Shown here: positions 1-64,000 of the stretch, piece by piece | Layout: every line of letters begins with the position of its first letter | How positions within the stretch are numbered: position 1 is the first letter of the stretch | Source of the DNA: an uncultured Actinomycetales bacterium | GTDB taxonomy: Bacteria > Actinomycetota > Actinomycetes > S36-B12 | Assembly: GCA_913063435.1 (NCBI GenBank) | Contig: CAJXYI010000002.1 | Location: forward strand, 1 to 64,000 | Length of the DNA stretch: 64,000 bases | Direction of reading: 5' to 3' | Position numbers and translations under genes: made by a program | The notes under the pieces: model-generated | Databases searched by the model: none | Told to the model about the DNA's origin: nothing | What the model saw: only the letters and a program-made list of their open reading frames with translations

Positions 1-41
1 CCCCCAGACCTCGACTCGCGCACCAGGTCGGTGGTCACTGC

Positions 42-127
42 TGGTGGCAGGTGCAGGATTCGAACCTGCGTAGGCTTGCGCCGACGGATTTACAGTCCGC
101 TCCCATTGGCCGCTCGGGCAACCTGCC
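42..127 (-). tRNA. tRNA-Tyr (GTA anticodon), long variable arm, encoded CCA
   Basis: Reverse complement has acceptor stem GGCAGGT/ACCTGCC, anticodon loop CTGTAAA, T-loop GGTTCGAATCC and terminal ACCA. Confidence 0.92.
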
Positions 128-321
128 GCACCCGCTGAGCGGGCCCGCTCATGCTACTAGTGGCCCCGGCCGATGCTTGGAGCCCCCGGGGGACGATGCG
201 TCGCGGACTTCCCCCACCACTCGCGATACAAGGAACGGACCGGTGCTCCGGTCGGTGCTCGGGTTAGATCGATTCGCGGACAGGGTGCGCGGTCGTCGTG
301 ACTACCGGCACAATGTCACCC

Positions 322-813
322 ATGGCCGACAACAGTTTCGACATCGTGTCCGAGGTCGACCGCCAAGAGGTCGACAATGCGTTGCAGCAGGCAGCCAAGG
401 AGCTCGCCCAGCGCTTCGACTTCAAGAACACCGGCGCCGCGATCACCTGGTCGGGCGAGATGGGTGTGGAGATCGAGGCCGAGACCGAGGACCGGGTGCG
501 GGCTGCACTGGAGGTCTTCAAGGATAAGTTGGTCAAGCGCGGGATCAGCCTGAAGGCGCTCGAAGCGGGAGAGCCCCGAGTGTCGGGCAAGGTGCACAAG
601 ATCACCTGCACCCTCAAAGCCGGGATCAGTCAGGAGCAGGCCAAGAAACTCGGCAAACTCATCCGGGACGAAGGACCCAAGAAGATCAAGGTCCAGGTGC
701 AAGGTGACGAACTCCGTGTCTCGAGTTCCAGCCGTGACGATCTACAGGCGGTTATCGCCTTGGTCAAGGAAGCCGACCTCGAGTTCCCCGTGCAGTTCAC
801 GAACTACCGCTAA
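322..813 (+). CDS. yajQ: YajQ family nucleotide-binding protein
   Basis: [35 protein letters not shown] matches the YajQ family; internal ATG chosen over the ORF start at 298. Confidence 0.93.
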
Positions 814-1238
814 CGGTCGATGCTCAAGGCATCGATTCCCGCAACGAGATCAGACTTCGCACTCGCGCTCGGTTGCAACGCTGGAGACCAGGCGAGAGCG
901 TCGAACGGGCATACCTCGACGCAGATCCCGCAGAACATGCACAGGCCCCAGTCGATGGTGAACGTGTCGAGCACTGCGACGCTACGCGGCCTCCGGCTAC
1001 CAGGTTCGTCGATCTGCTCCGTGTGACTGGACAACTCGATGCACCATACGGGGCATTCGCGAACGCACAGCATGCACGAGGTGCAGGCCGGGGTGTCCAG
1101 AATGATCGTTCCATGGGCCTGCGCCGTTTCATGGGCCTGCGCCGTTTCATGAGCCTGCGCCGTTTCATGAGCCTGTGCCACGACCTGCTCGTCCGGCTGC
1201 AGATGCTGATCGGATTCATCGGGCTCAACGTTGCGCAT
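810..1238 (-). CDS. NuoI-like 2x[4Fe-4S] ferredoxin-type protein
   Basis: Two complete motifs: [12 protein letters not shown] and [12 protein letters not shown]; follows NuoC-like and NuoB-like ORFs. Confidence 0.8.
1112..1180 (-). repeat. About four tandem 18-bp units encoding (AQAHET)n in the ferredoxin-like ORF
   Basis: catgggcctgcgccgttt repeated at 1112, 1130, 1148 (one change), with a partial unit at 1166. Confidence 0.9.
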
Positions 1239-1800
1239 CGGAACCTCCCCGTTCAGACGAGTCGGTCAGCCAAGCCTGCGGCACGCCGGGTGGACGAAGC
1301 ACCCGGCGCGAGCGACGCGATCTCGTCTCGCCGCCACCGGGTTCGTGGACTCCCGGCCACGGGGTGGTCAATCGCGCCACCAACGGTGTCCGTTTGCGCA
1401 GCGGATATTCGAGTTGCGACGCGGGATGCTTCCCGCCGATGTCGCGGCCTGCCAGCAGCAGCGGTCGGTCGTGGGGCTGAGCGGCACCGGTGAATTCAAC
1501 GCCGAACATCTCGTGGATCTCGCGTTCATGCCAGGCAGCTGCGGCGAACAGATCGGTCACCGATTCGATCTCGGGTTCATCCTGCACTCGACGAATCCAC
1601 CGCCGCGCTCGATCACCGGGCCGCAGCAGATGGGCGAGAAACTCCCACGGTCCGAGCTCACCCGAATCGAGGTTCGTGCGATCGACAACCGTCAGCAGAT
1701 CGAGGAACACGAAACCGGCCCCGTGGGCGGCAGTCAACGCATCGCGCCACGACTGCGCCCCGGAGTCGATCTCAGCGTCAGCATCCATCTCGATGAGCAT
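1225..1800 (-). CDS. NuoC-like complex I 30-kDa subunit paralog
   Basis: [46 protein letters not shown] resembles the NuoC signature. Confidence 0.75.
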
Positions 1801-2286
1801 TCAACTCGCCTTCCCTGCGGTAACGCTGGATTCGGCGAGTCCCGCGAGCGCTTCGATCAAAGCCTCCGGACGTGGTGGGCACCCGGGCACGTATCGGGTG
1901 ACGGGGATCGCATGGTCGATTCCTGGAGCGACGGCATAGGAATCCCAGTAGGGCCCCCCGGAGATCGTGCAGGCACCGAAGGCGAGCGCCGCACGCGGCT
2001 GAGTCAGGCCCTCCCACACGCGAAGCAGGGCTGGCTCCAGCGCGTGCGTGAGTGTTCCCGACACGATGAGCACATCGACGGTCTGCTGGTCGGCCTCCGG
2101 TCCGACCGCCGCGGACGCGTCCTCCGTGGGCTCGGGCACCAGCAGACCACGCGATACTGCAGCGACGAACTCCACCGCGCAGCAGGCCAAACCCAGGTCG
2201 GCAACGTGGGCGCGCAGGTGCGGCATTCCGGGAACTCGATATCGGCGGATGAGGGCCATCGTGCCCAGGATAGTGCCCATCCGCAT
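1801..2286 (-). CDS. NuoB-like complex I 20-kDa subunit paralog
   Basis: LGLACCAVEF, GTLTHALEPALLRVWEGL, GACTISGG and [11 protein letters not shown]; all four N2-cluster cysteines retained. Start uncertain (2349, 2286 or 2259). Confidence 0.78.
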   Translation of the reverse strand: MRMGTILGTMALIRRYRVPGMPHLRAHVADLGLACCAVEFVAAVSRGLLVPEPTEDASAAVGPEADQQTVDVLIVSGTLTHALEPALLRVWEGLTQPRAALAFGACTISGGPYWDSYAVAPGIDHAIPVTRYVPGCPPRPEALIEALAGLAESSVTAGKAS

Positions 2287-2384
2287 CCCCGTGTGTTGCC
2301 GCAGAACGCACAGCGGCCGGGCTGGGCACTTCGTCGAGACCGGTTGCACACTCGCGTCTGACTGTCTCGCGATACCGTGGTCGG

Positions 2385-4355
2385 GTGACTTCGCCGGCCC
2401 AATCCCGCGACCACCAGGTATCCGCTGAAACCTCGGCGACCTCTCCCCCTGCGAACCTCGAGCACGACACTCCGCTGGACAAGGACACGGTGACCCTCGG
2501 CCAGGTTGTCATTCGCCTTGCCGGGGATTCCGGGGACGGCATGCAGCTGACCGGCGACCGATTCACCTCCGAGACTGCAGGCCTCGGCAACGACCTGTCC
2601 ACCCTGCCGGACTTCCCCGCCGAGATCCGCGCCCCGGCCGGCACGTTGCCCGGAGTCTCGGCCTTCCAACTGCATTTCGCCGATCACGACATCATGACCC
2701 CGGGCGATCGACCCGACGTGCTCGTCGCGATGAACCCGGCGGCGTTGAAGGCCAATATCGAGGCGCTGCGACCCGGCGGAGACCTGCTGGTGAATACCGA
2801 TGAATTCACCAGTCGCAATCTCGCCAAGGTCGGCTATGACGCCAATCCACTGGAAGACGGTTCGCTCGAGGATTACCGGGTCCACCCCATCCCCCTCACC
2901 TCGATGACGGTCGAGGCCCTGGCCGATTTCGATGTCTCGAAGAAGGAAGCCGAGCGAGCCAAGAACATGTTCGCGCTTGGTTTGCTGTGCTGGCTGTACA
3001 GCAGGCCTACCGAGGGCACCATGGCATTCCTGCGATCGAAATTCGGGGCCAAGCCCGACATCCTCGCGGCGAATATCGCCGCCTTCGAAGCCGGCTGGTC
3101 ATTCGGTGAGACCACCGAGGACTTCTCTGTCCGGTACGAGGTCAAGCCAGCACCAATGGGTGCAGGGGTGTACCGCAACATCTCCGGCAACCTCGCCCTG
3201 TCCTACGGACTGGTTGCCGCCGGTGTGCAGTCGGGACTGCCGGTGTTCCTCGGCAGTTATCCGATCACCCCAGCGTCGGACATCCTGCACGAGTTGAGCA
3301 AGCACAAAACGTTCGGCGTGACGACATTCCAGGCCGAGGATGAGATCGCCGGAATCGGTGCTGCACTCGGAGCCTCCTATGGTGGCGCACTGGGGGTGAC
3401 CACGACCTCAGGACCGGGAATCGCGCTGAAATCCGAAACCATCGGCCTGGCGGTGTCATTGGAACTACCGCTGATCATCATCGACGTGCAGCGCGGTGGA
3501 CCATCGACCGGTTTGCCGACCAAAACCGAACAGGCTGATCTCCTGCAGGCGATGTTCGGCCGCAACGGCGAGGCTCCCGTCCCGATCGTGGCGCCCTGCT
3601 CACCCGGTGACTGCTTCGATGCGGCCGTCGAGGCGGCTCGCATCGCCATCACCTACCGCACCCCGGTGTTCCTACTCTCCGACGGCTATCTCGCCAACGG
3701 ATCCGAGCCCTGGCGCATCCCCGCTGTCGACACCCTGCCGGTGATCGATCCGGGCTTCGCCACCGAACCCAACCACGGGGTCGACACCGAGAACCCGGAG
3801 TTCTGGCCCTATGTGCGCGACCCGGAAACGCTGGCCCGCCCCTGGGCGGTGCCGGGAACTGCAGGCCTGGAACACCGCATCGGTGGATTGGAGAAGGCCG
3901 ACGGCTCCGGAGCGATCTCCTACGATCCCGACAACCACGACCGGATGGTGCGCCTGCGCCAGGCCAAGGTGGATGCCATCGCCCGCAGCATCCCGCCCCT
4001 GCAGGTCGAGGATCCCGACGGCGATGCGCGCGTGCTCGTCATCGGGTGGGGGTCCACCTACGGCCCGATCGGTGCGGCCTGCCGGAAACTGCGCGCAGCC
4101 GGACACTCGGTAGCCCAGGCCCACCTACGCCATCTCAATCCGATGCCGGAGAACACCGAGCAGGTGCTGCGCGATTACGACCGGGTCATCGTTCCGGAGA
4201 TGAACCTCGGCCAACTCGCCCTGCTGTTGCGCGGCAGGTTCCTCGTCGATGCCATCGGCTATAACCGCGTCCGGGGGCTGCCCTTCACCTCCGACGAACT
4301 CGCCGAGACCATCAGCGATGTCATCGCCCACCTCGACACACCGGCCAGGACGTGA
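2385..4355 (+). CDS. korA: 2-oxoacid:ferredoxin oxidoreductase subunit alpha (KorA type, fused gamma-alpha)
   Basis: RLAGDSGDGMQLTGDRF and GSYPITPASDILHELSKHKTFGVTTFQAEDEIAGIGAALGASYGG. Confidence 0.93.
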   Translation: MTSPAQSRDHQVSAETSATSPPANLEHDTPLDKDTVTLGQVVIRLAGDSGDGMQLTGDRFTSETAGLGNDLSTLPDFPAEIRAPAGTLPGVSAFQLHFADHDIMTPGDRPDVLVAMNPAALKANIEALRPGGDLLVNTDEFTSRNLAKVGYDANPLEDGSLEDYRVHPIPLTSMTVEALADFDVSKKEAERAKNMFALGLLCWLYSRPTEGTMAFLRSKFGAKPDILAANIAAFEAGWSFGETTEDFSVRYEVKPAPMGAGVYRNISGNLALSYGLVAAGVQSGLPVFLGSYPITPASDILHELSKHKTFGVTTFQAEDEIAGIGAALGASYGGALGVTTTSGPGIALKSETIGLAVSLELPLIIIDVQRGGPSTGLPTKTEQADLLQAMFGRNGEAPVPIVAPCSPGDCFDAAVEAARIAITYRTPVFLLSDGYLANGSEPWRIPAVDTLPVIDPGFATEPNHGVDTENPEFWPYVRDPETLARPWAVPGTAGLEHRIGGLEKADGSGAISYDPDNHDRMVRLRQAKVDAIARSIPPLQVEDPDGDARVLVIGWGSTYGPIGAACRKLRAAGHSVAQAHLRHLNPMPENTEQVLRDYDRVIVPEMNLGQLALLLRGRFLVDAIGYNRVRGLPFTSDELAETISDVIAHLDTPART

Positions 4356-4368
4356 GGGAGACACCACG

Positions 4369-5436
4369 ATGAACCCCGCCATCACACCATCGGCATTTCC
4401 GGCTCTCGATCTAGTGCCCAAGACCGATGAACCGCAGAAGGCCAAGGACTTCAAAAGCGACCAGGAGGTCCGCTGGTGCCCCGGGTGTGGTGACTACGCG
4501 ATTCTCGCGGCAGTACAGGGGTTCCTTCCCGAGCTCGGTCTGCGCCGAGAGAACATCGTGTTCGTCTCCGGAATCGGCTGCTCCTCGCGATTCCCCTACT
4601 ACATGAACACCTACGGCCTGCATTCGATTCACGGACGAGCGCCTGCGATCGCCACGGGCCTGGCCGTATCTCGTCCCGATCTGTCGGTCTGGGTCATCAC
4701 CGGTGACGGCGACGCACTGTCAATCGGTGGTAACCACCTCATCCACGCCTTGCGCCGCAATGTCAACCTGAAGATCCTGCTGTTCAACAACCGCATCTAC
4801 GGCTTGACCAAGGGACAGTACTCACCGACATCGGAGACCGGCAAGATCACCAAATCCACTCCGATGGGTTCCCTCGACTATTCCTTCAACCCGGTGTCCG
4901 TCGCACTCGGTGCTGAGGCGACCTTCGTCGCTCGCACCATCGACTCGGATCGAAAGCACCTGACATCGGTGCTGCGCGCCGCGGCTGCCCACGAGGGGAC
5001 TGCACTGGTCGAGATCTATCAAAATTGCAATATCTTCAACGACCATGCCTGGGAGCCGCTGAAGGATGGCGATACCCGTGACGACATGCTGATCCGGCTC
5101 GAACACGGAGAACCCATCCGATTCGGCACCAACGGTGACCGTGTCGTGGTTCGTGGCGCCGATGGTCACGTAGGTGTGGTGGCGGCATCAGAGGTCGACG
5201 ATTCGCAGATCCTGAGCCATGATGCCCATGCCGACGACCCGGGCTTGGCCTTCGCCCTATCTCGCCTGTCCGATCCGCACACCCTGGCTGACACTCCGAT
5301 CGGAGTGTTCCGAGATGTCTCCCGCCCTTCCTATGACCGCATGGCCCGGGAACAGATGGCGGCCGCTCGAGCCGCCAAGGGCGAAGGGGATCTCGCTGTC
5401 CTGCTGGCTGGCTCGGATACCTGGACCGTCTCCTGA
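4369..5436 (+). CDS. korB: 2-oxoacid:ferredoxin oxidoreductase subunit beta (KorB)
   Basis: VRWCPGCGDYAILAAVQ, GIGCSSRFPYYMNTYG, GDGDALSIGGNH (TPP-binding). Confidence 0.94.
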   Translation: MNPAITPSAFPALDLVPKTDEPQKAKDFKSDQEVRWCPGCGDYAILAAVQGFLPELGLRRENIVFVSGIGCSSRFPYYMNTYGLHSIHGRAPAIATGLAVSRPDLSVWVITGDGDALSIGGNHLIHALRRNVNLKILLFNNRIYGLTKGQYSPTSETGKITKSTPMGSLDYSFNPVSVALGAEATFVARTIDSDRKHLTSVLRAAAAHEGTALVEIYQNCNIFNDHAWEPLKDGDTRDDMLIRLEHGEPIRFGTNGDRVVVRGADGHVGVVAASEVDDSQILSHDAHADDPGLAFALSRLSDPHTLADTPIGVFRDVSRPSYDRMAREQMAAARAAKGEGDLAVLLAGSDTWTVS

Positions 5437-5474
5437 GCGCAGCAACACCCGCGCACACGAACCTATGGCGTGGG

Positions 5475-6368
5475 TTGGGCTTCGCTGGCATCGCCTACGG
5501 GCTCTGGGGCGCGTTTCCGCTGTATTTCGCGCTCTTGGACTCGGTGTCCCCCGTCGAGGTCGTGGCGCATCGAGTGATCTGGTCGCTGGTGTTCCTGCTG
5601 ATCGTCATCGCCTCCCTTCGCGGGTGGGCGTCGGTTAGCTCAGTCCTTCGCTCTACGAGATCGGTTGCGCTCCTCGCTCTCGCAGCGGTCGCGATAACCG
5701 TGAATTGGACGACGTACGTCTATGCCGTCAGCACCGACCAGGTTGTGGAGTCATCACTGGGATACTTCATCAATCCGCTCGTTTCCGTTGCCCTGGGCGT
5801 GGTGGTCCTGCGCGAGAAGCTACGCGGCGCGCAATGGGGTGCGGTCAGCCTCGCGACGCTAGGGGTGATCATCATCGGAATCGGTTCCGGCGCTACCCCG
5901 GTGATCGGCTTGACCCTGGCATTCTCGTTCGGCACGTACGGCTTGGTGAAGAAGATCGCCGGGGTCGATGCGATTCCCAGCCTCACCATCGAAACCGCGA
6001 TGCTGTTCCCCATCGCGGCAGCAGTACTCGCGGTTGCCGAGATCAACGGCTCGGCCGCATTCGTCATCGACGGTCTCGGCATCACGGCGCTGCTCGTTCT
6101 CCTTGGACCGATAACCGCCGTTCCCCTCCTCGCATACGTCGCAGCAGCCAATCGCCTGCCGCTGAGCACTCTGGGGATCACGCAGTATCTGACGCCCACC
6201 GTTCTGTTCATTCTCGGTCTGACCGTCTTCGCCGAATCCGTCACCGTCACGGAATGGTCCGGTTTCATCGTCATCTGGCTAGCCCTGCTCTGGTTCACCA
6301 TCGACCTGTATCGACACTCCCGTCGTCCGACGCGGGCCCAGGAACTCGAGGTGACCGAACCGACCTGA
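5475..6368 (+). CDS. rarD: EamA-family transporter, RarD type
   Basis: GIAYGLWGAFPLYFALLDSVSPVEVVAHRVIWSL and multiple TM segments; start codon uncertain. Confidence 0.88.
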   Translation: MGFAGIAYGLWGAFPLYFALLDSVSPVEVVAHRVIWSLVFLLIVIASLRGWASVSSVLRSTRSVALLALAAVAITVNWTTYVYAVSTDQVVESSLGYFINPLVSVALGVVVLREKLRGAQWGAVSLATLGVIIIGIGSGATPVIGLTLAFSFGTYGLVKKIAGVDAIPSLTIETAMLFPIAAAVLAVAEINGSAAFVIDGLGITALLVLLGPITAVPLLAYVAAANRLPLSTLGITQYLTPTVLFILGLTVFAESVTVTEWSGFIVIWLALLWFTIDLYRHSRRPTRAQELEVTEPT

Positions 6369-6411
6369 GGTGGGATGGGGGTATCCACAATCACCGTTCT
6401 AAAGTGCTGCT

Positions 6412-7593
6412 ATGACGTCCGATACGTGGAACACTCCGCAGCGCCAAGATCTGCGCAAACTCGTCACCGACTTCACCACCCGATCCATTACGCCGTACCT
6501 GCCTGACTGGGAGCGGCAGGAGCAACTCCCTCGCGAACTGCACCAGCAGGCTGCGGAACTCGGACTACTCGGACTCGGCTTTCCCGAGTCCTTGGGCGGT
6601 AGCGGTGGGGACTTCCTCGACGTCGTGGTAATGACCGAGGCGATGCTCGAAGCAGGTGCCAGCGGTGGTGTGATCTCGGCGCTGTTCACCCATGGAATCA
6701 GCCTGCCCCACGTGATCGATGAGCATGACCGACGCGAAGCCGCAGGCGATCCCGAAGGAGCTCGCTACCTCGCCGAGACCGTGATCCGACCTGTTCTGGC
6801 CGGGGAGATGATCAGTTCACTCGCAGTGACCGAACCCGATGGCGGTTCCGACGTCGCTCGCCTACGCACCAGCGCCACGCGCGTCGACGATGGATGGCGG
6901 GTCAATGGTGCCAAGACCTTCATCACCTCAGGTGTCCGCGCCGATCGCGTGGTGACCGCTGTACGCACCCCCGAGGCCGGGGACGGAGCAGCCGGCATCA
7001 CCTTGATGCTGCTCGATCCACAATCCCCCGGATACGCGACACCGCGGGCGCTGGAGAAGATGGGCTGGTGGTGTTCAGACACCGCGGAACTGTCCTTTAC
7101 TGATGTCCCGGTCATCGATCGAGATGTGCTCGGACTCGGGGAGGGATTCGGTTCGCTCGCTCGGCACTTCGTCTCCGAACGACTCTCGATCGCAGTCACG
7201 GCCTACGCGACCGCGCAGCGAAGTCTCGATCTCGCAGTCGCCTGGGCCCGTGACCGCGAGACATTCGGCCGCCCGCTCATCACCCGGCAGACGATTCGAC
7301 ATCTTCTGGTTGACATGTATCGACGCACCGACGTGGCTCGCACCTACACCCGCAGTGTCGCGCAGCGATACGCCGCGGGTGAGAACCTCGTCGTCGAGGC
7401 TGCGTTGGCCAAGCAGACCGCGGTGGAGACCGCGGAATTCGTCGTCGATCGAGCAGTGCAGATCCACGGAGGCATGGGATACATGCGCGAGGTCGAAATC
7501 GAACGGCACTACCGGGATGTGCGGGTGCTCGGCATCGGCGGTGGAGCGACCGAGGTGATGACCGATCTCGCAGCCCGCCTCCTCGGTTACTAA
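6412..7593 (+). CDS. Acyl-CoA dehydrogenase
   Basis: AVTEPDGGSDVARLRTSATR, QIHGGMGYMREVEIERHYRDVR. Confidence 0.93.
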   Translation: MTSDTWNTPQRQDLRKLVTDFTTRSITPYLPDWERQEQLPRELHQQAAELGLLGLGFPESLGGSGGDFLDVVVMTEAMLEAGASGGVISALFTHGISLPHVIDEHDRREAAGDPEGARYLAETVIRPVLAGEMISSLAVTEPDGGSDVARLRTSATRVDDGWRVNGAKTFITSGVRADRVVTAVRTPEAGDGAAGITLMLLDPQSPGYATPRALEKMGWWCSDTAELSFTDVPVIDRDVLGLGEGFGSLARHFVSERLSIAVTAYATAQRSLDLAVAWARDRETFGRPLITRQTIRHLLVDMYRRTDVARTYTRSVAQRYAAGENLVVEAALAKQTAVETAEFVVDRAVQIHGGMGYMREVEIERHYRDVRVLGIGGGATEVMTDLAARLLGY

Positions 7594-7607
7594 CCCCAAC
7601 TCCGAAC

Positions 7608-7680
7608 GGATGCGTCTGAGTTACCTGAATGGTCGCTAACTCGGGCAGTTAGCGACCATTCAGGTAACTCAGACGCATCC
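7608..7680. repeat. Perfect long palindrome (34-bp arms, 5-nt loop), copy 1 of a dispersed element
   Basis: GGATGCGTCTGAGTTACCTGAATGGTCGCTAACT-CGGGC-exact reverse complement. Confidence 0.95.
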
Positions 7681-7698
7681 TTGGCTGGGGCGCGGGGG

Positions 7699-8688
7699 TC
7701 AGCCGGTGCGGTCGACGACGTAGTCACACAGCGCTGACAGCGCATCCGTTGCCGGACCCGGTGGCAGATGCGCCAATTCCCCGCGGGCCCGATCCGCCCA
7801 CGCCCTGGCCTCATGACGTGCAGCAGTGATCGCCGGGTGTCCCCTCAGACGATTCAGCACCAGGGCATGTTCGCCATCGTCGTCGATTGGCCCGATCAAT
7901 GCTGCGTTCAACACGTCATCGTCACCATCGCGCAGTGCCATCAGCGCAGCGAGGGTAGGTACCCCCTCGCGCAGGTCGGTTCCCGGCGTCTTGCCGGATT
8001 GATCCGAGTCGCTGGTGATGTCCACGAGATCATCGGCTAGCTGGAAGGCGACGCCGATCTGCTCACCGAACCGGGTGAGGGTGTCCACCACCGGTTCCGA
8101 TGCACCCGAGAGCATCGCCCCGAATCGACATGACGTGGCGATCAGGGAGCCGGTCTTGTCGGCCAGAACCTGCAGATGATGAGTCACCGGGTCATCACCA
8201 TCGACCGGTCCCACGGTTTCGCGAATCTGCCCGGTGCACAGTCGCTCGAAGGTCCGGGCTTGGATTCGGACTGCCTCCGGGCCGAGATCGGCGAGGATGT
8301 CCGAGGCTCGAGCAAAGAGGAAATCGCCGGTCAAGATCGCAACCGTGTTGTCCCAGCGAGCGTTGGCCGACCGGGCACCTCGCCGCAGATCCGCCTCATC
8401 CATGACATCGTCGTGGTAGAGGGTCGCTAGGTGGGTCAGTTCGACGACCACCGCGGAAGGGACGACTCCCACTGCCTCCGGGTCGCCGTATCGTGCTGCC
8501 AGCAGCACCAGGAGCGGCCGGAACCTCTTGCCACCGGCATCGACGAGGTGTCGTGACGCCTCGGTGACGAAGGGATATTCGCTGCGGACTGAATCCCGCA
8601 GGAGCTTCTCGACCTGCTCCATGTCACGACGCAGATCCTCCGCGAGCATGCCATCGATGCCGAGACCGGCCAGGCTCGCGTAGTTCAC
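7699..8688 (-). CDS. Polyprenyl diphosphate synthase (menaquinone side chain type)
   Basis: LYHDDVMDEADLRRG and FQLADDLVDITSD aspartate-rich motifs. Confidence 0.92.
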   Translation of the reverse strand: MNYASLAGLGIDGMLAEDLRRDMEQVEKLLRDSVRSEYPFVTEASRHLVDAGGKRFRPLLVLLAARYGDPEAVGVVPSAVVVELTHLATLYHDDVMDEADLRRGARSANARWDNTVAILTGDFLFARASDILADLGPEAVRIQARTFERLCTGQIRETVGPVDGDDPVTHHLQVLADKTGSLIATSCRFGAMLSGASEPVVDTLTRFGEQIGVAFQLADDLVDITSDSDQSGKTPGTDLREGVPTLAALMALRDGDDDVLNAALIGPIDDDGEHALVLNRLRGHPAITAARHEARAWADRARGELAHLPPGPATDALSALCDYVVDRTG

Positions 8689-8733
8689 CGTGAGGATCCC
8701 TTCCAGAAACTGTCGATGTCGCTATCGACGGTA

Positions 8734-10269
8734 CTACCGAAGGAACACATCGGCGCGCTCGACGAGGTCGAGCACAGGCTGGGGCACCACACCGAGGGCA
8801 ACCGTGACTGCCGCCGCCACGGAGATCGCCAGCGTGGTGAAGGCCGAAGGGACGGCGATCACCGGGGAGTCCTCTCCCGGCTCAGTGAAGTACATCAGCA
8901 CGATCACGCGAACGTAGAAGAATGCCGCGATAATGCTCGCCACGACTCCCACGATCACCAGGGGTGTCGCATCGCCGATGATCGCTGCTTCGAAGACTGT
9001 GAACTTGCCGATGAAACCGCTGGTCAGCGGGATACCGGCGAAGGAGAGCATGAAGAGCGCGAGAACACCGGCGAGCAGAGGTGAGCGCCGCCCCAGACCG
9101 GCCCACTTCGACAGGTGGGTCGCCTCGCCACCGCTTCGCTCCCGAACCAGGCTGATGACACCGAAGGCACCGAGCGTTGCGAATCCATAGGCCGCGAGAT
9201 AGAACATCACAGCGGCCACACCCTCGGGGTTGGTCGCGATCACGCCGACCAGGATGAATCCCGCCTGGGCGATTGACGAGTATGCGAGCATTCGCTTGAT
9301 GTCGGTCTGAGTGAGCGCGACGATCGATCCGAGCAGCATGGTGGCGATCGCCACAACCCACAGCGCCGGCGCCCAGTCCCAGCGGGTGCCACCGAACGCG
9401 ACATAGAGGAATCTCAGCAGGGCAGCGAAGGCCGCGACCTTCACCGCTGCCGCCATGAAACCGGTGATGGGACTCGGAGCGCCCTGATAGACATCGGGCA
9501 CCCACTGGTGGAACGGGACCGCACCGATCTTGAACAGCAGGCCCACCACGACAAGCGCAAAGCCGGCGATGACCAGACCGGACTCTCCTGGATTGGCCGC
9601 TAGCGCCTCGGCGATGCCCGGCAGAGTGATGCTCGCCGAGTAGCCGTACAGCAGTGCCGCCCCGAAGATGAAGAATGCTGAAGAGAACGCGCCGAGGACG
9701 AAGTACTTCAGCGCCGCTTCCTGCGATAGCAGCCTCCGGCGACGCGCCATACCGACCATGAGGTACAGCGGCAACGACATGATCTCCAGGGCGATGAACA
9801 TGATGAGCAGATCATTCGCCGCGGTGAAGATCATCATTCCCAGGACCGCGAAGAGCATGAGAGGCCAGACCTCGGTCTGGGCGAAACCCCGCCGTGCGAG
9901 TTCACGTTCCTCATCGGAGCCCGGCAGTGAACTCACGCGAGGAGCGAATGCATCTCCGGCCGGGTCGACGCTGCGTTCCGCGATGAGCATCGCGGCGACG
10001 ATCGACACCACCAGGATCAAACCCTGGAGGAAGATGCTGGGTCCGTCGATAGCCAATCCACCGGTGATCACCCGGATTCCGGCATTGGAGACAAGCACGA
10101 CGAACGCCGCCACCAGTGCTGCGAAGGCGATGGTCAGTTGCAGCCCACGACGAGCACCTCGAGGGATGAAAGCTTCGACGATCACGCCGACGATCGCAGC
10201 GACACCCACGATGATCATGGGCAGCAACGCGAGGTAGTCGATGCTGGGAGCAGTCAGCACATCGGTCAT
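8734..10269 (-). CDS. nuoN: NADH-quinone oxidoreductase subunit N
   Basis: Proton-pumping antiporter-like subunit at the 3' end of the nuo operon. Confidence 0.95.
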   Translation of the reverse strand: MTDVLTAPSIDYLALLPMIIVGVAAIVGVIVEAFIPRGARRGLQLTIAFAALVAAFVVLVSNAGIRVITGGLAIDGPSIFLQGLILVVSIVAAMLIAERSVDPAGDAFAPRVSSLPGSDEERELARRGFAQTEVWPLMLFAVLGMMIFTAANDLLIMFIALEIMSLPLYLMVGMARRRRLLSQEAALKYFVLGAFSSAFFIFGAALLYGYSASITLPGIAEALAANPGESGLVIAGFALVVVGLLFKIGAVPFHQWVPDVYQGAPSPITGFMAAAVKVAAFAALLRFLYVAFGGTRWDWAPALWVVAIATMLLGSIVALTQTDIKRMLAYSSIAQAGFILVGVIATNPEGVAAVMFYLAAYGFATLGAFGVISLVRERSGGEATHLSKWAGLGRRSPLLAGVLALFMLSFAGIPLTSGFIGKFTVFEAAIIGDATPLVIVGVVASIIAAFFYVRVIVLMYFTEPGEDSPVIAVPSAFTTLAISVAAAVTVALGVVPQPVLDLVERADVFLR

Positions 10270-11813
10270 GGCTGGCTCCCTTCGCCGATATCGACGGTGG
10301 GCGGTGGGTCGCTCACCCCGACGATCTCCAGGGTTCGTTCAACGGCCGGATTGATCACGTCGAGCACCGGGCCGGGAACGATGCCAAGCACCAGGGTCAG
10401 CAGCACGATCGGTGCAAGGGAGGTGATTTCACGACCACGCGCATCGGGCATGTCGACCATCGCTGCAGGTGCCGGTCCGGTCGCGGTGCGCTGATAGAAC
10501 CGCAGCACGTAGGCGGCCGTGAACACGATGCCCAGCGTCGCGATGACACCGACCCAGATGTAGCGGGAGAAGGCCCCCAGCAGGACCAGGAATTCCCCGA
10601 CGAAGCTCGCCAGGCCCGGCAGTGCGAGGGAGGACATCGCTGCGAACAGCAGGAATCCGCCGAGTACGGGGGCGATCTTCGCCACCCCTCCGTAATCGCT
10701 GATGAGGCTGGATCCACCCCGGCGCATCATCAAGAAACCACCGGTGAGGAACAAGGCTGCCGTCGAAAGGCCATGCGCGAGCATGTAGAACACCGAACCG
10801 GTGCCGCCCTGAGAGGTGAACACGAAGATGCCCAGGGCGATGAACCCGAAGTGCGACATGGACGAATAGGCAAATAGCCGCTTCATATCGTTTTGGCCGA
10901 GCGCCACGAATGCGCCGTACAGGATGCCGATGACGGCCATGGCAATCACGACCGGTGCATAGAACTGCGAGGCTTCGGGGAAGATCGGCAGCAGGTACCG
11001 GATCATGCCGAACGTGCCGACCTTGTCGAGTACACCGATGAGGAGCACCGCGGTCGCCGGGGTGGATTCCTTGGCAGCATCCGGCAGCCAGGTGTGGAAC
11101 GGCCACAGCGGAGCCTTGATGGCGAAGGCGAAGAAGAAGCCCAGGAACAGCATGCGCTGCGTGGTCGAATCCATTTCCAGCCCGACCAGCGACAGGAAGT
11201 CGAAGGTGCCCTCGCCGAGAATGCGCGCCGAGACGACGTAAACGCCAATCAGCGAGGCGAGCATGAACAACCCGCCCACGAGTGAGTAGATGAGGAACTT
11301 CACCGCGGCGTAGGAACGCTGAGCCCCGCCATAGCGGCCGATAAGGAAATAGATCGGGACCAGCATCGCCTCGAAGAAGACATAGAACAGGAACAGGTCG
11401 GTAGCCGCGAAGACTCCGACCATGAGCGTTTCGAGGACCAGGAGTAGAGCGAAGTAGCCCTTGACGCTGCCCTTGCCCGCAGCGTTCTCCACATCGTTCC
11501 AGCCGGCGAGGATGACAACGGGCACCAGCGTCGTGGCCAGCGCCACGAGCACCAATCCGATGCCGTCGACCCCCACGGAGTAGCTGATCCCCAGCGCCGG
11601 GATCCACGAGGTGCTCTCGACGAACTGGAAGGGCTCGGTGGAATTCGCATTGAACTGCAACGCCATCGCGATCGTCAGGCCAAGCGTGACCAGGGAGATC
11701 AGCAGCGCGATCTGCTTAGCGAGCGTCGTCCTGGCCGCCGGCAGCAGCATCACGATGATGCTGCCGATCAATGGGACGACACCGATCGTGGTCAACCACG
11801 GGAAGGCGTTCAT
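10266..11813 (-). CDS. nuoM: NADH-quinone oxidoreductase subunit M
   Basis: [44 protein letters not shown]; overlaps nuoN. Confidence 0.96.
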
Positions 11814-13750
11814 GACAGGCCTACCAGAGCGAGAACACCGAACACCACGATGACTCCGATCACCATCACCAGGGCGTAGCTACGGGTGAATCCGTTCTGC
11901 AGTCGACGCAGGCGGCCCGAGGCACCCCCGACGAATGCCGCGGAGGCATTCACGGCACCATCGACGATTCTGTTGTCGAACCACACGAGGAACCGCGCGG
12001 CATACCACGTAGGTCGCACGGCGACGATGTCGTTGGTGGCGTCGTCATAGAGATTGTTACGGGCAGCAATGGTGAGCACGGAGACCTTCTGCGGTGGCTC
12101 GATGGGCACGGACTTGCCATACATCAATACGGCAATGGCGACGCCGATCAAGACGATGACAAGCGTGATCGCCTCGAGCACTGTGGTCGGGATGGCGATC
12201 GGCCTGGACTCATAACCGGTTACCGGGGCGAGCCACTCGACGATGTCACCCCAGTAGTACAGCGATGCACCAAGACCCAGCGAACCGATCGCCAGCACAA
12301 TCAGCGGAATCGTCATGACCGGTGGGGATTCGTGCGGATGAGCATCGTCATCCCATCGCGCTTTGCCCAGGAACGTCATGGTGAACATCCGAGTCATGTA
12401 GAACCCGGTGATGCCCGCTGCGAGGACTGCGGAGATGCCCACGATGGTGTTCTGCTCGAAGGCCGCGAGGATGATCTTGTCCTTGGAGTAGAAGCCCGAG
12501 AACGGCGGTATCCCGATGATCGCCAGATAGCCGAACATGAACGCCCCGAAGGTGATCATCATGACCGCACGCAGCGCACCGAAGCGCCGCATATCGACGC
12601 CATTGTTCATACCGTGCATCACCGATCCGGCGCTCAAGAACAGATTGGCTTTGAACACACCGTGGGTGAGCAGGTGGAAGATGGCGAAGACGTAGCCGAC
12701 CGGTCCCAGGCCTGCCGCGAGCACCATGTAGCCGATCTGACTCATCGTGGATCCGGCGAGGGCTTTCTTGATGTCGTCCTTCGCCGATCCGATGACGGCG
12801 CCGATGATCATCGTGATCACGCCGATCACCACGACCGTGGTGGCAGCGAACACGGTTTTGTCGTAGATCGCGTTGCTACGCACGATGAGGTACACGCCGG
12901 CGGTGACCATCGTGGCCGCGTGGATGAGGGCCGACACGGGGGTCGGGCCTTCCATGGCATCGAGCAACCAGGCTTGTAGTGGGAACTGAGCGGACTTGCC
13001 CGCGGCGGCCAGGAGCAGCAGAAGACCGATCCAGGTCAGTGTCGAGTCGCTGGCTCCACCTGCCGAGGAGAACACGGATTCGAAGGTCACCGAACCGAAG
13101 GTGACGAACATCAGCATGATCGCCAAACTCAAGCCGACGTCTCCGACTCGGTTGATGACGAATGCTTTCTTCGCTGCTGCCGCCGCACTTGGTTTGTACT
13201 GCCAGAACCCGATCAGTAGGAACGAGGCGAGGCCCACGCCTTCCCAACCGACATACAGCAGCAGGTAGTTGTCAGCAAGTACCAGCAGGAGCATCGCGGC
13301 GACGAACAAATTCAAGAAACCGAAGAAGCGGCGGCGATCGGGATCATGCGCCATGTACCCGATCGAGTAGATGTGGATCAAAGACCCGACGATCGTGATG
13401 AGAAGCACGAATACCATCGACAGTTGATCGAGTTGGAAAGCTACGTCGACCTGGAACTGCCCCGCGAACACCCAGGAGTACAGCGTCTGCTCGAAGGACC
13501 GAGCCTCAGCGGATCGACCCATCATCTCGATTAGCATCGCGATGGCAAGTCCCGCAGCGATCACTACAGTGGCGACCCCGATGAGGTGCCCGAACCGATT
13601 TGTCCACCGACCGGTGGTCAACAGCACGATCGCGCCTGCCAGCGGCAGGGCGATGAGCAGCCAGATCCAGGCGAAGATACCCGTCGCTGCGGATGACGGC
13701 TCCAGGATCGGAGCGACGTCAGCCGCAATGATGGCGCCGTTCCCGATCAC
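11810..13750 (-). CDS. nuoL: NADH-quinone oxidoreductase subunit L
   Basis: [49 protein letters not shown]. Confidence 0.97.
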
Positions 13751-13811
13751 GGCGCCTCCTCGTTCTTCACGTCATCGTCCTCATGTCAGGGTCGCTGATG
13801 CGACCATCGGT

Positions 13812-14111
13812 TCAGTACTTCAGCAGATTGGGTTCATCGATCGAGGCGGAGCGGCGTGACCGGAACACGGTCACGATGATCGCAAGCCCCACCACGACTT
13901 CGGCAGCTGCGACGACCATCACGAAGAACGCGACCACCTGGCCATCGAGATTTCCATTGATTCGAGCGAAGGCGACGAACGCCAGGTTCGCCGCGTTCAA
14001 CATCAACTCCACCGACATGAAAACCACGATGGCGTTGCGACGAACCAGCACTCCGATGGCACCGATGGTGAACAGGACCCCGGAGAGAATGATGTAGTTC
14101 TCCGGATTCAT
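13812..14111 (-). CDS. nuoK: NADH-quinone oxidoreductase subunit K
   Basis: 99 aa, [18 protein letters not shown]. Confidence 0.96.
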
Positions 14112-14944
14112 CGGCCCTCTCCCGGTGACGATCCTGGATCATCGGCAACCGGGTGGTCCCGGGGCCCATCAGCGGCGTGGCCTTCGGCCAACTCCGTCGT
14201 TTCAGTGATCGCGGCGGTATCCACCGGACGCAGGTCGCCTCGGACGCGCAGGGGCTCAGGTACGGATTGCTCGGCGATGCTGCCATCTGGGAGCAGAGCC
14301 GGGGTGTCGACAGAGTTGTGTCGGGCATACACGCCCGGCGGCGGTTGATTGCCCGGGTGCAGACCGGTGCGCACCCGTTGGATCGCGAGGTCCCGCTGGG
14401 TGAGTTTGGGCTGCCACTTCTCCCGATGGGCCAACACCAGCGCGCCGACCGCGGCCACGATCAACAGCGCCGCGACGATCTCGAAGGCGACCAGGTAGTC
14501 GGAGAACAGCAGGCGCGCCAGACCCTCGACATTGCCGCCATACTGGGAATTCGGACCATCGAGCCCGACCATCTGGGCACCGACCAGAGCATTGGCGATA
14601 CCGGCGGTCAGCAACATGCCGAATCCGAGGCCGAGGATGATCGCGGCCCACCGCTGACCTCGAATGGTCTCCACGAGCGAGTCGGAGGCATCCACACCAA
14701 CGACCATCAGCACGAACAGGAACAGCATCATCACCGCACCCGTGTAGACGATGATCTGCACCATGCCGAGGAACGGAGCGGCATTGGCGATGTACAGCAC
14801 TGCGAGGCTGATCATCGTCAACGCCAGCCACAGTGCGCTGTGTACAGCTCGTCGGGACAGGATGAGGCCCAGTGCGCCCACGACCGAGAGCACGGCGCAG
14901 ACCCAGAACACCACGGCCTCGCCCGTGCCGATCTGCTCGATCAC
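14108..14944 (-). CDS. nuoJ: NADH-quinone oxidoreductase subunit J
   Basis: [25 protein letters not shown]. Confidence 0.95.
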
Positions 14945-15516
14945 GATGACGCCTCCCGAGAGCGTTCGCTTTCCACCACGGCCGACCGCTCCTGCTCGGG
15001 AACGGCACCGGAGACCTTACCGGCGTAGTAATCCTTCTCGGTCGTGCCCGGCACCATGTCGTGCGGTGGCGCGATCATGCCAGGCAGTAGAGGCGCCAGA
15101 AGCTCGTCCTTCGTATAGATCAGATCAGCGCGGTTGTCGTCGGCAAGCTCGAACTCGTTCGTCATGGTCAACGCTCGGGTCGGGCAGGCCTCGATGCACA
15201 GGCCGCAGAAGATGCACCGGAGGTAATTGATCTGATACACCCGGCCATAGCGCTCGCCCGGGGAGTAGCGACCCTCCTCGGTGTTGTCAGCGCCTTCGAC
15301 GAAGATCGCATCCGCCGGGCAAGCCCAGGCACACAACTCGCACCCGACGCATTTCTCCAGTCCGTCAGGCCAGCGGTTGAGCTGGTGACGGCCGTGGAAG
15401 CGCGGCTTGGGTGGGAAACGATCAGCCTGTTCGGGGTACTGCTCGGTGACCACCCGCTTGAACATCGTCTTGAAGGTGACACCGAATCCGCGCACCGCGG
15501 CTGGCAACTCAGGCAT
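14941..15516 (-). CDS. nuoI: NADH-quinone oxidoreductase subunit I
   Basis: [12 protein letters not shown] and [12 protein letters not shown]. Confidence 0.96.
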
Positions 15517-16870
15517 CGTTGGTCCCTTCCTGGTTCGCAGTCCCCGACTCCATTCCCGGGCCCGAAGACGTCACCGCACCCATACCGGCACCCTGCACCG
15601 GACGGGGGTCGGCTGACCGCGGGGTATAGGTGAACTGCTGCCCTGGTAATGGCGGAACCGGGTATCCGCCGGCCATCGCGTCGAAGGATCGGGCAGCCTC
15701 TCGGGCAGCAACTCGCTCAGCCTCCCGTTCGCGTTTGGATGCCCGCCACGCGAGCACCCACGCGCCCATGACAACGACAACGAGTAGTCCCGCACCCCAG
15801 AGCAGAATGTCCTCCGTCGCGATGGAGAACTCATTGCGCACCACACGTGCCGTCGCCACGACGACGATCCACACGAGTGAAACGGGGATGAGAACTTTCC
15901 AGCCGAAGCGCATGAACTGGTCGTAGCGCAGCCGTGGCAGTGTGCCGCGCAGCCAGATGAATACGAAGATGAACAACTGCACCTTGACCAGGAACCACAG
16001 CAGTGGCAACCAGCCTGTGTTGGCGCCCTCCCACAGGCTGATCGGCCAGGGTGCCCGCCAGCCACCGAGGAAGAGCGTTGTGGCAAGCGCCGAGACGGTG
16101 ACCATGTTGATGTACTCGGCGAGAAAGAACAGGGCGAACTTCAGTGACGAGTATTCGGTGTGGAAACCGCCGACGAGTTCGCCCTCTGCCTCGGGCAGGT
16201 CGAAGGGTGCGCGGTTGGTCTCGCCGACCATCGCGGTGACGTAGATCAGGAACGATGGCAGCAGGATGACGGCGTACCAGATCGGCTCCTGCGCGGCGAC
16301 GATCCCCGAAGTCGACATCGTCCCGGCGTACAAGAACACGGCGACGAAGGACATCGACATCGCCAACTCATAGGAGATCATCTGAGCCGAGGAACGCAGA
16401 CCACCGAGCAGTGGATAGGTCGAACCAGACGACCAGCCGGCCAGGACGATGCCGTAGATCCCGATGGAGGCGATCGCCAGCACGTACAGCACCGACACAG
16501 GGAAGTCGGTCAATTGCAGTGGGGTCTGGACACCGAACATGCTGACCGTCGGACCGAAGGGGATGACCGCGAAGGCGATGAACGCCATCGTCGCCGAGAT
16601 CACCGGGGCCAACCAGTACACCGCCCGGTGTGCGGTCCGCGGGATGATCTCCTCTTTCAACGCCAACTTGATGCCGTCCATGAGCGACTGCAGCAACCCG
16701 AAGGGGCCTACCCGGTTGGGTCCGATGCGATGCTGCATCCTCGCCACGACGCGTCGTTCCCACCAGATGGTGAACAGGGTCAACAGCACGAGCAGGACGA
16801 AGATCCCCACCGCTTTGATGACCACGATCCACCAGGGGTCCTGGCCGAACAATCCATAGGTCTCCGTCAT
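15509..16870 (-). CDS. nuoH: NADH-quinone oxidoreductase subunit H
   Basis: [32 protein letters not shown]; start at MTETYG overlaps the nuoG stop. Confidence 0.96.
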
Positions 16871-19365
16871 GCTGACGCCTCCATCGTTCCCGCTGCACGC
16901 TCGACGCGCACGATGTCTCCGGGTCGCGCACCCAGGTCGAGCAGGATCGAGCAGTCCGGGGAGTGCATGGGTAGCCACACCGTGTCGTGTACGACCTCGT
17001 CGAGTTCCAACGGCACCTCGGTGGAACCGCGCGGACCAACGACCCGGATGAAGTCTGCATCGGCTACACCCTGGGCTGCTGCGGTTGCCGCACTCATCAC
17101 CGCCATCGTCGGCCGAGCTGTGGCGGCCAGGTGCGGCTCACCTTCTTGCAACACGCCACGATCGAGAAGGAGTCGCCACGATGCAAGGCGCAGACCCGAA
17201 TCGGCTGGGATGGACGCCGCTGTATCCGGCGGGCTCGGCCGCTCGATAGTGGACGGTGCGTCCAGTGCCTGGAGTTCCGCGCGCAGTTGGGCCACCTCGC
17301 CAGACCCGAACGGCGCATCCATCGCGTCGGCGATCATCGCGAGTACCCGTCCATCGGGCAGGGTCTGTGCGTCGCGGATCGCCGGGCCGAAGGTTCGAAC
17401 TCGTCCCTCCCAGTCGGTGAAGGATCCGGCCTTTTCTGCAACTACGGCGACAGGGAAGACCACATCGGCGCGTTCGGTCACCTCGGAGTGATGGGTGGCG
17501 AGTGCAACCACGAACGCCGGGCCCTCGCAGGCAGCCAGCAGCGTCTCACGAGCGGGATCATCAGCGGGTTCGACTCCGGCGATGACAAGTGCGGTCGCCG
17601 GTACCTCCTCCGCATCCACCGTTGCCTGCACCGGGAGATTCGATGCCGGAGAACTCGGTGTGACCGCGTGGCAGATCGCAGCGGTGTCTCGCCGCCCGGG
17701 ATATCGAGGCAGTTCATCCGGTGACACTCCCCAAACCCCGGCGACGTCGATCCGCGCCTGCGGATCGCTGATCGAGCGCCCACCGGGCAGCAGCCCGGCT
17801 ACGGCACCCGCATCGAGAGCTCCCCGCTCCCCTGCACGGCGGGGCACCCACCCCAGTGCCGCTCCGGTGGCAGCCGAGAGTGCGGCCGCCGCCGACAAAG
17901 CTCCCGGAACTGCTGCGAGTCGCTCCCCGACGAGCAGCACTGCTCCCGGTTCGCGCAGTGCGGCTGCCAGGCCGTGATCGTCGGCTCCATCCAGCGCGGA
18001 TCGCAGAAGCTGTCCTTCGGCTCCCGGCTGGCACGGCACCCACTGACCGTCCATCTTGTGCAGGCCACGCGTGTGTCGCGCTGAGACGCCCAGCACCCGG
18101 GTTCCGGTTGCTCGAGCGGCTCGACGCAGACGGAGGAACACGATCGGTGATTCGTCTTCAGGCTCGAATCCCACGAGCACCACCGCCGGTGCGGAATCCA
18201 GATCGGCATAGGTGGGTCCGAGAGGACGGCCGGCGACGACCGCGGCGAGGAAAGCCGCTTCCTCATCGCTGCTGATGCGTGCTCGGAAGTCGATATCGTC
18301 GGTGTGCAGCACTGCTCGGGCGAACTTCGCGTATGCGTAGGCGTCCTCGCGGGTCAACCGGCCCCCGGTGAGCACCCCGACACGGCTGTCCGCAGCGGCT
18401 AGACCACGTGCGGCGATATCGATGGCCTCCGGCCACGATGCCGGTCGCAATTGACCGTCTTCACGGACAAGCGGAGACTCGATGCGTCCCTCGTGCAGAT
18501 AGCGGAATGCGAAGCGTCCCTTGTCGCAGTTCCACTCTTCATTGACATCCGGATCGTCCCATGCCAACCGTCGCGTCACTTCGCCTCGCCGGACATCGGT
18601 GCGCAGGGCGCATCCCGAAGCGCAGTGCTCGCACGCCGTGGGTGTCGAGACGAGATCGAATGGCCGTGAGCGGAACCGATACAGCGAGGAGGTCAATGCT
18701 CCGACGGGACAGATCTGGATGGTGTTCCCGGAGAAATACGAATCGAAAGGTGCATCCTCGGCTACGCCCACCTGCTGCTGCGCACCGCGCTCGAGCAACT
18801 CCAGCATGGGATCCCCGGCGATCTGATCGGCGAATCGGGTGCACCGGGCACACGAAACGCATCGCTCGCGATCGAGCAGGATCTGCGCGCTGACATTGAT
18901 CGGCTTGGGAAACGTGCGCTTGGCGCCTTCGAACCGGGACTCTCCGCGTCCTGCACTCATCGCCTGGTTCTGCAGCGGACACTCCCCGCCTTTGTCGCAG
19001 ATCGGGCAGTCCAGCGGGTGATTGAGCAGCAGGAACTCCATCACTCCCTCCTGCGCCTTATCGGCGACCTCGGAGGTGCGCTGGGTATGCACAACCATTC
19101 CATCGGTAACGGTGATCGCGCAGGCTGGCTGGGGCTTGGGCATTCCTTCGATCTCGATCAGGCACATGCGGCATGCCGCGACCGGATCGAGTAGCGGGTG
19201 GTCGCAGAAGCGGGGGATCTCGATGCCCATCTGCTCGGCGACCCGGATCACCAGTGAGCCCTTGGGCACCTGCACGGCGATCCCATCGACGGTCACGGTG
19301 ACCAGATCGATCGGGGCGACCGACTGCTCGCCTGACTGACCGGCGGGCTGAGAGGCGATCGTCAT
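16867..19365 (-). CDS. nuoG: NADH-quinone oxidoreductase subunit G
   Basis: N-terminal Fe-S signature [34 protein letters not shown], molybdopterin oxidoreductase domain. Confidence 0.94.
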
Positions 19366-20687
19366 CAGGCGTTCACTCCCTCGAGCGCATCTGCGGTGAA
19401 CACATAGGAGCGGGCCGGATCGAAGGACTCGTCGACCGGAGTGGTCGTCGCGGTGAGGAACTCATCGCGGAAGAGTTTGACCGCAGCAGGGAACGGGGTT
19501 GCCGCAGCGTCGCCGAGTGCGCAGAAAGACCGGCCCATGATCTGCGAGCACAGTTCGTTGAGCAGGTCGAGATCCGGATCGGTGCCGCGACCCTCCTCGA
19601 ACCGCTGCAGGACACCGGTGATCCAGTACGTCCCTTCTCGACAGGGTGTGCACTTGCCGCAGGATTCATGCTTGTAGAACTCCAACCACCGGGTCACGGC
19701 CTTGACCACGCTCACCGTCTGGTCGAACACCATCGGGGTGCCGGTGCCCAGCATCGTGCCGATCTCAGCCATAGCTTCGTAGGTCAGGGGGACGTCGAGG
19801 TGTTCCGCGGTCAGCATCGGCACGGACGAGCCACCGGGGATCCAGAACTTGACCTCGGACCCCTCGCGCATGCCCCCGGCGTAATCAAGGAGTTCGCGCA
19901 TCGTGATACCCAGTGGAGCCTCGTATATCCCCGGGCGCCGCACATGCCCCGAAACCGCGAAGACCTTGAAGCCCGGGGACTTCTCCGTGCCGAATTGGCG
20001 GAACCAGTCGGCCCCGTTGTTGACGATCCACGGAATGTTGGTGATCGTCTCGACGTTGTTGACCACGGTGGGCGACGCGTAGAGACCGGCGACGGCAGGA
20101 AACGGTGGCTTCAATCGGGGTTGGCCGCGGTAGCCCTCGAGAGAATCGAGCAGTGCAGTCTCCTCGCCGCAGATATAGGCTCCGGCACCGGAGTGCACCG
20201 TGATCTTCAGGTCGAATCCGCTGCCAAGGATGTTGGTGCCGATCAAGCCGGCAGCCTCGGCTTCGCGCACGGCATTGGCGACGCGGCGAATGGCCTCGGG
20301 CACTTCCCCGCGGATATAGATGAACGCATGATTGGCCCGAATGGCGAACGAGGTGATGATCACGCCTTCGACGAGGGCGTGCGGGTTGGCGATCATGATC
20401 GGCACGTCCTTGCACGCACCCGGTTCCGATTCGTCGGCATTGACTACGAGGTAGTGCGGCTTGCCGTCGCCCTGGGGCACGAAACTCCACTTCAAACCGG
20501 TCGGGAAGCCGGCTCCTCCACGACCGCGCAGGCCGGAGTCCTTGACCGTACCGATGATGGCATCCGGATCCATGGATAGCGCCTTCGCGAGTGCGGTGTA
20601 TCCGCCGGTACGTCGATAGCCCTCGAGGGTGAAAAGATCCGGGTGATCCCAGTGTTCGGTGATCACAGGGGTCAGCGGGGTGCTCAT
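19365..20687 (-). CDS. nuoF: NADH-quinone oxidoreductase subunit F
   Basis: GLRGRGGAGFPTGLKWSFVP, ESCGKCTPCREGT. Confidence 0.97.
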   Translation of the reverse strand: MSTPLTPVITEHWDHPDLFTLEGYRRTGGYTALAKALSMDPDAIIGTVKDSGLRGRGGAGFPTGLKWSFVPQGDGKPHYLVVNADESEPGACKDVPIMIANPHALVEGVIITSFAIRANHAFIYIRGEVPEAIRRVANAVREAEAAGLIGTNILGSGFDLKITVHSGAGAYICGEETALLDSLEGYRGQPRLKPPFPAVAGLYASPTVVNNVETITNIPWIVNNGADWFRQFGTEKSPGFKVFAVSGHVRRPGIYEAPLGITMRELLDYAGGMREGSEVKFWIPGGSSVPMLTAEHLDVPLTYEAMAEIGTMLGTGTPMVFDQTVSVVKAVTRWLEFYKHESCGKCTPCREGTYWITGVLQRFEEGRGTDPDLDLLNELCSQIMGRSFCALGDAAATPFPAAVKLFRDEFLTATTTPVDESFDPARSYVFTADALEGVNA

Positions 20688-21391
20688 CGTGACGACTCCT
20701 CAGATTCAACGGACTGCTGGGATTCCTGCCCCTGCTGGCTGTTGGCTGCCGGGGCCGACATGCCACGTTCACGAGCGACCGTCAACCCTGCGAGCATGAG
20801 CGCATCGACCGGGGTGCCCTCACCCGCTAGGCCGTCGTCGGGGAAGGCGAGCGTGTGCTCTGTCGCGGCGAAGTCACGGATCATCGGTCCACGGGTCGAG
20901 GCAACCGGTTCTCCTGCGTCGAGTCGGTCGATCACGCCGACCGCACTCGCCGGTGTCTGGTCATCCATGAATTCCCAATCGACGGTCATCACCGGAGCAT
21001 GGGTGCACGCCGCCTGGCACTCGATGCGCTCGAGATGGAATCGCCCGTCGGGGGTCGTCTCGTTGTGTCCGATTCCCAGGCGGCGACTCAACGCGTCGTA
21101 AACCGCATCCCCTCCGAGCACCGCACACAGGGTGTTGGTGCACACGCCGATGTGGTGTTCCCCGACCCTGCGGCGCTTGTACATGGTGTAGAACGTCGAA
21201 ACGGCCGACACCTCCGCCGTCGTCAGGTCCAACCTCTCGGCTATGGCGCCGATCGCGCCGATGGTGATCTCACCCTGCTCCGATTGCATGAGGTGCAGCA
21301 GCGGCATCACCGCTGATCGTGAATTCGGGTACCGCGCGACGATGCGATCCATCTCCGCGGCAGTCTCGGCAGTCATGACGTGATCGCTCAT
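20684..21391 (-). CDS. nuoE: NADH-quinone oxidoreductase subunit E
   Basis: [36 protein letters not shown] (2Fe-2S). Confidence 0.94.
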
Positions 21392-22770
21392 CGATCCACA
21401 CCGCCCATGACCGGATCGATGCTCGCCACAGCGGCCACGACATCCGACACCATCGAGCCCTCGCACATCACCGATGTCGCCTGCAGGTTCGTGAAGGAAG
21501 GATCGCGGTAGTGCACGCGGTAGGGCCGTGTCCCGCCATCGCTGACGATGTGCACACCTAGTTCGCCACGCGGGGATTCCACCGCGGAGTACACCTGACC
21601 CGCGGGTACGCGGAAGCCCTCGGTCACCAGTTTGAAGTGGTGGATGAGAGCCTCCATCGACTCCGCCATGATGTGCTGGATGTGCTCCGGGGAATTGCCC
21701 TGACCATCGGATCCGATCGATAGGCGGGCCGGCCAGGCGATCTTCGGGTCACCCACCATCACGGGCCCGGGGTTGCCCTCTAACCGGTCGAGCGCCTGCT
21801 CGATGATCCTCATCGATTGCTGCATTTCATCGAGCCGAATCAGGAAGCGCCCATAGCAGTCCGCGGTGTCTCGGGTCACCACATCGAAATCGTATGTCTC
21901 GTAACCGCAATACGGCTGGGACTTGCGCAGGTCATGGGGCAGACCGGTCGATCGCAGCACCGGACCGGTGATGCCCAGTGCCATGCATCCGGCGAGGTCG
22001 AGATAGCCGACGTTCACCGTGCGGCCCATCCAAATCGCGTTGTCGACGAGCAGGCCCGCGGTGTCCGACAGGCGATTGCGCAGCAGGGGCAAGGTCTCGC
22101 GGATGCGCCGGACCTGATCGTCTGTGATGTCCTGTGCGACGCCGCCGGGGCGCACGAATGCGCTGTTCATCCGCAGGCCGGTGACCATTTCGAAGATGTC
22201 CAGGATCAACTCGCGTTCACGGAATCCGAAGGTCATCGCGGTGAGCGCACCGAGTTCCATGCCACCCGTTGCCAATGCCACCAGGTGCGACGAGATGCGA
22301 TTGAGCTCCATCATCAGCACACGGATGACGCTGGCCCGCTCCGGGATCTCGTCGGTGATGCCCAGCAACTTCTCAACCCCGAGGCAGTAGGCGGTCTCGT
22401 TGAAGAACGGTGCCAGGTAATCCATCCGGGTCACGAACGTGACGCCTTGAACCCAGGTGCGGAATTCCAGGTTCTTCTCGATTCCCGTGTGCAGATAACC
22501 GATACCGCATCGCGCCTCGTGGACGCTTTCTCCCTCGAGTTCCAGGATCAGCCGCAACACACCGTGGGTCGATGGGTGCTGGGGGCCCATGTTGACGACG
22601 ATGCGTTCCTTCTCGCCCTCGGGAGCTCCGGAGATCGTGTCCCAGTCACCACCGGAAACGGTGTACACCGTGCCGACTCCGTCGTCGTCGAACCCGGCGT
22701 AGGGATCGGTGAATCCCGGCTCGGCGGTGTCTTCCTCGGCCGCGCCGAAGGTGATGTTCTCTGTGGTCAT
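21388..22770 (-). CDS. nuoD: NADH-quinone oxidoreductase subunit D
   Basis: [36 protein letters not shown]. Confidence 0.97.
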
Positions 22771-23537
22771 CAGGAGTACTCCCTGCGCAAATCGGGGGGC
22801 GGGATCTCCGCTCCCTTGTACTCGACGGGAATCCCCCCGAGGGGATAGTCCTTGCGTTGCGGATGCCCAGGCCAGTCATCGGGCATGAGTATCCGGGTCA
22901 GATGGGGATGATCTTCGAACACGATTCCGAAGAAGTCGTAGGTTTCGCGCTCATGCCAATCGTTCGTCGGATAGATCGACACGATCGAGGGAATCCGCGC
23001 ATCGCCTTCGGGGCAGGTGACCTCGAGGCGGATGCGGCGATTGTGCGTGATCGACTGCAGGTGGTAGACCGCGTGCAGTTCGCGGCCCGCCTCGTGGGGA
23101 TAGTGCACCCCGGATACGCCCATGCACATCTCGAACCGCAGGGAGGGTTCATCGCGAAGGACGCCGGCGACCACCGGGAGGTGCTCACGGCGGACGAAGA
23201 AGGTGATCTCACCCCGATCGACGACGACCTTCTCGATGGCCGATGTCATCGGCAGATCATGATCGGCCAGGGCCAGTCCGAGTTCGTCGGCCACCTCGTC
23301 GAACCATCCGCCATAGGGACGGGGTGTCGGACCGGGCATCACGATCGGCTCGACGAGACCGCCGAAGCCTGAGGTGTCGCCCGACCCCTGCACGCCGAAG
23401 GCACCCTCGCGCACACCGACGATCGTCAACTGACCGGCAGTTGCCGTGGTCTGCCCGAGAGCCACCTCGACCCCGGCCTCCGCTGGCGTCACCGGCGGCT
23501 GCGTCGAGTCGGGATTCGTAGGCGTCGTGTCGCTCAT
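22770..23537 (-). CDS. nuoC: NADH-quinone oxidoreductase subunit C
   Basis: [42 protein letters not shown]; start overlaps the nuoB stop. Confidence 0.95.
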
Positions 23538-24088
23538 CGCAGCAGACCCCGCATCTCCAGGGTGCTGGGAGCGATGAGCGCTTGCGCCTCGAGCCGATCC
23601 TGCTCGGCAATGGCATTCGCTCCGAGTTTCGTCTCCTGGATCTGGTCGTGAAGCTTCAAGATCGCGTCGATGAGCATCTCCGGACGTGGTGGGCATCCGG
23701 GCAGATAGATGTCGACCGGGACCACGTGGTCAACACCCTGGACGATCGCGTAGTTGTTGAACATTCCGCCGCTGGATGCGCACACGCCCATCGCCAGAAC
23801 CCACTTGGGTGCGGCCATCTGGTCGTAGATCTGACGCAGCACCGGGGCCATCTTCTGGCTCACCCGACCCGCCACGATCATCAGGTCGGCCTGGCGCGGT
23901 GAGGCGCGGAACACCTCCATCCCGAAACGGGCGAGATCGTAGCGCGGACCGCCGGTGGTCATCATCTCGATCGCACAGCAGGCCAGACCGAACGTCGCCG
24001 GCCATAGCGACCCCTTGCGGGCGTATCCGGCGAATTTCTCGACGGTGGTCAACAGCACTCCGGACGGGAGTTTTTCCTCGAGACCCAT
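23534..24088 (-). CDS. nuoB: NADH-quinone oxidoreductase subunit B
   Basis: [33 protein letters not shown]. Confidence 0.97.
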
Positions 24089-24178
24089 CAGTTCACGACC
24101 TCTCGTTGTGCATCTGCGCCGACGAAGGACACGACGCAGATTTCCGGGCAGCTATCCGACTCGTACGACGCCATGACA

Positions 24179-24538
24179 TCAATCCCAATCCAGTCCGCCT
24201 CGGCGCCACTCATAGAGATAGGGCACGGCGAGGTTGACGAGGAACAGCATCATGGCGATGAATGCGAACAGCCCGAGCTGATCGAACGCCACGGCCCACG
24301 GGTAGAGGAACACGATCTCGATGTCGAAGATGATGAACATCATCGCGGTGAGGTAGTACTTCACCGGAAAACGGCCGCCACCGACCGGCTGCGGGGTGGG
24401 CTCGATCCCGCACTCGTAGGCATCGACCTTCGCTCGGTTGTAGCGCTTGGGTCCGGTGAAACTGGTGAGGGTGACGCTGAAGACGGCGAACGCCGCAGCG
24501 AGGAGCCCGAGAATGAGGATCGGTGCGTAGACGTTCAC
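24179..24538 (-). CDS. nuoA: NADH-quinone oxidoreductase subunit A
   Basis: AYECGIEPTPQPVGGGRFPVKYYLTAMMFIIFDIEIVFLYPWAV. Confidence 0.96.
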   Translation of the reverse strand: MNVYAPILILGLLAAAFAVFSVTLTSFTGPKRYNRAKVDAYECGIEPTPQPVGGGRFPVKYYLTAMMFIIFDIEIVFLYPWAVAFDQLGLFAFIAMMLFLVNLAVPYLYEWRRGGLDWD

Positions 24539-24754
24539 CGAACCACCGCTCCTTCTTCGTTGGAACCATCACCCGACCAGACCGCTGACACTGATCATCC
24601 TCGGGCACTTCTTCTGGTTCGGCACCCGCGATCGACACCGGTCAAGACACACCATCTAGTCGGCAACCTCTACTCAGCCCCGCAGTCTAGCCACCGCGGG
24701 GTGGGCCGATCACCCCGGCTGATCACCTCGTCCGTCCTCCGGGAACAGGCTCGC

Positions 24755-24824
24755 GACGGGGTGGGCCACGCAGTCGCAGACGTGACTCACACGGAGTCGA
24801 AGACGTGATTCACAGGGAGTCGGA
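24755..24824. repeat. Two (possibly three) tandem 23-24 bp direct repeats between menG and nuoA
   Basis: gacgtgactcacacggagtcgaa (24779-24801) then gacgtgattcacagggagtcgga (24802-24824); a degenerate third unit lies upstream. Confidence 0.75.
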
Positions 24825-25520
24825 ATTGACCGCTCGATGCAGGGCCACGATCCCGCCGGTGAGGTTCAGCCAGGCCACCGATTCCCAGCCCGCCTGATGA
24901 ATCAGACCCGACAGCGCCGCCTGATCGGGCCAGGCTCGGATGGACTCAGCGAGATACACGTAGGCATCGGGTTCGCTGGCCACCCGCCGGGCAACCGCGG
25001 GTAGAGCGCGCATGAGGTATTCGGAGTAGACGGTGCGCATCGGCGCCCAGGTGGGGTGAGAGAACTCACACACCACGAGGCGTCCCCCGGGACGGGTGAC
25101 ACGGCGCATCTCGGTCAGTGCGGCGACCGGGTCGTGGGTGTTGCGCAGTCCGAAGGAGATGGTCACCGCGTCGAAGGCGCGGTCGGCGAAGGGCAGTCTG
25201 AGGGCATCCCCGGCCACGAATGCCAACGCCGGGTCGCGTCGGGCACCCACGGTCAGCATGCCCAGGGAGAAGTCGCATGGCACGACCTGAGCGCCTCGAC
25301 GGGCCAGCGGGGCGCTCGATGTGCCCGTGCCCGCGGCGAGGTCGAGTACGCGATCGCCGGGTCGGGGGTCCAGTGCATGGACCACAGCACGCCGCCACAG
25401 GCGGGTCTGGCCCAGGGCCAGCATGTCATTCGTCAGGTCGTATCGGTCGGCCACATCATCGAACATGGCCGCCACCTCGTCGGGGCGACGGGCAAGATCG
25501 GCTGCGGGCACGTCGCACAT
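24810..25520 (-). CDS. menG: Demethylmenaquinone methyltransferase
   Basis: [46 protein letters not shown] (UbiE/MenG family). Start chosen at MCDVPAAD. Confidence 0.92.
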
Positions 25521-25581
25521 CGTCGCATGCCGGCAGAGGTTCGACCTGCCGGAGCGGGCTGAGAGCCGTACCCTTGCCCGT

Positions 25582-26907
25582 GTGTCTTCTTCCGTGACGC
25601 TGGTGCCCACAGCGGAGTCATCCCGATTCCGGGCCCGCACCGTCGAGGTGGACCTGCCCGAACTCTCCGATAGTGCGGCGCTGCTGGATCTGCTTCCGGA
25701 CGAGGATGCGTTGGCATGGGTGCGCAACGGCGAAGGCCTCGTCGCCTGGGGGGTCGCCGCGAGTTGGGAGTTCTCCGGACAGGAGCGCTTCAGCCGCGCC
25801 CAGCGGTGGTGGAACCGCTGGCTCGCCGAAGTCGAGATCGACGACCCGCTGAGGCTCCCGGGCACCGGACCGCTGGCCTTCGCCTCTTTCACCTTCGACC
25901 CGGCCTCGAGCGGATCCACCGTGGTGATCCCTCGCGTGATCATCGGCCGTCGACACGGACACACCTTCGTCACCGTGATCGAAGACAGCGAGCAGGCGGT
26001 CTCCGGGCTGCCGGTGGGCCTGCCGGTCTCTACCGATCCGACCGCGCAACTCCTGCCCCGCATCCAGGCTCCCTACGAACCCGGACAGATCACCTACGAC
26101 GACGGCTCCCTGAGCCCGGACAAGTGGATGGCCGCGGTCGCCCAGGTCATCGATCGGATCGGCCGCGGTGAGATCGACAAGGTCGTCCTCGCCCGTGACA
26201 TCCTCGCCCGAACCGAGCACCCCGTCGATGTGCGCCACCTGCTGCATCGCCTCGCCGAAAACTACCCGGAATGCTGGACGTTCAGCGTTGCCGGCATGGT
26301 CGGGGCCACCCCGGAACTCCTCGTCCGACGCATCGGCTCCGAGGTCACCTCCCGCGTCCTGGCCGGAACCGTCAAGCGACGCGGTGACGAGTCTGAAGAC
26401 GCCGGGCTGGCAGCCGCCCTGCTCGGGAGCAACAAGGATCTCGAGGAGCATGAATACGCCGTCCGGTCGGTGGCCCAGGCGCTGTCCGCGCACTGTGCCG
26501 ATCTGGATGTGCCGGGCCGCCCTCGAGTGCTGCGGCTGCCGAATGTCGCCCACCTGGCCACCGACATCACCGGGCAGCTGGTCGATTCAGCACCCGTGCT
26601 CGCACTGGCTGCATCCCTGCACCCCACCGCTGCCGTATGCGGCACCCCCACCGAACGAGCCTTCTCGGTCATTCGCGAGTTGGAAGGCATGGACCGTGGC
26701 CGATACGCAGGACCGGTCGGCTGGTGGGACTCACGCGGGGATGGCGAATTCGGGATCGCCCTGCGCTGTGCAGAGATCGACGAGGATCGCACCGCACTGC
26801 GGCTTTTCGCCGGCTGCGGGATCGTCGCGGGATCGCAGCCCGAGGCTGAACTCAGCGAGTCTCGAGCGAAGCTGGTGCCGATCGTCGATGCGCTCGCATC
26901 ATCATGA
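25582..26907 (+). CDS. menF: Isochorismate synthase
   Basis: Chorismate-binding C-terminus: [72 protein letters not shown] start chosen. Confidence 0.9.
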
Positions 26908-26958
26908 TCGCTCGCAGCGCTGCCACCCTGCCCATGCCGGCGCTGCTCACCTCGTCAC

Positions 26959-27038
26959 CGCACTGGTTTGCTTGTGACCACACTGGTCTCCTCTTAACGC
27001 CACCGGTCTCCTCTTAACCGCACTGGGCACGCACTGAC
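26959..27038. repeat. Four adjacent 20-bp direct repeats upstream of the TetR-GNAT gene
   Basis: cgcactggtttgcttgtgac / cacactggtctcctcttaac / gccaccggtctcctcttaac / cgcactgggcacgcactgac. Confidence 0.8.
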
Positions 27039-27054
27039 CGCGTAGATTCAGGCC

Positions 27055-28791
27055 ATGGCCGATCAGCGGGAGCGGATCCTGGACGCGGCCGCCATGCTTT
27101 TCGAGGATCAGGGCATCGCCGCGGTATCCCGGCGAACCATTGCCGCGGCAGCCGATGTGTCGACTCGATCCGTGACCGCGGTGGGTCGGGATCGGCAGCA
27201 GATCCTGGCTGAGGTGGTGGCGAGCCTGCCCTTCCCCCCGACCTCGCAGCGGATGCGCCAGCAGGCCCAGGACGCATCCGATGCGCCACTGGCGACGATC
27301 CTCACCGTCGCCCAAGATGCCTTCGGGGCCCCCGCCTCGGTGTGGGATTCACGCGAGTTGCAGGCGGTCGTACTCGCCCCGTTCGACGAACACCTCGCCG
27401 ATGTCGTCCGCGAACGGGTCGCACTGCGGTGGCAGGCCGCAGCGGCGGTGATCGGTCAACTACGGGGCGCGGGGGCTGTCGATGAGCGAATAGATGACGA
27501 CGCGGCGACCTTGCACCTGCTCGCGGTGGGCGCTGGATTGGCACTGCTCGAACCGATCGTGCCCCGCACGACCGAAGCCAGCGCATGGCTGGGATTGGTG
27601 GCCCGACTGCTGGAGTCCCTGGCCGCCGATGATCCCCCGGGCCCGGCCCACTCCGGTCGGCGGCTGCCGTGGCGGGTGCGGATCGAAACCACGGGCAACC
27701 CCGGCGCGACCGCACGGGTGATGCGCGTGCTGGCTCTGCTGCGCGCCGATGTTCTCACGATGTTCTCCCATGCGCTGTCCTCATCCGCGGCTGCACAGTC
27801 GGCATCCGATGCGGAGGGCGACGCAACCATCGAAGCGAATGACTCATCAAGCCACCCGCCTCCGCGCCCGCGGAGCCAACTACTCGACTTGATCATCGAC
27901 GTGCCCGATGACATCGATCGACGAGCACTGGAACACGCACTCGCTTCGGTGTCGCAACGCGTGCTCGTCACACCCGGCACGGCCGAGGACACCTCCGATG
28001 TCGTGACCCGAGTGCTCGACGGTGCGACCGGTCTGGCCGAGAACCCCGACGCCGCTCCGCAGGCTGCCGCAGACCTGGTGCTTGCCGACTCCTGGCAGGT
28101 GCTGCCCGCATCGGAGGGACCGGACTCCTCATCGGATGTCATGCGACTGCAGTGGACTCCTGATCTGCATGTCGTGCTCAGTCGTCCCGGCTCGCCGTTC
28201 GTCGCGGTGGAACGCCTGCGCGCATCGGCACTGTTGCGATTGGTCGATGCACTATCGCGGGCACCTGCCGGCAGCGGTGGGTTCGGCTGGCGCGAAACGG
28301 CGCGCAATGGTCAACCGATCGCGATCAGGCTGGCCCGACCCTGGGATGCCGACAACGTCGCAGCAATGCACGATCGCTGTTCGGAGGAATCGCGGTACGA
28401 GCGGTATTTCGCCCCGGTGTCGCAATGGCGCGAGGATCAACTGCGTCGACTTTCCGGTGGGCATCGGGGCGCAACCCTGGTCGCGATCGATGATGCCGGT
28501 GACATCGTCGGTCTGGGCAATGTGTTCCCGGAGCAACCTGAAGGGCAACGCACCGCCGAGATCGCCGTCATCGTCGAGGATGTCTGGCAAGGAGAGGGAC
28601 TGGGTACATCGCTACTCCAACATCTCATCGCCCTCGCTCGTCGTATGGAGTTCGAAGAGGTCGCTGCTCTCGTCTTGGCTACCAATACGCGAATGATCCG
28701 GATGCTGGACAACACCGGTCTGGACTGGGTCCGGACCGCGGATGCCGACCTCGGCGACTCGGTGGTGCGGCTCACCGCCTCGCTGTCCTGA
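27055..28791 (+). CDS. Fusion protein: N-terminal TetR-type HTH regulator, middle ACT-like region, C-terminal GNAT acetyltransferase
   Basis: RERILDAAAMLFEDQGIAAVSRRTIAAAADVS (TetR HTH); IRLARPWDADNVAAMHDRCSEESRYERYF..AEIAVIVEDVWQGEGLGTSLLQHLI (GNAT). Middle domain is tentative. Confidence 0.8.
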   Translation: MADQRERILDAAAMLFEDQGIAAVSRRTIAAAADVSTRSVTAVGRDRQQILAEVVASLPFPPTSQRMRQQAQDASDAPLATILTVAQDAFGAPASVWDSRELQAVVLAPFDEHLADVVRERVALRWQAAAAVIGQLRGAGAVDERIDDDAATLHLLAVGAGLALLEPIVPRTTEASAWLGLVARLLESLAADDPPGPAHSGRRLPWRVRIETTGNPGATARVMRVLALLRADVLTMFSHALSSSAAAQSASDAEGDATIEANDSSSHPPPRPRSQLLDLIIDVPDDIDRRALEHALASVSQRVLVTPGTAEDTSDVVTRVLDGATGLAENPDAAPQAAADLVLADSWQVLPASEGPDSSSDVMRLQWTPDLHVVLSRPGSPFVAVERLRASALLRLVDALSRAPAGSGGFGWRETARNGQPIAIRLARPWDADNVAAMHDRCSEESRYERYFAPVSQWREDQLRRLSGGHRGATLVAIDDAGDIVGLGNVFPEQPEGQRTAEIAVIVEDVWQGEGLGTSLLQHLIALARRMEFEEVAALVLATNTRMIRMLDNTGLDWVRTADADLGDSVVRLTASLS

Positions 28792-28799
28792 TCGTGGGC

Positions 28800-28819
28800 G
28801 GGGCCACGGTTGCGGCCCC
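28800..28819. terminator. Possible hairpin terminator after the TetR-GNAT gene
   Basis: GGGGCC-acggttgc-GGCCCC, 8 nt past the stop; no T-tract. Confidence 0.35.
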
Positions 28820-28949
28820 CACCCCCGCAGAGACACTCGCCTGAGCACCAAGTGAGGGCTAGGCGCGTCACACTTGTGAAGGTTTCGGCTGGGATCGTGC
28901 CCGCGGACGTAGCGTGTGGATCACGTCTGCGCCTACCCCCGGAGAGATC

Positions 28950-31103
28950 GTGTCAACGCTGAAGTCATCGCCGCTGCCACCACACTCCTCACCTTCCAAG
29001 CGTGCTCGAGCGGTCGCCGGAGCAACCGCCCTGTCGCTGGGTGGGTTCGCTTTAGCTGGTCTGGGCAGTCTGCGCCCTGCCTCGGTCTACGCCTCGGGCT
29101 TGTCGACCCGGTCTTTCGCGCTCCCCTGCACCGGCACTCCGGTAGCTGACGACACCGCGTTGCAGGCCGCCATTACGAACTCGGTGGACGACTCGGTGAT
29201 CTGCATCGCCCAATCGATCACCCTGAGTCAGACGTTGGTCCTCGACGACACCAGGGTCACCCTCGTGGGAGACGACTCGACCGTGACCTTGACCGCTCCG
29301 GGGAACAACCGCCATATCCGGGCCGATTCGCCGCCTCGCGGCGACGACACGCTGACGATCATGGACCTCACCCTCGCTGGTGGCCGCGGGGCGGATGGAG
29401 GCTCAATCAAGACTGATGAAGACGTCGTCGTGGAACGCAGTACGTTCACCGACAACAGGGCCACATCCTCCGGTGGCGCCATCTTCACATTCGGCAGCGT
29501 GACCACCACTGACGCTGACTTCACTGACAACGACGCTTCTGCTCGCGGCGGCGCCATCTACGCGGGGGGAAGTGTCACCAACACCGACAGCGCCTTCACC
29601 GAGAACGACGCCAACACCGGTGGTGGCGCCATCAGTGCCAACGGCAGTGTCACCACTACTGACACCGACTTCACCGACAACACCGCCAATTCCGCAGGCG
29701 CCATCCAATCCTTGGGAAGCGTCACCACCAACGGCGGCACCTTCACCAACAACACCGCCACCCTCACCCCCTTCACCGGTGGCGGCGCCATCAGCGCTAA
29801 CGGCAGTGTCACCACCACTGACACCGACTTCACCGACAACACCGCCAATTACGCAGGCGCCATCCGCGCCGGGGGAAGCGTCACCGCCAACGGCGGCACC
29901 TTCACCGAAAACACCGCCTCATCGCAAGGTGGCGCCATCGACGCGGACGACACGGTCTTGGTGAGCTACGCAACCTTCGCCGCGAACACTGCCGGGACCG
30001 AGGGAGGCGCCATCTTTACAGTCGGGCCGGTGACCGCACGGAATTCGACCTTCTTCATGAATTCAGCGGACACTCGTGGCGCAGCCGTGAAGGCGAGTGC
30101 GATCTCCCTGGCTTTCGTCACGTCCGTGGACGACTCATCCGCCGCCGACTCGGCTTTCTGGGCGGTGGCACCTCCCGGGAACCTGACCATGGTCGGCTCG
30201 GTCATCTCCCCCGCGGTCGGCGGTGGATCCGCATGCAACACGCTCGCCGATGATTTCTCCTACGACAGTTTCGCGACGGATGCATCCTGCGGATCAGGTG
30301 ATGACACCGTCACCATCACGACTCGCGGCTCCTTGGAATTCGACGACACGCTCGTCACGGACCCATCCACGGGCGCGCAGGTTCTCATCCCGGACAACAC
30401 CTCGGTTCTGGTCGGTGCGGCCCCTTTCGACCTCGTGCCTTCGGTCACCCTCGATCAACTCGGCACCACTCGCGGGCCGGTGACGACCACTGTCGGGGCC
30501 GTCCAGGTGTCGTCGGCCCCGCCTCCGCCGCCGACCCCGGTTATCCCACCGGGCGCACCCGGTGAAGTCGTCGCCATCGCCGGCAACCGGTCGGCCGAGG
30601 TCACCTGGAGCGCACCGGGCAGTGCCGGATCCTTCCCCATCACCACCTACCAGGTCGCCAATGACATCGATGGCGCCACCTGCCTGCTGAGCGTCGGACC
30701 CGACACCCCGCTGGCTTGCCAGATCACCGGACTAACCAACGGCGCGACCTACCGATTCCGCGTGCGGGCACTCAACGGAGCCGGTTGGAGCGCATGGTCG
30801 CCGTGGAGCGAGGCTGTGGCACCCGAACCGACACCACCTCCGATGACCAAGTCCATCGTGATCACCGGAATGCGAGAGGGGCGATTCGCTCGTGTCGTAG
30901 GCGTCACCACCGGCATCCAAGCGGATCAGGTGATCACCCGGGTGAAGCTGGGCGGCCAAACTCGATATCGGACCGGTGTGCCTCGCACCATCACACCCGA
31001 GGGCGCCTTCACCTGGCAGCGCGTCACGAATCCCAGGATTTTCGTCTACTTCGCCGCCGATGGCATTCGCTCCAACCGGGTCATCATCGAAGGCCGCCGC
31101 TGA
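28950..31103 (+). CDS. Secreted right-handed beta-helix repeat protein with fibronectin type III domain and C-terminal unknown domain
   Basis: N-terminal signal-like segment; repeated GGAI..GSVTTTDTDFTDNTAN units; FN3-like EVTWSAPGSAGSFPITTYQV..GATYRFRVRALNGAGWSAWS. Confidence 0.82.
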   Translation: MSTLKSSPLPPHSSPSKRARAVAGATALSLGGFALAGLGSLRPASVYASGLSTRSFALPCTGTPVADDTALQAAITNSVDDSVICIAQSITLSQTLVLDDTRVTLVGDDSTVTLTAPGNNRHIRADSPPRGDDTLTIMDLTLAGGRGADGGSIKTDEDVVVERSTFTDNRATSSGGAIFTFGSVTTTDADFTDNDASARGGAIYAGGSVTNTDSAFTENDANTGGGAISANGSVTTTDTDFTDNTANSAGAIQSLGSVTTNGGTFTNNTATLTPFTGGGAISANGSVTTTDTDFTDNTANYAGAIRAGGSVTANGGTFTENTASSQGGAIDADDTVLVSYATFAANTAGTEGGAIFTVGPVTARNSTFFMNSADTRGAAVKASAISLAFVTSVDDSSAADSAFWAVAPPGNLTMVGSVISPAVGGGSACNTLADDFSYDSFATDASCGSGDDTVTITTRGSLEFDDTLVTDPSTGAQVLIPDNTSVLVGAAPFDLVPSVTLDQLGTTRGPVTTTVGAVQVSSAPPPPPTPVIPPGAPGEVVAIAGNRSAEVTWSAPGSAGSFPITTYQVANDIDGATCLLSVGPDTPLACQITGLTNGATYRFRVRALNGAGWSAWSPWSEAVAPEPTPPPMTKSIVITGMREGRFARVVGVTTGIQADQVITRVKLGGQTRYRTGVPRTITPEGAFTWQRVTNPRIFVYFAADGIRSNRVIIEGRR
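29617..29865 (+). repeat. Two 90-bp direct repeats (29617-29706 and 29776-29865) in the beta-helix gene
   Basis: 85 of 90 positions identical by manual alignment; offset 159 bp (in frame). Confidence 0.9.
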
Positions 31104-31117
31104 CCCGGCACCGCATG

Positions 31118-32836
31118 TCAGCCCTGATCGTCGACCGATCGGACAGCCCGATCGAGCCGGATGACCTGATCGGCCCGTGAAGTCGTCGTGGCGATGATGA
31201 TGCTCACCCCGGCAGTCGACCTCGATTGCTCTAGTGCCTCGCGTAGGCGCGTGGCATCGGCTGCTTCGTGGCGTGTGACCCCCGGTGCGTCGAGCAGGCT
31301 GGTCAAGCGCGCACCGTGCGGGGTGCCGAAGACGCGTTCGAAATCGACGGCAAACTCAGGGGCTCCCTGCTCCAACTCTGAGAAGATCCCACCACCGTCG
31401 TTGTCGATGACGACATAGACCAGATGCGGATGCGGCTCACCCGGTGCGGCAAGGAGTCCGTTGCGGTCGTAGATCGCGGTCAGATCTCCCGCGATCGCGA
31501 CGGTGAAGGCATCCGTGCTGCCGGCGATCCCCCACGCAGTCGAGATCACGCCATCGATTCCCGAGGTTCCGCGATTGGCGAACACCCGGGCGCGGATCGG
31601 TCCGGCATACGCCGACACATGGCGCACCGGCCACGACGGTCCGATGACGACATTGTCTGCATCCGTCAGCGTCGACACCACAGTGCGCACCACCTGCACA
31701 CCGTCGAGCGCACCGGGGCTATCCGTGGGCCATGCCGCAGCGACTCGTTGCGCCTGTCTTTCATCTGCTTCCTGCCAGGCCGACAGCCACATCGGGTCGC
31801 GGATGACCTGAAGCATCGCGAATAGTTCCGGGAGCGAATCCAGGACTGTTTGCGCAGTACGCAGCGGATCGCAGGCATGTCCGGCCGGCCGCGGATCGAC
31901 CACCCAGTGCTCGTCGACTCTGGCGATCATGCGCATCACACCGCGGTGCAATCCCACTCGGCCGATCGTGACGACGATGTCGGGAACGTGGTCGGCGAGG
32001 AAGTCCTCGTCGTCCACCACGAGGGGGCCGTGGCGCAACGCACGACCGAGCCGCGACGCGTTGCCCGACGGTTCGCTGATGATCGGCCAGCCCGTCCGCT
32101 CGGCCAGGGACTCGATCAACTCGGTCGCGGCAGCCTCGTGGGGGAACCCGGCCGTATCCCCGACGATGATCACCCCGCGCGGCGACGTTACTGCGCCACT
32201 GGAGTGTGGATCGACCTCGCCGCCGACCGATGCTGGGTGCGTCCCCGGGCGCGGCACCAATGCGCACTTCGATCGTGCGATCTGCTCGACGGTTTCCGCG
32301 GAAACCAGCGGTTCCTCGAGGGCGATATTCAGGTGGACCGGGCCGGGATGACGAGCATCGGTTGCTGCTGCGATCGCCGTGGCCACAGCGGTTGCATCCG
32401 CAGCAGCATCGGGAGAGGTGAGATCGAGGGCGAATCGGCACTCCCCGCCGAAGAGTTCCGCCTGTTCGATGGTCTGGTTCGCTCCCACACCCCGCAGGCG
32501 AGGTGGCCGGTCTGCGGTGATCGCGATCAGCGGCACACCGCCATAGGAGGCCTCGACCACCGCCGGGTGCAGATTCACCGCCGCTGTGCCTGAGGTGGTG
32601 ATCACCGCAACCGGCGCATCGGATCCTTTTGCCAAACCCAGGGCGAGGTATCCGGCTGAACGTTCATCGATGCGCACGTGCAACCGAATGCGGCCTTCGC
32701 GCTCAGCGGCGGCGACCGCGAGCGCAAGTGGGGCCGATCGAGAACCTGGCGCCAGCACGACGTCCTTGACCCCGGCCACGAGGAGCGCTTCGATGACGGT
32801 CGCACCGCGCAGCATCGACGAGTCGTCGGACATCAC
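31118..32836 (-). CDS. menD: 2-succinyl-5-enolpyruvyl-6-hydroxy-3-cyclohexene-1-carboxylate synthase
   Basis: VVLAPGSRSAPLALAVAAAEREGRIRLHVRIDERSAGYLALGLAKGSDAPVAVITTSGTAAVNLHPAVVEAS. Confidence 0.96.
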   Translation of the reverse strand: MMSDDSSMLRGATVIEALLVAGVKDVVLAPGSRSAPLALAVAAAEREGRIRLHVRIDERSAGYLALGLAKGSDAPVAVITTSGTAAVNLHPAVVEASYGGVPLIAITADRPPRLRGVGANQTIEQAELFGGECRFALDLTSPDAAADATAVATAIAAATDARHPGPVHLNIALEEPLVSAETVEQIARSKCALVPRPGTHPASVGGEVDPHSSGAVTSPRGVIIVGDTAGFPHEAAATELIESLAERTGWPIISEPSGNASRLGRALRHGPLVVDDEDFLADHVPDIVVTIGRVGLHRGVMRMIARVDEHWVVDPRPAGHACDPLRTAQTVLDSLPELFAMLQVIRDPMWLSAWQEADERQAQRVAAAWPTDSPGALDGVQVVRTVVSTLTDADNVVIGPSWPVRHVSAYAGPIRARVFANRGTSGIDGVISTAWGIAGSTDAFTVAIAGDLTAIYDRNGLLAAPGEPHPHLVYVVIDNDGGGIFSELEQGAPEFAVDFERVFGTPHGARLTSLLDAPGVTRHEAADATRLREALEQSRSTAGVSIIIATTTSRADQVIRLDRAVRSVDDQG

Positions 32837-33873
32837 ACGCCGCCCGCGATCGCCTGCTCGACGAGTTCAGCCCCGCCTGAATGCCACACCTCGACCGCAC
32901 GTTCGCGCCAGTGCCGAGCCTGATCATCATCGAGTCGACCACGCGCTCGCATCAACGCATCGAGGTCCGGACTCACCCTCTGCACGCCGAGCATGCCATC
33001 AACAGGCACGAGCGGTGTGGACACGACGTCCTCGGCCAGGAGCGCGCCCGTGCCCAATCCGCAGGCACCGGGAGCACGGGGCAGTGCCGTCGCGAGCGTT
33101 ACTCCTGCCGCAAGACCCACGGCCGAGTCCAATGCCCCTGACACCACGACCTCGCCCGGCCAGTCCTGCACCAGACGCAATCCCGCACGCACACCCCCGA
33201 TCGGGCCCACCTTGACGATGACGACATCGGCGATCGACTCGAGTTCGCCCATGGCGACTCCCCCGATGCGCACCGACTCATCCACCGCGATGCGCACCTC
33301 GACCTGCTCGCGTAAGCGCTGCAGATCCTCGAGTTCACCGCACGGCTGCTCGACGTAGTCGATGTCATAGGCGACGAGCCGCGCCAATGCGCGAGCAGCC
33401 TCATCCAACGTCCATCCCGCATTGGCGTCGAGCCGGATCTTCCCTCGACCCTCCCGGCCGACGCCGCGCATCGCGACGTCGATCGCATCGCGCACGGACG
33501 CCACTCGCGCTTCATCATCGGCCAAGCGCTCACCAGGTGCCGCGATCTTGACCTTGACCGTCGTGCAGCCGTGATCGAGTACCGCGGAACGCGCAATCGC
33601 TGCCGCATCATCGGCATGCACCGCGGGGATGATCGCGTTGACCGGGACCTCCACTCGCTGGGGCTGCGGCCAGGTGCCGAATGCTGCTTCGGCGGCCGCG
33701 GCCAGCCACGGAGCTGCCTGCTGCGAGGTGTAGTCCTCGAACGGCGCGAACTCCCCCCAACCGCTAGGACCGCGGATGAGCAGCCCTTCGCGCATCTGCA
33801 GCCCGCGGAATGATCGCGTCAGCGGCAGCGCGAACGGCACTGCATCATGCAGCAGGTCCGCGAGTTCAGGCAT
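32833..33873 (-). CDS. menC: o-Succinylbenzoate synthase
   Basis: Enolase-superfamily residues (VKVKIA, RLDANAGWTLDEA, YVEQPCGELEDL); overlaps menD start. Confidence 0.93.
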   Translation of the reverse strand: MPELADLLHDAVPFALPLTRSFRGLQMREGLLIRGPSGWGEFAPFEDYTSQQAAPWLAAAAEAAFGTWPQPQRVEVPVNAIIPAVHADDAAAIARSAVLDHGCTTVKVKIAAPGERLADDEARVASVRDAIDVAMRGVGREGRGKIRLDANAGWTLDEAARALARLVAYDIDYVEQPCGELEDLQRLREQVEVRIAVDESVRIGGVAMGELESIADVVIVKVGPIGGVRAGLRLVQDWPGEVVVSGALDSAVGLAAGVTLATALPRAPGACGLGTGALLAEDVVSTPLVPVDGMLGVQRVSPDLDALMRARGRLDDDQARHWRERAVEVWHSGGAELVEQAIAGGV

Positions 33874-33931
33874 GGTCGATGGCACCGTCGATGTCACCCG
33901 TTCCGGTGGCAGACCGAAACCGAAGTCATGT

Positions 33932-34897
<966 letters not shown>

Positions 34898-34982
34898 GGG
34901 ATCTGCGGGGACCTCTCGACTTTGGGTGCACCGCGGGGCGCGGTGCCTGCGGTCCAACCTAGTCAGCCCTACGCTCGTCGGC

Positions 34983-36236
34983 ATGCCCGCACCTGCCTCC
35001 CCGCCGGGAAGCGATACCGACGGCAGCCTGCTGTCCGTCGTGGGTGTGCCGCCTGGTGCAGCCGGTGCCCGCATCGTTCGAGATCGGGTCGAACAGGTCC
35101 TCACCTCCCCGACTGCGGCATTCGCGCTGGTCTCCGACCCCGAATCCGCCATCGCAGTCGTGCGACCGGAACTTCCGCTGGAGGATCCACACACGGCCCT
35201 GGTGGTGCTGACCAGCGGGTCGACCGGTGATCCCAAAGGTGTGTGCTGGTCGCGGGAGAACCTGCTGGCGATGGCGGCGATGTGGCGTGATCGCTATCCG
35301 GACAGCATCGACGCACCCCGTGTAGTGGCACTGCCGGTGACCACCGCCGGCGGCCTCGGCATGGTCGTGCGCGCTGTCATCGATGGTGCACCGAGCGTCG
35401 TCGTACCATCGATCGCCGGAGCAGGGCGGTTCACCTCGGAGGTGTTCGCCGAAACCATCGAGCCGGTCGCCGAAGCCGGTCCCGTCGTGTCACTGGTCCC
35501 GACCCAGGTGGCGCTGTTGATGCGTGATCGATTGGGTCGGCAGGCTCTGCGCACCATGCGTCGGGTGTTCGTCGGTGGAGCGGCAGCACCTGATCGACTG
35601 CTGACCGAGGCTCGCGACCTCGGCATCGAGATCGTGACGACGTATGGCATGACCGAGACATGCGGCGGCTGCGTGCACGACGGCACGCCCCTGGACGGTG
35701 TCTCCGTGCGGGTCGATCACGGTGGTCGAATCCATCTGTCCGGCGCCATGTGCGCCCTGGGTTATCGTCTGCGGCCGCAGGAGACCACCGAGTCATTCAT
35801 CGGCGACACGTTCGTGACCGGTGATGTCGGTTCCTGGGATGGTCATCGTCTCAGTGTCCTCGGGCGCATCGATGACGTCGTGCAGATTCGCGGCATCAAT
35901 GTCGCGATCGGAGCCGTGGAACGAGCGATCGTCGATTCCGGGCTCGTACGCGAGGCGGTCGTCGTCCCTTTCGATGACGACATCGATGGCTCGCACCTGC
36001 ATGCATTGGTCATTCCCGCACATGACGCACCGGGGCCTCGCGGCCGGGAATGGATACAGACCCTCAGCGAGGCAGTAGGCGAACAGCTCGGGCGGATCGC
36101 CGTACCCCGCTCCATCCGACCGGTCGCAGTGCTGCCCTATCTGCCAGGTGGCAAGATCGACCGTCGCACCGCACGCACACTGCTTCCCCCTGACGCGACC
36201 TCGAGCGAGGACCGGACCGAAGAGAAAGGGACCTGA
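34983..36236 (+). CDS. menE: o-Succinylbenzoate-CoA ligase
   Basis: AMP-binding motif [34 protein letters not shown]-terminal GKIDRR. Confidence 0.92.
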
Positions 36237-36243
36237 TCGACCC

Positions 36244-37134
36244 ATGGCGAGCATCCGGGAGTGGGTCGCTGGCGCACGCCCGCGCACCCTTACCGCGGCG
36301 GTCGCACCCGTCGCCGTCGGAACCGGTGTGGCCGCATCCGCCCAGTCGGTCGCTCTTCCGCGCGCCGGCCTCGCCCTGATCGTCGCCGTAGCACTCCAGG
36401 TGGGGGCGAACTACGCCAACGACTACAGCGACGGCATCCGCGGCACCGACACCTCGCGGGTCGGCCCGGTGCGACTGGTCGGGCAGGGGATCGCGGCAGC
36501 CGGTCAGGTTCGCTTCGCCGCCTTCGCATCCTTCGCAGTCGCCGCTATAGCGGGACTGGTCCTGGTCATCCTCACCGCACAGTGGTGGCTGCTGCTCGTC
36601 GGTGCGGCATCCATCGCGGCGGGGTGGTGGTACACCGGGGGACAGCGGCCCTACGGCTATCGCGGCCTCGGCGAGGTATTCGTCTTCATCTTCTTCGGGA
36701 TCGTCCCGGTCATGGGCACCGCCTACGTGCAGATGCTCACCTGGTCGAGCACCGCGCTCATCGCATCCGTGGGAGTGGGGTCGATCGCGTGCGCGATCTT
36801 GGTGGCGAATAACCTGCGCGACATCCCCACGGATACCGAGCACGGCAAGATCACTCTCGCGGTGCGACTCGGGGTGGCACGGACCCGCATGCTCTTCGTC
36901 GGACTTCTCGCCGTTCCCTACGCCGTGGTCATCGTGTTGGCCACCGGCTGGGGACCGAATCTCACCGGCGCCTGGTGGACCCTGCTGTCGTTACCGCTGG
37001 CTGTTCGCGCCGGTTTCGTCGTTATCGATGGCGTCACCGGCCGCGACCTCGTTCCCGTGCTGTCCCTCACCGGGGTGCTGTCCGGCATCTACGGAATCCT
37101 CCTCGGCATCGGCCTGGCTCTGCCGACCGGCTGA
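36244..37134 (+). CDS. menA: 1,4-dihydroxy-2-naphthoate polyprenyltransferase
   Basis: GANYANDYSDGIRGTD, ANNLRDIPTDTEHGKITLAVRLG. Confidence 0.95.
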   Translation: MASIREWVAGARPRTLTAAVAPVAVGTGVAASAQSVALPRAGLALIVAVALQVGANYANDYSDGIRGTDTSRVGPVRLVGQGIAAAGQVRFAAFASFAVAAIAGLVLVILTAQWWLLLVGAASIAAGWWYTGGQRPYGYRGLGEVFVFIFFGIVPVMGTAYVQMLTWSSTALIASVGVGSIACAILVANNLRDIPTDTEHGKITLAVRLGVARTRMLFVGLLAVPYAVVIVLATGWGPNLTGAWWTLLSLPLAVRAGFVVIDGVTGRDLVPVLSLTGVLSGIYGILLGIGLALPTG

Positions 37135-37455
37135 CAGCACCTCCGGCCGGCCCGCCTCCGTGCCGAGTGACACCCCAGAACCCAGCGCATCGGGGGAATG
37201 TGACGCCTCGACGAGGGCATCCTCGAGCATCTCGTTGCGCTTGATGCGGTCGTCGATGCGTCGGAAGACCCGCCACACCGCCGTGCTCGCATCATCGCGG
37301 GTTCGATCGAGCACGAAGAATCCGATCACGCCAGAAACTGCCACAGCGATGGCGATGGCCAACAATCCCCGCCAGGGAGTGACCAACTGCACCACCAGCC
37401 AGACCGCGGCGAGCAGGGCTAGCCTCAAAGCGGTGTAGATCGCCAAGCCGCGCAT
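36991..37455 (-). CDS. DUF4229-like small membrane protein
   Basis: Two TM segments (LALLAAVWLVVQLV, LLAIAIAVAVSGVIGFFVLDRTRDD) and RIDDRIKRNEMLEDALV; C-terminus antisense to menA. Confidence 0.7.
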   Translation of the reverse strand: MRGLAIYTALRLALLAAVWLVVQLVTPWRGLLAIAIAVAVSGVIGFFVLDRTRDDASTAVWRVFRRIDDRIKRNEMLEDALVEASHSPDALGSGVSLGTEAGRPEVLSAGRQSQADAEEDSVDAGQHPGEGQHGNEVAAGDAIDNDETGANSQR

Positions 37456-37622
37456 TACTCCACGGTAGGCGAACGGATGTCGATCCGCCGGGTCGGGGTT
37501 AGGCTAGACACCACCTCGGGCAACGAGGCACAGCTGGTCATCCCCAGCCGGTCATGTTCCACCGATCCGGCCACCGGATCGGCCCTACACCGCACAGGTC
37601 ACGAAAGCGAGGTGCTCGACAC

Positions 37623-37949
37623 ATGCTGAGAGTCGGTGGTGTGCTGCTCGCCCTCGCGCTCTACATCTGGTTCATCGTCGATGTCCTGCGCACGCCCAGG
37701 GCCGACGTCCGGACACTGCCGAAATTCGTCTGGCTGATCCTGGTCGTGGTGATCCCCCTGCTCGGCGGGGTGCTGTGGTTCTTCGCCGGTCGGCCCCGAC
37801 CGCAGCGACCGCGGTTCGGCCGGCGCCGGCCGCGTGGTCCGATCGCCCCCGATGACGACCCGAACTTCCTGCGCAAGATCGACCAGGAGACCTGGAGTGA
37901 GCGGATGCGTCGTCGGCGCGGCGGCGGTGCTGATCCGGCTGCTTCCTGA
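37623..37949 (+). CDS. PLDc_N-type small membrane protein
   Basis: ALYIWFIVDVLRTPRADVRTLPKFVWLILVVVIPLLGGVLWFFAGRP. Confidence 0.8.
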   Translation: MLRVGGVLLALALYIWFIVDVLRTPRADVRTLPKFVWLILVVVIPLLGGVLWFFAGRPRPQRPRFGRRRPRGPIAPDDDPNFLRKIDQETWSERMRRRRGGGADPAAS

Positions 37950-38004
37950 TCGGTCGTCTGATCAAACCGCCGCTGTGTCGGCCTGTCGTTGAACGCTCAG
38001 CTCG

Positions 38005-38985
38005 CTACACCCCGGCGTAGGAATGCAGGCTGTTGACGAACAGGTTGACCCCGAAGTAGTTGATCAGGAACGAAACCCAACCCAGGATCGCGATGTAGGC
38101 CGCACGCCGACCGCGCCAGCCCGCTGTCGCCCGCGCGTGCAGATAGCCCGCGTAGATCACCCAGGTGATGAAAGCCCAGGTCTCCTTCGGGTCCCAGCCC
38201 CAGTAGCGACCCCAGGCATTCTCGGCCCAGATGGCACCGGCGATCACCGCGAACGTCCACAGTGGGAAGGCGAACGCGAGGATGCGATAGGCCATCGTGT
38301 CGAGTTTGACCGCTTGGGGTAGCCGGGCGACAGCGCCGCTGATCCGGCCCTTGCGCTCGGCGCGTTCGCGCCACAGATACAGCCCCGTCAAGCCCGCGGC
38401 GATGGTGAATGCGCCCCCGGAAACAATCGCGGCACTGACGTGGATGACCAGCCACCACGATGTGAGCGCGGGCACGAGCTGAGCAGCCTCGGTGTACAGC
38501 ACGGTGACCGCGAGACCGACGGTCAGCAGGGTCGCGCCCGTCGCGAAGACCCCGAGCCAACGCAGGTCGCGACGCAGCGACATGAACAGATACACACCCA
38601 GGATCGCCACCGCTGAGGACAGCGAATATTCGTACATGTTGCCCCACGGCACCCGCCCGGCCCATACACCGCGCAGCACCGCTCCCAGAAGCAGCAGACC
38701 GAAACCCAGCCACGCGAGGCTGAGGCCGACGTTGCCGGCACGTCGCCCACGTTCGTCGATCGGTGGGGCCGTCGTCGGCTGACCGGAGGCTGCCGGATCC
38801 ACCCGAACCGATGGAGCGCTATCCGCTCCGACTCCAACGGTCACCGGTGTCTTGCGGGCATCGGGGCTGACCCGATTGCCGCGCGCGGAGAACGTCGCGG
38901 CGAACGCGATCATCGAGAACGTCAACACGACCATCGCCGCGTACACCGCGGCGTTGCTCCACCCGGCCAGATCAGCTGCGCTCAC
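38005..38985 (-). CDS. ccsB: Cytochrome c biogenesis protein CcsB/ResC
   Basis: GVWAGRVPWGNMYEYSLS; WGRYWGWDPKETWAFITWVIYAGYLHAR (WWD-type heme handling motif). Confidence 0.94.
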   Translation of the reverse strand: MSAADLAGWSNAAVYAAMVVLTFSMIAFAATFSARGNRVSPDARKTPVTVGVGADSAPSVRVDPAASGQPTTAPPIDERGRRAGNVGLSLAWLGFGLLLLGAVLRGVWAGRVPWGNMYEYSLSSAVAILGVYLFMSLRRDLRWLGVFATGATLLTVGLAVTVLYTEAAQLVPALTSWWLVIHVSAAIVSGGAFTIAAGLTGLYLWRERAERKGRISGAVARLPQAVKLDTMAYRILAFAFPLWTFAVIAGAIWAENAWGRYWGWDPKETWAFITWVIYAGYLHARATAGWRGRRAAYIAILGWVSFLINYFGVNLFVNSLHSYAGV

Positions 38986-40751
38986 CTTCGCCCTCCTGTT
39001 CGGTTCTGCCCGTCCATCATCCCCGAGTCCTCCCCGAGGCGCTCCCCCGAGGCCTGCCCCGGACCGGATTTCCCTTCCGGTGCTCCGGCTACTCCAGCCA
39101 CCTGCTCGACATCTGCGGCGAGGTCGGCTTCATCAGTGCGGGCGAGGCCGGCCACCTCGATCGTCACTCCGCTGGGGCCATCGGCAGCCCGCACCCACAC
39201 CCGCCGGCGCTTGACGTACAGCGACATCATCAGCCCGATCAGGGCGAGACCCGAAGCGATCAGCGCGGGTTCCTTGCCCGGGTCGTGCGCGATCTGGAAC
39301 GACGCCCAACGCTGCCACCCGGTGAACGACACCGACCCGATGCCATCGGGCAGGTCCCAGGTCTGGCCCGGGCGAAGCGCCTCGAGACCCACCTGGCTCA
39401 TCGCATCGGTGACCAGACGGTAGACGCTCTGCGGCACCCCGTCATCGAGGCCCAGGTCACCCACCCAGGCTGAGGCGAAGATCGCCGGGTCATCGGCATC
39501 GGGGAAGGACGAGAAGGGCCCGCGCACGTCATCGACCGCCGCCGTGGGCAGGAACAGCATCTGGAACCCCAGCTGCGGGAGCGCATCGGGAACCTTGACC
39601 ACGCCGATCGACGTCTGATTTCCATCCTGGGGCAAGACGACAACGGCATCGTCGAAAACCAGCCGGCCGTCGGCATCGCGAACTTCGATCCGGGGCGCGT
39701 ATCCGTGCCCGACGAGGAACACCTTCGCCCCATCGAAAGCGATCGGCTCATTGACGCGAATGACCTCGGTTACCTCGGGCGCACCGGGTTCAGCACGTGC
39801 GGTCACCTCGGCTTCGAACAGCCTCGGCGATCCACGCTCGGTGTCACTCCGCTCGAACTCGACTCGGAATTCCTCGAGGGTGAACGAGAATGGCGGGAGG
39901 CCATCGGGGGAGGCCAAGCGGCCACCACCCCACGCGTCATATTGCGTCAAGGTGTTGGAGAAACCGTTGCCTTCACGCACGATCACATTGCCACGCCAAC
40001 CGAAGACCGCGCCGTAGCCCACCGCGATCAGCAACACGATGAGGGCGGCGTGGAACAGCAGGTTGCCGGTCTCGCGCGCATAGCCCTTCTCGGCCGAGAC
40101 CCAACCACTGGGCTGCTCCCCCGCGGCACTGTCATCCACCCCGCGAGCAACGCGCCACCGACGACGACGCAGATCCGCTTCGACATCGTCGAGCACCGAG
40201 GCCGCCGATGCCGGAGCAGTCGATGCCGGGGCAGCTGACGTCTGAGCGCCGGGGGTATCCGGCGATGTCGTCCAGGTCCTGAAGTGCGCCATGCGAGACA
40301 ACCGACGGGGTGCTCGCGGCGGTGGTGTCCGCAACGCTTTGATGTGCACACCGGTACGGGGCAGCACACACCCGATGACCGAGATGAACAGCAGCAGATA
40401 GATCGCCGCGAACCAGGGGGCGGCATAGACATCGAAGAAGCCGAGGCGATCGAGGATCGGGCCCCAGGTCGGGGCATCCTCGATCCATTCACGCACCAGG
40501 ATCGGATCGATACCGCGCTGAGGCAGCACCGAGCCGGGAATCGCGGCGACCGCGAGCGCGAATAGCAGGATCAGCGCGGTGCGCATGCTCGTCAGCTGAC
40601 GCCAGGCCCACCGGGCGAATCCCCCGGCACCGAGAGGCGGCAACGCACCAGCGGAACCGGCAGACTGCCCGGGGCCCGAAGGCGGGGTCGAGGCAGGGTC
40701 GATCAGCCTTCCCTCGACCGGGGATTCGGCGCTCGCAGGTGGCGTGGACAT
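38982..40751 (-). CDS. resB: Cytochrome c biogenesis protein ResB
   Basis: Upstream of and overlapping ccsB; WRQLTSMRTALILLFALAVAAIPGSVLPQR. Confidence 0.92.
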   Translation of the reverse strand: MSTPPASAESPVEGRLIDPASTPPSGPGQSAGSAGALPPLGAGGFARWAWRQLTSMRTALILLFALAVAAIPGSVLPQRGIDPILVREWIEDAPTWGPILDRLGFFDVYAAPWFAAIYLLLFISVIGCVLPRTGVHIKALRTPPPRAPRRLSRMAHFRTWTTSPDTPGAQTSAAPASTAPASAASVLDDVEADLRRRRWRVARGVDDSAAGEQPSGWVSAEKGYARETGNLLFHAALIVLLIAVGYGAVFGWRGNVIVREGNGFSNTLTQYDAWGGGRLASPDGLPPFSFTLEEFRVEFERSDTERGSPRLFEAEVTARAEPGAPEVTEVIRVNEPIAFDGAKVFLVGHGYAPRIEVRDADGRLVFDDAVVVLPQDGNQTSIGVVKVPDALPQLGFQMLFLPTAAVDDVRGPFSSFPDADDPAIFASAWVGDLGLDDGVPQSVYRLVTDAMSQVGLEALRPGQTWDLPDGIGSVSFTGWQRWASFQIAHDPGKEPALIASGLALIGLMMSLYVKRRRVWVRAADGPSGVTIEVAGLARTDEADLAADVEQVAGVAGAPEGKSGPGQASGERLGEDSGMMDGQNRTGGRR

Positions 40752-40819
40752 GGCCCATCCAGTCTTACCTATGACGTTCCTGTGCGCTCACCCAGCCGTG
40801 GATCGATGTGCGGTCGATC

Positions 40820-41590
40820 TCACAGCGCTGTTTCGAAGCCGGGCAGCCAGATCCGAAGCCAGATGGTGAACTGCGTCCACAGCCCGGTGACGAGCAGGAT
40901 GCCGATGAACACCAGCAGCCCGCCTCCGATGCGCATGATCAGCCCATAGTGGGCGCGCACCCAGTCCAACGTGCCGGCGAGATGACGGAATGCCAGCGCC
41001 AACGCGATGAACGGCAGGCCCAGACCGATGCAGTACGCGAACGCCAGAAGTGCTCCTCGACCCGCGCTGGCCTCGGTGAAGGCCAGGCCCTGAACGGCGG
41101 TGAGTGTCGGACCGATACACGGGGTCCAGCCCAGTCCGAACAGCACACCGAGCACCGGAGCGCCCCAAACCCCCCAGCGCGGGAGTCGGTGGATTCGCCA
41201 CTCGCGCTGCAGACCCGGCCACAACCGGTCGAGTGCACCCATGAACGCCAGGCCCATGACGATCACCAGCACACCCAGTACCCGGCTGATGATGTCGGCG
41301 TACTGCAGCAGCAGCGCACCGAGCCCGCCGAACGCCGCACCGAAGGAGACGAACACCAACGAGAACCCCAGGACGAACAGCACGCTGCCGGCAAGGACAC
41401 GGCTCTTGACCGCTACTCCACCTTTCCCCTCCGCGATCTCCGCGCCGGTCAATCCGGTGACATACGACACGTATCCCGGCGCCAGGGGTAGCACGCAGGG
41501 GCTGAGAAAGGACACCAGGCCTGCCGCGAGTGCGAGGGGGATGGCCAGCAGCAGGCTGCCATCGGTGACGGTCTGGGTGATCCCGGTCAT
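40820..41590 (-). CDS. ccdA: CcdA-type thiol-disulfide transmembrane protein
   Basis: [44 protein letters not shown]. Confidence 0.93.
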
Positions 41591-42195
41591 CGCAGGAGCG
41601 GCTCGATGAGCCCACGCAGGGCTGAGGCTGAGACTTTCCCCAGGGCGCGACCGGCGACTCGACCTTCGGGGTCGATGACGATCGTGGACGGAATGGCCTG
41701 CGGCGGAAGCGTGTCCGCGAACAGCAGCTGCAACTGACCATCGCGGTCGATCACATTCGGATAGGTGATCCCATAGGTCTCGACGAACGCCCGAGCCGCC
41801 GCATCGGAGTCGCGGGTGTCCAATCCGACGAACTGCACGCCACGTCCTTCGAACTCCTCCCATACCTCCTGCAGTTCAGGGGCTTCTGCTCGACAGGGGG
41901 CGCACCAGGATGCCCATACGTTCAAGACGATGACCTCGCCGAGGTGATCCGACATCGTCCAGGTACCCCCGTCGAGGGTCTCGCCGGAGAGTTCGGGAAC
42001 GGGCTGGCGAGCAGACTCATCGAGCAGCACCAAAGACCCATCCCCGGCCACGAAGCCGGCATCGCCTGATCCCTGTGCGCTGCCACAGGCCGCCAGGATC
42101 AGGCTCAGTCCCAGCGCGGCGCCAACTCGGACGAATCTCGAGATCCTCCACATCGGAGTGCCCGGCCGATCGACGCCACGCGCGGCTGCGGTCAC
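41587..42195 (-). CDS. TlpA/ResA-like thioredoxin-fold lipoprotein
   Basis: Lipobox [34 protein letters not shown]. Confidence 0.92.
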
Positions 42196-42860
42196 GCGCC
42201 CCGCCCGGGGGAGGCATCGGCCAGCAGGTCGCGAGCCGGTTCGGTGTAGGTGATCGCGGCGAGCCGCTCATCGTCGAAGTGCAGGGACGTCAAGGAGGCG
42301 AGTGCGCACTGACGTTTACGCGGATCATGAGCGAATCGACGCTGTTCGGCATCGAGTCGTGCCACCCAGATCGGCAACTGATGGCTGACCAGCACGATCT
42401 CGCGTCCGGGTGCCAGCTCCCGGGCGGACACGACGGCCTGTGACATGCGGTCGGCAAGTTGGGTGTACGGCTCACCCCACGACGGACGCATGGGATTCCA
42501 CAGATGGCGCCAGGCGGAGGGAGTGCGCAGTACCCCGTCCCCGACCCCGACGCGTTGGCCCTCGAAGACGTTGTCCGCCTCGATCAACCGCTCATCGACT
42601 CCGATGTCGAGTCCGTGTACCGCAGCGATGGGGGCGGCTGTCTGCTGAGCCCGCTCGAGCGGGGATGCGGTGACGACCGCGATGTCATGCGAGGTCAGCG
42701 CCTCGGCAGCTCGAACCGCCATGGCCTGTCCGCGTTCGGAAAGCGTGAAGCCGGGAAGGCGCCCGTAGAGCACGCCTTCGGGGTTGTGCACTTCGCCGTG
42801 TCGCAGCAGGTGTACCACCGTTTTCTCGCCCACATCGAACACTCTACGTTCGACACCCAT
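42192..42860 (-). CDS. Histidine phosphatase family protein
   Basis: VVHLLRHGEVHNPEGVLYGRLPGFTLSERGQ; VLVSHQLPIW. Confidence 0.9.
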   Translation of the reverse strand: MGVERRVFDVGEKTVVHLLRHGEVHNPEGVLYGRLPGFTLSERGQAMAVRAAEALTSHDIAVVTASPLERAQQTAAPIAAVHGLDIGVDERLIEADNVFEGQRVGVGDGVLRTPSAWRHLWNPMRPSWGEPYTQLADRMSQAVVSARELAPGREIVLVSHQLPIWVARLDAEQRRFAHDPRKRQCALASLTSLHFDDERLAAITYTEPARDLLADASPGRGA

Positions 42861-42996
42861 GGTCACGGTGTGCGGTGGCACCAAAGAACAGGTGAGGTGG
42901 CCAAGATCACTCAGCCCCGATCATGCAGCCCCGATCACAGGTTCCAGCGGGATGGGTCATCCGGTAGCGGAGTATTCCGCGTCACGCACTCACAGA

Positions 42997-44616
42997 TCAG
43001 GTCGAACGCTTGCGCGCCGCTGCGCGCTTACGGCTCGGGCGCCAACTCGCCTCGCCCGCAGCGAGGGCCGCCTGGCGCAGTTCCTCACCATGTGCAGCCA
43101 GCGCATCGGCCAGTGCAGCATGGGTGGGCTCCTCGCACAGCACATCGACACGCAGCCCGTGCTCTTCGGCGGTCTTGGCCGTCGCCGGACCAATGCAGGC
43201 CACAACGGTCGTCGCGTGGGGTTTGCCCGCGATGCCGACCAGATTGCGCACGGTGCTGCTCGAGGTGAACAGCACAGCATCGAAGCCACCGGACTTGATG
43301 GCCTCGCGCGTCGGTGCCGGCGGCGGGGCCGCGCGCACCGTGCGATACGCGGTGATGTCCTCGACCTCCCAGCCAAGTTCGACCAAACCGGCCGAAAGCG
43401 TCTCGGTGGCGATGTCGGCACGCGGCAGGAACACGCGGTTGATCGGATCGACGAGTTCGTCATAGGGCGGCCATTCGGCCAGCAATGCTGCGGTGGTCTG
43501 GTCTCCCTCGGGCACCAGGTCCGGCTTGACCCCGAATGCGATCAACGCCTCGACGGCATCCTCACCGACTGCGGCGACCTTCAGCCCGGCGAAGGATCGC
43601 GCATCGAGCCCATATTCCTCGAGTTTCTCGCGCACCGCCCGCACCGCGTTGACGCTGGTGAAACCGATCCATTCGTAGCGGCCCGACACCAATCCGTGCA
43701 CGGCGCGTTCCATCTGCTGCGGCGTCCTCGGCGGCTCCACCGAGATCGTCGGAACCTCTTGGGGGACAGCGCCTGCTCGCATCAATCTGTCGAGCAGATC
43801 ATCGGATCGCTCCTGCGTCCGCGGCACCAGGACCCGCCAGCCGAACAACGGCTTGACCTCGAACCAGGCCATCTTCTCGCGCTGCTCGACGACATCACCC
43901 ACGACGACCATGCCGGGGCCGGCCTGCTTCGCCGCCTTGATGGCCGCCGGGACGTCTTCGAGTGTGGCTTCGATGGACCGCTGCTCGACGGTCGTTCCCG
44001 AACGCGTGATCACCATCGGCGTCGATGGTTTGCGGCCAGCCTTGAGGAGTTCCTTCGCGATCGCAGCAGCATCCTCCGCGCCGTCGAGCACCACGACCGT
44101 CGTGCGCTCGTCGGCGAGTGCCACCCAATCCACCGGATGGGAGATGTCGGTGAGCACGTGCACGTCGCGCGTCGTTCGGGTCGTCAGGGTGAATCCGGCA
44201 TAGGCAGCGACGCCGGACAGACTGCTGACCCCGGGAGCGATTTCGAAGGGCACCTTCGCCTTGCGAAGAGCGGAGATTTCCGCGGCGATGCTGCCATCGA
44301 GGACCGGGTCACCGCTGATCAATCGGACCACGTGCTTGCCGGCACGATAGGCCTCGACGACGTGCTTGATCCGAGCCGACGGCTCCAGCGGAACCCCGTC
44401 ATCGCCGACGGCGACGATCACCGTGGCGTCGATGCTGACATGGACCTGCACCATCTCCTGGACGTCGGCATCCACCACGACCGTGTGGGCCTGGCGGAGC
44501 AGCGCCACCGCGCGCAGGGTGAGCAGTTCAGGATCGCCAGGTCCCGCCGCGACAAGCGCGACGGTGCCGACCGGCTTCGACGTCCGGCCGGGCTTACGGG
44601 AGCGGGTTGGGCTCAC
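42997..44616 (-). CDS. hemD: Bifunctional uroporphyrinogen-III C-methyltransferase / uroporphyrinogen-III synthase
   Basis: N-terminal SUMT-like LVAAGPGDPELLTLRAVALL; C-terminal HemD-like WIGFTSVNAVRAVREKLEEYGLD..AVLFTSSSTVRNLV. Confidence 0.9.
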   Translation of the reverse strand: MSPTRSRKPGRTSKPVGTVALVAAGPGDPELLTLRAVALLRQAHTVVVDADVQEMVQVHVSIDATVIVAVGDDGVPLEPSARIKHVVEAYRAGKHVVRLISGDPVLDGSIAAEISALRKAKVPFEIAPGVSSLSGVAAYAGFTLTTRTTRDVHVLTDISHPVDWVALADERTTVVVLDGAEDAAAIAKELLKAGRKPSTPMVITRSGTTVEQRSIEATLEDVPAAIKAAKQAGPGMVVVGDVVEQREKMAWFEVKPLFGWRVLVPRTQERSDDLLDRLMRAGAVPQEVPTISVEPPRTPQQMERAVHGLVSGRYEWIGFTSVNAVRAVREKLEEYGLDARSFAGLKVAAVGEDAVEALIAFGVKPDLVPEGDQTTAALLAEWPPYDELVDPINRVFLPRADIATETLSAGLVELGWEVEDITAYRTVRAAPPPAPTREAIKSGGFDAVLFTSSSTVRNLVGIAGKPHATTVVACIGPATAKTAEEHGLRVDVLCEEPTHAALADALAAHGEELRQAALAAGEASWRPSRKRAAARKRST

Positions 44617-44841
44617 GGGGTGTCATTCCCCTCTGGGCGAACACCGCGACCCCCTGTCGGAACAGAGGAGGTGTCGGGTTGATATCAGGTGGGTGTCGGG
44701 CGGGTTGCATGTGGGTATCGACCTGACAGGTTAGGGATCGCAGGCGCGGCTGAGCAAAAACATCCGGACAGAGATGTCCGTATATCGGTTGAATTCCGCC
44801 GGCTGCTCGACCGGATCAGGCACGATCTACTCGAGGAATCG

Positions 44842-45114
44842 CTAGCCGGTGAGGGCGCGGTGCAGCCCGCCGGGGTCGACCCGCCACATCGCATGCTCAA
44901 CGCCGTCGACGAGCACCACCGGGATGAAATCGGCATATCGAGCCGCCCATCGGGGGTTGCCGATGATCGACTCCTCCTCCCATGCGATCTGCAGGGGATC
45001 GCACACGCTGGCCACGACGTCGCGAGCCTCATCACACAGGTGGCAGCCAGGCTTACCGATCAGCACGACCCTGGACGAGGTCGCAGCCGATGAGGGATCA
45101 GGGCCGGCCGTCAT
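44842..45114 (-). CDS. Glutaredoxin-like protein
   Basis: VVLIGKPGCHLCDEARDVV..IPVVLVDGVEHAMWRVD; start at the second Met chosen (alternative 45135). Confidence 0.85.
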   Translation of the reverse strand: MTAGPDPSSAATSSRVVLIGKPGCHLCDEARDVVASVCDPLQIAWEEESIIGNPRWAARYADFIPVVLVDGVEHAMWRVDPGGLHRALTG

Positions 45115-45133
45115 GAGCCGTAGTCTGTCGCAC

Positions 45134-46060
45134 ATGACGACCGCGAGCGATCCAGCGAAGGATGAGCGTCGTGCGACGTCCTACGACCCTGTGCTCACCG
45201 CCTATCGAACGGCAGGTCGCGCATCGGCTGCTGCCGCAGCGGTCGCCGCACCCGAGATCGACACAGCGGCCGCAGACGCACCTGAGCGCGATCGGCAGGC
45301 CGCCGCGTTCTTCGACGTCGACAACACCCTGATGCGCGGCGCGAGCCTGTTCCACTTCGCCGCAGGCCTCACCCGCAAGCGGTTCTTCACCGCCGCTCAG
45401 ATCACCCGCTTCGCCCGCGCCCAGGCGAAGTTCGTGTTGTCGGGCTCGGAAGACCTCGAGGACATGGCCTCCGCAACCGAATCGGCACTGTCGTTCGTCA
45501 ACGGCCGAACGGTCAGCGAGTTGATCGATCTCGGCCAGGAGATCTTCATCGATTCGCTCACCGACAAACTCATTCCCGGCACGCTCGCGCTCGCGCAGGG
45601 GCATCTCGACTCCGGACAGCGTGTGTGGCTCGTGACCGCAACCCCGGTCGAATTAGCCACGATCATCTCCTCGCACCTCGGTCTCACCGGTGCGTTGGGG
45701 ACCGTCGCCGAGGTGGTCGATGGGGTCTACACCGGCAAGCTCGTCGGTGCCCCCCTGCACGGCATGGCCAAGGCCGAAGCCGTGCGCGCCCTGGCCGAAC
45801 GTGAGGGTCTCGATCTCTCGCGCTGTTCGGCGTATTCGGACTCCGCGAACGACATCCCGATGCTGTCGATCGTCGGCCGGCCGTTCGCGGTCAATCCCGA
45901 CCCGGCGCTGCGCGACCACGCGCGCGACAACGATTGGCCGATCCGGGACTTCCGCCGCCGGGCCCAGATGCGTCGCGCCGTACCTGCCGTCACAGCAGGT
46001 GCCGGAGTGTTCGCAGGACTGGCGACCGGTTACGCGATCGGCCGACTCACTCGCCGCTGA
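45134..46060 (+). CDS. HAD-IB family phosphatase
   Basis: AAFFDVDNTLMRGASLFHFA, YSDSANDIPMLSIVGRPFAVNPDPALRDHA. Confidence 0.9.
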   Translation: MTTASDPAKDERRATSYDPVLTAYRTAGRASAAAAAVAAPEIDTAAADAPERDRQAAAFFDVDNTLMRGASLFHFAAGLTRKRFFTAAQITRFARAQAKFVLSGSEDLEDMASATESALSFVNGRTVSELIDLGQEIFIDSLTDKLIPGTLALAQGHLDSGQRVWLVTATPVELATIISSHLGLTGALGTVAEVVDGVYTGKLVGAPLHGMAKAEAVRALAEREGLDLSRCSAYSDSANDIPMLSIVGRPFAVNPDPALRDHARDNDWPIRDFRRRAQMRRAVPAVTAGAGVFAGLATGYAIGRLTRR

Positions 46061-46095
46061 TCACGTCTGCGGGTTCGCAACCTCGACCGATCCGG

Positions 46096-47070
46096 TCAGC
46101 CGAACACCCCGGGACGATCGACGAGGATGCGATAGAGCCCCTGCTGGATCGTCTCGCGGACGCGGTCGGTCATCTCCAGGATCGTCATCGGATCATCGGC
46201 TGAGCCTTCAGGCAGGTCATCTGTGCGAATCGGCTCGCCGAACTCGATGATCCATTTACTCGGAAGCGGAACCATCCCCAGCGGTCCGAGCCACGGGAAC
46301 GTCGGTGTGATCGGAAAGTACGGCATACCCAGTAGTCGGGCGAGCACGGGGATCTCGCCGATCTTGGGATAGATCTCCTCGGCGCCCACGATCGCGGTGG
46401 GGATGATCGGTGCACCCGTCCGTACCGCCGCTGCAACGAAGCCACCCCGACCGAATCGCTGAAGCTTGTAGCGCTCGGCGAATGGTTTGCCGATTCCCTT
46501 GAAGCCTTCGGGCCACACACCGACGAGTTGGCCTTCGGCTAGCAACCTCTGTGCGTCGGCCATGCAGGCAAGAGTGTGCCCCGCTTTGCGCGCGAGTTCC
46601 GCGAGGAACGGCATGGCGAAGACCAAATCCGCACCCAGCATGCGCAGGTGGCGGTGTTCGGGATGCTCGTCCAGCAACGCCAACTGCGTCATCACGGCGT
46701 CAACGGCGATCGTCCCCGAATGGTTCGCCACGACAAGCGCGGCGCCATCGTCGGGAACGTTGTGTAGACCTCGCACCTCGACCCGGAACCACGATCGAAA
46801 CAGTGGCCGCATCGGGGCCATCAGCACCGTGTCGAGCAGTTCGGGATCGAAGCCGAATTCATCGACCGGGTAATCACCACTGAGTCGGCGACGCACGAAA
46901 TCGACCGCGCCACCGACTCGTGCCGCGAGGTCCATCCCGCTCTCACTCCCACCGGCATCGCTGTCGGAGGGATCCTTGGCAGCAGACGATGCCCCCGATG
47001 TCCGAGAACCCGCCTTGCGCGATCGGCGTGGACCGTCTGGGTCGAAGGACAGAATCCGAGCCTGCGTCAT
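46096..47070 (-). CDS. 1-acyl-sn-glycerol-3-phosphate acyltransferase-like (PlsC) protein
   Basis: ALVVANHSGTIAVDAVM (NHxxxxD-type), VGVWPEGFKGIGK. Confidence 0.88.
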   Translation of the reverse strand: MTQARILSFDPDGPRRSRKAGSRTSGASSAAKDPSDSDAGGSESGMDLAARVGGAVDFVRRRLSGDYPVDEFGFDPELLDTVLMAPMRPLFRSWFRVEVRGLHNVPDDGAALVVANHSGTIAVDAVMTQLALLDEHPEHRHLRMLGADLVFAMPFLAELARKAGHTLACMADAQRLLAEGQLVGVWPEGFKGIGKPFAERYKLQRFGRGGFVAAAVRTGAPIIPTAIVGAEEIYPKIGEIPVLARLLGMPYFPITPTFPWLGPLGMVPLPSKWIIEFGEPIRTDDLPEGSADDPMTILEMTDRVRETIQQGLYRILVDRPGVFG

Positions 47071-48089
47071 CACCCCACCCCCTGTTCCGTCTCGTGCCGC
47101 TGAGCCGCGAATGCCGGGAGCAGCGGGGTCAGCTGGTGACCGAGGGCGAACGCAGCGAACGCGTCCGGAGTGCTCCAGCGTGCGGTGAAGCCCACATCCG
47201 CACTGATTCGCGTCGTGTCGATGACCCTGCCATAGGTGAGGAAGCGCACCTGCTCGGCAGAGAAATCGGCAAGCCCCGCGCGACCGAGACTGCGACCGGC
47301 GACGCCGAGGAGAGCACGTGGGAACGCGATCGCCGGCCGACCCAGGCGACGCACGGCCTGCGACAGCATCAAGGCTCCCGGTCCGGCGACGTTGTACACA
47401 CCCGCACAGGCCATTGGATCCTCGGCCAGAGCAATCATCTGCATCGCATCGAGGCAGTCGTCCTCGTGCAGGAACTGCAATCGCGCATCGAATCCGAGCA
47501 CGGTGGGAATCACCGGCAGTGAGAAATACGAGGTCATCGCCGTGTCGATGCTCGGTCCGATGACATTGGCGAATCGCAGGATAGACACGGCGATATCGGG
47601 TCGTCGCCGCGCGAACCCCCGGACGTACCCCTCGACCTCCATGGAGTCCTTGGCCCAACCGGAGGTGGGCGGATGCTTGGGTGCGGTGTCCTCGGTGAAC
47701 ATCGCCGGATCCCGAGGACCGGACCCATAGACGGATGCCGTCGACTTCACCACGAGGTGCCGCACGGTCGCTGACTTCTGGCAGGCGGCCAATAACTGCA
47801 TCGTGCCGATGACGTTGATGTCTTTCATGGTGGCCCGGCCACCGGCTTGCATCGGCGTCGCGATAACTCCCGCGTGGACGACGGTGTCCACGTCTGCTGC
47901 ATCCATGATCTTCGCGATCACGGGGTTGCGGATGTCCGCGCGGATGAATTCCGCACCGCCGAGATCGAGCCTGGGCGGCACGATGTCGACTGCTACCACT
48001 CGGTCGACATCCGGATGCTCGGCAAGCCTGGCTGCGACGCGGCCACCGAGATAGCGGGCCGCACCGGTCACGAGTACCGAACGGGTCAT
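47070..48089 (-). CDS. NAD-dependent epimerase/dehydratase (extended SDR)
   Basis: SVLVTGAARYLGGRVAARLAEHPDVDRVVAVDI. Confidence 0.9.
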   Translation of the reverse strand: MTRSVLVTGAARYLGGRVAARLAEHPDVDRVVAVDIVPPRLDLGGAEFIRADIRNPVIAKIMDAADVDTVVHAGVIATPMQAGGRATMKDINVIGTMQLLAACQKSATVRHLVVKSTASVYGSGPRDPAMFTEDTAPKHPPTSGWAKDSMEVEGYVRGFARRRPDIAVSILRFANVIGPSIDTAMTSYFSLPVIPTVLGFDARLQFLHEDDCLDAMQMIALAEDPMACAGVYNVAGPGALMLSQAVRRLGRPAIAFPRALLGVAGRSLGRAGLADFSAEQVRFLTYGRVIDTTRISADVGFTARWSTPDAFAAFALGHQLTPLLPAFAAQRHETEQGVG

Positions 48090-48152
48090 CACCCCAGGGT
48101 ACGACCCCACCGACAGCGATGGGGGATATCGCCGAGCTCGACGAGGGGCCGA

Positions 48153-48251
48153 CTACTTCTTATTGCGGCGCTGGACGCGGGTGCGCTTGAGCAACTTGCG
48201 ATGCTTCTTCTTGGCCATGCGCTTGCGGCGCTTCTTGACCACGGAGCCCAT
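48153..48251 (-). CDS. bS22-type ribosomal microprotein (AURKAIP1/COX24 family), 32 aa; missing from the ORF track
   Basis: Reverse complement translates to [32 protein letters not shown], matching the actinobacterial bS22 pattern. Confidence 0.93.
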
Positions 48252-48469
48252 CTATGACCTCATTCGTCGTAAGTTCGTCGATCGTTCGCCAGTCGTCGCG
48301 AGTGTCGATTCTCGCGCGTTCGACGAACCCGTTCGTCCAGTAGGTGCGCTGAGCCTACGTCACCTAGACACGCTGGGTACATCTGGGGCAGTCGGTACGT
48401 GTAACCCGGCCGGACTCCGCGCCTCGCATCCGCACGCGTTCGTGCAGGTCGAGTTGATGCTCCGCTCGA

Positions 48470-48757
48470 TCAGCCCGCCTCGAAGTACGACGACTGCAGG
48501 TAGTCCTGCACGGCTTTCTCGGGCACTCGGAAGGAGCGGCCAACTCGAACCGCCGGTAGATCACCCGAGTGGACGAGTCGGTACACGGTCATCTTGGACA
48601 CCCGGAGGGCCGTGGCGACCTCAGCGACGGTCAAGAAGCGGACATCGGCCATGGATGCTGGCGCCGGCTGCGGTGTCGACCGCTGAGTCGACTGGGCATC
48701 GCCGGGCCGCTGCGGGCTTCCCGCCATAGGGTCACTCTCCTTGCCTGATGGCCTCAA
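48470..48757 (-). CDS. Excisionase-type helix-turn-helix DNA-binding protein
   Basis: FLTVAEVATALRVSKMTVYRLVHSGDLPAVRVGRSFRVPEKAVQDYL; start may be internal (MADVRF). Confidence 0.88.
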   Translation of the reverse strand: MRPSGKESDPMAGSPQRPGDAQSTQRSTPQPAPASMADVRFLTVAEVATALRVSKMTVYRLVHSGDLPAVRVGRSFRVPEKAVQDYLQSSYFEAG

Positions 48758-48984
48758 CGGATCGGCCCACCGCTCTGGGGGACTGCATCCACGACCTGAC
48801 TACCTGCGCGAGCGTAGTGGTAGCGACCGGCCGGTGTGCAGGCAATCCCCGAATCCGTCCATTCTTCATCGATGCACGCAGGTCGACAAGCATCGGGAAT
48901 GATCGACAGAGACCGGGAAAGGCCGAGAGGATTCGAAAAATTCCGAGAAAGGCATTGACATACGAGCCGGCATGCAAACCGGCT

Positions 48985-50181
48985 TCAGAACCAGGGCTCC
49001 GGATCCACGGTGAGGCCATGCGCCGGGAACACCGCCGACCGGGTGGCGATTACCGCGGCATCGATCGGATCGTCGGGATTGAATCCTGAATCGAATGGCT
49101 TCGCCCAAGGTTCACGACCATCGGTCATCCTGGCCGGTGCCGGTCGGGCCATGGTCTGGCGGACGAAAGCATCGAAGGAATCGGGGACATCCGTGGCCGG
49201 CTCAATCGGTTCCCCAGCGGCGATCGCAAGCAGATGGGTCCAGGCTCGAGGCACGACATCGACCCACTCGTATCCCCCGCCGCCCACGGCGATCCAGCGA
49301 CCATCCGCGTAACGATGCGCCCAACGATGGATCGCGTCGTAGCTGGAGCGTTGACCATCGATGGACAGGGCTAGGTGCGCGAGCGGATCGTCGAAATGCG
49401 AATCGCAGCCGTGCTGGCTGACGATGATCTCGGGTTGAAACTGCTCCAGCACATCGGGCACAACAGCGTGGAAGGCACGCAACCATCCCTGGTCGCCTGT
49501 GCCGGCGGGCACCGCGATATTCACCGCGCTGCCGATCGCGCCAGCACCTCCCGATTCGCTCGGGAAACCTGTCCCGGGGAACAGCGATCGGGGGCTTTCG
49601 TGAATCGACACGGTGAGAACGCGCGGATCGTCATAGAACATCGCCTGGACCCCGTCACCGTGGTGCACGTCGACATCGACGTAGGCGATTCGCTCGATTC
49701 CCTGCTCCAGCAGCCAGGCGATCGCCACTCCGATGTCGTTGTAGATGCAAAATCCCGAGGCGGCGCCGGGCATCGCGTGATGCAGCCCACCGGCGATGTT
49801 GACCGCATGCTGGGTGCTTCCTGCGTGCACAGCTTTCACAGCGGTAAGAGTCGCACCTGCGACACGCAGTGATGCCTCGTGCATGCCGGCGAAGACAGGA
49901 TCGTCCGACGTCCCTAACCCTCGAGCCAGATCGACCTGGGTCGGATCGGCGGATGCACGTTGCACCGCTTCGACGTATTCGCGATCGTGTACCCGCAGGA
50001 TGTCCTCGATCGTTGCCGGTGCCACCGGCGAGTGCATCTGGACACCCGGGATCTCCAGCACTCCGAGATCCTCTGCCAACCGCATCGCCAGCTGCACTCG
50101 AATCGGTGCGAGTGGATGTCCGGGCCCGAAGTCATATGCCTTCAGGGCCTCATCCCACACGACAGTGACCGTGTCTCCCAT
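48985..50181 (-). CDS. acuC: Acetoin utilization protein AcuC (histone deacetylase family)
   Basis: GGLHHAMPGAASGFCIYNDIGVAIAWLLEQGIERIAYVDVDVHHGDGVQAMFYDDPRVLTVSIHE. Confidence 0.94.
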   Translation of the reverse strand: MGDTVTVVWDEALKAYDFGPGHPLAPIRVQLAMRLAEDLGVLEIPGVQMHSPVAPATIEDILRVHDREYVEAVQRASADPTQVDLARGLGTSDDPVFAGMHEASLRVAGATLTAVKAVHAGSTQHAVNIAGGLHHAMPGAASGFCIYNDIGVAIAWLLEQGIERIAYVDVDVHHGDGVQAMFYDDPRVLTVSIHESPRSLFPGTGFPSESGGAGAIGSAVNIAVPAGTGDQGWLRAFHAVVPDVLEQFQPEIIVSQHGCDSHFDDPLAHLALSIDGQRSSYDAIHRWAHRYADGRWIAVGGGGYEWVDVVPRAWTHLLAIAAGEPIEPATDVPDSFDAFVRQTMARPAPARMTDGREPWAKPFDSGFNPDDPIDAAVIATRSAVFPAHGLTVDPEPWF

Positions 50182-50187
50182 CCTCGA

Positions 50188-51045
50188 CTAGTCCTCTCGC
50201 CCAAGCTCGATGCTGCGGTCCCGTGCAGCGCTTGTGGCATGTGCCAGCAACGCTGCCAGATCCCCTCCCGTGGATTTCTCCCCGATCAGAACACGCAATG
50301 CCGCCTGAGTCGTTCCGCCCGGTGATGTCACCCGCCGTCGTAACTCCGCCGGTTCAGCGTCGCTCACCCGGGCCAGCTGCGCCGCGCCCGCAACCGTCTG
50401 GCGCACCAGTGCGCGCGCAAGGTCAGGGTCTAGGCCGAGATCGATTCCCGCCGCCTCCAGCCCTTCCATGAAGGCGAAGACATAGGCCGGACCGCTACCG
50501 GAGATCGCGGTAACGGCATCCTGCAGGGGTTCCTCGACCTCGGCCACCTGCCCGATCACACTCAGTAATTCCCTAGCAACCGCAACGGATTGTGCAGTGG
50601 CACCCGCACCGACGGAAATCACCGTCATGCCCTCTCCGATAACCGCGGGAGTGTTGGGCATCGCGCGAATACAGGAAACACCGTCCGCCACGATGGATTC
50701 CATCGTCTGAATCGGGACTCCAGCCACGATCGAGATGAGTACGCAGCCCGGGCGAAGTAGGGGACCCATGATCTGCAGCACCGACCGGGCATCGGGTGGT
50801 TTGACTGCGATGAGTACGACGTCGGCTGCGCTTGCGGCAGCCTCCATCGACAATGACGAGACACCGAATCGGTCGCACACCGCGGCCGCACGCGTCGAGT
50901 CCTGTTCGCAGATCACGATCTGCTCGGCCGGAGTACCCGAACGCATGAGTCCGCCGATGAACGTCTCGCCCATCACACCGGCTCCGATGATCGCGATCAG
51001 CGCATCGTTCGAAGTTGGCGAATCCAGTGCAACGGCATCGGTCAC
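50188..51045 (-). CDS. proC: Pyrroline-5-carboxylate reductase
   Basis: AIIGAGVMGETFIGGLMRSG, AMPNTPAVIGEGMT, AISGSGPAYVFAFMEGLEAAGIDLGL. Confidence 0.95.
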   Translation of the reverse strand: MTDAVALDSPTSNDALIAIIGAGVMGETFIGGLMRSGTPAEQIVICEQDSTRAAAVCDRFGVSSLSMEAAASAADVVLIAVKPPDARSVLQIMGPLLRPGCVLISIVAGVPIQTMESIVADGVSCIRAMPNTPAVIGEGMTVISVGAGATAQSVAVARELLSVIGQVAEVEEPLQDAVTAISGSGPAYVFAFMEGLEAAGIDLGLDPDLARALVRQTVAGAAQLARVSDAEPAELRRRVTSPGGTTQAALRVLIGEKSTGGDLAALLAHATSAARDRSIELGRED

Positions 51046-51662
51046 GACGGTTCACCCTTTCGCTGCCCGTCATCGGCCCGCGGTTCCGGCAGGACCGTCC
51101 GCGGATCGAGCAGGCCTTGGATCACCGGTCCCACCATCCGCACCACATGCTCATCGCTTGCTGATGCGAGCGGCTCGATGCGTGCGACATAGCGACCTAC
51201 CGCGATGCCGATGAGGTATGACGAGATCAAGGCCCCGCGCATCCGGGCATCGGGAACTCCGATCGCTGTGACGATGCGATCGACGACTGCGGATTCGACG
51301 TATTCCTGCAGGGACCGGGTCGATGAATACGCTGAGCCTCCCGCGCGGACCAGGCCCAGCAGGTCAGCGCGAGCTTGCGGATCATCCAGGGTCGTCAACA
51401 TGAACTGCACGAGTCGGTCTCCCAGACCCTCCACCCCGGGCGCCAACAGGGCCGGCACCGCAGTCGCTGGATCGGTGGGCAGGCGGAGTGCGGCAGCAAA
51501 TAGTTCGCCCTTATTGGCGTAGTAGCGGCGCACTACCTCCGGGGCGACACCTGCTGCCGCTGCGACACCCTTCATCGTGGTGCGGGCATAGCCGGATGCG
51601 GCGAAGACGCTGCGCGCGGCGTCGAGCAGCCCCGACCGCGGATCAGTTGCGTCCTCGGGCAT
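51042..51662 (-). CDS. TetR/AcrR family transcriptional regulator
   Basis: LLDAARSVFAASGYARTTMKGVAAAAGVAPEVVRRYYANKGELFAAAL. Confidence 0.93.
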   Translation of the reverse strand: MPEDATDPRSGLLDAARSVFAASGYARTTMKGVAAAAGVAPEVVRRYYANKGELFAAALRLPTDPATAVPALLAPGVEGLGDRLVQFMLTTLDDPQARADLLGLVRAGGSAYSSTRSLQEYVESAVVDRIVTAIGVPDARMRGALISSYLIGIAVGRYVARIEPLASASDEHVVRMVGPVIQGLLDPRTVLPEPRADDGQRKGEPS

Positions 51663-51714
51663 GTCCCCACCCTAACCGGGTGGCAGCCGATAGCGGTCAG
51701 GCAACCGCGGCAGA

Positions 51715-51814
51715 TAAACGCCGGGCGAAAGGTCGTGGACAGCGCAAACGCTGGCCAACCGGCGGCCCTTTAGCCGGCGTTTGGCGAATGAAGGACCTCT
51801 TAACCGGCGTTTGG
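51715..51814. repeat. Cluster of direct and inverted copies of ~CCGGCGTTTGG between the isomerase and TetR genes
   Basis: aaacgccgg, caaacgctggc, ccctttagccggcgtttgg (51766-51784) and cctcttaaccggcgtttgg (51796-51814). Confidence 0.7.
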
Positions 51815-52609
51815 TCCAGGAGCGAGATGCATCCGGGCGAAGGCCAGCGCCTCGGCCAGGTCAGCCTCGCGTTCGGCCCGGGATGCTGCCTTGCGGGTGG
51901 AGACCTCTACAACGATCGTGCCGTCGAAGCCCGAGTCGCGCAGATAGGTCAGCACACCGGCGCACGGCTGGTTGCCGCGCCCGGGGACGAGATGCTCATC
52001 GCGAGCCGATCCGCTGCCGTCGGCCAGGTGCAGGTGGCGTACCCGTTCTCCTAGATCGCGCACCATCAGCAACGCATCCGTCCCCGAGACTGCCGTGTGC
52101 GAAAGATCGACGACCGTGTGCGCGTAATCCTCATCCCGGATATCCCAACCGGGTGAGTAGGCAGCGATCTCACGCGATCGCGCCCGCCAGGGATACATGT
52201 TCTCGACGGCGAACTCGACATCGGTGACCTCGCGCATCCGTGCGATTCCCGCCACGAACTCCCGCGCGTAATCCCGCTGCCACCGAAACGGCGGGTGCAC
52301 CACCACCGTGCGCGCGGACAATTCCTCCGCCACCGTGCGTGCGCGCACGAGTTTGCCCCAGGGGTCGGTTCCCCAGACACGCTGCGTGATGAGCAGACAT
52401 GGTGCATGCAAGGCAAGGATCGGAATAGCGAAATGCTCGCTGAGGCGACGCAGCGCTGCCGAATCCTGACTCACCGAGTCCGTCATGACCATGACCTCGA
52501 CCCCGTCATATCCGAGCTTCGCGGCGATCTCGAACGCCGCGGCCGTCGATTCGGGATAGACGGACGAGGTCGACAGGGCGATCGCCGGGACCGCCTCGTG
52601 GCCGGGCAT
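51800..52609 (-). CDS. Sugar phosphate isomerase/epimerase (AP endonuclease 2-like TIM barrel)
   Basis: [65 protein letters not shown]. Confidence 0.88.
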
Positions 52610-55008
52610 CAGCGTGCCCGTCGCCAGCGATCGGTGACGACAGTGGCGATCCACACCAATACGACTCCAACGAGGCCGGACACGACCGGCAGGGTCAACC
52701 CGGGGCCGAGCGGGATGGTGAGTGCGAAGAACTCCGCCGAGAACGGAACGACCAGAACGAGCAGGAAGAGAGCGACCATCGACGCGACGATGCCGATGCG
52801 CAGCAGGTTCAAGGGTCGAGCCGATTGAGCGAGCACGGCAACGGTGACGATGAAGAGCGACACAGTGGCGGCAGTGCGCGCATCATCGACCGAGGCACCA
52901 TTGCGTAGTTCCAACAGATAGGTGGTGATCGATGCTCCGGCGCAGATCAACCCGGCAGGAATGGTGAACAGCAGCACGCGTTTCAAGAACCCCGGGCGAA
53001 AGCGTTCGGTGTTGGGCATCAGCGCGAGGAAGAATCCCGGGATTCCGATGGTCAATGCCGAGATGAGCGTGTAGTGACGAGGCAGGAACGGGAATTCCAG
53101 TGTCGAGATGCCGAACAGGATCGCGGGGATGATGCTCAATCCGACAAGGAGTGAGGTCGCCGAGGCATAGAACGTCTTGGTGAGGAACACATCTGAGACT
53201 CGTTCGATATTGCCGAGAACGCGACGGCCCTCAGCGACCACGCTGGGCATAACGGCAAACTTGTTCGCGAGCAGCACGATCTGCGCCACCGCGCGGGTGG
53301 CCGCCGAACCCGAACCCATCGCGATACCGAGATCGGCGTGCTTCAACGCGAGAACATCGTTGACACCGTCACCGGTCATCGCGACGGTCCTGCCACGCAG
53401 GTGCAGCGCATCGACCATGGCCTGCTTCTGGGTCGGCGTCACGCGGCCGAACACGCTGTGGGTGTCAACAGGCTCGGCCAAGGCTTGCGGGTCCTCGCTG
53501 AGATCACGCGCATCGATCGGATCCGCGGCTCCCGGGACGCCCGCGCGCTTGGCGATAGCCCCTACCGTGGCCGCATTGTCACCGGAGATCACCTTGACGT
53601 TGACGCCCTGATCCAGGAAGTAGGCGACGGTGTCCGCGGCATCGGGGCGCAGCACCTGGTCGATCACCACCAGGGCGACCGGTTCGATGTCTCCTGGACC
53701 GGATTCCGCGGATGGCTCGACCGATCCGACTCCTCGGGCCAGCAGCAGTACGCGTGCGCCTTCAGCGGACAGGCTTTCGGCTCGTTCGAGCACTTCAGGC
53801 GCACTGTCGCGGACCAGCACCTCGGGCGCGCCGAGCAGATAGGTCCCATGATCGGCGAAGCGGGCCGCCGACCATTTGCGGGCACTGGAGAACGGAACCG
53901 CGGACACCTGGCCCCAACCAGTCGGCGGCGGATAAGCCTCCGCGACCGCCTGCAGGGTGGGATTGGGTGACTGTTCGGCGGATCCGAGCGCGCCGAGAGC
54001 AGCGGCGACATCATCGGATGCAGCACCTCGAGCGTCAGTCTGTGGGGTTCCAGCCGCGAGTTCGATCACCTCGCGCACCTGCATCCCCGGCTGGGTCAAC
54101 GTGCCGGTCTTGTCCGCGCACACGGTGTCGACCCGCGCCAACACCTCGACCGCTGGAAGTTCCTGGACAAGGACCTTCTTCTGCGCCAAGCGCATCACCG
54201 ACACCGCCATGGCGATGCTGGTCAACAGCACTAGGCCTTCGGGCACCATCGTCACGACACCGGCGATCGTGCCGCGGATGGCATCGGGCAGCGTCTGGTC
54301 GGCGCGCAACTGGCTCCACAGCAGCAGGCCTCCGACGGGAACCAGCAGGACGGATGCGATCCGGATGAACGTGTTGATGGCATCTCGCAGTTCCGACCGT
54401 GTCAGCGAGAATTGCCGGGCCTGCACCGTGAGGCCCGCAGCGAAAGAATCCTTGCCGACCTTCGTCGCGCGAAACGCTCCCGAACCGGCGACGACGAACG
54501 ATCCGGACATCGCCTGGTCACCAGGACTCTTGTCGACCGGGTCGGCTTCTCCGGTCAGCAGACTCTCATCGATCTCGAGTCCATCGGCTGCGATCACCTC
54601 GCCATCCACGACGAGCTGATCACCGGGGCGGACGAGAACGATGTCGTCCAGCACGACGTCGCGGGGGCGCACCTCGACATCTGCCCCATCTCGATGCACG
54701 AGGATCTTCGCCTCTGAGATCACCGACAGTTTCGCCAGTGTTCGGCTGGCTCGGTATTCCTGGATGATCCCGATGAAGGTGTTGATGACGATGACGAATC
54801 CGAACAGCGCATCCTGGATGGGTGCGACGATCAGCATGACCACCCACATCGAACCGATCAGGCCGTTGAAATAGGTGAAGACATTCGATCGGATGATGCT
54901 GCCCAGACTCCGACTGTGCGCGTCTGGCGCATCGTTTAAGTCACCGCGTGCGATCCGCTCGGCGACCTCGGCATCGGTCAGCCCCGGAGGAAGTGTCGTG
55001 ATGCTCAC
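52609..55008 (-). CDS. Cation-transporting P-type ATPase
   Basis: [52 protein letters not shown]; alternative start 55059. Confidence 0.94.
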
Positions 55009-55934
55009 GGTTCCAGCCCATCGAGCCGCCGCAGGATCACTCCTTCGCGAAGCGCCCACGGCCCGATATCGAAGGAATCCACCGATAGCAGGTCCATCAC
55101 TGATTCGGCGACGATCGCACCCGCCACGAGTTGCGTTGCCCGCGCCTCGGACACTCCGGGCAGTCGGGTCCGTTCAGCCGAGGTCATTTCAGCGAGTTTG
55201 GGCACCCAGGTCGCCAGATCCGCACGCGTGAGTTCGCGGCGCACATAGGGACCATCGGCCGATGGAGCCGCTCCGGTGATACGCGCGAGTTGGCGCATCG
55301 TCTTCGACGTCGCCACGGCCAGGCGAGGCTGCCCTACTCGCAGGATCCTCCCGGCCACATCGGCGATCGACGTCCGCACATGCCTGCGCAGAGCGCGCAC
55401 CTGCTCGGCATCCGGCGGATCGGTGCGACAGTAATCCCGGGTGAGTCGTCCGGCACCGAGGGGCAGTGAGATGGCGACATCCGGTTCTTCATCGTCACCG
55501 GTGGCGATCTCCAGGGAGCCGCCGCCGATATCCACGACCATGATGCGCCCGGCAGACCATCCGAACCAGCGCCGCACGGCAAGGAACGTCAGCCGCGCTT
55601 CCTCCTCACCACTGAGCAGGTCCAGTCTCACCCCGGTTCGATCGAGAACCGACGCCAGGACCTCCGCACCATTGGGTGCATCGCGGATCGCCGAGGTCGC
55701 GAAGGCGATCGTCTCGGTAACGCCGAGGTCTTCGGCAACGACCAGGGATCGTTGGATGAATTCCACGAGGGAATCCACCGCGGAGTCATCGATAGCGCCA
55801 TCGCCGTCTAGATGCTCTGCCAATCGGAGTGTGATCTTCGACTTCGACGCTGGAATCGGGGCAGCGCCGTAGTGCGCATCCACCACGAGTAGATGGACGG
55901 TATTCGAGCCGACGTCGAGCACACCGAGACGCAC
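55005..55934 (-). CDS. Ppx/GppA family phosphatase
   Basis: [52 protein letters not shown] start. Confidence 0.93.
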
Positions 55935-55973
55935 GTCGCTGACGCTACCGGCTCCGATGACCCCTAGGGTGGA

Positions 55974-56747
55974 GTGGTGGCAGAAGTTCCCCTCGATATT
56001 CCCCGGGCCTGGGTCGAGTTCGATGATCCCGATGATGCCGATCAGCGTTACCGCTGCGACCTCACCTGGCTGACATCCCGCTACCAGTGCATCTTCGGTC
56101 GGGGGTGCAAGGGCATCGACGCCGATCGACCCGATGCCGGCTGCTGCACCTTCGGCGCCCACTTCGCCGACCGCGAAGACGAGGAGCGGGTGCTGGGCTG
56201 GGCGAAGAAGTTGACCAAGGAGATGTGGCAGAACCGATCGATTGCCAAGCGTGACGGCATCGTGGTCAAAGCGGGAAAGAAGGAGCGGGCGACCCGGGTC
56301 GTGGACGGTGCCTGCATCTTCCACAACTCACCCGATTTCCCCGGCGGCTACGGCTGCGCCCTGCATCACCTCGCCGAGGCAGAAGGCGTGTCCTTCGTCG
56401 AGACCAAGCCCGAGGTGTGCTGGCAGGTGCCCATGCGCCGGGCGTACGAGACCGAGGAACTTCCCGACGGGACCGAGCGAGACGTCGTGATCATCACCGA
56501 GTACGACCGGCGTGCCTGGGGCGCGGGTGGTCACGACCTCGACTGGTACTGCAGCGGCAACCCGGAAGCGCATACCGCCGCGGAACCGGTCTATCTGACC
56601 CATCGGGATGAGCTGGTCGCACTCATGGGCGAGGCCGCCTACGAGGTTCTGGTGGGTTACTGCGAGGCGCGTGAACGACTGCTGGCCGATGTTCTCGACC
56701 GCGGCGATCGCGAGGCACTGCTGATCCATCCCGCCGACCCCGACTAA
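55974..56747 (+). CDS. Conserved Cys-rich protein, resembles YkgJ/DUF3109-type metal-binding families
   Basis: [48 protein letters not shown] cysteine pattern. Confidence 0.65.
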
Positions 56748-56761
56748 CCCCTCCCCCAGCA

Positions 56762-56828
56762 GCCGTCTGAGTTACCTGAGTGGTCGCTAACTCGATGAGT
56801 TAGCGACCACTCAGGTAACTCAGACGGC
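56762..56828. repeat. Perfect long palindrome (32-bp arms, 3-nt loop), copy 2 of the dispersed element
   Basis: GCCGTCTGAGTTACCTGAGTGGTCGCTAACTC-GAT-exact reverse complement. Confidence 0.95.
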
Positions 56829-56859
56829 GCTGTCGGGGGGATCGCCTAGTCTCGGCGTC

Positions 56860-58260
56860 ATGGCCAAAACATCAGCGTCCTACGCGTGCTCCTCGTGCGG
56901 GGCCACACACCTGCGCTGGGTAGGTCGCTGTTCGAAGTGCGGCGAATTCGGCACCGTCGCCGAATCGGCGATGACATCGCGGGCGCCGGGAGTCCGGTCG
57001 AAGGGGACCGCCCCGACACGCACCGCGCGACCGATCGGCGAGGCTTCCGCGCAGCGAACCTACCGGCGACCCACCGGAGTCGGTGAATTCGATCGCGTCC
57101 TCGGCGGCGGTCTCGTGCCTGGCCAGGTCGTGCTCGTCGCCGGCGAGCCCGGCGTCGGCAAATCCACCCTCCTTCTTGCCGTGGCGCACGCCGTGGCAGA
57201 ACAGGGCGGTTCGGGAACCTTGGCGGGGACTCCGGTTCTGTATGTCACCGGCGAGGAATCCGCCGAGCAGGTCGGCATCCGGGCTCAACGCATCGGCGCC
57301 ATGAGCGAGTCGCTGCTGGTCGCAGACGAAACCGACATCCAAGCCGTCCTCGGGCACATTCGCGAACACCGCCCGCGACTGATCGTCATCGACTCGGTGC
57401 AGACCATGGCCTCACCGGAGGTGGAGGGGCGCCCCGGAGGTGTGGCTCAGGTACTCGAGGTCACTCAGGCTCTCACCCGTTCGGCGAAGGAACGCGGTGT
57501 CCCCCTGTTGCTCGTGGGACAGTCCACCCGCGAGAACACCGTCGCCGGCCCTCGCGCACTCGAGCACCTCGTCGACACGGTGCTCACCTTCGAAGGTGAT
57601 CGGGCCAGTGCCCTACGCCTACTGCGGGCATCCAAGAACCGGTATGGACCCGCCGATGAAGTCGCCGCCTTCGAGCAGACCGAGGACGGACTTCGCCAGG
57701 TTGTCGACCCCTCCGAACTGTTCCGCGGCCATCGCGATGTCCCGGTGCCCGGAACCTGTGTCGCCGTCACGATGGAAGGCCGGCGCGCCCTCCTCAACGA
57801 GGTCCAAGCCCTTGTAGCGACCACCACGACCGGGCGGCGCACCGTCACCGGTTTGGATCCAGCCCGTGTGACGATGCTGGCGGCGGTGATCGATCGCATC
57901 AGCGAGAAGAAGATCGATTCCCACGATCTCTTCGTTGCCACGGTCGGCGGGGCCCGCATCATCGATCCAGCCGCCGACCTTGCCGTCTGTCTGGCGATCG
58001 CATCGGCCTTGCGCAACGTCGCCGTCCCCGCGCATGTTCTGGCGATCGGTGAGGTCGCGCTTTCCGGAGACATCCGACCCGTGCAGCACCTGCAGGCTCG
58101 GGTCAACGAAGCACGCCGCCTGGGATTCACCCGGATCCTGGTGCCCATCGGTTCTCGATCCCGGTTGGATTCCGGCCCTTCCCAGGAGGTCGTGACCGAA
58201 CTCGATCACATCAACCTGGCACTGGGCTCCCTCGACCGCATCGCGACCCAGGGCTACTGA
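56860..58260 (+). CDS. radA: DNA repair protein RadA
   Basis: Zn finger YACSSCGATHLRWVGRCSKCGEFG; Walker A GEPGVGKSTLL; KNRYG motif. Confidence 0.97.
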   Translation: MAKTSASYACSSCGATHLRWVGRCSKCGEFGTVAESAMTSRAPGVRSKGTAPTRTARPIGEASAQRTYRRPTGVGEFDRVLGGGLVPGQVVLVAGEPGVGKSTLLLAVAHAVAEQGGSGTLAGTPVLYVTGEESAEQVGIRAQRIGAMSESLLVADETDIQAVLGHIREHRPRLIVIDSVQTMASPEVEGRPGGVAQVLEVTQALTRSAKERGVPLLLVGQSTRENTVAGPRALEHLVDTVLTFEGDRASALRLLRASKNRYGPADEVAAFEQTEDGLRQVVDPSELFRGHRDVPVPGTCVAVTMEGRRALLNEVQALVATTTTGRRTVTGLDPARVTMLAAVIDRISEKKIDSHDLFVATVGGARIIDPAADLAVCLAIASALRNVAVPAHVLAIGEVALSGDIRPVQHLQARVNEARRLGFTRILVPIGSRSRLDSGPSQEVVTELDHINLALGSLDRIATQGY

Positions 58261-58267
58261 CCTGGGT

Positions 58268-58292
58268 CCAGGGCCTACGAGTGCTGCCCTGG
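58268..58292. terminator. Possible hairpin terminator after radA
   Basis: CCAGGGC-11 nt-GCCCTGG just downstream of the radA stop. Confidence 0.4.
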
Positions 58293-58345
58293 GCCTCGTG
58301 CCCGATCCCTCCCTCGCACAATGGGCGAGCCGTTGCAGATGCGGG

Positions 58346-58972
58346 CTATTCCAACCGGAGACCGCTGGGCAGGCTCACGACATCGGAGTTGCGACCGAGC
58401 ACCTGGTATTCGCCCGCCTCGACCAGCGGCTGATCAGAAGGACAGCCGGTCGCTGAGGTCCGCCCATCCCAGGTCAACTGCGTGATGAACTCCTCACCGC
58501 GCTTCAACGAGATGATGTCGGAGGCATCCGAGGGGTTGCAGTCATCGGATGACCACAGCCGATCCCCGTTCTGCTCGATCCACAGCTCATTTGCTCCGGG
58601 GCCGACATTGCGGCGACATTCGACTGTTCCGATATTGGTGATGACCAGACTCAATGTCGGCGTCGACCCCACCGGATAGATCGGGAACTCAGCCGATGCC
58701 TCGACCAGGATGTCGCTGTCGAAACAGAGGTCATCCGTTCGCGTCGGGGAGGGGGTCGGCGAAGCCGTCGTCGGAGTCGGAGTCGGGGACGTCGGCTCTG
58801 CAGTGGGGGATGGTTGAGGGGTCGGCCCCACATCGCCGCCGTCATCGCCACCGCGCAAGAAGACGAACCAGATGGCGAACAGCACGACGAACAGCACGCC
58901 GAGCACCACGAGCCGCCGGCGCCAGTACACGCCCGGCGGCAGCGGCCCGACGGGCCAGATGACGGTGCTCAC
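58346..58972 (-). CDS. Conserved single-pass membrane protein with Pro/Thr-rich linker and extracytoplasmic domain
   Basis: One TM segment LVVLGVLFVVLFAIWFVFL, PTPTPTTASPTPSPT linker, C-terminal beta-rich domain with cysteines. Confidence 0.75.
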   Translation of the reverse strand: MSTVIWPVGPLPPGVYWRRRLVVLGVLFVVLFAIWFVFLRGGDDGGDVGPTPQPSPTAEPTSPTPTPTTASPTPSPTRTDDLCFDSDILVEASAEFPIYPVGSTPTLSLVITNIGTVECRRNVGPGANELWIEQNGDRLWSSDDCNPSDASDIISLKRGEEFITQLTWDGRTSATGCPSDQPLVEAGEYQVLGRNSDVVSLPSGLRLE

Positions 58973-59021
58973 GGGGCGCCACGGTATCGCCTCTGCGGCG
59001 ATCGCGTGTCACCATCAGCGG

Positions 59022-59987
59022 GTGGCTGTGCCGCCTGACCTGGTCGACCTCAGCGATCTCACCGGGGAGCTTTTGTCCTGGTTTCGGGCGAATTATCGGG
59101 ATCTTCCCTGGCGGAAATCCCCCATAAACTCCGATAGTCGGACGGAGCAGGAAAGGCCGGGAAACCCGCCGTCCGCCACGGCTGCGTGGGGGGTTTTGGT
59201 GAGCGAGATCATGCTCCAGCAAACCCCCGTGGCCCGGGTCGAACCGGTGTGGCGGGCCTGGATGCAGCGGTGGCCAACCCCGGCCGCGCTCGCCTCGAGC
59301 AGCCCGGCAGCAGTCATCCGGGCCTGGGGACGGCTGGGCTATCCCCGCCGGGCGTTACGTCTACACGCCGCGGCCGCCGCTATCGTCGAGCGCCACGGCG
59401 GAGTCGTTCCCGACGACATCGAGTCCCTGCGAGCGCTGCCCGGAATCGGTGAGTACACCGCGGGGGCCGTCATCGCCTTCGCCTTCGGCCGCCCGGCCCT
59501 TGCATTGGACACCAATGTCCGGCGCGTGCTCGCCCGCCACGACGCCGGCCAGGCACGCCCGCCCGGATCGGTCACGGTGGGCGAACGCGAACGGGCACTC
59601 GAGCTTCTTCCCACCGGCGTCGATGGCGCCACATGGATGGCAGCCATCATGGAACTCGGCGCGCTGGTGTGCACCGCGCGGGCTCCGCGATGCGAGGTGT
59701 GTCCGATCGCCGCAGGATGCCGGTGGCGGGCAGCTGGATACCCCGATGCCGAAAAGGCAGCGCGTCGGCAACCGCGCTACACCGGCTCCGACCGCCAGGC
59801 CCGTGGAGCCATCTTGGCGATGCTGCGCGACAGTGCCGGCCCCGTCACCGGTCGCCGGATCGAGATGTCCTGGCCGGATGCCGTCCAGCGGGATCGAGCG
59901 CTGGATTCACTCGTTGCGGATGGCTTGGTAGAACCCCTACCACGCGGCCGCTATGGACTACCGGCGAGCAGTTCGGATCATGACTAG
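59022..59987 (+). CDS. mutY: A/G-specific adenine glycosylase
   Basis: VLVSEIMLQQTPVARVEPVWRAWMQRWPT, LPGIGEYTAGAVIAFAFG, Fe-S motif CTARAPRCEVCPIAAGC; GTG start. Confidence 0.93.
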   Translation: MAVPPDLVDLSDLTGELLSWFRANYRDLPWRKSPINSDSRTEQERPGNPPSATAAWGVLVSEIMLQQTPVARVEPVWRAWMQRWPTPAALASSSPAAVIRAWGRLGYPRRALRLHAAAAAIVERHGGVVPDDIESLRALPGIGEYTAGAVIAFAFGRPALALDTNVRRVLARHDAGQARPPGSVTVGERERALELLPTGVDGATWMAAIMELGALVCTARAPRCEVCPIAAGCRWRAAGYPDAEKAARRQPRYTGSDRQARGAILAMLRDSAGPVTGRRIEMSWPDAVQRDRALDSLVADGLVEPLPRGRYGLPASSSDHD

Positions 59988-60003
59988 GTGATGGAGAGGA
60001 TGC

Positions 60004-61119
60004 CTACGCCGCGGCAGTTTCCTGCTGCTTGCGCCACCGGATGCCCGCTTCGATGAATTCATCGATCTCGCCATCGAGCACAGCCGAGGTGTTGCCCGTC
60101 TCATATTCGGTGCGCAGATCTTTGACCATCTGATAGGGGTGCAACACATAGGACCGCATCTGCGTTCCCCACGATCCGGCTGAGTCGTCCTTCAGTGCGT
60201 TGAGTTTCGCCTGTTCCTCGCGTCGACGTACTTCGAGCAGCCTCGACTGCAGCACTCGCATCGCGGCTGCACGATTTTGAATCTGGGATTTCTCGTTCTG
60301 GCAGCTCACGATGATGCCGGTCGGCAGGTGTGTGATTCGCACCGCGGAGTCCGTGGTGTTCACGCTCTGGCCACCGGGGCCCGACGACCGGAACACGTCG
60401 ATGCGGATCTCCGACTCGGGGATGTCGATGTGATCGGTCTGCTCGGTGACGGGTAGTACTTCCACCCCGGCGAAGGAGGTTTGACGACGTCCCTGGTTGT
60501 CGAATGGCGAGATGCGCACGAGTCGATGCGTGCCCTGCTCGACCGACAGCGTGCCGTAGGCGTAGGGAGCCTTGACCGCGAATGTTGCCGATTTGATGCC
60601 GGCTTCCTCCGCATAGGACGTGTCGTAGACCTCTACCGGCCAGCCGTGACGTTCGCAGTACCGCAGATACAACCGCAGCAGCATCTCGGCCCAGTCCGCA
60701 GCATCGACTCCACCAGCCTCGCTGCGGATCGTCATGAGCGCCTCGCGTGCGTCGTATTCACCCGACAGCAGCGTGCGCACTTCGAGTTCGGACAGCGCCT
60801 TGCGTAAAACTTCGATCTCGCCGGCCACCTCGGTCCAGGTCGCATCGTCATCCTCGGCTTCAGCGAGTTCGACGAGCACCGCTACATCGTCGAGCCGTCG
60901 ACGCAGGCTCTCGAGACGGCGCACATCGCCTTGAATCAACGAAAGCTGCGACGTGACCTCCTGCGCATGGGCCTGGTCATCCCAAAGATCGGGAGCGGCT
61001 GCTTGGGCTTCCAACTCCTCGATCCGCACACGCGCTGCGGGAATATCGACTACCGCCTCGATGCTGGACAGAGTCTGCTCGAGTTCCGCGAGGGTTTCGG
61101 CGATGTCGGGGATGGCCAC
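60004..61119 (-). CDS. prfB: Peptide chain release factor 2
   Basis: [21 protein letters not shown] and [23 protein letters not shown] start chosen. Confidence 0.94.
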
Positions 61120-61186
61120 GAGGGTCAAGGGTACGACCGCGCGCACTGTGGCCGATCCTTCGGGCTGACCACACCTCCCGGAATGC

Positions 61187-61540
61187 TCAGTCGCCGAATT
61201 GCGCGCCTGCGGAATCGAGACTCTCGGCGAGGCAATCCAATGCGTCCAAGCCACCGGTGAGATAGGACAACCAGTCCGGGCCGGAGCCCGCAGCTGTGTG
61301 CCGGGACAGGTCAGCGGCCCAACGTTGCCGTGCCTCGACGAGCGCAGCCAGTACGTCATGAGTGGCCGACACAGCCCGACGCACATCCCGCAGGGCCACC
61401 CAGGCGCCTTCGGGGTACTTCACACCGGGCATCGGCGTGCCCGACCGGCTCACCGTGCACAACGAAGCCGAACCGGCGGCGGCGCTGAGCGTCTCTTCTG
61501 CCTCGCAAATATGACGGTCGAGGATGTCTATCTCGAGCAC
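61187..61540 (-). CDS. Hypothetical protein
   Basis: 118-aa ORF between prfB and tad genes, plausible codon structure only. Confidence 0.5.
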
Positions 61541-61614
61541 GACTCGAGCCTAATCTTCGGGTCGTTCTCCGGGTAGCAGGCGCCCGTATCGGGCTTGATC
61601 TACCCGAAGAAGGT

Positions 61615-62073
61615 CTATATGGCGGGGCGATAGGACAGGCTCGCACCGGCTTCGACGGTGATGGTGCGAGCACCGCCCGGTGTGAGCCAGCCACTGAACG
61701 GCGGTCGCACACGAGTGTGCGCTCTCACGATCACCTCGCCGCCTTCGATCCGGACTGAATCAACTCCTACTCCGGACACACCACCCATCTGTCGTCGCAC
61801 TGCGGCACGCACGGCCGCTGGATCGAGTCGTACCCCGGCACTCGCACCGCGTTCGTAATACGCATCGAGATCGATCGCCTGGGCCCCGGCCAAAGCTGCC
61901 GAGTCTGCGGCCGCCTGCAGTGACCGACGCTCGAGGAAAACCGCGGACGCATCCACCACGACCGCCACGGCGAGCACGCAGATGACGATGAAGCCAAGCG
62001 TGAGCACCATGATGCTGCCGCGTTCGCCATCAGCTGCAGGCGTTGCCGATCGAGTCTCGCAGTGTTTGCTCAC
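61615..62073 (-). CDS. TadG-like pilus assembly protein (Rv3654c-like)
   Basis: GERGSIMVLTLGFIVICVLAVAVVVDASAVFLERRSLQAAADSAALAGAQAID; GTG start overlaps upstream stop. Confidence 0.8.
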   Translation of the reverse strand: MSKHCETRSATPAADGERGSIMVLTLGFIVICVLAVAVVVDASAVFLERRSLQAAADSAALAGAQAIDLDAYYERGASAGVRLDPAAVRAAVRRQMGGVSGVGVDSVRIEGGEVIVRAHTRVRPPFSGWLTPGGARTITVEAGASLSYRPAI

Positions 62074-62504
62074 GACGCGCTCCGATAGGTATCGATAGGA
62101 AATCGGTGCTCGGCGGTCACCGGAATCGAACCCACCGTCGCCTCCCCGAGTGATCCGGGCAGGAACGGCAGCCGCACCCGGACACCGACGCGCACAGTGA
62201 CCTGGGACCCCGGCGCGAGGCAGTCGCGGGCGCTGCAATCGAAGGTCAGGGTTTCCGCTCTCGCCGCCACACCCTGATCGGCAAGCGCGATTTCCATTGC
62301 GGCTCTTGCATCGGCTCGAGCCTGCGTCACGGTGTCAGCCTGGGCGAACGCTCGGCCTGCTTCACGAGCACCCTGGGTGACGGCGAAGGCAGCCCCTTGA
62401 ACCTGCATCACCGCGAGGATCAGATACACGATGGGAACGAGCACCAGCGTGACTAAGACGGTGAACTCGATCACCGCTGCACCTTCGTCATTCCGAGCAT
62501 CCAT
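62070..62504 (-). CDS. TadE-like protein
   Basis: DEGAAVIEFTVLVTLVLVPIVYLILAVMQVQGAAFAVTQGAREAGRAFA. Confidence 0.82.
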   Translation of the reverse strand: MDARNDEGAAVIEFTVLVTLVLVPIVYLILAVMQVQGAAFAVTQGAREAGRAFAQADTVTQARADARAAMEIALADQGVAARAETLTFDCSARDCLAPGSQVTVRVGVRVRLPFLPGSLGEATVGSIPVTAEHRFPIDTYRSAS

Positions 62505-62905
62505 TACCCACGCTCCACGATCGCGTGGCCCTCGACGACGAGAGCCTCTGGACCGAGCATCCCCAGTAGCGGCAGTCGCGCGGTGACCTGGACCCGGATC
62601 ACCGGAACCTGGTTCACACGCGCGCGCGACGCGGCGACCGATGTCGCTGCACCTCCCCCGATCGCATCATCGAGAACCTCGCGCGTTCGTCGCTCTCCGA
62701 CAGCAAGACTCGAGCCCGCGAGTGCTGCGGCTCGAGCGCCTTCCGCAGCAGCCGCGGTCAGCGTCGAGCGCACGTGCAATGCCAGGACCACCTGCACCAC
62801 GGCGAGGACCACTATGAGCAGGATCGGTGTCACCAGCGCGAATTCGACGACAGCATTGCCGTCATCATCACGCCAGCGTCGCCTTCGCTTGATTGCCGTG
62901 GTCAC
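62504..62905 (-). CDS. TadE-like protein
   Basis: DDGNAVVEFALVTPILLIVVLAVVQVVLALHVRSTLTAAAAEGARAAAL. Confidence 0.85.
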   Translation of the reverse strand: MTTAIKRRRRWRDDDGNAVVEFALVTPILLIVVLAVVQVVLALHVRSTLTAAAAEGARAAALAGSSLAVGERRTREVLDDAIGGGAATSVAASRARVNQVPVIRVQVTARLPLLGMLGPEALVVEGHAIVERG

Positions 62906-63087
62906 GGTCCAGAGACGCTGCTGATCGCTCGATCGAGGATTCCGGTGAGTGCGTCATCCGCGAATAGCCACAGTGCGGTGACAAGACCGGCTGTCATCAC
63001 CGCGACGAGAACCCATCCGGGGACATCGCCTCGGTCGGATCCGGCCCGCGCGATGACGCGCAGCCACAGGTGTCGCATCGTGTTCAT
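62902..63087 (-). CDS. Small single-TM protein of the Tad locus
   Basis: 61-aa ORF overlapping the next TadE gene; DVPGWVLVAVMTAGLVTALWLFADDALTGILDRAI. Confidence 0.65.
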   Translation of the reverse strand: MNTMRHLWLRVIARAGSDRGDVPGWVLVAVMTAGLVTALWLFADDALTGILDRAISSVSGP

Positions 63088-63199
63088 GGTGTCTCCCTCA
63101 TTCCGTGTGTTGTGTGCTGTGTGGTGTGTGCTGTTTCGTGGGTAACGGCTGGTGTGCAGGTTTCTGCGGACGGCGAATAACGCGATGCGCCGCCTTCGG

Positions 63200-63943
63200 T
63201 CAGGGAACTGTGAGGTTGAGTCCGTGGATTCCCGGGAAAAGCGCGATGACGACGACGATCGGCAGAACGAGAAAGACGACCGGGGTGAGCATGAGCACCT
63301 CGCGTTTGGCGGATGTCTCCATCAGGCGTCGATGTCCGGCAGCCCGAGCATCCGCTGCTTGGGCCCGAAGCACCTCCGCCATAGGCGTTCCCCGCTCCGT
63401 GGCGACGACGATCCCCTCGACGAACCTTGCAACCGCTGGGCTCGGCGAACGAGAGGCGAGCCCTTGGAGTGCCGCCATCAGTCCGGTGCCGCCTTTGACA
63501 TCGGCGACTGTCTGGTCAAGTTCCCCGGCGAGTTCCCCGGCCACCGTCGATCCCACCCGTTCCAGGGCGGCTACCGGGGGCTCTCCCGCAGCGACGGCGA
63601 AGGCGAGCAATTCCGCGACGTTAGGCAACTGCTGATCCATCCGCTCAGCCCGCTTGTTCGCCAGAACGGTTAGGTGTCGGTCCTGCCAGACCAACGCGAT
63701 GACAGCTCCAAGGCCGGCAAGCAGCACCGCGACAATCGGATTGACCGCGCCTCGGCCGGCCAGGAGGACCAGAACTAGGACGCCACCGGCACCAAAACCG
63801 CCAGCAGCCCACAGGATCCGTTCGAGGCGATAGCGCGAGACGTCGTCGGCTAACCCTGCCCGCAGCAACCGCTCGCGCACTCGTTGCGCACCCGCGCCTT
63901 CCACCGAGAGCCGGGATGTGATGGATCGAAGATCGGGTTGCAC
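63200..63943 (-). CDS. Type II secretion system F / TadC-like protein (5' end near or beyond window edge)
   Basis: LPNVAELLAFAVAAGEPPVAALERV..GLASRSPSPAVARFVEGIVVATERGTPMAEVLRAQAADARAAGHRRLME..; frame stays open to the window end. Confidence 0.82.
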   Translation of the reverse strand: MQPDLRSITSRLSVEGAGAQRVRERLLRAGLADDVSRYRLERILWAAGGFGAGGVLVLVLLAGRGAVNPIVAVLLAGLGAVIALVWQDRHLTVLANKRAERMDQQLPNVAELLAFAVAAGEPPVAALERVGSTVAGELAGELDQTVADVKGGTGLMAALQGLASRSPSPAVARFVEGIVVATERGTPMAEVLRAQAADARAAGHRRLMETSAKREVLMLTPVVFLVLPIVVVIALFPGIHGLNLTVP

Positions 63944-64000
63944 GATTTCAGCGAGAACCCCGATAGGACCGCGCTGCCGCTCCGGTCGTCGACGCTCTCG

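Follow-up and report, generated by a model that had tools for sequence, protein, structure and literature searches.

What is a palindrome with perfectly paired arms of 34 nt doing between two convergent bacterial genes? The palindrome in question occupies positions 7608–7680 of the window, by which we mean the whole 64,000-nt stretch of DNA analysed here. An inverted-repeat scan of the window resolved it into arms at 7608–7641 and 7647–7680, 34 nt each and 100% complementary around a 5-nt loop, and returned a second palindrome with 32-nt arms at 56762–56793 and 56797–56828, also 100% complementary, around a loop of 3 nt. These two, hereafter copy 1 and copy 2, are the sole inverted repeats of such kind in the window, the others listed being ordinary imperfect palindromes. 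A 29-mer occurred four times in the window, where shuffles predicted 0.00, and the intergenic stretch of copy 1, taken as RNA, folded with a z of −13 to −15 relative to shuffles. Pfam confirmed the convergent neighbours of copy 1 named in a sequence-only reading of the window: an acyl-CoA dehydrogenase gene on the (+) strand (6412–7593; PF00441, PF02771 and PF02770), whose stop lies 19 nt ahead of copy 1, and a polyprenyl synthetase gene on the (−) strand (7699–8688; PF00348), whose stop lies 23 nt past it. Copy 2 follows, by 16 nt, the stop of a (+) strand gene without a Pfam match (55974–56747), and 33 nt past it starts a co-oriented gene for a RadA-like AAA protein, as assigned by Pfam (56860–58260, (+) strand). 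The same reading had reported the perfect 34-bp arms, a near-identical copy at 56762–56828 and the absence of a T-tract on both strands, and our scans agree with it on all three, as no terminator-like site or T-tract was found within 7400–7900 on either strand. An Rfam scan of the whole window at the gathering score yielded a single tRNA and no match to the palindrome.

The repeated unit is the inner 63 bp of copy 1 (7613–7675), as delimited by a consensus of 36 copies and by an alignment, with arms at 7613–7642 and 7646–7675 and a loop at 7643–7645. We designated this unit family A; it has the form CGTCTGAGTTACCTGAATGGTCGCTAACTC-NNN-reverse complement, with a loop of 3 nt. The GGATG/CATCC pairs that lengthen copy 1 (7608–7612 with 7676–7680) belong to its local C/G-flank region and are absent from other copies. 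In copy 2 the core spans 56764–56826 (arms 56764–56793 and 56797–56826) and carries the G/C variant at arm position 17. Throughout the genome that holds the window (the own genome, G000; a 2.52-Mb draft assembly of 100 contigs), the outer 13-mer marks 49 places, and the inner 25-mer gave 46+46 matches against 0 for the reversed control. About one third of the places lie at contig ends, which duplicate some of the 49 (the starts of C6 and C8 are one copy counted twice), so distinct copies number at least ~40. All are intergenic with one apparent exception, at L069:8237, where the called ORF containing the copy is probably a miscall. The share of copies at contig ends, and the C6/C8 copy seen from two contigs, are features that an artefact of metagenome-bin assembly might leave, a reading that we consider scarcely credible: most copies sit inside contigs with unique flanks, and the family recurs in an independent MAG (JAGYOB, G001), at shared sites and with a consensus peculiar to that genome. 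Instead of two copies only and none in sister genomes, there are thus 49 places in the genome and a related family in the nearest sister genome, which upholds the earlier proposal of a dispersed family over that of a chance hairpin. Both carriers are draft MAGs, the own genome 94% and G001 87% complete. Our reading of the own genome took in approximately 0.8 Mb picked around copies, and copy density is not to be extrapolated from this sample; gene calls around copies came from a simple ORF/GC3 script.

Copies differ from one another far more than their own arms do. The two arms of a copy differed on average by 0.18 of 27 nt and arms of different copies by 1.38, and 0 of 2000 permutations were as low. 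Among 22 sequences from both species, 10 pairs had changed on both sides, and doubly changed cells numbered 43 against 11.3 in shuffles, falling to 1–8 once the register was slid. Few copies are hybrids that combine arms from two subtypes (L057). A fold-back intermediate in the making of each new copy, or template switching during replication that equalises the arms, would be expected to yield perfect arms with symmetric changes. The outer 12 nt are identical across all own-genome copies, the variable arm positions there being 14–17, 24 and 28–30, and the blocks CGTC, AGTTAC and TGGTCG are strictly invariant in both species. Invariant outer nucleotides beside variable inner positions would be expected if an enzyme recognises the ends.

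The palindrome is accompanied by borders of opposite composition. At copy 1 these are a C-rich left tract at 7594–7612 and a G-rich right tract at 7676–7698, and at copy 2 they lie at 56748–56763 and 56827–56842, all read on the (+) strand. Over the own genome the left 40 nt were C-rich and the right 40 nt G-rich at 34 of 35 on each side (mean skew +0.52/−0.50), independently of the orientation of neighbouring genes, and the G001 copies showed a skew of +0.57/−0.66. Intergenic DNA of the own genome without the element is balanced (skew ~0), and the skew at empty orthologous sites is only +0.08/−0.11, the C/G tracts in G001 being absent together with the element. An extended outer stem was rejected as the origin of the borders, each pairing with its own partner no better than with those of other copies (permutation 0.83); because pairing within a copy is non-specific, the borders are best described as a compositional signature of insertion or of its aftermath. 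Pre-existing C-run/G-run mini-hairpins were also rejected as general targets, with C4..G4 occurring 9 times and G4..C4 19 times in element-free intergenic DNA, and a few empty G001 sites (orthologues of L049, L055, L058 and L063) do hold a small C..G hairpin. This C-rich left, G-rich right signature was not seen in the cited work.

Family A has a narrow distribution. A tolerant pattern placed it in the own genome and G001 only, among 86 genomes of the bacterium's family; with this pattern it was essentially absent from the other 84, where one lone two-mismatch match, in G033, is likely due to chance. Among 85,462 species genomes, a collection that may lack the own genome's records, the sole match was the Candidatus Nanopelagicales MAG JAGYOB, that is, G001. 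Neither phage nor plasmid records contained a match, and on this ground we rejected a phage or plasmid origin. Some 400 kb of G002 and G010 contained ordinary small hairpins only, and other intergenic hairpins in relatives were ordinary too, some with T-tracts. A literature search on Nanopelagicales palindromes found nothing relevant. 

Comparison with relatives revealed empty counterparts of filled sites. At the copy 1 locus the stop codons overlap in both G001 and G002 (CTACTAGCCGG), indicating that ~105 bp were gained in the own genome, borders included (7594–7698), and both the C-rich and the G-rich tract are missing with the element there. In G001 the element is lacking at fifteen sites where the own genome has it, namely this locus and 14 others. 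Other sites are shared but have decayed in G001: the one orthologous to copy 2, at radA, retains a short palindrome with an internal deletion, CCGTCTTAGGTAACTAAGACGG, and the G001 orthologues of L042, L043, L051, L054 and probably L032 hold half arms or remnants. Full-length elements occupy both genomes at three shared sites, L061:10592, L061:11831 and L056:9237. No target-site duplication was readable, because the flanks change too quickly between G000 and G001. As a separate observation, the G010 position upstream of the polyprenyl synthetase gene that is orthologous to window copy 1 (L141:317–380) bears an imperfect palindrome, GAGTGTGCACTT...AAGTGCACACTC, with a G-rich tract behind it; this palindrome is single and unrepeated in the 220 kb of G010 read.

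In G001, a sister Nanopelagicales MAG, the family A consensus is shifted. Arm position 6 is T/A in the G001 copy at 8/8 readable shared sites and G/C in every full-length own copy, and positions 15 and 24 are likewise shifted between the genomes in full-length shared copies. The same symmetric substitution at all eight readable shared sites means that a copy resembles the others of its genome more closely than its orthologue in the other genome, a pattern of concerted evolution. That the T type is the older is suggested by the only such relic in the own genome, a decayed one (L034:14323). Simple insertion and decay do not predict concerted change of this sort, which requires gene conversion, renewed insertion at identical places as an alternative to conversion, or selection. 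On a rival reading, the palindrome would be bound by a protein that organises the chromosome or regulates genes, and a shift in the specificity of this protein between the two species would have changed all sites together. In its favour are the replacement of G by T at position 6, with its partner, at every readable shared site and the strict invariance of the three blocks in both species. We nevertheless find a protein site very unlikely, since sites are freely gained and lost (15 being empty in G001), perfect arms of 30 bp around a 3-nt spacer far exceed the usual dyad operators, and changes within the variable blocks, too, are perfectly paired, although binding by a protein would not call for this.

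The genes around the element bear on whether it serves transcript ends. Where both neighbours were called (25 copies), nine pairs were convergent, nine tandem and seven divergent, and several divergent pairs were verified by Pfam (uvrA/MBL, dnaK/Fe-S protein and tetrapyrrole methylase/PMT). Convergent sites are modestly enriched, about twofold (p about 0.02–0.05), and many copies sit 10–35 nt past stop codons. This placement, together with the very stable RNA hairpin and with C-rich sequence upstream and G-rich sequence downstream on both strands, would suit a functional bidirectional terminator or 3'-end RNA stabiliser in which C-rich, Rho-loading-like RNA precedes a stable hairpin and selection homogenises the copies. 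We judge this reading unlikely. Intrinsic terminators are GC-rich hairpins followed by a U-tract, and family A has none; the 7/25 copies between divergent genes, where no transcript ends, carry the same C/G borders, so that the family is not confined to the 3' ends of transcription units and shows only a modest convergent excess. Moreover, the orthologous gene pairs of G001 and the 84 other family genomes manage without the element, and selection for RNA stability needs no invariant outer 12-mers. Actinobacteria do have U-less, 'I-shaped' terminators, strong hairpins after a stop codon with no U-tract, which family A resembles past stop codons; it differs from them in being a sequence-specific dispersed family with invariant ends that lies also between divergent promoters. 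With about one quarter of its copies between divergent genes, a dedicated 3'-end or terminator role fails to explain family A, and some copies may have such a role as a side effect. Among the alternatives that the sequence-only reading had offered, a REP/REPIN- or MITE-like element fits the behaviour best, and a specialised 3'-end RNA element is weakened by the divergent copies.

Taken together, the expansion in copy number, the empty sites, the invariant ends and the relics form the trace expected of a non-autonomous mobile element, and we conclude, with a probability of roughly 0.6, that the palindrome belongs to a family of short, non-autonomous, REPIN/MITE-like mobile elements. On this model, the 63-bp fold-back unit would insert into intergenic DNA together with its C-rich left and G-rich right border, and an enzyme acting in trans on the invariant ends (CGTCTGAGTTAC...), presumably transposase-like, would copy the unit into new sites. 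New copies would arise perfect if one arm templates the other in the hairpin, or the arms might be re-equalised by replication template switching, an arm-equalising process of which arm covariation is a known signature (PMC8794818). Effects on the host, such as those of the highly stable hairpin that transcribed copies would place at the 3' ends of mRNAs, would then be side effects and not the reason for the family. Several points weigh against this model, among them the concerted change at shared sites, the modest convergent excess and the incompleteness of both MAGs. In addition, a search for a Y1/IS200-IS605/RAYT protein (PF01797) gave no match in G000, G001, G002, G003 or G010, with controls matched and the own genome 94% complete, and no gene flanked by family A arms was present in the own-genome assembly, which is incomplete.

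Family A resembles several known classes of repeat, and we assign it to none of them. REPINs are REP doublets that form hairpins (Bertels and Rainey 2011, PMC3116915). Like them, family A has a short centre enclosed by two inverted end blocks of high conservation, spreads extragenically as one dispersed hairpin and shows symmetric, compensatory changes inside that hairpin; in addition, each half holds the inverted motif GAGTTA...TAACTC, which would allow a two-hairpin 'clover' form. Unlike REPINs, it has an unpaired centre of only 3 nt, a whole arm that is perfectly paired, C-rich/G-rich borders and no GTAG-type tag, and the cognate RAYT (Y1 HUH transposase) of a REPIN genome was not found, for which reason we do not claim REPIN membership. 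CGTC-tagged REPs form a superfamily reported to lack a dedicated transposase, some REP-superfamily members lying within a second, outer palindrome (Di Nocera et al. 2013, PMC3733652); they consist of an unpaired tag, a stem of 8–9 bp, a loop of 4–5 nt and a CCA-like tail, and none is reported in Actinobacteria (PMC3733652). Family A likewise ends in CGTC and forms an inverted doublet, and no dedicated transposase was found for it, but its CGTC is paired and its consensus has no such stem, loop or tail. To MITEs such as RUP, NEMIS/Correia, YPAL and Nezha it is linked by short, non-coding, palindromic intergenic insertions in many near-identical copies, with RNA hairpins possible, and by presence/absence polymorphism at orthologous sites. 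It departs from them in that the incomplete assembly yielded no complete insertion sequence related to it, that a target duplication could not be read from its flanks, and that the 3-nt loop is its sole non-terminal sequence. Family A is thus a new lineage-specific REPIN/MITE-like palindrome family with unusual borders, for which we claim membership of no known family.

SbcCD is a hairpin-cutting nuclease, and its distribution raises an alternative to a mobile element. SbcD and a convincing SbcC are absent from G000, G001, G003, G006, G007, G012 and G039, a third of the 21 relatives examined; both palindrome carriers are among these, and G002, G010 and more keep both proteins. Conceivably no transposase is involved, and replication fold-back or template switching with ectopic gene conversion made the palindromes, which are tolerated since SbcCD is missing. 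The perfect arm covariation is the known signature of template switching (PMC8794818), the SbcCD-bearing G002 and G010 show no such palindromes, and two unrelated palindrome families (see below) share an identical two-genome distribution. Even so, we hold this explanation to be distinctly unlikely, because template switching alone cannot put an identical 63-bp sequence at 40 unrelated sites and the SbcD-less G003, G006, G007, G012 and G039 showed no palindrome family in the 120–245 kb sampled from each. These five relatives lead us to reject SbcCD loss as a sufficient cause; it is at most permissive.

The second palindrome family, which we designated family B, is unrelated to family A in sequence. 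It has the form CCACYGCYAAGACGACCCTAASTTGCRCC-loop-reverse complement, about 72 bp long with a ~12-nt loop, and numbers roughly 15 copies in the own genome, about three in G001 and none in the 84 other family genomes. Copies lie at L055:392-462, L063:7916-7987, L066:6768-6841, L066:19185-19262, L036:3490-3545, L040:7936-7992 and L042:12325-12380. The arms of family B are also perfect and vary symmetrically, and this, with the same phyletic range, hints that the two families may share a common activity in the two carrier genomes. A more specific scenario, which we regard as possible though doubtful, is that these are a lineage-specific class of mobile perfect palindromes with a non-HUH mover, C/G borders laid at insertion and species-wide homogenisation of both arms, and that the same machinery drives family B. 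Other repeats were noted along the way. A third dispersed motif, GCCCGAATCGGGCGTGATCTACCCGAAGAAGGGCTAG-like, occurs at L066:8217, L067:564, L067:1531 and L070:13490, and a repeated motif that resembles it loosely, CAGGGCTACCCGCAACAGGG, is present in G002; the GCCCGAATCGGGCGTGATCTACCCGAAGAAGGGCTAG-like motif is possibly a genus-wide REP-like repeat. A tandem repeat of ACCGCTCAGCGGTCGTACCCACGAG (25 bp, five copies, with a partly palindromic unit) occupies L044:970-1086, and a 15-bp tandem repeat, CCAGTAAGACCCAGA, lies at L047:9569-9630, either at the start of a dnaK-like gene or immediately ahead of it, the called ORF there probably starting too far upstream.

Small bacterial palindromic repeats are usually explained by RAYT transposases or as relics of insertion sequences. 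Family A is young and active-looking, and neither a RAYT nor an insertion sequence was found for it; it shows species-wide concerted change at orthologous sites and a border signature absent from the cited work. With clean empty sites in sister genomes, the spread and the arm perfection of RAYT-less palindromes become directly testable.
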